Below, one piece after another: positions 1 through 38,175 of a DNA stretch of 38,175 bases. Source of the stretch: Candidatus Gribaldobacteria bacterium (GTDB lineage: Bacteria; Patescibacteriota; Minisyncoccia; Minisyncoccales; CG1-02-41-26). The stretch covers positions 1 through 38,175 of the forward strand of contig JAPLWE010000036.1 of assembly GCA_026396705.1 (NCBI GenBank), read 5' to 3'. Position 1 is the stretch's first letter. The number at the start of each line of letters is the position of its first letter. The notes below the pieces were generated by a model. That model had not been told where the DNA came from. It saw nothing but the letters and a program-made list of their open reading frames with translations, and ran no database searches. A program made the position numbers and the translations under genes.

Positions 1-545
1 TACCCTACGACTAGCCGAAGCTTTCCCCACGCCCAAATTGCCATATTGATCAAGCGACAACATTGAAACTCCAGTAGTAGAAGCAATGTTTAAACTATTA
101 ACGCCCGCTACTCCAGCAATAGCAAACTTAGCTGACGGAGTAGAAGTGCCAATGCCGACTGTAGCTGTGCCAGTATTAGCAATGAACAACGGAGTAAGGG
201 TTGGGGTAGTGCTTGTGCCAACTTGAAAACTACCATAAACATCTAATTTAGTGTAAGGGGTAGAGGTGCCAATACCCACATTGCCAGCCGAAATTAAACT
301 TTGGAAAGAAGCATTGCCAGTTCGGTCAATTTCCCAATTAGGAGTAGATATTCCAAAAAAACTATTGTTGATTAAATTATATTGATCAAGAGTTAAGCTT
401 CCAATTTGCATTCCCCTGCTAGCATTAAAATTTTGAGCAAAAACTGATTTCCACCGAGAGCCAGAACCATAATAAATATATGCCTGGCCATGCCCATTTT
501 CATTACCAACAAAAGCTCCATTAGCTCCAACCATTATATCCGCTT
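1..545 (-). CDS. C-terminal continuation of the large surface protein (last FG-GAP-like blade plus tail-fibre-like 'GIGTSTP..K' repeats); runs off the window edge
   Basis: Minus-strand translation from about 540 to 1 is open: DIMVGANGAFVGNENGHGQAYIYYGSGSRWKSVFAQNFNASRGMQIGSL...VGIGTSTPYTKLDVYGSFQVGTSTTPTLTPLFIANTGTATVGIGTSTPSAKFAIAG.... Not in the ORF track because it has no stop in the window. It is in the same frame as 1213..5493. Confidence 0.75.
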
Positions 546-1168
546 CTACCAAAATAATCAAGGCATAAATAATCTGAATCAATGCCTAAATAATCTGTAA
601 ATGAAATATCAGCTGTGTTGTCCATACTTGCTCCACCATAATAAATATGTGCTTGACCTGCCCGACATTCTGGATTTGAAATACTCCATTGATTATTTCT
701 TGGCGAACCAACAATAACATCATCAAATCCATCACCATTCACATCCCCAGCTGCAGCAACACTTTCACCCAAATAATCTTTAGCTGCTGCTCCAGAAAAA
801 ACAACATCAACCGTATTATTCATACTTGCTCCACCATAATAAATATATGCTTTGCCTGCATTTGAATTTTTGTAAGGTGCTCCAACAATTATATCAGTAT
901 AGCCATCGCCATTCACATCCCCAGCCAATGAAAGAGCAGAGCCAAAATGATCATCAGCTACTTCTCCATTAATAGTAAGGTCTGCTGTATTATCAAGACC
1001 GGTCGCTGTGCCATAAAAAACAAACACTTGCCCGCTATCAATGCCACCTCCATTTCCATGGTAAGACCCAACAACCACATCAGCATAACCATCGCCATTC
1101 ACATCCCCAGCTGCCACAGTATCTCCAAAGTAACCATCAACTTCAGGAGTGGTTGCTGATAAAATCAC
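521..1168 (-). CDS. FG-GAP repeat segment of the same surface protein, separated by frame changes
   Basis: Repeated D-NGDG-D-V-VG calcium-binding-type motifs (GDVNGDGYADVVVGS, GDVNGDGYTDIIVGA, GDVNGDGFDDVIVGS). The apparent start is an internal GTG with no initiation context. Confidence 0.75.
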   Translation of the reverse strand: MILSATTPEVDGYFGDTVAAGDVNGDGYADVVVGSYHGNGGGIDSGQVFVFYGTATGLDNTADLTINGEVADDHFGSALSLAGDVNGDGYTDIIVGAPYKNSNAGKAYIYYGGASMNNTVDVVFSGAAAKDYLGESVAAAGDVNGDGFDDVIVGSPRNNQWSISNPECRAGQAHIYYGGASMDNTADISFTDYLGIDSDYLCLDYFGRSGYNGWS

Positions 1169-1212
1169 ATTCGCTGTATTACTAGGCCCGTTTGGCCCGC
1201 CGTAAAAAATCT

Positions 1213-4200
1213 CTACCCCCCCGCTATTAAAAACTCCGCCAGAGCCCCAGCAATAATGTCTTGATAACCATCGCCATTAACATCAGCAACAGCTAAACTG
1301 CGAGCAAGCTGATCCCCATCGGCTGAACCATTTATAACAACATCAGCCACATTGTCCATTGCCGGCCCGCCGTAGTAAACATATATTTGGCCTCTTGCAG
1401 AACCTCCTCCAGCCGCAGCATAAGCTGAAACAATAGCATCCATATATCCATCGCCGTTTACATCGCCAGTAGCCACCGCTGTACCTAATAAATCGCCATT
1501 GTTTGCCCCGGTAAAAGTAATGTCGGCTGTGTTATCGGGACCAGTTGGCCCGCCGTAAAAAATATATGCTTGGCCTTTTTGAGTACCGCCCCCTTTAGCT
1601 AATTTTGCGGAGACAAGAACATCTTCATAGCCATCACCGTTAAAATCGCCATGGGCTAAAGAGTTGTAATAACCCAGATAATCAAATTGAACCAGCCCGT
1701 TGAATGTTACATCGGGCGTTGTGTCCATTGATACTGTGCCTAAATTATAGGCAAAGCTGGTTTCTGGTTTTATATTTCCTGCCACTTCTAATTTTTCTGT
1801 TGGAGTGCTTGTGCCAATGCCCACTAAACCAGCCGAAGTAATGTTAAAAAATGATGTTTCGGTGGAAGAAGCTACTCTAAATAAATCAGCAATTTGACCG
1901 GCCTTGCCTCGCACATCTAAAGAAATCACTGTAGTAGTGGAAGAATCATTTTGCATTAAAATGGACTGATTAAAATCAAATCTGTCCGCTATGCTGTCCC
2001 AAGTTAGCAAGGCATTGGGCACAACAGTGCCTCTAAAGAAAATTAAATTAGCTGTTTCGGTATCAGCCGTGGCGTTGTCCGCATTAATAACAAAATCATT
2101 GCTGTTTGTGCCCCCAATACTTGTAGAAGCAACGGACATATTATTAGCAACAATGCTATCAATATAAAGATTATCCCAGAAATAAGCAGCCGAGCCCAAA
2201 TTGCGCAATGCATTTTGATCAGGTATAAGATTAGAAGCCACCGCCGAATTGACTATTACATTAGTGGAAGAAGAAGCGCCAAAAACAACCGAGCTGCCCC
2301 CCACAAATAAATTACCAGTGGTAGTGGCGTTCCCCATAAAATAAGTATCGCCTTCAACCGTTAGTTTGGCTATGGGAGTGGTAGTGCCCACGCCCAACCG
2401 AGCGGTAGCGCTATCCCAAAAAAGATTACTATTATTTTGCGACAATAATCCACCGCTACCAACAAACGGCACTGATCCAGCAGTCAGAGCAGAAAAATAA
2501 GTATTACCAGCGATAACAAGTTGGCTAGCAGAAGTAACAGTTAAAGTAGAAGTGCCACTAACTATTAAATTACCAGAAATAACCGAATTGCCAGTAGTGG
2601 TGCTATTGCCGACAATTACAGTATTGCCAGTAATGGTGGTGCTGCCAGTTAAACTAATATCACCAGCGGTATTTATAGCCAAGCGAGCTGTTTCGCCTTG
2701 ATATAAAGTATAAGCCGAACTGGTGGCAAATTTTTCAAAGAGGTTATTAGCCGAGGACAATAAAATATCACCAGTAGTATCGGTTTTAATAGAAATCCCA
2801 TTACCCGTCAGATTTAATACGCCAACGGAAGCAAGAGTAGAAACGCCAGCCGATGAAACATTAGTTGTAAAATAATGAGAACTGTTGTAAGCCACTGTTA
2901 GTTGCGGTGAAGAAGTTGAAGTAATAACCATAGCCCCTCCGCTGGCTGTATTAAACACCAGGCCATTGAGAGTAAGATCGCCCGCGATATCAACATCTTT
3001 ATTAAAGGTTACATCAGCTAAAAATCCAGCAGAAGCGTTAACTGTTAAAAAGTCGCTGTCGGTTTTACCAAGTGTTGTAGAGCCACCTACTGATAATTCT
3101 CTAATACCAGACAAGCCGCTCACCCCCAATGTGTTAAAATCAGTTCCACCGCTAATTTGCAAACCAGTTGAGCCAATGTAAGCTGGAGCGGCAGAAACTA
3201 TTGAGTAAATTGGCGGAGTAGCTTGAATTTTAGTTAATAAATTGCGTAATTCTTCAAGGTCATTAACGCTAGCAGCTTTAGCGGCGTTTCTTTGCAATTC
3301 AGCAATCTGGGACCTGATTAAAACAAGAGAGCTTTCATCAATTCGCGCGATTTCTCTAATTGTATTTATGCTAGCATTTTGCGATAAAGCGCCTTTTTCA
3401 ATTATCCCGCTGATTATTTCTTTGGGCGCTAATTCTTTTGGCGTTAATTGAGCAATCATTTCTTCGGCTGCTGAAGTGGTTGTGGGAATAATTTGACCAA
3501 CTGGAGCATTCACGACAGCGGTCTTAACCAATTGTTGAGTTGCCTTTTCTCGCCAAGGCATAGTAATAAATTCATAGCCCTTGGCCAGCCCTTCGCTTGT
3601 TCGATTATATATACTATATGTAAGAGAACGCAAAGCCCCCGCGGCATCCCCTATTCCTTCAACAATTTTATCGCCGATAGCATTGCCACTGATTTGAGCG
3701 CTATCCCAAGCAATTTGCGAGGTAGCCCGCAAGCTCTGCGAAGTTAAGCTGGTAAAAAATTTAATCTTTTGGAAGAAAGTTAAAGAAAACTCATCAGCCT
3801 TATTAGTAGAGCCAATCATTAGCCAAGCCATCCCCTGCTGAACATTTTCTAATAAATTAGCGCTAAAATTATCAATGTTATTTGCCAATTGATCGCCCCG
3901 CTGATTAACTCCAGCAGTAACCGCTCGCCAATTATCTTGCCAATTATTTTGACCAGCTGCCCAATAATTCCCTACTTTATTTTCAATGTTAGCTTGCAAT
4001 CCATCTATTGTTACTAAAACTATTTTACCAGTGGCGTTTAATTGCTCAATCCAAGCTGAAAAACTCAAAGAAATGTCATTCCGAGCCTTGGCGAGGAATC
4101 TCTGGCAATCAACTGCCGCTTGATCAAATAATTTATTAATTTCTTGTTCTCCAAAAACTAAAGCTTGACTGACAACATAATTTTTATCATTAAAAATACT

Positions 4201-5493
4201 TAACTGATTATAAACTTCATTGACAATCACCTCTTTAACTTTATTAAAATCTACATCTACCCGCCAGCCATCTGATATTAACTTAGACTCTTGAAAAGTT
4301 CTTTCTAATTCATATTGACGATTTTTAATTTCAACCCTCACAACATCTTGCAAAACAAAAAATGACTGTTTAAATAATTTACCAATTGCTGGCGCTTTTT
4401 TTAGAAAATTAACTACTTGATAATTTTTAGGAGCTTCATCAAGCGCCACTTGACTAACATGAACAAAAAATTGATAAACCCCCTCTTTGAACTCTTTTTG
4501 AACCATAGCCATTGAAACAATAATTTTGTTTATATCATGCCGAGAAAAATCCCCTGCTTTTCCTTCAATATAATTTTCTATATTTTCTGTAGCTAATATA
4601 GTATCAACTAAATCAGCGTAAACAAGTTGTTTTTCTTTTTGGAAAAAGTTGCTAGTAGATGAAATAAAATTTTGAAATTCATTTTGCGCAATAACTTGCA
4701 AAGCAAATTTCTGCTCACCTAAAAATCTAGTAAAATCATTGGTAGTGGTATTTAATTGTTCGCCGAAAAAAGATAAATCATTATTCGCTTTTTCTTTTGA
4801 TACTTCATAGACATTTTGTAGACTTTTAAGCGCTGTTTTTTTAGCTGCCTGTTGTAAATCATTAATATAAGGGAAACCAAAAACTAACCCAGCTGAACAA
4901 AAAATTAAGATAGTGGCAGCTAGTAAAACAGCGCTTTGCTTTTTAAGTAGTTGCAAAGTAGAATAAAAATTATTTTTTAAATTAATTGCTGGCGAGAAAA
5001 TTTTTTGTTGTAGGAAAGCGCCGAATACTTGAGAAATTTTTTGCTTATTATCAACATTGTTTTTATATTCATCAATCCATTCTTTAGCAATCAACCAGTT
5101 GCGACCAATCTTGACCGCCTTAAGCTTGCCTTGTCTAGCTCTCAAACTTAGATACTCTTGCGAATAACCGCTATAATTTTCTAACTCACTCAACGAAAAA
5201 AGCTTTAGAGCTGTTGCAGTTGATTTCTTTTGACGCAAACTATTGGCTATTATTTCCGTTGACGATTTTGTATCGGATAAAGCATGCCCGCCAACTTCGC
5301 CATTGCCATTGAACACAGCAATATACTCCTCAACCCACTCTTTTTTGGTGAGCCAGTTGCGACCAATCTTGACCGCCTTAAGCTTGCCTTGTCTAGCGCG
5401 CAAACTTAAATATTCCTGAGAGTACTCAGTATATTTTTCCGCGGCCTCGGTGAGCGATATATATTTGTTTGTCTTGATTTCTTCGCTTGTCAT
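1213..5493 (-). CDS. Large chimeric membrane/surface protein: two N-terminal HTH-like units, TM segment, long coiled-coil region, tail-fibre-like repeats, FG-GAP repeats
   Basis: Duplicated unit SQEYLSLRARQGKLKAVKIGRNWL..KEW..EY; hydrophobic SAVLLAATILIFCSAGLVFGFP; 'GVGTTTPIAKLTVEGD' and 'GIGTSTPTEKLEVAGN' repeats; GDFNGDGYEDVLVSA / GDVNGDGYMDAIVSA / ADVNGDGYQDIIAGA. Confidence 0.8.
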   Translation of the reverse strand: MTSEEIKTNKYISLTEAAEKYTEYSQEYLSLRARQGKLKAVKIGRNWLTKKEWVEEYIAVFNGNGEVGGHALSDTKSSTEIIANSLRQKKSTATALKLFSLSELENYSGYSQEYLSLRARQGKLKAVKIGRNWLIAKEWIDEYKNNVDNKQKISQVFGAFLQQKIFSPAINLKNNFYSTLQLLKKQSAVLLAATILIFCSAGLVFGFPYINDLQQAAKKTALKSLQNVYEVSKEKANNDLSFFGEQLNTTTNDFTRFLGEQKFALQVIAQNEFQNFISSTSNFFQKEKQLVYADLVDTILATENIENYIEGKAGDFSRHDINKIIVSMAMVQKEFKEGVYQFFVHVSQVALDEAPKNYQVVNFLKKAPAIGKLFKQSFFVLQDVVRVEIKNRQYELERTFQESKLISDGWRVDVDFNKVKEVIVNEVYNQLSIFNDKNYVVSQALVFGEQEINKLFDQAAVDCQRFLAKARNDISLSFSAWIEQLNATGKIVLVTIDGLQANIENKVGNYWAAGQNNWQDNWRAVTAGVNQRGDQLANNIDNFSANLLENVQQGMAWLMIGSTNKADEFSLTFFQKIKFFTSLTSQSLRATSQIAWDSAQISGNAIGDKIVEGIGDAAGALRSLTYSIYNRTSEGLAKGYEFITMPWREKATQQLVKTAVVNAPVGQIIPTTTSAAEEMIAQLTPKELAPKEIISGIIEKGALSQNASINTIREIARIDESSLVLIRSQIAELQRNAAKAASVNDLEELRNLLTKIQATPPIYSIVSAAPAYIGSTGLQISGGTDFNTLGVSGLSGIRELSVGGSTTLGKTDSDFLTVNASAGFLADVTFNKDVDIAGDLTLNGLVFNTASGGAMVITSTSSPQLTVAYNSSHYFTTNVSSAGVSTLASVGVLNLTGNGISIKTDTTGDILLSSANNLFEKFATSSAYTLYQGETARLAINTAGDISLTGSTTITGNTVIVGNSTTTGNSVISGNLIVSGTSTLTVTSASQLVIAGNTYFSALTAGSVPFVGSGGLLSQNNSNLFWDSATARLGVGTTTPIAKLTVEGDTYFMGNATTTGNLFVGGSSVVFGASSSTNVIVNSAVASNLIPDQNALRNLGSAAYFWDNLYIDSIVANNMSVASTSIGGTNSNDFVINADNATADTETANLIFFRGTVVPNALLTWDSIADRFDFNQSILMQNDSSTTTVISLDVRGKAGQIADLFRVASSTETSFFNITSAGLVGIGTSTPTEKLEVAGNIKPETSFAYNLGTVSMDTTPDVTFNGLVQFDYLGYYNSLAHGDFNGDGYEDVLVSAKLAKGGGTQKGQAYIFYGGPTGPDNTADITFTGANNGDLLGTAVATGDVNGDGYMDAIVSAYAAAGGGSARGQIYVYYGGPAMDNVADVVINGSADGDQLARSLAVADVNGDGYQDIIAGALAEFLIAGG
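5095..5139. repeat. 45-bp exact direct repeat (unit 1) inside the HTH-surface protein gene; unit 2 at 5353-5397
   Basis: CCAGTTGCGACCAATCTTGACCGCCTTAAGCTTGCCTTGTCTAGC occurs twice, 258 bp apart. Confidence 0.95.
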
Positions 5494-5583
5494 CGTAATC
5501 CGATATTGGATAAAAGATATCTAAACTAGATTAATTATAACTTACATCTATAGCTATTCAACCTGTGGATAACTTCCACCAAT

Positions 5584-5603
5584 AAAAAACTCCCTTGCGG
5601 GAG
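5584..5603 (-). terminator. Rho-independent terminator after tRNA-Gln
   Basis: Minus strand: CTCCCGCAAGGGAG followed by TTTTTT. Confidence 0.75.
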
Positions 5604-5610
5604 AATTAGA

Positions 5611-5684
5611 TGGCTGCGGGGCTAGGATTCGAACCTAGATTTCCACGTCCAGAGCGTGAAGTGCTACCATTGCACCACCCCGCA
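5611..5684 (-). tRNA. tRNA-Gln (anticodon CTG), 3' CCA encoded
   Basis: Cloverleaf by eye: TGCGGGG acceptor, GTGC..GCAC D-arm, TCACG-CTCTGGA-CGTGG anticodon arm, CTAGG-TTCGAAT-CCTAG T-arm, CCCCGCA-GCCA. Confidence 0.93.
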
Positions 5685-5701
5685 TATCGGTTAGACAATG
5701 C

Positions 5702-6619
5702 TTACGCTTTTAAGCGTTTACGCATTACCAAAAAGGTTGCTGCTACGCCAAGCAACAAGACAAAGGCTAATTGGCTGACAAAAATAAGCAAAAAATTATG
5801 CAAAAAATAGTCAAAAACATTAAAACCCAAAAGCCAGCTACCAGCTTTTAAGTTAAAAAAATAAATTCCTATCCCAGATAAGAGGTCAACTGTTAAAACG
5901 GCAAATAAACCATAAAAAATAGTTTGCGCTATAAAAGGCCCTCTCACAAACCAATTACTGGCTCCCACTAATTTCATGGTAGCAATTTCCTCCTGTAAAA
6001 TCGCAAAAGTAAGATTAATAATATTTGATGTAATCACAATCACTAAAAGCCCCAAAAGAATTGCCACTATTATGCCCATAATCCTAATAGCCCTTAAAAT
6101 CGCAAATAACCGTTCAACAGCCTGTTTGTTTTTAGGCTGTTCATAAGAAATCTTTTCTATCATATCCTTATTAGCCTCATTGCTAAAAAAATCAGAAATT
6201 TTCGCATAATAAGCCGGATCTTCAGAATAAACATTCAATGAAGATAAAAAAGGATTCACCTCAATTTCGTCCAAAGCGTTTAAGTAAAGGGGATCATCTT
6301 GATGCTCTTGCTTAAAAAGAGATAAAGCCTCATCTGAGGAGACATAATCAATGCGTTTAATTTTATCCGAAAATAAAGCAATTTGGTCTCTAGCTTTTAA
6401 GATATCCTGTTCGGAAATATCAGCCTTAAAATAAATAGAAATATCAACCTTTTTTTCAATTTCAGTTAATAAAGTCAAGCCGATGCCTCGCGCCACAAAA
6501 AAAGAGGCAACAAAAAATACAGCCACCGCCATAATAAAAATCACCTGAAAGCTTAAACCCTTGTTGCGACTAAAGCTCTGCCAAGCTAAATGAATAATTC
6601 TTTTAAGATTTAACCACAT
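5702..6619 (-). CDS. ftsX: Cell division protein FtsX
   Basis: FtsX-like topology and sequence (QSFSRNKGLSFQVIFIMAVAVFFVASFF...EEIATMKLVGASNWFVRGPF); downstream of ftsE. Confidence 0.9.
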   Translation of the reverse strand: MWLNLKRIIHLAWQSFSRNKGLSFQVIFIMAVAVFFVASFFVARGIGLTLLTEIEKKVDISIYFKADISEQDILKARDQIALFSDKIKRIDYVSSDEALSLFKQEHQDDPLYLNALDEIEVNPFLSSLNVYSEDPAYYAKISDFFSNEANKDMIEKISYEQPKNKQAVERLFAILRAIRIMGIIVAILLGLLVIVITSNIINLTFAILQEEIATMKLVGASNWFVRGPFIAQTIFYGLFAVLTVDLLSGIGIYFFNLKAGSWLLGFNVFDYFLHNFLLIFVSQLAFVLLLGVAATFLVMRKRLKA

Positions 6620-6645
6620 ATAATTAATTATTAAATTATTGATTA

Positions 6646-7335
6646 TTAAAGAATAAATCTACCTTGCGCTTCGTCAGAAATAATTTTACCTTGTTCTAAA
6701 GTAATTACTCGCTTTTTTAAACCATCAACAATTTCTTTGTCATGAGTAGCTAAAATAATAGTCGCGCCCAGCTGGCTGATTTTTTTTAATAAGTTAACCA
6801 CCTCATAAGTATTGTATAAATCCAAATTGCCAGTTGGTTCATCAGCCACAATGAGCTCTGGCCGATGGATAAGAGCTCGAGCAATGGCCAAGCGTTGCTT
6901 TTCACCGCCAGATAATTCCTGCGGAAAGCTACAAGCCCTTGATTCTAGACCCACAATGTCCAAAACCTGCTCTACATCTCTCCTGATATCAGTATCGGAT
7001 ATCCCGATAACCTGCATAACATAGCTTAAGTTTTCAAAAACTGTTTTTCCGTGCAATAATTTATAGTCCTGAAAAACAACGCCTATTTTTCGGCGCATCT
7101 TCTGTAAGGTGTTTGAAGGAATATTATGCACATCTACTTCTTTAAAAAAAACTTGGCCTTCACTAGGCTTCTCGTGGCCAGTCAAAAGCTTAATCAAAGT
7201 TGTCTTACCAGCTCCGGATTTACCTACGACACAAACAAACTCACCTTCTTTAATGGAAAAAGAGATATCTCGCACCGCTACAATAGGCTCAATGGAGTTA
7301 TTATAAATTTTAGTAACATTTTGAAATTGAATCAT
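6646..7335 (-). CDS. ftsE: Cell division ATP-binding protein FtsE
   Basis: Walker [15 protein letters not shown], signature [15 protein letters not shown], Walker [14 protein letters not shown]. Confidence 0.93.
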
Positions 7336-7344
7336 ATAAAATAC

Positions 7345-8356
7345 TTACAATTTTAACTCTTCCTCTAAAAAATCATCAATTTTTCCGCTTAAAACACCAT
7401 CAATATCAGAGGTCTCTAAACCAGTTCGGTGATCTTTAACTAATTTATAAGGATGAACCACATAAGATCTAATTTGTCGGCCGAAATCAGCTGTTTGTTT
7501 TTTACCACCATCTATTAGAAGCTTTGTTTTGTCGCGTTCAGCGCTAAGTTCTTGGCTTCTGGCTATTTCGTGTTTAGCTGCTATCTTAGCTACCAATACA
7601 GCCAAAGCAATTTTCCTGTTCATGGCCTGCGTCCGCTCTACCTGGCAAGACGCTTGCAAGCCAGTTGGCAGATGAGTTATCCTAACAGCTGTTTCTCGCT
7701 TATTAACATTTTGCCCGCCATGCCCCGCTGACCGGAATGTTTCTAATTTTAAGTCATCTGGTTTGATGCCCGCATCATATTCTTTATCCGATATCTGTGG
7801 TATTACTTCAACCTGCGCAAAAGAAGTTTGCCGTAATTGTTTATTTGAGAAAGGAGATATTCGCACTAAACGATGAGCGCCAGCTTCTCTCTTCAAAAAA
7901 CCATAAACAAACTCTCCTTCAATAGCCAATGATACCTCTTTGATGCCAATTCTACCCTCTGGGCCTCCACCTTCGGCAAAATTTTGCGATAAAATCCGAT
8001 AATGCCAATTCTTACTTTCACAATACTTCTGATACATTTTCAATAAAAGCGTCACCCAATCTTCCGCATCCCTGCCACCAGTGCCTGCCTTAATAGTAAG
8101 AATAACCGAACACTTATCATATTTACCACTTAAAAATATCCTCTTTTTATTCTCCCGCAACTCTACTTCTAAAGAATAAATTTTTACTAAAAAGCTTTCT
8201 TTATCTTCGGCTGTTTTAATTAAATCCAAATCAAGCATTTCTTTCAAATCGGCAATTTCTTTCGTAAAAAAATCAAAGCGTTCTTTGTCAAAGATATTGC
8301 TCCATTGTCTGGAGCTCTTTAGCGATATTGTTCAGTTGTCCAGTGTAGTTTTTCAT
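7345..8356 (-). CDS. prfB: Peptide chain release factor 2, with programmed +1 frameshift
   Basis: GGQNVNKRETAVRITHLPTG motif. Upstream short frame MKNYTGQLNNIAKELQTMEQYL-TGA ends at TATCTTTGAC (TGA at 8288-8290). The +1 frame gives DKERFDFFTKEIADLKEM, joining the 300-aa ORF. Confidence 0.92.
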
Positions 8357-8410
8357 AACTTTCTTTTTGTAACCATATCAAATATAGCACTTTTTGTTAA
8401 GAAAAAAAAG

Positions 8411-8483
8411 AGCCACCTCCCGGAATCGAACCGGGGACACATCGCTTACGAAGCGATTGCTCTGCCTACTGAGCTAAGGTGGC
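8411..8483 (-). tRNA. tRNA-Thr (anticodon CGT), no encoded CCA
   Basis: GCCACCT...ATCGC-TTCGTAA-GCGAT...CCGGTTCGATTCCGG-AGGTGGC-T. Confidence 0.93.
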
Positions 8484-8504
8484 AAGATAATCAAAACTAA
8501 CTTT

Positions 8505-8575
8505 AGCGAGTGAGGGGAATCGAACCCCCATCTATTCCTTGGGAAGGAATTATTCTGCCACTGAACCACACTCGC
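8505..8575 (-). tRNA. tRNA-Gly (anticodon CCC), no encoded CCA
   Basis: GCGAGTG...ATTCC-TTCCCAA-GGAAT...GGGGGTTCGATTCCCCT-CACTCGC-T. Confidence 0.93.
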
Positions 8576-8577
8576 GA

Positions 8578-8934
8578 CTACTTCAACTTATCTTTGATTT
8601 TTTGTAAAAGCCCTTCTGTTTTATCAACTTCTTCTTCTAATTTTTCGGGAAAGGCCACAACATTCTCTCCCGGCTTCATTAAATTTAATTGTTCTCTGGC
8701 CATTTTTTCTAGATAATCAGGAGAGCTTTCTATGGCTGGCTGATTAGCTGTTTTACTGGCTACTTCCAACTTATTTTTTAAGTCGCGCAAATTGTTTTCA
8801 AGAGCGCTTCTTTTATGAGCTAATTCAATATTGCCAAAGACCAAACCAATCACAAAAACTGATAAGCCAAAAACTAATAAGACCCAATAAAACTTTTTAT
8901 GTGGTTTTGATTTGAATTTTAATGATTTTTGCAT
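8578..8934 (-). CDS. FtsB/DivIC-like septum formation initiator
   Basis: Short protein: one N-terminal TM, coiled coil, then 'YLEKMAREQLNLMKPGENVVAFPE'. Confidence 0.75.
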   Translation of the reverse strand: MQKSLKFKSKPHKKFYWVLLVFGLSVFVIGLVFGNIELAHKRSALENNLRDLKNKLEVASKTANQPAIESSPDYLEKMAREQLNLMKPGENVVAFPEKLEEEVDKTEGLLQKIKDKLK

Positions 8935-8962
8935 TACAATAAATTAACACAAAATAACAAAA

Positions 8963-9058
8963 ATGAAAACAAAAAAGATATTCAAAATAATCTGGGCTGT
9001 TTTAATTTCTTTAATAGCTTTTTCTATGGTAGCTTCTTTATTGTGGCCACTATTCTAA
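8963..9058 (+). CDS. Candidate 31-aa single-TM small protein
   Basis: MKTKKIFKIIWAVLISLIAFSMVASLLWPLF; fits between the ftsB-like start and the lepA stop. Below the ORF-track cutoff; no clear Shine-Dalgarno. Confidence 0.45.
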   Translation: MKTKKIFKIIWAVLISLIAFSMVASLLWPLF

Positions 9059-9061
9059 TTA

Positions 9062-10873
9062 TTAGTCTTTGAGCATTTCTAAGAAAACTTTAGGCGGGAT
9101 TCTCACTTGACCCTTGCTTTGCAATTCTTTTTTGCCTTTTTTCTGGATATCCAAAAGCTTTCTTTTACGAGTAACATCTCCTCCATAAAGCGGAGCAGTA
9201 ACATCTTTACGACGAGCTGAAATACTTTCGCGGGCTATTATTTTACTACCCACTGTTGCTTGTAAGCTCACTAAAAATTGCTGAGAAGGTAAAACATCTT
9301 TAAGTTTTAGTAAAAACTTTCTGCTGATCTCATAAGCCTTTCCTTTTGGCACAATTCTAGAAAAGGGCTCACAAAGCTCATTAGCTATTAAAATATCAAG
9401 TTTTACTAGATCATTACTACGATACCCCGTCTGTTCAAAGCTAAATGAGCCATAACCCTCGGTAATGGTTTTCATTTTATCATAAAAATCACCGCTAATA
9501 ATTTCTCTTAAAGGAGCTTGCGCTATTAAAATTGACTTCTGAATAGTTAAAAACTTCGTTTCTTGCAAAGAAATATCAAAATTCTGCAGAATTGGAAAAA
9601 GCTGACTGATATAATTATTAGGAGTGATAATTTCTAAATTTACCCAGGGTTCACTAGCTTCTTGAATAACAGTTTCTTCAGGCCAAAGCGAAGGCGAAGA
9701 AATCATTGAGCTCTGACCGTTTTTAGTAATTACCTTAAAAATAACTTGTGGCGCCGTTGTGACCAATTCTAAGTCAAATTCTGCCTTAAGGCGTCGAACA
9801 GTAATCTCGGCGTGCAAGGAACCCAGAAAGCCTACCTTAAAACCTCTACCTAAAGCCATTTTAGAATCAGTGGCAAAAATTAAAGCTGGGTCGCTTAAGC
9901 GTAATTTTTCTAAACTATCTTTAAGGCGGTCAAAATCATCGGCATTATAAGGAAACAAACTTAAATAAAGAACGGGTTGTGGCTCTTTATATCCAGCCAA
10001 GGGTTCCCCCGCCTCATAACGATATCCGATATCAGCAATTCCTGTAATGGTTTCGCCTACTTTAACTTTAGCTGGCACTTTAATGCCAGTTTTTATATAG
10101 CCAATGTCGCCTGGCCCCAAAAAGGGCGTAGCAACAAGATGAGGTATAAAATAACCAACCTCTTTACTTTCACATTGATAGTCAGCCCGAACAAAGGTTA
10201 TTTTATCTCCAGCAGTTATCTTCCCCTCAAAAACACGCACATAAGCTATCACTCCCGAAAAAGGGTCGTATTTAGAATCAAACACCAAGGCCTTTAGTGG
10301 TTTATTGATATCCGATACCAAGGGACAAGGCACTTTTTCAATAACTGCTCGCAAAAGCGTCTCAACATTTTCGCCTGTTTTGCCAGAAATTAAAAATATT
10401 TCCTCGGGATTAATATTAAGCACTTCAGCTAATTCCTGTCTAGTTTGCTCAACACGAGCTTGAGGTAAATCAATTTTATTAACAGCGCCAATAATTATCA
10501 AGCCCTGCTTTTGCGCTTGGCTTAAATTATGAAGCGTTTGAGCTTGTATGCCCTTAACCGCATCAACCAGTAATAAAGCGCCCTCTACGCAAGCCAATGC
10601 TCGAGATATTTCATACGAGAAATCAATGTGGCCAGGAGTATCAATTAAATTAAGGATATAACTGTTGCCTCCCGCTTGATAGTTAAGGCGAACTGGGTGC
10701 ATTTTTATAGTAATCCCCTTTTCGCGTTCTAAAGCCATTGAATCTAAAAACTGTTCTTTCATTTTATCCTTGCTGATTGTGCCGGTAATTTCTAAAAGCC
10801 TATCCGCTAAAGTGGACTTGCCATGATCGATGTGACTGATTATCACAAAGTTGCGCATATTATCTCTTTCCAT
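9062..10873 (-). CDS. lepA: Elongation factor 4 (LepA)
   Basis: MRNFVIISHIDHGKSTLADRLLE, DTPGHIDF, NKIDLP, C-terminal YGGDVTRKRKLLDIQKKGKKEL. True start likely ATG at 10873 or 10858; the listed N-terminal extension reads repeat sequence. Confidence 0.93.
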   Translation of the reverse strand: MERDNMRNFVIISHIDHGKSTLADRLLEITGTISKDKMKEQFLDSMALEREKGITIKMHPVRLNYQAGGNSYILNLIDTPGHIDFSYEISRALACVEGALLLVDAVKGIQAQTLHNLSQAQKQGLIIIGAVNKIDLPQARVEQTRQELAEVLNINPEEIFLISGKTGENVETLLRAVIEKVPCPLVSDINKPLKALVFDSKYDPFSGVIAYVRVFEGKITAGDKITFVRADYQCESKEVGYFIPHLVATPFLGPGDIGYIKTGIKVPAKVKVGETITGIADIGYRYEAGEPLAGYKEPQPVLYLSLFPYNADDFDRLKDSLEKLRLSDPALIFATDSKMALGRGFKVGFLGSLHAEITVRRLKAEFDLELVTTAPQVIFKVITKNGQSSMISSPSLWPEETVIQEASEPWVNLEIITPNNYISQLFPILQNFDISLQETKFLTIQKSILIAQAPLREIISGDFYDKMKTITEGYGSFSFEQTGYRSNDLVKLDILIANELCEPFSRIVPKGKAYEISRKFLLKLKDVLPSQQFLVSLQATVGSKIIARESISARRKDVTAPLYGGDVTRKRKLLDIQKKGKKELQSKGQVRIPPKVFLEMLKD

Positions 10874-10885
10874 AAAATAAAATGT

Positions 10886-10923
10886 AGGACTTATGGTGAT
10901 GTTAGGGGCTCGGAGAGTTAGTT
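10886..10923 (+). repeat. Left-end fragment F of the dispersed element
   Basis: GGACTTATGGTGATGTTAGGGGCTCGGAGAGTTAGTTT. Confidence 0.88.
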
Positions 10924-12585
10924 TAATTGTAGCTTTTTTTTCAAAAAAGTTAATAGCTCTTTGCATAAAATAATCGGCTCTTTAACGCCCAATAGCCAAC
11001 AAGTTGTCAGGTAAACTGCTCCGGAAAACACAACCGTTAAAAACGCCTGCAAAAATATGCCCAAAACTGTATTAACAATTAAAAATGCTGCGCCTACCCT
11101 CAAAAAAATATAAGCGCTTGCCGACATTATCAAACAAGCCAGTAAAATTTTTATAATAAAAGAACGATCAAACAATGATTTGCCAGAAATATTTATTTTT
11201 CTTTGCAAACTATTTGATAACCAAAAAAATTGAATAATGGTGGAGAAAGATAAGGCCAGTGGCAAGGCTAAAATTGATAAATTATCTATGCCTTTTAGCT
11301 TAAACAAAAAAGAGAAAAAATTAGCAATCGCTTGATGGCTTGCTAGTAATTTCACCAATAACCACGCTGAAAGCAAGTTCAATAAAACCGACCAAACAGC
11401 AATTTTTACAGGTGTTTTGGTGTCATGTAAAGCATAAAACGCTCTAGCTAAAAGAGGAATCAAGCAAGCGGCAAAAATAGACAAGGAAAAAATTCCCAAA
11501 GCAGCCGCCGTCAAACGAGTTTCCCACCAGCCGAAGTAACCAGAGGCAGTTAACTGCGTGCCGTATAAAATTCTAATGATTTGCGCTCTTAAAATAAACA
11601 TCAAGCAACTTACTGGCGCAACGCATAAAATAACTTTTCTCAATACAGGCGAAATTGCGCTAAAAAACTTATCTTTATTGCCAGCAGCCGCATAACGGGA
11701 AAGAATTGGAAAAATAACAGCCGCAAATGGCACGCCAATCAAGCTCACTGGCACACCATAAAGATTGTTTGATAAATTAAAAATCTTGATAGAGCCAACC
11801 GCCAACATAGAGGCAATAGCAGTAAGTATTACTAAATTTAATTGATAGGCGGCCGATCCAAAAACGCGTGGTGTCATTAGCTTAAAAATTTTCCGCAATT
11901 CAGATGAGCGAAAATCAATTAATAACCGTGGGCTAAATCCCATTCTTAAAAGAGGGGGCACTTGAATTAAAAGATGCATCCCAGCCCCTAAAACAACCCC
12001 CCAAGCCAATCCCAAAAGCCCCATTTTTGGGAAAAAAAACAAAAGCCCAATAATAATACCCAAATTATAAAACAAAGGAGCCAATGAAAAAGCGACAAAA
12101 AAATTAAAATACTGCAAAACAGAAGAAAAAATCGCTGAAACGCCCAGGGCAATCGGACTGAAAAACATTATTCTAACTAAAGCGACGGTTTGCAACTTTT
12201 GTGGCAAAGAAAAGCCCGGCGCTATAACTTTGACGATTAGGGGCGCGAAAATAGCTAACAAAACAGATAAAATTACCAAGAATAAACCAAAAACAGTAAA
12301 AACATTATTAAACAAACGACGGGCTTCTGTCTGACTATTCTGAAAGGAATGAGCAAAAACCGGCAAAAAAGCCGCCACCACTCCCCCTGTAATTAAAAGC
12401 CCATAAACAAAATCAGGAATACGAAAAGCAGCCCAATAAACATCCGCTTGAGCATTACTTAAAAAGTTAGCCAATAGATTATCTCTTAAAATAGCTAAGC
12501 CATACCCTAAAAAAGTAGCAATTGAAACAAAAAAGACCGCTTTGTTAACGGTATGAGTTTGAAAATTTAAAATTTTCTTTAACAT
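10918..12585 (-). CDS. murJ: MurJ/MviN-family lipid II flippase
   Basis: Multi-TM protein with MviN features (LRDNLLANFLSNAQADVYWAAFRIPDFVYGLL...). ATG at 12585 preferred over the TTG at 12591. Confidence 0.88.
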   Translation of the reverse strand: MLKKILNFQTHTVNKAVFFVSIATFLGYGLAILRDNLLANFLSNAQADVYWAAFRIPDFVYGLLITGGVVAAFLPVFAHSFQNSQTEARRLFNNVFTVFGLFLVILSVLLAIFAPLIVKVIAPGFSLPQKLQTVALVRIMFFSPIALGVSAIFSSVLQYFNFFVAFSLAPLFYNLGIIIGLLFFFPKMGLLGLAWGVVLGAGMHLLIQVPPLLRMGFSPRLLIDFRSSELRKIFKLMTPRVFGSAAYQLNLVILTAIASMLAVGSIKIFNLSNNLYGVPVSLIGVPFAAVIFPILSRYAAAGNKDKFFSAISPVLRKVILCVAPVSCLMFILRAQIIRILYGTQLTASGYFGWWETRLTAAALGIFSLSIFAACLIPLLARAFYALHDTKTPVKIAVWSVLLNLLSAWLLVKLLASHQAIANFFSFLFKLKGIDNLSILALPLALSFSTIIQFFWLSNSLQRKINISGKSLFDRSFIIKILLACLIMSASAYIFLRVGAAFLIVNTVLGIFLQAFLTVVFSGAVYLTTCWLLGVKEPIILCKELLTFLKKKLQLN

Positions 12586-12612
12586 TGACAAAAATTAAAT
12601 GCTTGTTATAAT
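12585..12612 (+). promoter_or_regulatory. Sigma70-type promoter of rnpB
   Basis: TTGACA (12585-12590), 16-bp spacer, TATAAT (12607-12612), about 8 nt before the mapped 5' end of rnpB. Confidence 0.85.
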
Positions 12613-12619
12613 TAAAATG

Positions 12620-13102
12620 CCTTAGCAAATTAAGCAACTGCTGTGTTTATAATAACAAATTATGAGCACAGAGGAAAGTCCGAACTCCCCCAAGCGTATA
12701 ATTTATGCGTTTGGAGCAAGGTAGTGGGTAACACCCGCACGCGGTAACGCGAGAGTTGCGAGCAGAGACGCTCCAAGCTGAAAAGCAAAGAGCACCAAGA
12801 AATTTTCTTGGTGAATCTCGAGGGAAACCTTGAGGGTGAAACGGCTAAATACTTACCTGGGAGCAAGAGCAAACCAGACAGGAAATGCAGAGGTCGAAAA
12901 TACCGAGGGCAGACCTCCCTTAAACTGAATATTATATTTATTCAAATTAGAGGAGGTCTGCCCTCGGTATTTTTGACCCGACCTCTGCATTTCCTGTCTG
13001 GAAAAGTAGCTCGCATGACCCTAACAGCAATGTTAGGGCTAGATAAATGGTTGCACTCTGCTTTAAGCAGAGCACAGAATTCGGCTTACAAATTTGCTAA
13101 GG
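12620..13102 (+). ncRNA. rnpB: RNase P RNA
   Basis: GAGGAAAGTCCGAACTCC core, late motif 'GCTAGATAAATGG', 3' 'CACAGAATTCGGCTTA'. P1: CCTTAGCAAATT (12620-12631) pairs with AATTTGCTAAGG (13091-13102), then TTTTTT. Confidence 0.93.
12874..13001 (+). repeat. Long inverted repeat (extra hairpin) inside rnpB
   Basis: CCAGACAGGAAATGCAGAGGTCG.AAAATACCGAGGGCAGACCTCC (12874-12918) pairs with 12952-13001, interrupted by one ~5-nt bulge; AT-rich loop. Confidence 0.95.
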
Positions 13103-13541
13103 TTTTTTGTTTATTTTTTTGATCAAGCGCTTCATTAACCAAGTGGTCAGCTGCGCTGTTTTGTTCACGAGGTATCGCCACAAAATTAACAATTGAAAAA
13201 TCAATCAATAAATTCCAAGCCTCTAGAAATAGTGGCTGGATTTTTTCGCCATTTATTTTATAGCGATGAGATAATTGACGCACTAAAAGCTCTGAATCTG
13301 ACCTTACCTCAAAAACATACTGCTTAAGATTCTCTTTACCAAAAATCTGCTTGGCTTTTTTCAAAGCAAAAATTAAACCGCCATATTCGGCTTCATTATT
13401 GGTGGCAATGCCCATAGTTTCCCCGTAGCTCTTAATAACAACCCCATTCTCGCGACTAAAAACAACGCCAAAAGCAGCTGGTCCGGGATTGCCCCTTGAG
13501 CCACCATCAATATTAATTATTATTTTTTCCATACATTTCAT
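13086..13541 (-). CDS. RNase HI-like protein
   Basis: IINIDGGSRGNPGPAAFGVV...NNEAEYGGLIFAL...RSDSELLVRQL: RNase H catalytic motifs. Start may be the ATG at 13532. Confidence 0.88.
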   Translation of the reverse strand: MKCMEKIIINIDGGSRGNPGPAAFGVVFSRENGVVIKSYGETMGIATNNEAEYGGLIFALKKAKQIFGKENLKQYVFEVRSDSELLVRQLSHRYKINGEKIQPLFLEAWNLLIDFSIVNFVAIPREQNSAADHLVNEALDQKNKQKTLANL

Positions 13542-14682
13542 TAAAATATTTTTCTAAACATTTTTTTAAGTCATCTACATTCTCGCTACTCACCGTGAAC
13601 CCCGCGGCTGGCGGATGACCGCCATACATCAAAAGCAATGAAGCGCAACTTTTTAAGGCCACCACAGCGTCTATATTTTTTGGCACACGCACAGAGCCGC
13701 GGCATTTCTGAATATCTCTCTTAAAAATAAAAGTTGGTTTTTTATATTTATTGCAAATCCGTGAAGCAATCGCCCCAGAAAAAACCCTCTGCCATGACTC
13801 ATCTCCCTCAAAGATAATTGGCGAGAGAGATTGTTGGGCTCTTTGAGAAACGATTTCCGTAATTTCATAGATTTCTTGATTGCGCTTATCAGCTTCGCTT
13901 AAAAGCTTTTTAGCTAAAACCATAGCCTCTTCTTGAGAAGCGGTCTTTAGTAGAAGATAACATTCGGTAAGATGGTTAGTTACTGGGGAGATGTTAAGAA
14001 TAAGCGATAACTTTTTAAAAATTTCCCGGGCTGAACTTTCGCCAAGAACAGCTACCTGTATCATCGCTTTTAAGCCCGGTCTTTGGGTTTGCTTAATAGT
14101 GGCGGCTCCTTTGCCCACTAAAACTGCGTTTAAGTCTTCCTCGGGCATCATGTCAGCGATAGTGCCTAAAGCCGCTAACTCGGCAAAGCTTTGCTCTAAA
14201 AAACTGCTGAAGTTTTTGCCTAATAAAAACTGACTCAACCGATAAACCAAACAAACAGTAGTTAGCTTTTTGAAAGGATAATGGTCGCCTTTTTGCTTGG
14301 GATCAATAATTAAATCGGCCTTAGGTAGGGCATCTAAAATCTCATGATGATCAATAACAATAGTTGTAAAGCCCATGGCTTTAGCGATAAGTAATTCTTC
14401 AAAATTGCCAATACCGCAATCCACTACTATTAACAAAGCTGGGGCGTGCACCTTGAGCGCTTGCAAGGCCTGCTTATTAAGACCATAATCAGAGCTTTCC
14501 CATTCAGAAAAATAAACAAGCAAATCAGCTGTGGGATTAACATTTCTGATCGCTTCTTCAAGCAATAAAGCCGAGGTTGAGCCATCTAAATCAGCGTCGC
14601 CAAAAATAACAATCTTGCCATTTTTAGCAAGTGTTTTTTTAATTAAGTCAGCCGCTTTTTTTAAGTTTTTTATTTCTTTCAT
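13513..14682 (-). CDS. RecJ-like DHH/DHHA1 phosphoesterase
   Basis: FGDADLDGSTSALLL, VVDCGIG, VIDHHE, ALGTIADMMP, C-terminal MYGGHPPAAGFTVSSEN. Confidence 0.88.
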   Translation of the reverse strand: MKEIKNLKKAADLIKKTLAKNGKIVIFGDADLDGSTSALLLEEAIRNVNPTADLLVYFSEWESSDYGLNKQALQALKVHAPALLIVVDCGIGNFEELLIAKAMGFTTIVIDHHEILDALPKADLIIDPKQKGDHYPFKKLTTVCLVYRLSQFLLGKNFSSFLEQSFAELAALGTIADMMPEEDLNAVLVGKGAATIKQTQRPGLKAMIQVAVLGESSAREIFKKLSLILNISPVTNHLTECYLLLKTASQEEAMVLAKKLLSEADKRNQEIYEITEIVSQRAQQSLSPIIFEGDESWQRVFSGAIASRICNKYKKPTFIFKRDIQKCRGSVRVPKNIDAVVALKSCASLLLMYGGHPPAAGFTVSSENVDDLKKCLEKYFNEMYGKNNN

Positions 14683-14697
14683 AAGTGGAGTTTACAA

Positions 14698-14764
14698 TGA
14701 TGTTAGGGGCTCGGACAACTAATTTCAAAGAGACGCTCACTCGCTCCAGCGGCTGTAAGTCATA
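14698..14764 (+). repeat. Truncated copy E of the dispersed element (left arm plus right terminal 'GTAAGTCAT')
   Basis: ATGATGTTAGGGGCTCGGACAACTAATTTCAAAGAGACGCTCACTCGCTCCAGCGGCT|GTAAGTCAT. Confidence 0.88.
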
Positions 14765-14769
14765 TTATA

Positions 14770-15951
14770 TTAATAAAGACCAAGGGCTTCCAAGCCGGGG
14801 AGTTTTTCGCCAGCTAAAAAGTCTAACATCGCTCCCCCGCCAGTAGAAATAAAAGAAAAATTGTCAGTTAAATTAAACTTTCTTAAGGCCGCCACTGTTT
14901 CCCCTCCGCCAGCCAGCTTTAGCGAGGCGCGGGATTTGGCAATAGCCAAGGCAACATCTCTGGTGCCATGACTAAATGGCTCAACTTCAAACAGTCCCAA
15001 TGGCCCCGCCCAAAAAACTGTTTGAGCTTGAGCTATAATCTCTTTATAAACATTAACTGTTTCTGGGCCAATGTCAAAAATATCTTCATCTCGCCTAACA
15101 CTTGCCGGGCCAGTTTGCCTAATAATCCCCTGGCCACTTTGATCGCAAGACGCCAAAACATCTAATGGTAAATAAATCTTTTGGTCAGTAAGATTAATTT
15201 CTTTGACCATTTCAATTTCTTCAACTGGCAATAAAGGATGACTTGGCCATAGGCCCTTAGCTGATAATATTGTATTAGCGGTCTCGCCAGCTAGAAGCAA
15301 ATAATCCGCCATTGCTAAAAATTCTTTAATTACTTTAAGTTTTGACTCTGTTTTATTGCCACCAATTAAAACCACTAGGGGGCGGGGCGGATTTTGCAAA
15401 ATTTGTGAAAGAAAATTGAATTCTTTAGTTAATTCTGGTCCAGCCAAACAAGGCAACTCTTTAGCTAAAGCCACTATTGAGGCATGAGCGCGATGGCAAA
15501 CACTAAAGGCTTCATTAACGAAAACATCTCCCAAACTAGCTAATTGTTTGGCAAATTTAAGCGAGTTCTGTTCTTCTCCCTTATCAAATCTTAAATTTTC
15601 TAAAAGCAAAATTTCGCCAGGCTTCATTTTCTTGACCATTTGTCGAACAAAACGGCCTTTATTCTTTTTGCTAAACAAAACTTTTTCATGAAGAAGCTCA
15701 CTCAATCTTTGACCAATTGGTTTTAGGGTTAATTGTTTTTTTCTTTTTCTTTTATTTTTAATACTCTGTGGCTCGCCTAGGTGACTAATAAGAATAATAA
15801 TAGCCCCAGCTTTTCTTAAAAAAAAGATAGTAGAAAGAGCCCTTTGTAGACGAAAATCATCTAAGATTTTTCCTTGAGAATCCAGCGGCACGTTAAAATC
15901 ACACCGCAAAAGAACTTTTTTACCAAAAAAATTAAAATCTTGAAAGCTCAT
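14770..15951 (-). CDS. pgk: Phosphoglycerate kinase
   Basis: KKVLLRCDFNVPLDSQGKILDDFRLQ, LISHLGEP, LLENLRFDKGEE, FISTGGGAMLDFLAGEKLPGLEAL. Start ATG at 15951 preferred. Confidence 0.94.
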   Translation of the reverse strand: MSFQDFNFFGKKVLLRCDFNVPLDSQGKILDDFRLQRALSTIFFLRKAGAIIILISHLGEPQSIKNKRKRKKQLTLKPIGQRLSELLHEKVLFSKKNKGRFVRQMVKKMKPGEILLLENLRFDKGEEQNSLKFAKQLASLGDVFVNEAFSVCHRAHASIVALAKELPCLAGPELTKEFNFLSQILQNPPRPLVVLIGGNKTESKLKVIKEFLAMADYLLLAGETANTILSAKGLWPSHPLLPVEEIEMVKEINLTDQKIYLPLDVLASCDQSGQGIIRQTGPASVRRDEDIFDIGPETVNVYKEIIAQAQTVFWAGPLGLFEVEPFSHGTRDVALAIAKSRASLKLAGGGETVAALRKFNLTDNFSFISTGGGAMLDFLAGEKLPGLEALGLY

Positions 15952-15952
15952 A

Positions 15953-17254
15953 CTACACTGGTAAATTAGGTGGCGGGCCGAATTTTTTGGCCATAATGCG
16001 TGGCACGCCAGCCGGCAAATTAGCCGCATTACTAGGAAAGTGAAAAATAGTGGCAATTTCCTCGGCATTAAGCAACATATTACCCGGCCCCCACATTTCA
16101 GGAAACATCGGCGGAAGACGCCTCACATAAAGGTCAAAAATTTTCTTCTTACGAGTATAAACCCGCCGTTTGCGGAAAAAATAATGGATTTTAGTTTTTT
16201 CTTTACTCCAATCCCTCATACTTTGCATATCATTGCCAAAGTGCACCAAATATGAACGAGGTATTCTCTTGTTGGGACTAACATAAGCGTCTTTAGTATA
16301 GATATATACCGAGCGCATAAAAACCTTAAAGCCCAGCTGGCTAATTTTGGTCTCAACCGCGGCTAATTTTTCTCTTTCGCCGGGAGTTAACTTCATTTCC
16401 GGCGGAATAATTGATTCGGCCTTGGCTTCGTCTGAATAAGGTTGTTTGCCTAAAACAGCCAGCTTGATAGTTTCACCAATCATTGATTGACGAGGCGCCT
16501 TTTCACCTCGCCGGGCAATCTTGTCAGCCAATGCCCGGCCTTCATCAAGCCAAGGTATATCATTATTACTGATAGGCGTTAAATTTATCTGATACCACAA
16601 TTGTTCGCCTTCTTTTAACTTAACCATTGCCTCCATTAGGTTGGAAAAAGGGTCAAGCTTTTTTTCTTGATCAACTTCTTCTGGCCTGATTTCAAAATAT
16701 TTATATGTCTTGATAGGATAAGAATAAGGCTTGGAGGTAGTTAAATACTCTCCATAAAGATCATAGGTATCATTAGGAATGTCTTGTGAAATATTTTGCG
16801 TGTAATCTTCTACTTCAAAAATTTCAATTTCTGGATAATGCGTATGAAAAATAGACGAAACAAAATCTTTTTGATCTTTTAAGATACGCATATAAAAATG
16901 CACCTGTCCCTCAATGCTAACAATTTCAAAAGTAAGCCAAAACGGCCCGCCAATCATTTCGCCTTCACACCAGCGTTCTCGCCAATTAGCGCCATCATAG
17001 ATTGGCCACAAAGCGGTAATGATATCCTCCATAGCTAGATAGGGCTTTAGGACTTCGCCTGGCGGAATCAATTCTAATAAAATCCATTTTTCTTCTTTAT
17101 ACCAAACTTCCCAGCGAATCCACCAAAAGTGGAAAAATCGAGCGGGAAAATAAAAAATAAACGGTAGTATTAACCACCACCAAGTTAAGAAAAAGGCCCA
17201 AGCTAGTGAGAGTATAATGCCTATAAATGAATCATAGAAACCAACAACTGTCAT
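15953..17254 (-). CDS. Membrane-associated protein of unknown function
   Basis: N-terminal hydrophobic W-rich helices followed by a long soluble region; possibly a conserved CPR family but not identifiable by eye. Confidence 0.7.
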   Translation of the reverse strand: MTVVGFYDSFIGIILSLAWAFFLTWWWLILPFIFYFPARFFHFWWIRWEVWYKEEKWILLELIPPGEVLKPYLAMEDIITALWPIYDGANWRERWCEGEMIGGPFWLTFEIVSIEGQVHFYMRILKDQKDFVSSIFHTHYPEIEIFEVEDYTQNISQDIPNDTYDLYGEYLTTSKPYSYPIKTYKYFEIRPEEVDQEKKLDPFSNLMEAMVKLKEGEQLWYQINLTPISNNDIPWLDEGRALADKIARRGEKAPRQSMIGETIKLAVLGKQPYSDEAKAESIIPPEMKLTPGEREKLAAVETKISQLGFKVFMRSVYIYTKDAYVSPNKRIPRSYLVHFGNDMQSMRDWSKEKTKIHYFFRKRRVYTRKKKIFDLYVRRLPPMFPEMWGPGNMLLNAEEIATIFHFPSNAANLPAGVPRIMAKKFGPPPNLPV

Positions 17255-17272
17255 AGATTATTTTCTTAGTAG

Positions 17273-17443
17273 GGCTTGCGCTAATGTTTGGGACTCGGAG
17301 AGTTAGTTTCAAGGAGACGCTCACTCGCTCCGGCGGCTCGTTCGCTTAGTTTTCGGCCTTATTTTCCGCCAGTAAGCGGAACCAAGCAAATAGGCCTCAA
17401 AATACTCCTTGAAACTAACTTCCTCGCCCCAAACGCGCAAGCC
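17273..17443 (+). repeat. Dispersed palindromic element, full copy A
   Basis: GGCTTGCGCTAATGTTTGGGACTCGGAGAGTTAGTTTCAAGGAG...CTCCTTGAAACTAACTTCCTCGCCCCAAACGCGCAAGCC with internal hairpins. Confidence 0.95.
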
Positions 17444-17451
17444 TTAAAAGA

Positions 17452-17676
17452 TTATTTTCCGTAAATGTAAAAAAATAAATAAACCAAAGTAAAAATCAAA
17501 ACACAAAACGAAAAAACATTGAATATATGCAGGGCGGCTACTTGAATGCCGGTCATAACATTCTGACGATTAACCACATCACGATTAGTCCATAAGAAAC
17601 AAAGGTAAGCGAAGACAGCAAAAATAACTAAGCCCAGGCCAATTAAAAGATATACCCAAAAAGATAGTAAAGCCAT
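17452..17676 (-). CDS. Small two-TM membrane protein
   Basis: 74 aa, two hydrophobic segments. Confidence 0.6.
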   Translation of the reverse strand: MALLSFWVYLLIGLGLVIFAVFAYLCFLWTNRDVVNRQNVMTGIQVAALHIFNVFSFCVLIFTLVYLFFYIYGK

Positions 17677-17683
17677 ATAATTA

Positions 17684-17716
17684 AAAAACTCTATAATTTA
17701 ATTATAGAGTTTTTTA
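17684..17716. terminator. Symmetrical intrinsic terminator
   Basis: AAAAAACTCTATAATT-T-AATTATAGAGTTTTTT. Confidence 0.75.
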
Positions 17717-18736
17717 AATTTCTTTCAAGCCGTATCTTCCTTGATCATCTTTCTGAAAATACTTTTTATTATTAAGGTTAAGAAAGATGGTATTGGGCTG
17801 AACCATTCTTTGCCGCAAAACCTGTTGTAGAATATCAGGACGAGCAAGAGGCTCTTTATTTTTTACTAAAATCGCTTTAATAACTTCTCTAACTGTGCCA
17901 GTTTGGTAGCCCCATTCTTTTAATCCATAAACCCCACGACCCACTAAAATAAACTGCGGGTCGCGAATTAATTCGTTGTGCACTGTTTGAGGTAAAGTTT
18001 TTTTCTTGGGTAAAAAATAATTTGGTAAATCATTGGCTTTATTGGCAATATCCCGAAAATGCAAAGGTTGACCAGTTTTTTTAAGCATCAAATAAGCTAT
18101 GTCTCTGGCTCCTCTGGGCTTAATTTCTGGCCAGACAGCCAAACCAATCTGGTCTAAAGGGCTTACCTCTACAGCGCAACTTGCCTCAATAACATTATCA
18201 ACAAAAACTTTGTTTTCTTTGTTGAAAAAACAATAAATCATTTCATGAGCTTGAGGAGCTTTTTGCTGTGTCAATTTTTTTACCAAATCACTCAATAAAA
18301 CCAAAGCATGATTATAAATATCTTTCTCTTGAAACCAAACAGCATAAAAATGACCGTTTTGTTCAACTAGAGATAGTTTAGGCGATAACCGCAAAAGAAA
18401 AGATACAGCCGCTCGCTCGGTTTCATCAGATAACTTTGCCAATAGAACATCTTCTCTCTTAAAACCGCCTTGTTCCTCTAGAAATCGTTCAAAATAAGCA
18501 AAAACTGCCTTCAAAGAGACTGGAGCAGGGCTATGGCGAAGTTTATTCAAGCCATCTGATTCAATCTGACGAACTCTTTCGCGAGTAATGCCCAAAAAAT
18601 CGCCAATTTGTTGCAGTGTTTGATTTCTTTTGGTTGCGCCCAAACCAAATCTTTTTTCAATAATCACTCGCGATTTGGGTGGCAAAGACGAAAGAACTTC
18701 CTCGCAAACTTTTTTATAATTAAAATTGTCTTTCAT
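17714..18736 (-). CDS. Sigma-70 region 4-like protein with a probable C-terminal HARE-HTH-type domain
   Basis: LPPKSRVIIEKRFGLGATKRNQTLQQIGDFLGITRERVRQIESDGLNKLR is a region 4 signature; no sigma region 2/3. C-terminal 'RDIAYLMLKKTGQPLHFRDIANKAN...RDPQFILVGRGVYGLKEWGY'. Confidence 0.78.
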   Translation of the reverse strand: MKDNFNYKKVCEEVLSSLPPKSRVIIEKRFGLGATKRNQTLQQIGDFLGITRERVRQIESDGLNKLRHSPAPVSLKAVFAYFERFLEEQGGFKREDVLLAKLSDETERAAVSFLLRLSPKLSLVEQNGHFYAVWFQEKDIYNHALVLLSDLVKKLTQQKAPQAHEMIYCFFNKENKVFVDNVIEASCAVEVSPLDQIGLAVWPEIKPRGARDIAYLMLKKTGQPLHFRDIANKANDLPNYFLPKKKTLPQTVHNELIRDPQFILVGRGVYGLKEWGYQTGTVREVIKAILVKNKEPLARPDILQQVLRQRMVQPNTIFLNLNNKKYFQKDDQGRYGLKEI

Positions 18737-18801
18737 AATTCAAACTTACATTCTTACTCACTTTGCCATAAATAATGACATTTGTCAATGGGCAAAATAT
18801 T

Positions 18802-19719
18802 TTAAGTCTTATTTCTAGACAATCCCCTGCTTTGACGAGATTCAAAAATAGTTACTACTAAAAGCGAAGCAATAAAAATAGAAGAATAAGTGCCAAAGCC
18901 CACTCCCAAGAACAGAGCTAAAGCAAAATAACGCAAAGTATTACCGCCAAAAAATAAAATAGCCGCTAGAACCAAAAGCACCGTGAACGAAGTGTTAATT
19001 GAACGGCCTAGGGTTTGGTTTAAGCTTTGGTCAACAATTCCGCTAAAATTTTCCGCCTTACCCTTAAAAAGATTTTCTCTAATACGATCAAAGACCACTA
19101 CTGAATCATTGATAGAATAACCAAAGACCGTTAATAAAGCGGTAATAATAGGTATGGTAATTTCAACTCCTAAATAATGACCAAGCCAAGCAAAAACCCC
19201 CAAAGGAATAATAATATCATGGCACAGGGCAACAATGCCCGTAAAACCATAAACATATGACTTAACTGGCCGAGAAATTTTACGAAAGCTGATAGCTATG
19301 TATATAAGTATGGACAAGAGCGACAAAAAAACTACCACTTTGGTTTTGTCTTTTAACTCTTGGCCAATAACCGGGCCAATCACCTGAAAACTTTCCGAGC
19401 CAGCCACTAATTCACCCAAGCCTTGCAGGCCCTGTATAACCTCATTCTTTTTTGCTTCATCAATGGGTTTTGTTTTAATAATCACTCGCTGATCGCCAGC
19501 TACTTGTATAGTAGCCCCTTCTAAACCAGCAGCTACAACAACTTTCCTGACATCATCTAACGCCGGAGCTTGCTGTTTGTAGCCCACCTCCAGAACAGAT
19601 CCGCCGGTAAACTCAATGCCAAATTTCAAACCAAAAACCACCATGCTCGCTATGGCAGCTATGGTTAAAACAATAGAAAAAATATAAAAAGTTTTGCGAT
19701 GTTTAGTAAAGGATAACAT
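18802..19719 (-). CDS. secF: Protein translocase subunit SecF
   Basis: GLKFGIEFTGGSVLEV; ALLTVFGYSINDSVVVFDRIREN. Confidence 0.93.
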   Translation of the reverse strand: MLSFTKHRKTFYIFSIVLTIAAIASMVVFGLKFGIEFTGGSVLEVGYKQQAPALDDVRKVVVAAGLEGATIQVAGDQRVIIKTKPIDEAKKNEVIQGLQGLGELVAGSESFQVIGPVIGQELKDKTKVVVFLSLLSILIYIAISFRKISRPVKSYVYGFTGIVALCHDIIIPLGVFAWLGHYLGVEITIPIITALLTVFGYSINDSVVVFDRIRENLFKGKAENFSGIVDQSLNQTLGRSINTSFTVLLVLAAILFFGGNTLRYFALALFLGVGFGTYSSIFIASLLVVTIFESRQSRGLSRNKT

Positions 19720-19723
19720 ATAA

Positions 19724-21148
19724 TTATAGCCAGAGGCGTTTAAGTTTTTCCCACCTAGTGCCCACAAAAACATTCATTAAAACTTTAGTGACAAACATAG
19801 CGGAAAACATACTAGTTAAAATGCCCAATGATAAAGTTAAAGCAAACCCCTTGACAAAACTAGAGCCAAAGCCAAACATAATCACCGCAATCAACAGAGT
19901 AGTTAGATTGCTATCCCTGATAGATGGCCAAGCTCGAGCAAATCCTAGCTCAAGGGCTTTTTGGAAACTTTCGTTTTTCTTTCTTTCTTCTTTAATCCGT
20001 TCAAAAATCAAAACATTAGCGTCAACCGCCATACCTACTGATAATACTGCCCCGCCAATACCAGCCAAAGTAAGAGTAACTGGCACGAACTTAAACAAAC
20101 ACAATAAAATGCCTCCGTAAGTAATCAAGGAAACACAAGCGATAAAACCAGAAAACCGATAAAAAACTAACATAAACAAACAAATACCCAAAAGACCGAA
20201 CCAAGTAGCCATCAAAGACTGACGCAAAGAATCAGCGCCTAAGGTTGGGCCAACCGTGGTTTGTGAAATAAGTTTAATAGGCATAGGCAAAGCGCCCGCG
20301 TTAAGGTTTCTAACCAAATCCCTGGCTTCAGCGTTGGTAAAGGTGCCAGTAATCTGGGCGCTACCCCCGCTAATAGCTTCTCTAACCACTGGAGAGGAAA
20401 TTAAAGAGTTATCAATATAGATGGCAATTTTCTTGCCAACATTTTTTTCGGTTAAATCCTTAAATAAAGCTGCGCCTTCATCATTGAAATCAATTAAAAC
20501 TTCAGGTGTAAGAGCTGTTTGGTCAAAGCCCAAAGTAGCTTTTTTAACATAACGGCCCGTGAGATTGCTAGCCACGAAATAAGGATAGTAAGGATCGCTT
20601 AAATCAATCTCCTGACTATATTTTTGTAAAATAGCATTAACCACTGCCTCGGGCTGACCTTCGCTGGCTTTCATTTCATCCTTAAACGCCTGCTGTTTGG
20701 CCAGCAAGGCGTCGCGTTCTGCATCGGGCCGCTCTTGCTTGAACTCTAAATAGGGCGTTTTACCAATCATTTCAATGGCTTGATTAACATCTTTAACACC
20801 AGGCATCTCTACTACCAACCTCTGACTGTCGCCGGCTTCTTGATAAGAAACCACCGCTTCAGTGACGCCAAATAAATTAACCCGCCTCTCAATAACATCT
20901 CGCAGGCCCTGCATAGCCTCTTTGATATCTTTGCCCGCTACTTGAGAAACATCAGCTTCATAAACCAAATGGCACCCACCCTTTAGGTCTAGGCCAAGCT
21001 TAAACGGCGTTTCGGACAAATTAGGAATAAATTTCCAGTTTAAGTAACCCAATAGTTTATTAACGGGCTGGGGAAAAACCAAAAGCAGAGACGCTATGGT
21101 GAGCGCTGCTACGATAACTAAATAAATTTTATTAGTTTGCTTTGACAT
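19724..21148 (-). CDS. secD: Protein translocase subunit SecD
   Basis: FKLGLDLKGGCHLVYE; VGMAVDANVLIFERIKEE. Confidence 0.94.
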   Translation of the reverse strand: MSKQTNKIYLVIVAALTIASLLLVFPQPVNKLLGYLNWKFIPNLSETPFKLGLDLKGGCHLVYEADVSQVAGKDIKEAMQGLRDVIERRVNLFGVTEAVVSYQEAGDSQRLVVEMPGVKDVNQAIEMIGKTPYLEFKQERPDAERDALLAKQQAFKDEMKASEGQPEAVVNAILQKYSQEIDLSDPYYPYFVASNLTGRYVKKATLGFDQTALTPEVLIDFNDEGAALFKDLTEKNVGKKIAIYIDNSLISSPVVREAISGGSAQITGTFTNAEARDLVRNLNAGALPMPIKLISQTTVGPTLGADSLRQSLMATWFGLLGICLFMLVFYRFSGFIACVSLITYGGILLCLFKFVPVTLTLAGIGGAVLSVGMAVDANVLIFERIKEERKKNESFQKALELGFARAWPSIRDSNLTTLLIAVIMFGFGSSFVKGFALTLSLGILTSMFSAMFVTKVLMNVFVGTRWEKLKRLWL

Positions 21149-21203
21149 TTTTTTACATTAACAAAAAAGATTATTTTTATCAAGGCCACATCAGCTTCTA
21201 CAC

Positions 21204-21235
21204 GCTTAGGGGCTCGGAAAGTTAATTTCCGAACC
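21204..21235 (+). repeat. Degenerate fragment G of the dispersed element
   Basis: GCTTAGGGGCTCGGAAAGTTAATTTCCGAACC; also a mini-palindrome. Confidence 0.65.
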
Positions 21236-21255
21236 ATCCCCACATATATATAGAA

Positions 21256-23679
21256 CTAAGCTGTGAAGCTAACTTTGAAAATAGTGCGGGCTATTTGCGC
21301 GTTAACATTTTTCCATAATTCTTGGAAAAGCTGGTGGCCTTCGGTTTTGTATTCAGCTAAAGGATCTCTGCCGCCGTACGCTCGCAAATTAACCGAGTCT
21401 TTAAGATGGTCCATATTAATCAAATGTTCAATCCACCAAAAATCAAGGCAACGCAAAACTACAAACCGTAATAATCTTAAAAGATTTTCTTGGCTATCTT
21501 GGGCTTCTTTTTCTTGCCATAATTGTTTGGCGTGATCGTTGAGTATTTGCAAGGCCAGGGCCGGCTCTTTAGCTTCTTGTAGGCTTTTAATAATTTCTTC
21601 GCTTAAAGGCATAATTGTTTTGACTTCTTCAATTGTTTCTGTCAGACCGCTTAATTCTTTTTCTAAAATTTGCCAAACAAAATCTTTTAATTGTTGGTAA
21701 TCAGCTGTGAGAGTTTGAGCTCTTTGGCTATAAATCTTAAAACGATGTTTGGCCATGACATCGTCATATTCCAAAACATGATGGCGCGCGTCAAAATTCA
21801 AGCCCTCCACCTTGCTTTGGGCTTTTTCTAAGGCGCTGTTAATAATTTTAGCGGTAATGGGCTGATCCTCGGGAATTTTCATCATTTCCATTAATTTTTT
21901 AATTCTATCACCGCCAAAAATCCGCATTAATTCATCTTCTAAAGAAACGAAAAATTGACTTAACCCGGGGTCACCCTGTCGGCCTGCTCTGCCTCGCAGT
22001 TGATTATCAATACGGCGGGCTTCATGCCGCTCTGTGCCGATAATGCGCAAGCCCCCCAAGGCCTTTACTTTTTCCGCTTCCTCTGGCTGTGATGGATTGC
22101 CACCCAAAACAATATCCACTCCCCTGCCCGCCATATTAGTGGCCACGGTTACGGCAAACAAACGGCCAGCTTGAGCAATCACTTCACCCTCACGGGCGTG
22201 ATTTTTGGCGTTGATAACTTCATGCTTAACACCTTCCCGAGCAAGTAATTTACTTAAATACTCATTTTTTTCCACTGACCTAGTGCCTACTAGAACCGGT
22301 TGGCCTTTTTTATAGCAATCTTTTACTTCAGCTACTACCGCCTTAAACTTAGCTGTTTCTGTTTTATAAATTAAATCAGATAAATCTTTTCTGGACATAG
22401 GCTTATTAGTAGGCACGCTCACTACCGCCAACTTATAAACCTTATCAAATTCTTCGGCCGAAGTTAAAGCAGTGCCGGTCATTCCAGCCAATTTTTGATA
22501 TAAACGAAAATAATTTTGAAAAGTAATGGTGGCTAAAATTTTTGACTCTGGCCTTACCTCTACTCTCTCCTTGGCTTCCAGTGCCTGATGCAAACCGCCA
22601 GAATAACGCCGACCCGGTAAAATACGACCCGTGAATTCATCAATAATTAAGACCTCTCCATTCTTAACCAAATAATCGCGATCTAACTGAAAAAGCGTTT
22701 GAGCTCTTAGGGCCTGCTCTAAGTAATGCAGGTATCTCATACCTTTTTCTTCATAAATATTTTTCAAACCCAAAATCTTTTCTACTTTTTCTATGCCTGG
22801 CTCGGTTAAAAAAGCGCTTTTGGCTTTTTCATCAACCTCAAAATCAGTATCCTGTTTTAATTGAGGCACGATTCGTGAAAATTCTTTATAATAATTTGAC
22901 GATTCCAAGTCGGGCTGAGAAATAATCAAAGGCGTTCTAGCTTCATCAATTAAAATAGAATCAATTTCATCAACCACCGCGAAATTAAAACCGCGTTGCG
23001 CCATCTCCCCTATTTCAAAAACCATATTATCTCGCAAATAATCAAAAGCAAATTCATTATTGGTGCCATAGACAATGTCAGCCAGATAAGCCTCTTTTCT
23101 GTTGCAAGGCCGTAAAAAACTTTTTTCCACCTTAAACCCACCTACCTTATCTCTATTATTATCATCTTCTTTCCCAAAGTTTTCATCATATAAATATGAA
23201 GCATTATTAACAATACACCCCACTGTCAAACCCAGCGCGTTATAAATCTGTCCCATCCAAACAGCGTCTCTTTCAGCTAAATAATCATTCACCGTAACAA
23301 TATGCACCCCCTTGCCAGTTAAACCATTAAGATATGCGGGTAAGGTGGCGGCTAATGTTTTGCCCTCACCAGTTTTCATTTCAGCTATTTTGCCTTGGTG
23401 TAAAACCATGCCGCCAATTAATTGAGCATCATATGGCCTCTGCCCCAAGGTTCGGCGGGCCGCTTCGCGGCATAAAGCAAAAGCCTCGGGCAGAATATCG
23501 TCCAAACTGGCTTCTTCATTTTGTAAGGCTTGCTTAAAAACCAAGGTTTTCTCTTTCATTTGCTGGCCGCTTAATTTCTCAACGGACGGCTCAAAATCGT
23601 TAATACTCTTAACTAAACCTTGATATGTTTTGAAGGTTTTGGCTAAAGGGTCGCCTAAAATTTTTGATAAAAAACTCAT
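21256..23679 (-). CDS. secA: Preprotein translocase ATPase SecA
   Basis: MKTGEGKTLAATLPAYLNGL, GTNNEFAFDYLRDNM, VDEIDSILIDEARTPLIIS, ATNMAGRGVDIVLGGN. Start ATG 23679 (MSFLSKILGDP). Confidence 0.96.
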   Translation of the reverse strand: MSFLSKILGDPLAKTFKTYQGLVKSINDFEPSVEKLSGQQMKEKTLVFKQALQNEEASLDDILPEAFALCREAARRTLGQRPYDAQLIGGMVLHQGKIAEMKTGEGKTLAATLPAYLNGLTGKGVHIVTVNDYLAERDAVWMGQIYNALGLTVGCIVNNASYLYDENFGKEDDNNRDKVGGFKVEKSFLRPCNRKEAYLADIVYGTNNEFAFDYLRDNMVFEIGEMAQRGFNFAVVDEIDSILIDEARTPLIISQPDLESSNYYKEFSRIVPQLKQDTDFEVDEKAKSAFLTEPGIEKVEKILGLKNIYEEKGMRYLHYLEQALRAQTLFQLDRDYLVKNGEVLIIDEFTGRILPGRRYSGGLHQALEAKERVEVRPESKILATITFQNYFRLYQKLAGMTGTALTSAEEFDKVYKLAVVSVPTNKPMSRKDLSDLIYKTETAKFKAVVAEVKDCYKKGQPVLVGTRSVEKNEYLSKLLAREGVKHEVINAKNHAREGEVIAQAGRLFAVTVATNMAGRGVDIVLGGNPSQPEEAEKVKALGGLRIIGTERHEARRIDNQLRGRAGRQGDPGLSQFFVSLEDELMRIFGGDRIKKLMEMMKIPEDQPITAKIINSALEKAQSKVEGLNFDARHHVLEYDDVMAKHRFKIYSQRAQTLTADYQQLKDFVWQILEKELSGLTETIEEVKTIMPLSEEIIKSLQEAKEPALALQILNDHAKQLWQEKEAQDSQENLLRLLRFVVLRCLDFWWIEHLINMDHLKDSVNLRAYGGRDPLAEYKTEGHQLFQELWKNVNAQIARTIFKVSFTA

Positions 23680-24407
23680 AATTTTTGTTGCCAAAGCAAA
23701 TTAAACAGTTGTTTTTGCATTTGACTAAATTCCGCGTTTTCAATAACCACTGCTAAAAATTCTTTTTGCTTGCCTGAAACCATTATAACTTTTTCATTAT
23801 AAATGAACATAGTAGCTGAAAAAGAAAACTCTTTTGGTAAAAATCTAATTTCTCTCAAGCCCTTTTTACCCTCGCCAACTCTTGCCTGAACCGACGGAGT
23901 CTTAAAATCCAGCCAGCGTAAAAAAATGCCTTGTTTTATCCTTTTTGCTGTCCAGATTTCTTCATATTGTTCATCAATATGCTTCTTAAAATTCTCATAA
24001 GAAGCAATAGCTAACAATTCTTTGGGTTTTTCTTTTAAGATATTGTCATAAACCGATAAATAGCCCTCCTGGCCTTCATAAAACCGCACTTTGGGCTTGG
24101 CGCCCGCCATATTATAAATTGATTTCAATTCGGGCAATGACTCTTTAAACATTTGCGCTCTACGGTCGGCTATTTGCGATAAAATTTCCGGGCTTTCAGC
24201 CACTAAAAATGTTTTAGCGCCTTTTTTAATTTGGCTAATAATGCCTTTTTCTTTCAACCCATCAATGGCGGTGTAAACCGTGGTGCGCTTAACCCCTGAC
24301 TTTTTGCCAAGCTCTTGCACCGTAGCCCGACCTAATTCCAAAGCCGCCAAATAAACCTTTGTTTCATTATCGCTTAAACCGAGCTGTTTTAATGTTTCTA
24401 TTGACAT
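23676..24407 (-). CDS. TrmB-family transcriptional regulator
   Basis: N-terminal HTH LKQLGLSDNETKVYLAALELGRATVQELGKKSGVKRTTVYTAIDGLKEKGII; C-terminal region with KPKVRFYEGQEGYLSVYDNIL. Confidence 0.85.
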   Translation of the reverse strand: MSIETLKQLGLSDNETKVYLAALELGRATVQELGKKSGVKRTTVYTAIDGLKEKGIISQIKKGAKTFLVAESPEILSQIADRRAQMFKESLPELKSIYNMAGAKPKVRFYEGQEGYLSVYDNILKEKPKELLAIASYENFKKHIDEQYEEIWTAKRIKQGIFLRWLDFKTPSVQARVGEGKKGLREIRFLPKEFSFSATMFIYNEKVIMVSGKQKEFLAVVIENAEFSQMQKQLFNLLWQQKL

Positions 24408-24536
24408 AGTTTTTTATTAGATTATAATTATATTGGAGCTGGCAATAATACCTTTTGAGGTGCTCGAGTGTTCCCTCCGCGGATGTGGAGGCTTAAGCTC
24501 GGGAGCCCATCTCACTAGACGCCGCTCTACAAAAAG

Positions 24537-25226
24537 TCATCTTGCGAAAGGTGATTTTTTGTTTTTAGCAAAATTTTCCCAATAATCTTTAAATAGCTCC
24601 TCTGAAATAACAATACTGTTCTTAAACAAAGAAAAGTATTTTTCTCCATTTTTACCCTTGTTGTAATACCTAAACAAACCACCGCATATCCAATCCGCGA
24701 TTTGAATGTTTGTGTTATCAGCCGAATTTACTGCCTCCAATTGGACTACTGTTTTTTTGGAGAAATTTGGAGACAATCCTACTTTTAAAAATTCATTAAA
24801 CTTTGCCTGAGAAACCCCTTTTAGTTGTCTAAAATCTCTATAAACACGAAACTCTAAATCGCTTGTCGGCAAAAGAAACCGTAATGCTTGCTCTACGATT
24901 TCAGTGTATAGCAAGCCAGTTTCAATACCTTTTTTATTGCGATAACTCTCTGGTATATTTTTAACTTTAAAAAATACATAGAAAATCCTGATATCGCTTT
25001 GGGCTAAGTTTCCCAACGTTTTTAAGCGCATTTCTTCGGTAAGCCGAGTATCTGAAAATTTTAACTCTGTTCTATAACGGAGCTTTTTATTGGTAAGTTT
25101 TATTTTTCGCCACTTACGAAAAACCCTGGCAGTTCTTTTGGGTTCATTGGTAATAAAACCGCCCACAACAAAAAACTCATTTTGCTTCCCGCACAAATCT
25201 CCAGATTCATCAATAAAAATATACAT
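24537..25226 (-). CDS. DUF3800-like protein
   Basis: MYIFIDESGDLCGKQNEFFVVGGFIT...RTELKFSDTRL...VNSADNTNIQIADWICGGLFRYYN pattern. Confidence 0.8.
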   Translation of the reverse strand: MYIFIDESGDLCGKQNEFFVVGGFITNEPKRTARVFRKWRKIKLTNKKLRYRTELKFSDTRLTEEMRLKTLGNLAQSDIRIFYVFFKVKNIPESYRNKKGIETGLLYTEIVEQALRFLLPTSDLEFRVYRDFRQLKGVSQAKFNEFLKVGLSPNFSKKTVVQLEAVNSADNTNIQIADWICGGLFRYYNKGKNGEKYFSLFKNSIVISEELFKDYWENFAKNKKSPFAR

Positions 25227-25274
25227 ATTAAATAAATGTTGCCAAAATAGCCGACAAAACTAACCTACAAACTC

Positions 25275-25302
25275 ATTATACTATCAATAAAAAACCTGTC
25301 AA
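25275..25302 (-). promoter_or_regulatory. Sigma70-type promoter of the DUF3800 gene
   Basis: Minus strand TTGACA-ggttttttattgatag(16)-TATAAT. Confidence 0.75.
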
Positions 25303-25372
25303 GCCCTTTTACTGACAGCATAAAATCAATATAGCTAAAACTCATATTTTACTAAAAACATTGTCAGACTCG

Positions 25373-25401
25373 TTGACAAGTTTTAGGGTATATGCTATAA
25401 T
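25373..25401 (+). promoter_or_regulatory. Sigma70-type promoter (extended -10) of the plus-strand orphan gene
   Basis: TTGACA (25373-25378), 17-bp spacer, TGCTATAAT (-10 25396-25401). Confidence 0.8.
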
Positions 25402-25482
25402 GTGAGCGTAAGATTAAAAGTGAGAACAAGCGAAAAAGCAGTTCTTTATAAACAACACAAGAAACAAATAAGGAGGATAAAA

Positions 25483-25887
25483 ATGGAAACCGTGGAAATA
25501 ATAGCTCAAATGAAAAAAATGATACTCTCAAATATAGAAAATTTTGCCTGGGGCGAAAAGTTAGGAGAGTTTGAGCTTTTTAAGATGGCACTAGAAAAGG
25601 TTAATCCAGAATTTAGAAAAAATGCCCCCCAATGGATAAATCTTCAAGATGAAGCAAAAACAATAGCTCTGCAACATTTTTTTAAGTTAGCAGTACAGGG
25701 TTATGACGCATGGTTCTATACTGGACGCCTAATAGAGATAGGAAAAGCAATTGAAGTTTCCTTTGAGAAAGAGGTCCTACAGATGATGGGACAAGGATTT
25801 AATAGTCTTGATAAAGTAGAAAAGCTCAACTTAGAAAGATCCAAAAAAACTCTTTTTGATACTTGGAGTTTAATGATTGCAAGGTAG
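25483..25887 (+). CDS. Orphan hypothetical protein (134 aa)
   Basis: AGGAGG (25471-25476) 6 nt before ATG 25483; METVEIIAQMKKMILSNIENFAWGEKLGEFELF.... The start at 25402 in the ORF track lies at the -10 box, so it is not credible. Confidence 0.75.
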   Translation: METVEIIAQMKKMILSNIENFAWGEKLGEFELFKMALEKVNPEFRKNAPQWINLQDEAKTIALQHFFKLAVQGYDAWFYTGRLIEIGKAIEVSFEKEVLQMMGQGFNSLDKVEKLNLERSKKTLFDTWSLMIAR

Positions 25888-25965
25888 TCTCAAATCTATG
25901 GATATACCCTGTATTATCTACTATTATGGGGCTTTTTATTTTTTATCGTCCAAAACTTGCAAAAC

Positions 25966-26010
25966 AAAAACTACACTTTTTGTTCTATAGTTCAAAAAGT
26001 GTAGTTTTTT
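25966..26010. terminator. Bidirectional intrinsic terminator between convergent genes
   Basis: AAAAACTACACTTTTTG-TTCTATAGTT-CAAAAAGTGTAGTTTTTT. Confidence 0.8.
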
Positions 26011-26013
26011 ATT

Positions 26014-26949
26014 TCAAAAACCTAAATACTGAATTTCTTCTTCTAAGGCAATAGCGAATTTTTGCCAAACTGTTTGCTTGGCTAAGTCGATTAATTGTCT
26101 AACTTCGCTAGCTGTAGCTGCGCCTGTGTTAACAATAAAGTTGGTGTGCTCGGTAGAAATTTGCGCCCCGCCGATTTTTTTACCTTTTAACCCACATTGC
26201 TCAATCAACCAACCAGCGGATATTTCTTTCCTTGCTTGAAAAACTGCAAACTCGGGGCGGCTTAAAATTATTTTTTCATCTTTAATATTCTGAAACACCG
26301 ATCCGGCTGATGGCTGATTAGGATGATGATTTTTTCTATATTGTAAAACTTTTTTAACTTCCTCTTTAACTTCTTGTTTATTTTTTTTCTCTAAAACTAA
26401 GCCTGCTGACAAAATAACCAAATTTTTATTTTGCTTAAAGATGCTATCTTTATATGCAAACCCACATTCTTTATTCTTGTAATTTTTAACTTTAAATTTT
26501 GAACTTTGAACCTCCATAACTTCCACTTGGCTCACTATGTCAGCCATATTTTTACCAAATGCCCCGGCGTTTCCCCAAATCGATCCCCCTACTGTAGCTT
26601 GCGGAATACCTGAAGCCCATTCCAAGCCGCTTAATCCTTCTTCTAACGAAAATGCAACCAAGTCGGATAATTTTACTCCTGCCTCGCAGTAAAGCAATGC
26701 CTTATCCCCTCCTAAACTTTGAGCTTTGAACTTTGAGCTTTGAACTTTGATGGCCAAGCCATCAAATCCCTTGTCAGCCACCAATAAATTACTTCCCCCA
26801 GCCAAAACAAAAAAAGATAGGCCATTGCCTTTGGCCCACTCAATGGCTTCTTTAATATCGGGGACGCTTTCTGCTTCCCAAAAATAACGCGCCAACCCGC
26901 CAATTTGAAAAGTGGTATAGCTCTTCAGCAAAATATTCTCCTTCAACAT
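26014..26949 (-). CDS. murB: UDP-N-acetylmuramate dehydrogenase MurB
   Basis: KSYTTFQIGGLARYF, FFVLAGGSNLLVADKGFDGLAI, ASGIPQATVGGSIWGNAGAFG, PSAGSVFQN. Start is ATG 26949 or TTG 26931 (AAGGAG six nt upstream of the TTG). Confidence 0.9.
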   Translation of the reverse strand: MLKENILLKSYTTFQIGGLARYFWEAESVPDIKEAIEWAKGNGLSFFVLAGGSNLLVADKGFDGLAIKVQSSKFKAQSLGGDKALLYCEAGVKLSDLVAFSLEEGLSGLEWASGIPQATVGGSIWGNAGAFGKNMADIVSQVEVMEVQSSKFKVKNYKNKECGFAYKDSIFKQNKNLVILSAGLVLEKKNKQEVKEEVKKVLQYRKNHHPNQPSAGSVFQNIKDEKIILSRPEFAVFQARKEISAGWLIEQCGLKGKKIGGAQISTEHTNFIVNTGAATASEVRQLIDLAKQTVWQKFAIALEEEIQYLGF

Positions 26950-26962
26950 ACAAAAGTCAAAT

Positions 26963-27018
26963 GAGCCGGCAATGGTAAGCCTCCAACCATGTCTAAGGTG
27001 AGGACACATCACCGGCTC
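26963..27018 (-). promoter_or_regulatory. Candidate structured 5' leader of murB
   Basis: GAGCCGG...CCGGCTC 7-bp perfect inverted repeat with an inner CCTC..GAGG pairing, between the promoter and murB start. Confidence 0.45.
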
Positions 27019-27024
27019 GCTGTA

Positions 27025-27053
27025 ATTATAGCCTTTTAACCAGTCCGTGTAAA
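27025..27053 (-). promoter_or_regulatory. Sigma70-type promoter of murB
   Basis: Minus strand TTTACA-17 bp-TATAAT. Confidence 0.7.
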
Positions 27054-27054
27054 G

Positions 27055-27092
27055 CAAAAGACCTCGAAGTTTTCACCAGAGGTCTTGTGCTG
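27055..27092 (-). terminator. Terminator downstream of the O-antigen ligase-like gene
   Basis: Minus strand AAGACCTC-tggtgaaaacttc-GAGGTCTTTTGCTTT. Confidence 0.6.
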
Positions 27093-27167
27093 ACACGATA
27101 GAGGAAACTTGAAATTTCTTCCAAATTTTTTTCCTCACCTTATTGATTACATATTAGCAAACAATTA

Positions 27168-29390
27168 CTACTTTGTCAAGGTGTTGATATCTGGACTGCT
27201 TGTCGTATCTAAAATATCTTTAAACTCCCCTGACCACTCGCTTGGATTGTGTTGCACCGCTCTTTGAGCTATCTCCTTAGCTTGTTTATTAAGGCCAAGT
27301 GTTTGCGAAAAACTCACGGCCGATTGATAATAATTAAGATAGTTTTGATTTCTATCAATAGCGCTCAAAGCCAAAGCCAAGCCGTCGCTAGCCAATTGCT
27401 TAGCTTCATCATTTTTACCGGCCCTTTGGGCTATTTGAATGGCTATTTCCCATGATTGAAACCATTGGGGCTCCAAGGTAATAGCTTTTTTAGCTAAAGC
27501 CAAGGCCTCATCTGTCTTGCCCTGATAAAGCTTGGCTTGACTTAATACCCAATAACTTTGCTGGTTATTGGGCGATAATTGTAAAAGCTTTTCACCATAT
27601 TGAACGGCCAAATCAAGCTTAGAATAATCAAACACCGTATACATATTATAGGCCTGCGCCAAACGCAAAGCCGCGCTGTAGTCTAAGGGCGATTCAGTCA
27701 CGGTTTTTTGCAATGTTTGAGTAATAAAATCCAAAAGGCGTTTAGTTGCTTGCTCGACCGAAGCCTGACCGCGAATTTTGTCATAATTATTCTGAATGTC
27801 TAGAAGAAACCGTTCGCCGAAAAAATCTCTAATTTGATACTTGCCAGCTGGGGAAGCGTCTAAAGTTTTTTGGGCCAAAGCTATACGACTATCTATATCC
27901 GAAGCCGAAATAGCTTTAAGAGTATAATAGTCAGCTTTGGCGGGCTGGACAACAAACCAAATGAAACAAACCAAAAAAGCGATAGCCATGATTAACAAAG
28001 GCCAACCCTTTTTATTATTTTCAGCCAAGGGGCCTACTATTGCCGTTTCTTTTCCCTTCAGATTGATAAAACCAGCAAACCCTAAAACGAAAACAAACAT
28101 TAACAAACTTACCGGCATATCAAAAACCGTCAAGTTTTGCATAAAATAAGCGACAATTAACGGAGTAAACACCGCAAAAATCCAAAAATCCTTTTTTCTA
28201 GCCCGAGCAAATAACCAAACAGCCATCATTAAAAGGCCAAGATAAGCCACTAAGCCCACAGCGCCATTAGCCACCAAAGTATCCAAAACAATATTATGGG
28301 TGCGGTCAAACCAAACTTCCGAGCCACATTCTGGCGTGTATAAGCAAGGGTTGAAATATTTAGGAAAAACCAAATAATAGTTTTCCCCGCCCCAACCAAA
28401 AATTGGCTTTTCTAAAAATCCTTGCCAAGCCATTTGCCAATTAACCTCTCGAGACTGGGTGGTTAGAGAAATAAACTTGTCGGAAACAGGATTATTAGGA
28501 ATGTGCAACAAAATAACAGAAGTTAAGACAGCTACTGATGAAATAATTAAAACAACCTTACCCAAAAGCCGCGCTTTTTTAGAAGAAACCTTAAAAGACA
28601 AATACAAAAGCCCAGTTAAAGCGAGGCCACCAACTGAACCTAAGGTGCCAGCCCGAGCGCCGCTTAAATAAATAGCCAATATAGCCAAAGCAATCGTTAA
28701 AATAAAAATAATTCTCTCTCGCCATTTAGTTGAAGTAAAAAATAAATAAGCCGCTAAAAAAACATTAAAAAGCAAATAGCTGCCTAAAAAAGAAGTATTG
28801 CCCAGAGTGCTACCTCCCCTCTGCGAAAAATCAAAAGCCTTTACCCCGGCTTGCTCTAAAAGCGCCATCAATGAAATAGCAACTCCAATAGCCACTGAAA
28901 AAATAAAAAATTTGCGCCAAACTTCTTTACTTTGCAAAGTAAAAATCAAAGCCCAAAAAAATCCAAAAAGATGCAGCCACATCACTAAACCAGTCATTCT
29001 TTCAAACTTTGACCAAAACGACCGCGAAGGATCCGCGCCAAAAATAGCGCTTAACGATAAAGTCAAAACAAAAAAGCCGAAAACCAATAACATTTTTTCC
29101 CAACGAGGCCGATACTTTTTATAAGAAATAGCCAAAACCAACCAAGCAAAAAAAGCTACTTGGCAACACCCCATCAAAAACAAGCCCTTGGGCCCGACAA
29201 AAGGAAAATAAAATTTGCCACTAATAATAAACGGCGTTAAAAAGGCTACCCCCACCGCCAAATAAACCAACCAAAGCCAAAGTCTTTCCCAATTGGTTTG
29301 CGATTGACCTTGTTTAATTCTTGTTTTCTGAACTGACAAAGGAACAATTCCCTCTTTAATTTGTTTTTTAACTCGCGATTTTTTTCCCAT
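27168..29390 (-). CDS. O-antigen ligase-like membrane protein with C-terminal TPR-like repeats
   Basis: Many TM helices; 'FGWGGENYYLVFPKYFNP...WFDRTHNIVLDTLVANGAVGLVAYLGLL' typical of the Wzy/WaaL family; TPR-like C-terminus. Confidence 0.82.
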   Translation of the reverse strand: MGKKSRVKKQIKEGIVPLSVQKTRIKQGQSQTNWERLWLWLVYLAVGVAFLTPFIISGKFYFPFVGPKGLFLMGCCQVAFFAWLVLAISYKKYRPRWEKMLLVFGFFVLTLSLSAIFGADPSRSFWSKFERMTGLVMWLHLFGFFWALIFTLQSKEVWRKFFIFSVAIGVAISLMALLEQAGVKAFDFSQRGGSTLGNTSFLGSYLLFNVFLAAYLFFTSTKWRERIIFILTIALAILAIYLSGARAGTLGSVGGLALTGLLYLSFKVSSKKARLLGKVVLIISSVAVLTSVILLHIPNNPVSDKFISLTTQSREVNWQMAWQGFLEKPIFGWGGENYYLVFPKYFNPCLYTPECGSEVWFDRTHNIVLDTLVANGAVGLVAYLGLLMMAVWLFARARKKDFWIFAVFTPLIVAYFMQNLTVFDMPVSLLMFVFVLGFAGFINLKGKETAIVGPLAENNKKGWPLLIMAIAFLVCFIWFVVQPAKADYYTLKAISASDIDSRIALAQKTLDASPAGKYQIRDFFGERFLLDIQNNYDKIRGQASVEQATKRLLDFITQTLQKTVTESPLDYSAALRLAQAYNMYTVFDYSKLDLAVQYGEKLLQLSPNNQQSYWVLSQAKLYQGKTDEALALAKKAITLEPQWFQSWEIAIQIAQRAGKNDEAKQLASDGLALALSAIDRNQNYLNYYQSAVSFSQTLGLNKQAKEIAQRAVQHNPSEWSGEFKDILDTTSSPDINTLTK

Positions 29391-29403
29391 AGTTTTTGCT
29401 TTT

Positions 29404-29576
29404 ATGACTTAAGGTATGTTAGTGGCTCGGAGAGTTAGTTTCAAGGAGACGCTCACTCGCTCCGGCGGCTCGTTCGCTTAGTTTTCGGCCTATTTTCCGC
29501 TAGTAAGCGGAACCAAGCAAATAGGCCTCAAAATACTCCTTGAAACTAACTTCCTCGCCTCTAACCCATAAGTCAT
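29404..29576 (+). repeat. Dispersed palindromic element, full copy B
   Basis: ATGACTTAAGGTATGTTAGTGGCTCGGAGAGTTAGTTTCAAGGAG...CTCCTTGAAACTAACTTCCTCGCCTCTAACCCATAAGTCAT. Confidence 0.95.
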
Positions 29577-29670
29577 TAATTTTATAAAAGAAATTATACA
29601 TTGATATCTTAATCTTTGGGCTAAAAAATTGCAAGATAGGGCGTTGAATGATAAAATATAAAATAAGGTT

Positions 29671-30981
29671 ATGAAGCAAAAAATACGCAAAGTTAGTTTG
29701 TTTTTGGGCGATGTTATTTTCGCTTATGTTAGCTTGCTGATTATGGTTTATTGGCGATTCTCGCCCAATTTTTCCTGGCCAATTTTTTTCCAGCATCTTT
29801 TACCATTTTCTATCTTATATTTTGTTTGGCTAACGCTTTTTTATATTTTTGGCCTCTATGATCTTGATTTAGCCAACCCCAAAAGCGCTTTTATAGCTCG
29901 ACTGGGCGCCTGCTTGGCAGTTTGCTTAGCAGTAGGGGTTTTTTTCTTTTACACTGTGCCACTTTTTGGCATCACTCCTAAAACAAATTTACTAGTTAAT
30001 ATTGTTTTGCTGGGTGTTTTAATTTTAATTTGGCGGCAAATTTTTTATTGGCTTTTTTCCGCGCTTTTTTTGAAACAAGTAGGCATCTTGGGTAAAAACC
30101 TTTGGACCGATAAATTAATTAATGAAATCAAAAACAACCCGCAATTGGGCTATCGCTTTGTTAAATTTATCAATGTATCGCAATCACTTAGCCAGCAAAT
30201 TAAAAAAGATAAAATCAACACCCTCATTATCGCCCAAAATATCAACCAGCAAAAAATTTTAGTCAAAGAGCTTTATGGCTGTTTGGACTTAAAAATAAAT
30301 TTTCTTAATTTAGCAACCGCCTACGAAATAATTTTTAATAAGATACCAGTTGATTTTATTGACCAAGAATGGTTTTTAAGTAACTTAGCTGAAGGCGAAA
30401 AAAACGCTTATGATAAAATAAAAAGATTAACCGAGCTTGTTTTGGCTATATTAATTATTTTGATCAGCTCGCCATTCTGGCTAGCAATTGCTTTATTAAT
30501 AAAAAAAGAAGATAAAGGCAAGATCTTTTACAAACAACAAAGATATGGCAAAGAAGGCAAGGTTTTTTGGCTTTACAAGTTTCGCACCATGAAACAAGAC
30601 GCTGAAAAAGATGGCCCAGCTTGGGCCGTTAAAAACGATACTCGAGCTACCAAGGTTGGCCAAATTTTACGAAAAATCCATCTAGACGAACTACCCCAAA
30701 TGCTCAATGTTTTACGAGGCGATATTTCATTGATTGGCCCCCGACCCGAGCGCCCCGAGTTTGTTAAAAAATTAGAAAAAGAAATTCCCCATTATCAATT
30801 ACGCCACATCATCAAACCGGGTTTCACGGGCTGGGCGCAAATAAAATTCAGATATGCTCGAACAACTATGGACAGCCAAGAAAAATTTCAGTATGACCTC
30901 TATTACCTAAAAAATCGCTCCTTATTATTGGACTTAGGCATATTACTTAAAACCTTACAAATTTTATTCCGTGGCGAATAG
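29671..30981 (+). CDS. Polyprenyl glycosylphosphotransferase (sugar transferase)
   Basis: C-terminal GKIFYKQQRYGKEGKVFWLYKFRTMKQDAE...RKIHLDELPQMLNVLRGDISLIGPRPERPEFV...PGFTGWAQI. Confidence 0.92.
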   Translation: MKQKIRKVSLFLGDVIFAYVSLLIMVYWRFSPNFSWPIFFQHLLPFSILYFVWLTLFYIFGLYDLDLANPKSAFIARLGACLAVCLAVGVFFFYTVPLFGITPKTNLLVNIVLLGVLILIWRQIFYWLFSALFLKQVGILGKNLWTDKLINEIKNNPQLGYRFVKFINVSQSLSQQIKKDKINTLIIAQNINQQKILVKELYGCLDLKINFLNLATAYEIIFNKIPVDFIDQEWFLSNLAEGEKNAYDKIKRLTELVLAILIILISSPFWLAIALLIKKEDKGKIFYKQQRYGKEGKVFWLYKFRTMKQDAEKDGPAWAVKNDTRATKVGQILRKIHLDELPQMLNVLRGDISLIGPRPERPEFVKKLEKEIPHYQLRHIIKPGFTGWAQIKFRYARTTMDSQEKFQYDLYYLKNRSLLLDLGILLKTLQILFRGE

Positions 30982-31004
30982 CGAGATGGTTGTAAAATAA
31001 AATT

Positions 31005-32276
31005 ATGATACAAACATTCAAACAAAAAATTTACGGTTTGCTTAAAAAAACTGAAAAATATACCCAGACCGACAATATCTATTTAGCAAAAAACGGATTC
31101 TGGCTTACTTCAGCAAAACTAATTGTCGCCCTAAGCTCTTTTCTGACTGCAGTAGCTTTTGCCAACTTACTAGCCCCCGAGCTCTACGGCAATTACAAAT
31201 ATATAGTTACTTTAGTAGGTTTTTTAAGCATATTCACTCTTAAGGGTTTATGCACCGCCTTAAGCCAAGCAGTTACTAGAGGATTAGAAGGTGGCCTGCA
31301 TTCTCTTTTCAAAACTAAAATCAAATTTGCCTGCTTGCAATCGTTGGGAGTAATAATCTTAGGCATTTACTATTTCCATCAAAGCAATTATCTATTAGCT
31401 CTGCCGTTATTTTTTATTGCTTTTTTACTACCATTGCTCTCGGGGTTTGGTTTGTTCTCATTTTTTTTGTTAGGCCAAAAAAATTTTCGCTTAAACGCAA
31501 AATATCAAATTATTCAAAGTTTGGTTACGGCTGGCTCTTTAATTGCTTTTCTGCTGTTGGTCGCGCGCTTTCCACAGCGCGCTTTATTAATTATTTTTAC
31601 ATTAACAGCGCTTTACTTTTCCACCCAAACAATTTGCAATGGTATTTTTTATTATTTAACCAAAAAAAAATTAACTAACAACACGCAAGACCCCAAAACC
31701 AAAAAATACGGCTTTCACTTAACTATAGTTAATTTTTTGGAAGAAATTATTGGGTATTTGGACCAAATTCTAGTTTTTCACAGTTTGGGCGCCATTCAAT
31801 TGGCTATGTATTCGTTTGCCTTATTGCCCGTAAATAAACTAAAAGAACCTGTTCAAATGATCTCTGATTTGGCCTTACCCAAATTTAGCGTTAAGAACCC
31901 CGCAGAATTAAAAAAAGATCTTCCGCTGAAGATATCAAAACTGCTTCTTTTAATGTTGCCAATTATGGCTTTCTATTGGCTGATTGCTCCATTTGTTTTC
32001 AAGTTTTTCTTTCCTCTTTACACTGGAGCGATTTTTTATTCCCAAATTTATGTCTTTTCGCTTTTAGGGGTAGGTTATTTAATTTCTAACACTGCCCTAA
32101 CCAGCCAGATGGCCATCAAAAAAATTTACGCCGTAAAAATTTCTACCGCTGTTTTAGATATTCTTTTATTGGTAGGAGGCTTCTGGTGGTTAGGCATTTT
32201 AGGTATTATTATTGCCCGAGTAGCCTCGGAAATCATTCGCACTATTATTGGCTTGATAATAATAAAAAAGCTTTAA
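31005..32276 (+). CDS. Polysaccharide flippase-like (Wzx/MOP-type) membrane protein
   Basis: Multi-TM; 'FWLTSAKLIVALSSFLTAVAFANLLAPELYGNYKYIVTLVGFLSIFTLKGL'. Confidence 0.83.
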   Translation: MIQTFKQKIYGLLKKTEKYTQTDNIYLAKNGFWLTSAKLIVALSSFLTAVAFANLLAPELYGNYKYIVTLVGFLSIFTLKGLCTALSQAVTRGLEGGLHSLFKTKIKFACLQSLGVIILGIYYFHQSNYLLALPLFFIAFLLPLLSGFGLFSFFLLGQKNFRLNAKYQIIQSLVTAGSLIAFLLLVARFPQRALLIIFTLTALYFSTQTICNGIFYYLTKKKLTNNTQDPKTKKYGFHLTIVNFLEEIIGYLDQILVFHSLGAIQLAMYSFALLPVNKLKEPVQMISDLALPKFSVKNPAELKKDLPLKISKLLLLMLPIMAFYWLIAPFVFKFFFPLYTGAIFYSQIYVFSLLGVGYLISNTALTSQMAIKKIYAVKISTAVLDILLLVGGFWWLGILGIIIARVASEIIRTIIGLIIIKKL

Positions 32277-32285
32277 CAAGCTTAG

Positions 32286-32457
32286 GCCTTGCGCTGATGT
32301 TAGGGGCTCGGATAACTAATTTCAAAGAGACGTTCACCCGCTCCAGCGGCGGGCTCACTTAGTTTTCGGCCTATTTTCCGCCAGTAAGCGGAACCAAGCA
32401 AATAGGCCTCAAAATACTCTTTGAAATTAGTTTCCTCGCCCCTAATTACGCAAGTCA
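32286..32457 (+). repeat. Dispersed palindromic element, full copy C (variant arms)
   Basis: CTTGCGCTGATGTTAGGGGCTCGGATAACTAATTTCAAAGAG...CTCTTTGAAATTAGTTTCCTCGCCCCTAATTACGCAAGTC. Confidence 0.95.
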
Positions 32458-32462
32458 TAAAA

Positions 32463-32921
32463 TTATTGAGGCGTAACAGCTGGGGTGGCTGGTTTTGGTC
32501 TTAACTGGATCGATTGGGCCGTGAGGCTGCCGTCTTGATTGGTGGCGCCGCTTATGCTGACATTTTGGCCAATTATTAGATCGTCAAGCGAACCAGCGGC
32601 AAATTTCATTACCTGGGTGGAAGTGGCGATAAAGGCTATTTTAGAGCCGCCGTCGCTCAACTTCACAGTAACACTATTGGCGTCTTTGGAAATAATCTCA
32701 CCCATTGCAAGACCACCGCCATTGCGAGTTGCTCGCTGAACCCCAGTATTAGCGCCACCAGCCATCTGCTGGAAACGAGCTTGCCTTTGCTCTGGTGTAA
32801 GATTAGCCAATCCCCCGCCAGCTGACTTGCTTTTGCCATATTGCATACCACCATAAAAAGAACCGACCCCGACCACGATAGCGACAATAATAGCTATAGC
32901 TATAATTATATTTTTTTTCAT
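32463..32921 (-). CDS. Membrane-anchored DUF5666-like protein
   Basis: N-terminal TM plus [68 protein letters not shown]. Confidence 0.7.
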
Positions 32922-32971
32922 ACTATAATTTGTTTATTATCTTTACATTTAAGCAAGCCAAGGTCAGACCT

Positions 32972-34195
32972 CTACTCATATCTTAACGCTTCTATGGGGT
33001 TTAACCCAGCGGCTCGACGGGCCGGATAAAAGCCGAAAATAATGCCAATGGTGGCTGATACGCCAACTGCCAAAAAAATGGACCATGACGTAACTTCAGT
33101 CGTCATATTGCCAAAATAAGCCACGGCATAAGAAATAATCCATCCTAAAATAATTCCCACGATTCCTCCAATAAAAGTAAGCATTATTGATTCAATTAAA
33201 AATTGAATGCTAATATCTTTTTTCTTTGCGCCAATTGCTTTACGAAGACCAATTTCCCGTGTCCTTTCAGTAACAGTTGTCAGCATCATATTCATTATTC
33301 CGATGCCGCCCACAATCAATGATATGCCAGCGATGGCGGCAAGTAATATCGTAAGGGTGCTGCTTATTGAAGAAACGCTTGCCACAATGTCGGCCTGATT
33401 TATAACGCTGAAATCGGCAAGTTCGGGATTTGAAATATTGTGACGGCTTAATAACAAAGAAGTAATTTGTTCCTGTACTGTTGCCATTGATTTTTGATCA
33501 ACTACTTCCACATATATAGTAGATAGATAATCGCTGCCAGCCAAAAAGCGCTGAGCGGTAGATAATGGAATAAAAATCATATCGTCCTGATTACTCATAC
33601 CGCTTCCTCCTTTTTCTTTTGTAACGCCAATTACCTTGAAATCTACTTTATTAATCCGTATCGTTTGCCCGATAGGGTTTGAGCTTGTCCCAAATAGGTC
33701 ATCTCTAGTGGTCGGACCAAGCACCGCCACCTTGGACAAGCTTCGCACATTTTGTTCGGAAACAAACCCACCTGTTTCAATCTGGATATTCCGCACTTCT
33801 GGATAATCAGGGGTTGTTCCGAGAACAGATGTGTTAGTATTCGTTCCTTTCGCGGTAATTTGATAGCGGCCGGAAAGTTCGGGGGCAAGGGCTTTAATAA
33901 GCGTAATTTCTTTCTGAATTGCGTCAGCGTCTTCTTGCTTGAGCGTTTTAGCCGAACCCCTGCCGGCGCTTACTTGCGTTCCGACGCCACGCTGGAAACT
34001 AGGCGATATCATAAGCAAATTTGAACCGAGGGACTGGATGCTTGATTGTATAGAAGCTGTTGACCCTTGTCCGACGGAAATCATGGCGATAACTGAACCA
34101 ATACCAATCACAATACCCAAAATTGTAAGGCCGGACCGCGCTTTATTTGAAAGCAAGGCTGAAAATGTTTCTCTAAATATATCCGCTATATTCAT
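32972..34195 (-). CDS. MacB-like ABC transporter permease
   Basis: ARSGLTILGIVIGIGSVIAMISVGQG...IGIMNMMLTTVTERTREIGLRKAIGAKKKDI...GFYPARRAAGLNPIEALRYE. Confidence 0.92.
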   Translation of the reverse strand: MNIADIFRETFSALLSNKARSGLTILGIVIGIGSVIAMISVGQGSTASIQSSIQSLGSNLLMISPSFQRGVGTQVSAGRGSAKTLKQEDADAIQKEITLIKALAPELSGRYQITAKGTNTNTSVLGTTPDYPEVRNIQIETGGFVSEQNVRSLSKVAVLGPTTRDDLFGTSSNPIGQTIRINKVDFKVIGVTKEKGGSGMSNQDDMIFIPLSTAQRFLAGSDYLSTIYVEVVDQKSMATVQEQITSLLLSRHNISNPELADFSVINQADIVASVSSISSTLTILLAAIAGISLIVGGIGIMNMMLTTVTERTREIGLRKAIGAKKKDISIQFLIESIMLTFIGGIVGIILGWIISYAVAYFGNMTTEVTSWSIFLAVGVSATIGIIFGFYPARRAAGLNPIEALRYE

Positions 34196-34905
34196 AATTG
34201 ATGATGATTAGCAATGCGAGGTTTGATGTTTTTTTCATCCTCTATAATTTCTCCATCCCGAATGTGGATAATACGATTGGCGTGCTCGGCTACATATCGT
34301 TCGTGAGTAATCAAAATAATCATTCGACCATGCTCACTGTTTAATTTTTGAAAAGTGTCCAAAACAATCTCACCGGTTTTAGTATCTAGATTGCCGGTAG
34401 GCTCGTCGGCTAAAATAATTGACGGGTCATTAACTAATGCCCGAGCAATGGCCACTCGTTGCATCTGCCCGCCCGAAAGCTGATTAGAGAGATGGTCCCA
34501 ACGATCTTCAGGAAGACCTGCGGACAATAAGGCCTCTTTGGCTTTTTCTTCCCGTTGCTCTTTTTTCATACCAGCATACATCAAAGGTAAAGCCACATTG
34601 CGCAAAACAGTCGCTCGAGGCAAAAGGTTAAACGACTGAAAAACAAAACCAATTTTATTTCTTCTAATATCCGCCAATTGATCATCCGACAATTTGGAAA
34701 TATCCTGGCCATCTAAAAGATATGTGCCGCTGGTTGGCTTGTCTAAGGCGCCCAAAATATGCATCAAAGTTGATTTGCCCGAACCCGACGGCCCCATTAT
34801 GGCCACAAATTCGCCATCATTAATAGTAAAAGTAGCCCCCTTAAGCACTGTTGTTTCGCCAGCTCCGGTTTTATAGACCTTTGTGATATTTTTACATTCA
34901 ATCAT
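34192..34905 (-). CDS. MacB-like ABC transporter ATP-binding protein
   Basis: [50 protein letters not shown]. Confidence 0.94.
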
Positions 34906-34911
34906 ATGATT

Positions 34912-36630
34912 TTAACGAGGACCGCCTCCTCCAAGACCGGGAATTCCAATCCCTCCGGTAGAACTTCTTGTTGCAGTAGTTTTAGTCTTAGCAGTCGCGG
35001 TAATTGTTTGAGTAATAACTTTATCATTCTCATTAAGTCCACTGATAATTTCCGTCATCGTGTCATTTGATAACCCCACCGTAACTGTCTGATTACGAGA
35101 AACATTATTTTCTAACACCATCACATATTGTTCGCTATTGGACTTTACGGCCGCATTAGGAGCCAATAAAACATCCGTTTTCATTTCAGTAATAATAGCC
35201 GCTGAAACGCTCATGCCTGGCTTAACCCGATCATCTTGCGTGTCAAAAACAATCTTGACGCTATAATTAACCACTCCTTGGCTAACTGTGCCCAAAGCAT
35301 CAACTTCAGCCACCTCGCCACTAATAGTTAAGCCATCTACCGCGTCAAAAGTTAAAGTAACTTTTTGCCCTGCTTTAACTTTAGCTACATCTACTTCATT
35401 AAGAGAAATTTCCGCCACTTTTTGTTTGGTAACCAAAGTAGCTAAAACCGTGCCAGACGAAACCGTATCGCCTTTTTCAATATTTACTTTAACAATAACT
35501 CCGCTGAATGGCGCCTTCACCGAACAATCCGCTAAATTTTGCTGAGCCGTAGTTAAAGCATCTTGCTTTTGTTGAATGGTTATTTCTTTCGAGCGCACTT
35601 CAAGGCTGTCTGGCCCATCTTCTATCTTAGCCAACGATAAAGTTTTTTCCTTGATGGATCGTTCATCTGAAGCAATAGCGTCAATAGAATCGTCAATAGC
35701 GCGCTGAGCTGCTAATAAAGATGAAAGATAGCCATTGACAGTGCCGGTATACGAATTTAGGGTTGTGACATGAGTAGTGGAAAGAGAGTTTGCTTTTAGA
35801 TTTCGTTCAGTGAGTTTGTCTTGATAAAACTGAATTAAATCATTGGCGCTTTTAATCATTTCAGCCATAGCTTTACTTGTTTCGTATGTTTCGTTAATTA
35901 AAACAACAATCGTGCTGGTGCTTGAAAAGCGACTAGTTGATTTGTAATCCTGAAAATTTTTATCATATTTCGCTCGAGCTGATTGATAAGCCATGTTAGC
36001 TACTTCTTTATACTGCACAATATTGCTATCATAATTGCTCGCCGAGTCGGTATAATAGGCTAAATTTGATTGGTTATCATTAAAGCTATTGCCAAAAAGA
36101 ATAGCGTTCATACCACTCATAATATTAGGCAAACTTAAAAATGCATTAGCTACAGTAGTAAACCCATCATCATAAGTCTCAATAAGGTCATTTTGAGCGG
36201 TTTTTTTGGCATCCTGCACTTGAGTCAAAGCGCTCTCGGCTTGAAGCAAGGTGAGCTCGTCAGGTGGCTCAAGCAGTTTGTCTAATTCCAGCTTAGCTGT
36301 ATCTAAGCTTGTTTGAGCGTCTCTTAGGGCTCGGCGCGCTTCTGTGGTGTCTATTTGCGCCAGCGTCGCTCCTGATCCCACTTCTTGACCAACCACAGCA
36401 TACACACCAATAATATCTCCGCTTGTTTTTGCTTTGATATCTACTTGATTAGATGAAGCAACTTGGCCAGTGCCCGAAACCGAAACAATCAAAGCACCTC
36501 TGGTAATAGGCGAAGTAATATAGCTTACGCCTGCTGAACCAGTCTTGGTAAAACGATACACAATATATCCTCCGCTTGCTAAAATAACAACCGCTATCAT
36601 CAATAAAATGATTTTTCTTTTTTTAAGCAT
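34912..36630 (-). CDS. MacA/HlyD-like efflux adaptor protein
   Basis: ITRGALIVSVSGTGQVASSNQVDIKAKTSGDIIGVYAVVGQEVGSGATLAQID...FSGVIVKVNIEKGDTVSSGTVLATLV. Confidence 0.9.
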   Translation of the reverse strand: MLKKRKIILLMIAVVILASGGYIVYRFTKTGSAGVSYITSPITRGALIVSVSGTGQVASSNQVDIKAKTSGDIIGVYAVVGQEVGSGATLAQIDTTEARRALRDAQTSLDTAKLELDKLLEPPDELTLLQAESALTQVQDAKKTAQNDLIETYDDGFTTVANAFLSLPNIMSGMNAILFGNSFNDNQSNLAYYTDSASNYDSNIVQYKEVANMAYQSARAKYDKNFQDYKSTSRFSSTSTIVVLINETYETSKAMAEMIKSANDLIQFYQDKLTERNLKANSLSTTHVTTLNSYTGTVNGYLSSLLAAQRAIDDSIDAIASDERSIKEKTLSLAKIEDGPDSLEVRSKEITIQQKQDALTTAQQNLADCSVKAPFSGVIVKVNIEKGDTVSSGTVLATLVTKQKVAEISLNEVDVAKVKAGQKVTLTFDAVDGLTISGEVAEVDALGTVSQGVVNYSVKIVFDTQDDRVKPGMSVSAAIITEMKTDVLLAPNAAVKSNSEQYVMVLENNVSRNQTVTVGLSNDTMTEIISGLNENDKVITQTITATAKTKTTATRSSTGGIGIPGLGGGGPR

Positions 36631-36644
36631 ATATATATTGAGAT

Positions 36645-36809
36645 GGTTGCAAAACTATTCCTACTGCAATTTTAGCTTTTTGGCTACGACTTCGTCGGGC
36701 TGGCGTAAAAAGATTTTCACCATAGCTGGGCTATGGCTCAAATCTTTTTTCTTGCCCTCCTTGTCTCGCTCAAAAATCTAAACTTTCGCTACGGAATAGT
36801 TTTGCAACC
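36645..36809. repeat. Second, unrelated nested palindromic element
   Basis: Perfect 17-bp terminal inverted repeats GGTTGCAAAACTATTCC / GGAATAGTTTTGCAACC; inner AAAAAGATTT..AAATCTTTTT and CCATAGC..GCTATGG. Confidence 0.93.
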
Positions 36810-36817
36810 CTCTCTTT

Positions 36818-37282
36818 TTATTTATGACGAAGAAAAGGAGCTGGCATAACCCTAATTAGCTTAGCCTCTATTTGCCCGTTATTAGTTGGTTCGCCTATGA
36901 CCACCACCATATCATCAATTTGCAAATTATTTATTGTGATAGCCTCCTTAAGCCGATTAATAACTGTGCCATCCTTAACTAAAATAACTTTCTCAATATC
37001 TCCTTGTCCTTTAATCACCAATGTTGAGGGGGCAATTTTTATTATTTGCCCTACTGCGCCATTTGCCTCAATAAAATCTCTGTCGCCAAACCCGCCTGGA
37101 AAGCCGCCCTTTGGTCCACCAAAATTTTGATGATAATTATCACTCCAGTGGCAAGAAAAATTAGCTTTTTGAAAACCCACCATCATGCCTGCCTTAAAGA
37201 TAAACAAAAAAATAATCAATCCGCCAATCGCTAATAGAATTATTTTGAATGTTTTTGATTGAAAAAATTTGTCTATGTTCAT
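36818..37282 (-). CDS. Membrane-anchored DUF5666-like protein
   Basis: N-terminal TM plus GAVGQIIKIAPSTLVIKGQGDIEKVILVKDGTVINRLKEAITINNLQIDDMVVVIGEPTNNGQIEAKLIRV. Confidence 0.65.
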   Translation of the reverse strand: MNIDKFFQSKTFKIILLAIGGLIIFLFIFKAGMMVGFQKANFSCHWSDNYHQNFGGPKGGFPGGFGDRDFIEANGAVGQIIKIAPSTLVIKGQGDIEKVILVKDGTVINRLKEAITINNLQIDDMVVVIGEPTNNGQIEAKLIRVMPAPFLRHK

Positions 37283-37641
37283 ATGTTTAAGTAATGCAAA
37301 CCTTTAATATTTTTAGATAAAAATCTAAGCGAACCCAAAATCGCCAATGAAACAACTCCTATAGCTAACAAGCCAGTTATTGGCAATGACTCCAGCAAAG
37401 ATAAGGAGAAATTATGCCAAGAAGCCATAATTATAGCGGTATCCGAAAACGCCAAAGAAAATAACTGAATAAATCCAGAACCAGCGAACCCGACATAAAC
37501 CATTTTAATCGCCGGAATCAAACCAAAAAAAGAAACAGCCAAAACAAGCGAAAAGCCAATGATTTTTCGCTTAAATATCATCATTTTCTGCTCCGCTTTA
37601 ATACGGCGCATAATTTTTTCAAGTAAAGTTTGTTCATCCAT
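37279..37641 (-). CDS. Small membrane protein next to a sigma factor (possible anti-sigma-type protein)
   Basis: MDEQTLLEKIMRRIKAEQKMMIFKRKIIGFSLVLAVSFFGLIP...: cytoplasmic N-terminus plus two or more TMs. True start 37641; the longer ORF reads into repeat copy D. Confidence 0.6.
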   Translation of the reverse strand: MDEQTLLEKIMRRIKAEQKMMIFKRKIIGFSLVLAVSFFGLIPAIKMVYVGFAGSGFIQLFSLAFSDTAIIMASWHNFSLSLLESLPITGLLAIGVVSLAILGSLRFLSKNIKGLHYLNI

Positions 37642-37649
37642 ATTAGAAC

Positions 37650-37814
37650 TTACGCTGATGTTAGGGGCTCGGAGAGTTAGTTTCAAGGAGACGCTCACTC
37701 GCTCCTGCGGCTCGTTCGCTTAGTTTTCGGCCTATTTTCCGCCAGTAGGCGGAACCAAGCAAATAGGCCTCAAAATACTCCTTGAAACTAACTTCCTCGC
37801 CCCTAACCCGTAAT
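37650..37814 (+). repeat. Dispersed palindromic element, full copy D
   Basis: TTACGCTGATGTTAGGGGCTCGGAGAGTTAGTTTCAAGGAG...CTCCTTGAAACTAACTTCCTCGCCCCTAACCCGTAA. Confidence 0.95.
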
Positions 37815-37841
37815 TTTTTATATCTATATAATTAATACGAA

Positions 37842-37869
37842 AAAGAGATGCCTTTTGGTGCATCTCTTT
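37842..37869 (-). terminator. Terminator after the sigma factor gene
   Basis: Minus strand AAAGAGATGC-accaaaag-GCATCTCTTTTTC. Confidence 0.7.
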
Positions 37870-37872
37870 AAA

Positions 37873-38175
37873 CTATTGAAAATCAACCAGCATCTTTTTA
37901 AGCGTCGTTATCGCCCGCCGATAGCGACTTTTTATAGTATTAATTGGCTCGCCAAGGAATTGGGCAATTTCACTAAAAGTTAGACCACTTTGATGATGTA
38001 ACGCAATAAGCTTTTGGTTTTTAGAAGAAAGTTTTTTTGAGGCAATATTAAAAGCTTCTAAAATATCTTTTTGAGCAATATTTTCCACCATATCACCTTT
38101 CTCAGCGATAAGTTCCTCTGCGAAAGAAAGAGGCGTCACTTTTTTCTTTCGCAAAAAATCAATGGAGCTATTTTT
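37873..38175 (-). CDS. Sigma-70 family (ECF-like) factor, partial at window edge
   Basis: Region 4: LSSKNQKLIALHHQSGLTFSEIAQFLGEPINTIKSRYRRAITTLKKML. Frame stays open past 38154 (..NSSIDFLRKKKV). Confidence 0.82.
   Translation of the reverse strand, partial: KNSSIDFLRKKKVTPLSFAEELIAEKGDMVENIAQKDILEAFNIASKKLSSKNQKLIALHHQSGLTFSEIAQFLGEPINTIKSRYRRAITTLKKMLVDFQ

Follow-up and report, generated by a model that had tools for sequence, protein, structure and literature searches.

In the genome of Candidatus Gribaldobacteria bacterium, the gene of the RNase P RNA (rnpB) carries a 128-nt hairpin in the place normally taken by L15/P16/P17, and the comparison with its relatives makes it probable that, in this CPR family, this apical loop of P15 is a place where dispersed, non-autonomous palindromes can land and be tolerated, the hairpin described here being a layered one. 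The genome (G000) is an 847-kb draft in 64 contigs, and the window, the whole stretch of DNA that was analysed, is its contig C38 (38,175 nt). Sixty genomes were searched, namely G000 and 59 relatives, among which G001 is the sister species, G002 the third species of the genus and G012 a member of another genus.

The RNase P RNA gene and its hairpin

The covariance model RF00010 matches positions 12622-13104 of the forward strand over its full length (model positions 1-367) with 122.9 bits (gathering score, 100), which confirms the RNase P RNA proposed by the earlier sequence-only reading and assigns it to class A. It is the only RNase P RNA copy found by genome search in G000, and a sigma-70-type promoter ends 9 nt upstream of it. 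Outside the insert, the gene aligns well with that of G001 and the peripheral stems differ by paired changes; for these reasons the remainder of the ribozyme looks functional. The features of the locus are the following.

12585-12612 (+), sigma-70-type promoter of rnpB, TTGACA-16-TATAAT, 12/12 consensus matches
12622-13104 (+), rnpB, bacterial class A RNase P RNA (RF00010, 122.9 bits)
12867-12870 (+), P15 5' strand GAGC (RF00010 alignment, folds)
13009-13012 (+), P15 3' strand GCTC (RF00010 alignment, folds)
12874-13001 (+), entire 128-nt hairpin replacing L15/P16/P17 (inverted-repeat arms, folds)
12874-12881 (+), basal stem CCAGACAG, 5' arm, common to G000 and G001 (rnpB alignment with G001)
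12994-13001 (+), basal stem CTGTCTGG, 3' arm (rnpB alignment with G001)
12882-12896 (+), middle stem GAAATGCAGAGGTCG, 5' arm (resembles the element arms of G012 rnpB and G010 C111)
12979-12993 (+), middle stem CGACCTCTGCATTTC, 3' arm (comparison with the G012 and G010 elements)
12897-12974 (+), inner 78-nt palindrome AAAATACCGAGGGCAGACCTCC-loop-GGAGGTCTGCCCTCGGTATTTTT (100% identity to G000:C36:3475-3552)
12974-12978 (+), 5-nt bulge TGACC in the 3' arm (folds)

The hairpin had been described, from inspection of the letters, as occupying 12874-13001 with a stem of about 45 bp, a bulge of about 5 nt and an AT-rich loop, and this description proved accurate nearly to the base pair. The outer arms (12874-12896 and 12979-13001) are complementary over 23 bp at 100%, and the inner ones (12892-12931 and 12939-12978) are slightly imperfect (88%). 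The minimum-energy fold of 12874-13001 (–94.3 kcal/mol) has a 45-bp stem, made of 23 + 22 bp around the bulge on the 3' side, its sole interruption, to which the AT-rich loop adds 4 + 6 bp. The region 12860-13023 is far more stable than expected (z = –14.6, with none of 200 dinucleotide shuffles equally stable), and 99.999% of the pairing mass of the insert is internal. No group I or group II intron family reached the gathering threshold of the covariance models in the insert.

The same region in relatives

The length of L15/P16/P17 was taken as the distance from GCAAGA to GTAGYTCGC, and 46 RNAs allowed this measurement, a few of them with mismatches in these boundaries. In 41 of the 46 it is 9-59 nt long, and the remaining stretches are those of G000 (137 nt), G024 (109 nt), G030 (105 nt), G001 (98 nt) and G012 (98 nt). 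Since most relatives have the short form, including the congener G002, with an ordinary apical hairpin of 41 nt of the common form GTTTCGACAATCTCCGGATTTGCCGAAACG, the possibility that all of them possess an ordinary long P16/P17 is excluded.

The rnpB of G001 carries the same element subfamily in the same place with different junctions, reading CCAGACAG-ACAA-CCGAGGGCAGACCTC... where G000 reads CCAGACAG-GAAATGCAGAGGTCG-AAAATACCGAGGGCAGACCTCC...; the core common to both has few differences, one of them a paired change from C-G to T-A. On the sequences, the two copies may go back to a single insertion inherited by both species or to two separate ones. A scan of the whole collection for rnpB with this core returned one true match, PFAV01000052.1 (Ca. 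Gribaldobacteria CG10_41_12), identical to that of G001, and the other 17 matches were devoid of rnpB motifs. These comparisons also bear on an assembly artefact, a fold-back inverted duplication, which a draft in 64 contigs with some copies near contig ends might suggest. Such an artefact is scarcely credible, since separately assembled genomes contain members of the family with other flanks; moreover, the independently deposited PFAV01000052.1 has the same subfamily in the same place, the stem has an interruption, and the loop is a genuine sequence that occurs at another locus as well.

In G012, rnpB carries an element with the arm GAAATTACAGAGGTCG-GACCTCC..., and in G008 the P15-P17 place is filled by a repeat of about 178 bp, unrelated to the palindrome family, whose assembly there is less certain because a run of N lies close by. 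This repeat has at least seven copies in G000 and more than 40 matches in G001, and one of its copies lies in the window:

36639-36814 (–), MITE-like dispersed repeat of about 178 bp, ends GATGGTTRCAAAACT..., outside this rnpB (a copy fills the P15-P17 site of G008 rnpB)

With inserts in the rnpB of G000 and G001, of G012 and of G008, the P15-P17 site thus appears to have been filled in three genera, at least two repeats of unrelated sequence being involved. In G024 and G030, the long P15 region does not clearly consist of a dispersed repeat, one weak match to such sequences having been found. As a separate observation, G001 has an extra copy of the element between rnpB and the next ORF (L182:447-537, G001:C59), with a long locus-specific stem, and the corresponding stretch of the window (13103-13125) is free of it.

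A dispersed palindrome family

The inner 78 nt of the hairpin (12897-12974) have a second copy at G000:C36:3475-3552, between the 3' end of the 16S rRNA and a tRNA gene, which is 100% identical including the AT-rich loop, and there are weaker copies too. The arms of the family read ...GGGCAGACCTCC/GGAGGTCTGCCC..., and the other copies share the arm GGGCAGACCTCC with loops that differ. Exact matches to this 12-mer number 18 in G000, 26 in G001, 8 in G008 and 2 in G018, and there are none in the other 56 genomes searched, the reversed control giving 0 everywhere. The paired core GACCTCC-14..40-GGAGGTC is found 7, 17, 7 and 4 times, respectively, in the same four genomes and in one or two copies in three further ones, being present in 7 of the 24 family genomes and absent from 17. 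No consistent target-site duplication was seen among the copies, one possible TAAA repeat aside. In the wider order, hairpins with GACCTCC/GGAGGTC arms also occur in family f9 (G116, G119, G031, G121 and G123; 3-10 per genome), with short AT-rich loops differing from those of the family described here.

The structural RNAs themselves might have been the donors, the dispersed copies having escaped from rnpB or rRNA, e.g., by the copying of abundant RNA; the identical copy in the 16S-tRNA spacer and the fact that several copies adjoin stable-RNA genes would fit such an origin. It is nevertheless very improbable, given that most copies belong to a short-loop subfamily which is absent from the rnpB of G000 and G001, and that the dispersed copies are found without the rnpB basal stem.

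The 14 copies inspected are located in intergenic stretches, at the ends of genes or within weak ORFs. Many intergenic copies are placed after gene ends with A and T tracts on their flanks, and orthologous copies differ by paired compensatory changes that keep the stems complementary; both features could be expected if the inserts were retained for a function, for instance fragmenting or regulating the RNase P RNA, or serving as bidirectional terminators of which some reached RNA genes too. We regard a retained function as improbable: presence is patchy even between congeners, unrelated repeats fill the same rnpB site, the rnpB hairpin was not flagged in the terminator scan, and the preserved pairing is equally explained by template-switch correction of the arms.

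Copies in 16S and 23S ribosomal RNA

Members of the family are also found within ribosomal RNA genes. The 16S rRNA of G001 carries a copy in helix 6 (V1), with the 16S model matching on both sides of the long insert, and in G000 the same helix lacks the element, having only the short hairpin ATTGTAGTAATACAAT between flanks 97-99% identical to those of G001. In G008, an early hairpin of the 23S rRNA (model positions about 274-297) carries a copy that extends the native 7-bp stem CCAATGA/TCATTGG. The same 23S rRNA (L207, G008:C28) has a second insert of more than 90 nt at model position about 583, possibly close to a classical IVS site.

These copies weigh on the alternative that the native P16/P17 was lengthened in place under RNA-level selection, its likeness to other hairpins reflecting a terminator-like motif. 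The peripheral helices of CPR RNase P RNAs do vary greatly in length, an extended P15 having been reported (PMC8172020), and compensatory changes maintain the pairing of the stem. Lengthening in place is, however, quite improbable, as the 78 nt are identical, AT-rich loop included, to an unlinked copy, the same core stands in 16S and 23S rRNA and at intergenic sites, and the congener G002 and most relatives remain at 9-59 nt; it appears largely refuted by that unlinked copy and by the presence/absence pair in 16S rRNA.

Location at hairpin tips and empty sites

The 12-nt flanks outside the arms of the element pair with each other within a copy at 9 or more of 12 positions in 26 of 44 copies (mean identity 0.70), whereas flanks taken from different copies do so in 2.9% of the pairings (mean 0.35); 18 of the 44 copies have no strong extension of the arms, and a null of random positions essentially never yields an extension of this kind. 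Since the flanks are complementary within copies and not between copies, many copies thus form the tip of a palindrome specific to their locus.

Pairs of loci in the two sister species illustrate this arrangement. The empty site at G000:C46 is itself a hairpin, CGAGTTGAATATACGAG-GG-CTCGGATATTCAACTCG (–18.1 kcal/mol, z –5.4), and its counterpart G001:C17 has the element at the hairpin tip, the pairing of the shared stem being kept by a change from A-T to G-C. At G001:C47 the core stands at the tip of a larger palindrome that is absent from G000:C34, and at G000:C60 and G001:C54 the same site bears different tips in the two species. The entire hairpin, locus-specific arms included, is missing from the empty sites G000:C13 and G001:C32, so that entry into a pre-existing hairpin is not needed for every copy. 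The comparison is between two species, and at such presence/absence sites deletion would be as possible as insertion.

A probably layered insert

The middle stem of the G000 hairpin resembles the arms of the element in the rnpB of G012 (GAAATTACAGAGGTCG) and of an intergenic copy in G010 C111 (AAAATTACAGAGG...), and this likeness to the subfamily seen in G012 is what makes the hairpin look nested. The simplest reading is that the middle stem is a remnant of one subfamily with a second subfamily at its tip, an assignment that rests on about 12 nt. The sequence-only reading had proposed a recent palindromic insertion. An insertion agrees well with the family, whose 78-nt core is found elsewhere at 100% identity; a single recent event does not: the junctions differ in G001, which has the same subfamily in this place, and a second subfamily seems to be represented by the middle stem. 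Together these two observations point to a layered history. The ongoing homogenisation of the arms, suggested as the alternative, is visible, in the paired compensatory changes of orthologous copies, as either homogenisation or selection for pairing.

A proposed explanation

According to the explanation that we favour, non-autonomous palindromes are copied into hairpin tips, and the layers in G000 would be an 8-bp basal stem, a middle stem like one subfamily and, at the tip, the 78-nt element of a second subfamily. Because the element is self-complementary and lies at the tip of a hairpin, it would only add a longer, independent helix pointing away from the core, and the ribozyme would survive. 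The same rule, hairpin tips with complementary arms, would place copies in 16S helix 6, in the 23S hairpin and in intergenic hairpins, and in structural RNA genes only tip insertions would survive, since these add a free-standing helix. The elements would be passengers rather than functional parts, and the identity of their arms may be maintained by selection for pairing or by the template-switch correction of imperfect palindromes that is known as quasi-palindrome mutation.

As for the movers, two candidates were considered and set aside. The hairpins beside Y1 genes, compared in three of the five Y1-bearing stretches, are not the family palindrome in G000 C18 (CTGTCAACACTCGGTGTTGACAG) or in G001 C20 (AGGAAGGAGCTTCGCTCCTTCCT), and G008 has seven paired cores with no Y1 match; resident Y1/RAYT transposases were thus rejected on both sequence and co-occurrence. 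An autonomous parent with the same ends seems unlikely as well, because the core motif GGGCAGACCTCC occurs almost only as close inverted pairs, no long-distance pair having been found.

Long duplexes are substrates of RNase III, and G000 has a gene for this enzyme, so the mature RNase P RNA may consist of two pieces: RNase III would clip the 45-bp duplex as in the rRNA IVS. Between such clipping and the simple retention of the insert we see about even chances. A more far-reaching proposal, rather unlikely as a whole, is that the palindromes are directed to hairpin tips when they move, through extruded or single-stranded DNA hairpins or through RNA hairpins themselves, nesting layer by layer, and that cutting by RNase III yields a natural two-piece RNase P.

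Implications and other features of the window

If the favoured explanation is right, unrelated dispersed repeats have settled more than once at one peripheral site of an essential ribozyme, as well as in 16S and 23S rRNA, and dispersed inserts would explain part of the odd lengths of RNase P RNAs in CPR genomes. Natural presence/absence pairs offer a test of how far this RNA tolerates extension or breakage, tip-targeted nesting sets a concrete puzzle about the movement of short palindromes, and the regions used in 16S surveys (V1/helix 6) can carry mobile hairpins, which is a warning for such surveys.

Elsewhere in the window, the Rfam DUF3800-V RNA motif is found at 24434-24529 (+; 75.5 bits), adjoining the ORF 24537-25226 (–). 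Another dispersed repeat of about 180 nt, also present in G001, occurs at 17284-17462, 29416-29594, 32297-32475 and 37658-37836, with a partial copy at 14674-14754. The large ORF 1213-5493 (–) contains a direct repeat of 118 nt (81%; 5064-5181 and 5322-5439), corresponding to a repeated N-terminal domain.

Comparison with known systems

The closest parallel is with the intervening sequences (IVS) of rRNA, self-complementary inserts at the loops of rRNA helices that are tolerated and patchy among relatives. In CPR rRNA, short non-intron inserts have been described at known IVS sites (PMC11270868), and IVS are excised by RNase III without ligation (PMC4990558). Like IVS, the elements described here are self-complementary, stand at a helix loop of a structural RNA and are absent from close relatives (rnpB, 16S helix 6, 23S); unlike them, they are also dispersed intergenically, are shorter, and occur within the RNase P RNA, for which no report of an IVS was found in the open-licence literature.

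By description, the family is also similar to the repetitive or double hairpin elements of mitochondria and to the GC clusters of yeast, short hairpins dispersed in intergenic sequence and in variable parts of rRNA, and for the mitochondrial elements in rRNA it has been reported that they are retained in the RNA (PMC2800124). Those are organellar, whereas the elements described here are bacterial and nested. With REP/REPIN sequences they share being short, palindromic, intergenic and dispersed in a genome with Y1 genes, and they differ from REP/REPIN with RAYT in that the hairpins beside the inspected Y1 genes are not the same and that the G008 copies have no Y1 match. The STRR short tandem repeats of cyanobacteria reportedly lie inside rnpB and are, likewise, genome-dispersed repeats within an RNase P RNA, but the elements described here are inverted, single or nested palindromes and not tandem. 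The Rickettsia palindromic elements (RPE), said to be inserted in-frame in protein genes, are comparable, by description, as dispersed bacterial palindromes inside functional genes; in contrast to them, the 14 copies inspected show no in-frame insertion within a confirmed protein gene.

The extended P15 helix reported in CPR RNase P RNA (Lui et al., 2021; PMC8172020) concerns the same ribozyme, region and bacterial radiation, and the portion of that paper considered here notes no repeat or mobile origin for it. In the open-licence literature we found no account of RNase P RNA carrying dispersed palindromes and none of MITEs in CPR. Palindromic inserts tolerated by structural RNAs are already known as a kind; what appears to be new, as judged from the open literature, is the host RNA, a dispersed family that rnpB has in common with rRNA genes and intergenic hairpins, the nesting, and the fact that one site has been occupied repeatedly.

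Follow-up and report, generated by a model that had tools for sequence, protein, structure and literature searches.

The Hairpin Element and Its Copies in the Window

The window, meaning the whole stretch of 38,175 nucleotides that was analysed, corresponds to contig C38 in a draft genome of 847 kb. Among named organisms, this genome is closest to Ca. Gribaldobacteria CG10_41_12, with 81% amino-acid identity, and to other Paceibacterota. Four copies (A to D) of a hairpin element are present in it, along with truncated and collapsed copies (Table 1), and the genes flanking element copies are ordinary housekeeping genes. The genome as a whole carries about a dozen full copies, and more are found in the genus. 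The focal copy, C, lies between convergent genes and is matched by covariance model R1 from 32298 to 32447 on the minus strand (176.4 bits, E 4e-39).

Table 1. Hairpin element copies, parts of copy C, and other features of the window.
Feature	Position	Strand	Remarks
Truncated copy	10890-10925	-	Left end only; upstream of lepA
RNase P RNA	12622-13104		About 480 nt long, with an extra long palindrome at 12892-12978
Truncated copy	14698-14754	-	Left arm and part of P5
Copy A	17284-17433	-	Full copy
Collapsed copy	21205-21240	-	Outer arms kept, interior deleted, small hairpin remains
DUF3800-V RNA (Rfam RF02964)	24434-24529	+	Beside a DUF3800-like gene (24537-25226, minus strand)
Copy B	29416-29564	-	Full copy; between divergent genes
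Copy C (focal)	32297-32450 (core); 32287-32455 (with outer stem)	-	From sequence and fold
Copy C, outer left arm (CTTGCGC..TTAGGGG)	32288-32306	.	Partner 32439-32454
Copy C, GCTCGG	32306-32311	-	Conserved tandem-GA internal loop, left side (minus strand CCGAGC)
Copy C, long-stem left arm ATAACTAATTTCAAAGAG	32312-32329	.	Bears compensatory changes
Copy C, hairpin P5	32331-32359	-	Loop CCAGCG 32343-32348 (minus strand CGCTGG; order-wide CGCNGG)
Copy C, hairpin P4 GGCCTATTT..AAATAGGCC	32368-32408	-	AGTA loop; bulge ACCAAGC 32393-32399 (minus strand GCTTGGT; conserved GCWTGGT)
Copy C, long-stem right arm CTCTTTGAAATTAGTTTCC	32417-32435	.	
Copy C, CCTCGC and outer right arm CCCCTAATTACGCAAG	32434-32454	-	CCTCGC is the tandem-GA partner (minus strand GCGAGG)
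Second palindromic repeat	36634-36822		About 185 bp, 45-nt arms
Copy D	37658-37806 (core); 37644-37825 (mobile-unit limits)	-	G001:C74, which lacks the copy, gives the inferred limits

A preliminary description of this region held that substitutions in the arms are compensatory. Comparison of the copies bears this out: copy C has AACTAATTTCAAAGAG / CTCTTTGAAATTAGTT in place of the GTTAGTTTCAAGGAG / CTCCTTGAAACTAAC shared by A, B and D, with both arms altered together, and copy A shows a further paired change (GTTTGG / CCAAAC). The inner hairpins given for copy D (TTCCGCC-AGTA-GGCGGAA) and copy B (TTCCGCT-AGTA-AGCGGAA) are also correct. Omitted from that account was the inner hairpin of A and C, which in both reads TTCCGCC-AGTA-AGCGGAA and has a mismatched seventh pair (C·A, or T·G on the other strand); this pair has three states across the four window copies and is mismatched in half of them. 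Three fully compensated arm pairs differ between species when copy A is compared with its orthologue in the sister genome G001 (G001:C38:3915), and since the interior of copy A is common to B and D, replacement by another copy is an alternative reading of these differences.

The second dispersed palindromic repeat of the window is apparently unrelated to the hairpin element and lacks its core motifs. It has about 40 matches in G001 and a few in G002, and a DNA fold z of -8.5.

Fold and Conserved Unpaired Motifs

The element is 150–180 bases long and consists of a long stem, a three-way junction and two hairpins (P4 and P5) with conserved unpaired motifs. The fold of copy C is strongly stable (DNA z = -7.6, RNA z = -8.5), and none of 200 shuffles was as stable. 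Read on the minus strand of the window, the core found across the order runs AAGCGAGG, long stem, P4, P5, long stem and CCGAGCG. The conserved unpaired parts are the tandem-GA internal loop (GCGAGG/CCGAGC), the seven-base bulge of P4 (GCWTGGT) and the P5 loop (CGCNGG). These motifs are retained in 77 sequences that are less than 80% identical and in which the stems vary; between families, stem sequences differ almost completely while the unpaired motifs stay the same.

Two copies in G001 (L013 1501-1730 and L015 1501-1730) have about 80 extra bases within hairpin P5. This extra module is made up of a AAAGCCAATTGATTGGCTTT hairpin and a GGGCGATTT..AAATCGYCCC stem.

Distribution of the Family

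Searches with a covariance model built from 14 copies gave matches in 13 of 24 genomes of the host family, one of which had 24 matches. In the host order, which belongs to the CPR, 58 of 147 genomes carried the element, and these fell in 47 of the 106 genera sampled and in 30 families (counted by hand); matches near the threshold may be false, and nearly all copies that were aligned and used score above 55 bits. A phylum-wide sample gave 11 positive genomes among 294, most outside the host's class. Copy numbers in draft genomes are lower bounds, as contigs C5 and C19 of G105 (L287 and L294) break inside identical copies.

No Rfam family matched the element, even at relaxed E-values, and a literature search of incomplete coverage found no description of it. 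It is placed, with some confidence, as an undescribed family of MITE-like elements whose core is conserved in fold and which occurs in an order of CPR bacteria. Two strings, GCATGG and CGCTGG, resemble HDV, but an HDV-like ribozyme was rejected, as the helix order differs and Rfam gives no match. A 16-base core pattern matched viral contigs 46 times, but the covariance model backed none of these matches, and they were put down to chance.

Covariation of Paired Positions

The preliminary description looked to covariation among a large number of copies as a sign of a maintained fold. In an R-scape-type test (FastTree tree, Fitch reconstruction, branch-preserving null alignments, and a G statistic with APC), covariation was far in excess of phylogenetic expectation, with 43 of 50 pairs significant on a model-fitted alignment of 103 sequences. 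Such an alignment leans towards the structure, so a second run used 137 sequences aligned by MAFFT blind to the structure; there, 22 of 50 pairs were significant against the tree-based null. A scan of all column pairs of the MAFFT alignment returned 21 significant pairs, of which 17 coincide with pairs of the structure and the remaining four are off by no more than one column; a control in which the partners were slid by 1–3 columns gave 1–5 significant pairs. A lack of such excess in a large set of copies, the outcome that would have spoken against the preliminary description, was therefore not observed.

DNA or RNA as the Folded Form

Selection on an RNA copied from one strand would be expected to let G·U pairs, but not A·C, persist on that strand. 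Mismatches were counted with a scoring that treats G·T and A·C alike. The arms contain 3589 Watson-Crick pairs, 87 G·T and 66 A·C (P = 0.11); the corresponding numbers are 1053, 3 and 4 for the lower stem of P4, 757, 5 and 8 for its upper stem, and 246, 1 and 0 for P5. As a control, 87 tRNAs from genomes of the same order gave 1430 Watson-Crick pairs, 43 G·T and 1 A·C. On the model-fitted alignment the element showed 136 G·T to 65 A·C, which is far below the tRNA ratio, and this lean towards G·T is probably an effect of an aligner built with a pairing model.

The first tRNA control comprised only 11 tRNAs, and SRP RNA (RF00169) was dropped as a wobble control in favour of tRNAs because it was found in 1 of 40 genomes of the order. 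This bacterial small SRP RNA was matched in most control genomes and is either divergent or lost in the order. Among tRNAs, a tRNA-Sec match lying exactly at the gathering score (47 bits) was seen in a genome of the host's family (G023, L024 2043-2130).

The orientation of copies between co-directional genes was tallied by hand from rough automatic gene calls (copy B, for example, really lies between divergent genes). In most of the order, 80 copies have their genes on the minus strand of the model (R) and 9 on the plus strand (F), against 1 R to 12 F in the window's genus and 12 R to 7 F in genome G014. Orientation to genes therefore flips between lineages, which argues against a fixed role in mRNA; a role as an mRNA leader, hinted at by the window's genus, was dropped after the order showed the opposite orientation. 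An outward promoter in the arm (TTGAAA-17-TAACAT) is likewise not claimed: promoter-like sites number 30 where shuffling predicts 22, and about half of the copies lack TAACAT.

The balanced mismatches and the flipping orientation argue against selection at the RNA level and for an element that is kept foldable as DNA, and they point to the paired changes reflecting the upkeep of folded DNA rather than of an RNA copy. Maintenance at the DNA level is likely, and an RNA interpretation unlikely. The earlier proposal of selection on, or repair of, the folded form is thus upheld by the covariation as a general statement, and is not supported in its RNA half, given the lack of preference for G·U over A·C and the strand flips. 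Its cruciform or DNA half is favoured, and repair by copying from arm to arm is possible.

Mobility, Ends and Target Duplications

Several insertions are not shared between close relatives. At the site of copy D, the sequence of G001 runs TTCGTATTAGTAAT|ATATGGACG without the roughly 180 bases present in the window, and G002 appears to lack the copy as well (on a looser alignment). G001 also has a clean empty orthologous site for the copy at C30:30148, and the copy at C30:27752 is probably absent from it, the gap being less cleanly aligned. Some copies are nested in or lie beside other copies (L132, L111 and L108).

Sharp ends were seen in family f19, where eight copies from two genera (G105 and G083) are near-identical over about 245 bp and end in GGGTAAAGT...ACTTTACCC. 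Perfect 7-bp target duplications flank six of the eight, and one more has 6 of 7 bases. Shared ends together with 7-bp duplications are a signature of cut-and-paste transposition. A 7-bp duplication within 6 nt of the core was found in none of 100 other copies, and insertions without duplications are older, have other ends or moved differently. The f19 ends form terminal inverted repeats (GGGTAAAGT/ACTTTACCC), and f19 is the one family in which such repeats were seen together with target duplications; in other lineages the inverted arms covary and their sequence is specific to the lineage. The copy near L094 3458-3619 lies between 11-bp direct repeats, TTACGGTATAA, which may be a longer target duplication.

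A transposase or autonomous partner did not turn up: among five f19 genomes, the 23-bp end occurs in two, and there only in short copies or at contig ends. Y1_Tnp genes are present in 42 of the 58 element-bearing genomes and 38 of the 89 others (odds ratio 3.5, P = 6e-4, uncorrected for kinship). They were not matched in 16 element-bearing genomes, several of them rich in copies, and comparison of the order-wide lists showed no listed Y1 gene adjoining a listed copy.

Comparison with Known Mobile Hairpins

Classical MITEs are conserved in their end sequences and are not known to be conserved in fold. Like MITEs, the hairpin element is short, non-coding, multicopy and inserted at unshared sites, and its f19 copies share terminal inverted repeats and 7-bp target duplications with them. 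It differs from MITEs in a three-way-junction core with fixed unpaired motifs that can be recognised over some 30 families after the stems have wholly changed. Integron attC sites are folded DNA recognised by structure, with variable stems and a few fixed unpaired bases. Variable stems and a few fixed unpaired bases are likewise seen in the element, but it appears not to be linked to cassettes, and R and L boxes are not conserved across the order.

MITEs and enterobacterial repeats of the RU-1/ERIC type resemble the element in being palindromic, intergenic, multicopy, non-coding and insertion-polymorphic, at 100–250 bp (PMC10969869, PMC2759123). The REPINs of REP-RAYT systems are, like it, extragenic mobile hairpins that occur in clusters and leave remnants, and compensatory changes have been reported in their spacer stem too (PMC3116915). 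The element, in contrast, is not composed of two inverted REP units with conserved ends: P4 and P5 differ from each other, and the arm sequence is unconserved. Nor does a RAYT gene (Y1_Tnp) lie beside the listed copies, and 16 of the 58 element genomes are without Y1_Tnp. Hairpins maintained by template switching show paired changes without G-U intermediates and a loop inverted between lineages, as the element does, but they sit in RNA genes (PMC8794818), whereas the element is mobile DNA and its template-switch footprint is not significant.

Proposed Explanation and Alternatives

The region is best explained, in our judgement, as one copy of a dispersed, non-autonomous, MITE-like DNA element with a hairpin core, the complementarity of which is maintained at the DNA level. 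The element would be moved by a transposase encoded elsewhere, and the copies still able to form a DNA hairpin or cruciform would be those that keep spreading. Complementarity would be kept by the retention of fold-competent copies, and the copying of one arm from the other when a hairpin forms during replication probably also contributes. The compensatory changes in the window would then be differences between such copies, and not evidence of a functional transcript. Since the ends suffice for a classical MITE, a conserved fold and conserved unpaired motifs in the interior call for an extra reason. Tentatively, and at a lower level of confidence, the core may represent a new class of fold-recognised mobile DNA, in which an enzyme reads the three-way junction together with the GCWTGGT bulge, CGCNGG loop and tandem GA, and not end sequences.

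Instantaneous compensatory changes and inverted loops are documented products of template switching (PMC8794818). As this mechanism predicts, the window's genus and G014 carry opposite forms of the inner loop (TACT/AGTA) on identical stems. Over all copies, four loop inversions were found against 2.1 expected (P = 0.07, not significant). In comparisons of nearest copies, 21 one-sided changes led to G·T and 15 to A·C, against 19 double changes; one-sided changes are thus no rarer, and a paired change is often reached by way of a mismatch. Conservation of the unpaired motifs shows the fold to be under selection as well and to be read by something; by the balance of mismatches, this is not a reader of RNA that tolerates wobble in the normal way. 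It is improbable that mutation alone, through arm template switching (quasipalindrome correction), makes the paired changes and that no function of the fold is under selection. The balance of mismatch types, the occurrence of multi-base paired changes and the inverted loop would fit such a process, but the loop inversions fall short of significance, one-sided changes are frequent, and motifs conserved across the order are not accounted for by mutation alone.

A structured RNA, either a cis-acting mRNA leader or trailer or a small RNA, that spread by duplication and covaries through selection on its RNA fold would explain several observations: the three-way junction, tandem GA and conserved unpaired motifs look RNA-like, copies fall immediately between stop and start codons and, within each lineage, are strongly biased in orientation, and covariation exceeds phylogenetic expectation. 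We consider it unlikely, since G·U is not favoured over A·C (43:1 in tRNAs), lineages differ in which strand is gene-sense, relaxed E-values still bring no Rfam match, and the insertions are recent and unshared. Transposition as a single-stranded DNA hairpin by an HUH/Y1 (RAYT-like) enzyme, in the manner of REPINs, would suit the strand-asymmetric unpaired motifs, the lack of target duplications at core ends in most lineages and the commoner Y1_Tnp genes of element-bearing genomes (kinship uncorrected). The inverted-repeat ends and 7-bp duplications of f19 are unlike Y1 transposition, and these, with the 16 element-bearing genomes without Y1_Tnp and the absence of a listed Y1 gene beside a listed copy, make this route improbable too. 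Least credible, and very improbable, is an intrinsic (perhaps bidirectional) transcription terminator spreading as a repeat. Its appeal lies in the position of copy C between convergent genes and in the 34 of 63 R-oriented tandem copies that lie no more than 10 nt from a stop codon, but of 107 copies just 26 on one strand and 9 on the other have a T-rich tail (at least 6 of 10) after the stem, the gene upstream of copy D already has its own terminator (37842-37869), and the inner motifs have no terminator role.

For the MITE-like element proposed here, recognition of the fold would, if true, explain how the stems can drift freely, and strictly as Watson-Crick pairs, across a whole order. With hundreds of copies available, selection and hairpin-templated repair become testable against each other. 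Covariation is usually read as proof of a functional RNA, and here it is strong on a mobile DNA element; the comparison of G·T with A·C, with tRNAs as a yardstick, is a caution for automated RNA discovery in uncultured bacteria. The repeat family extends across an order of CPR bacteria, the small genomes of which are not usually thought to be rich in mobile hairpins.
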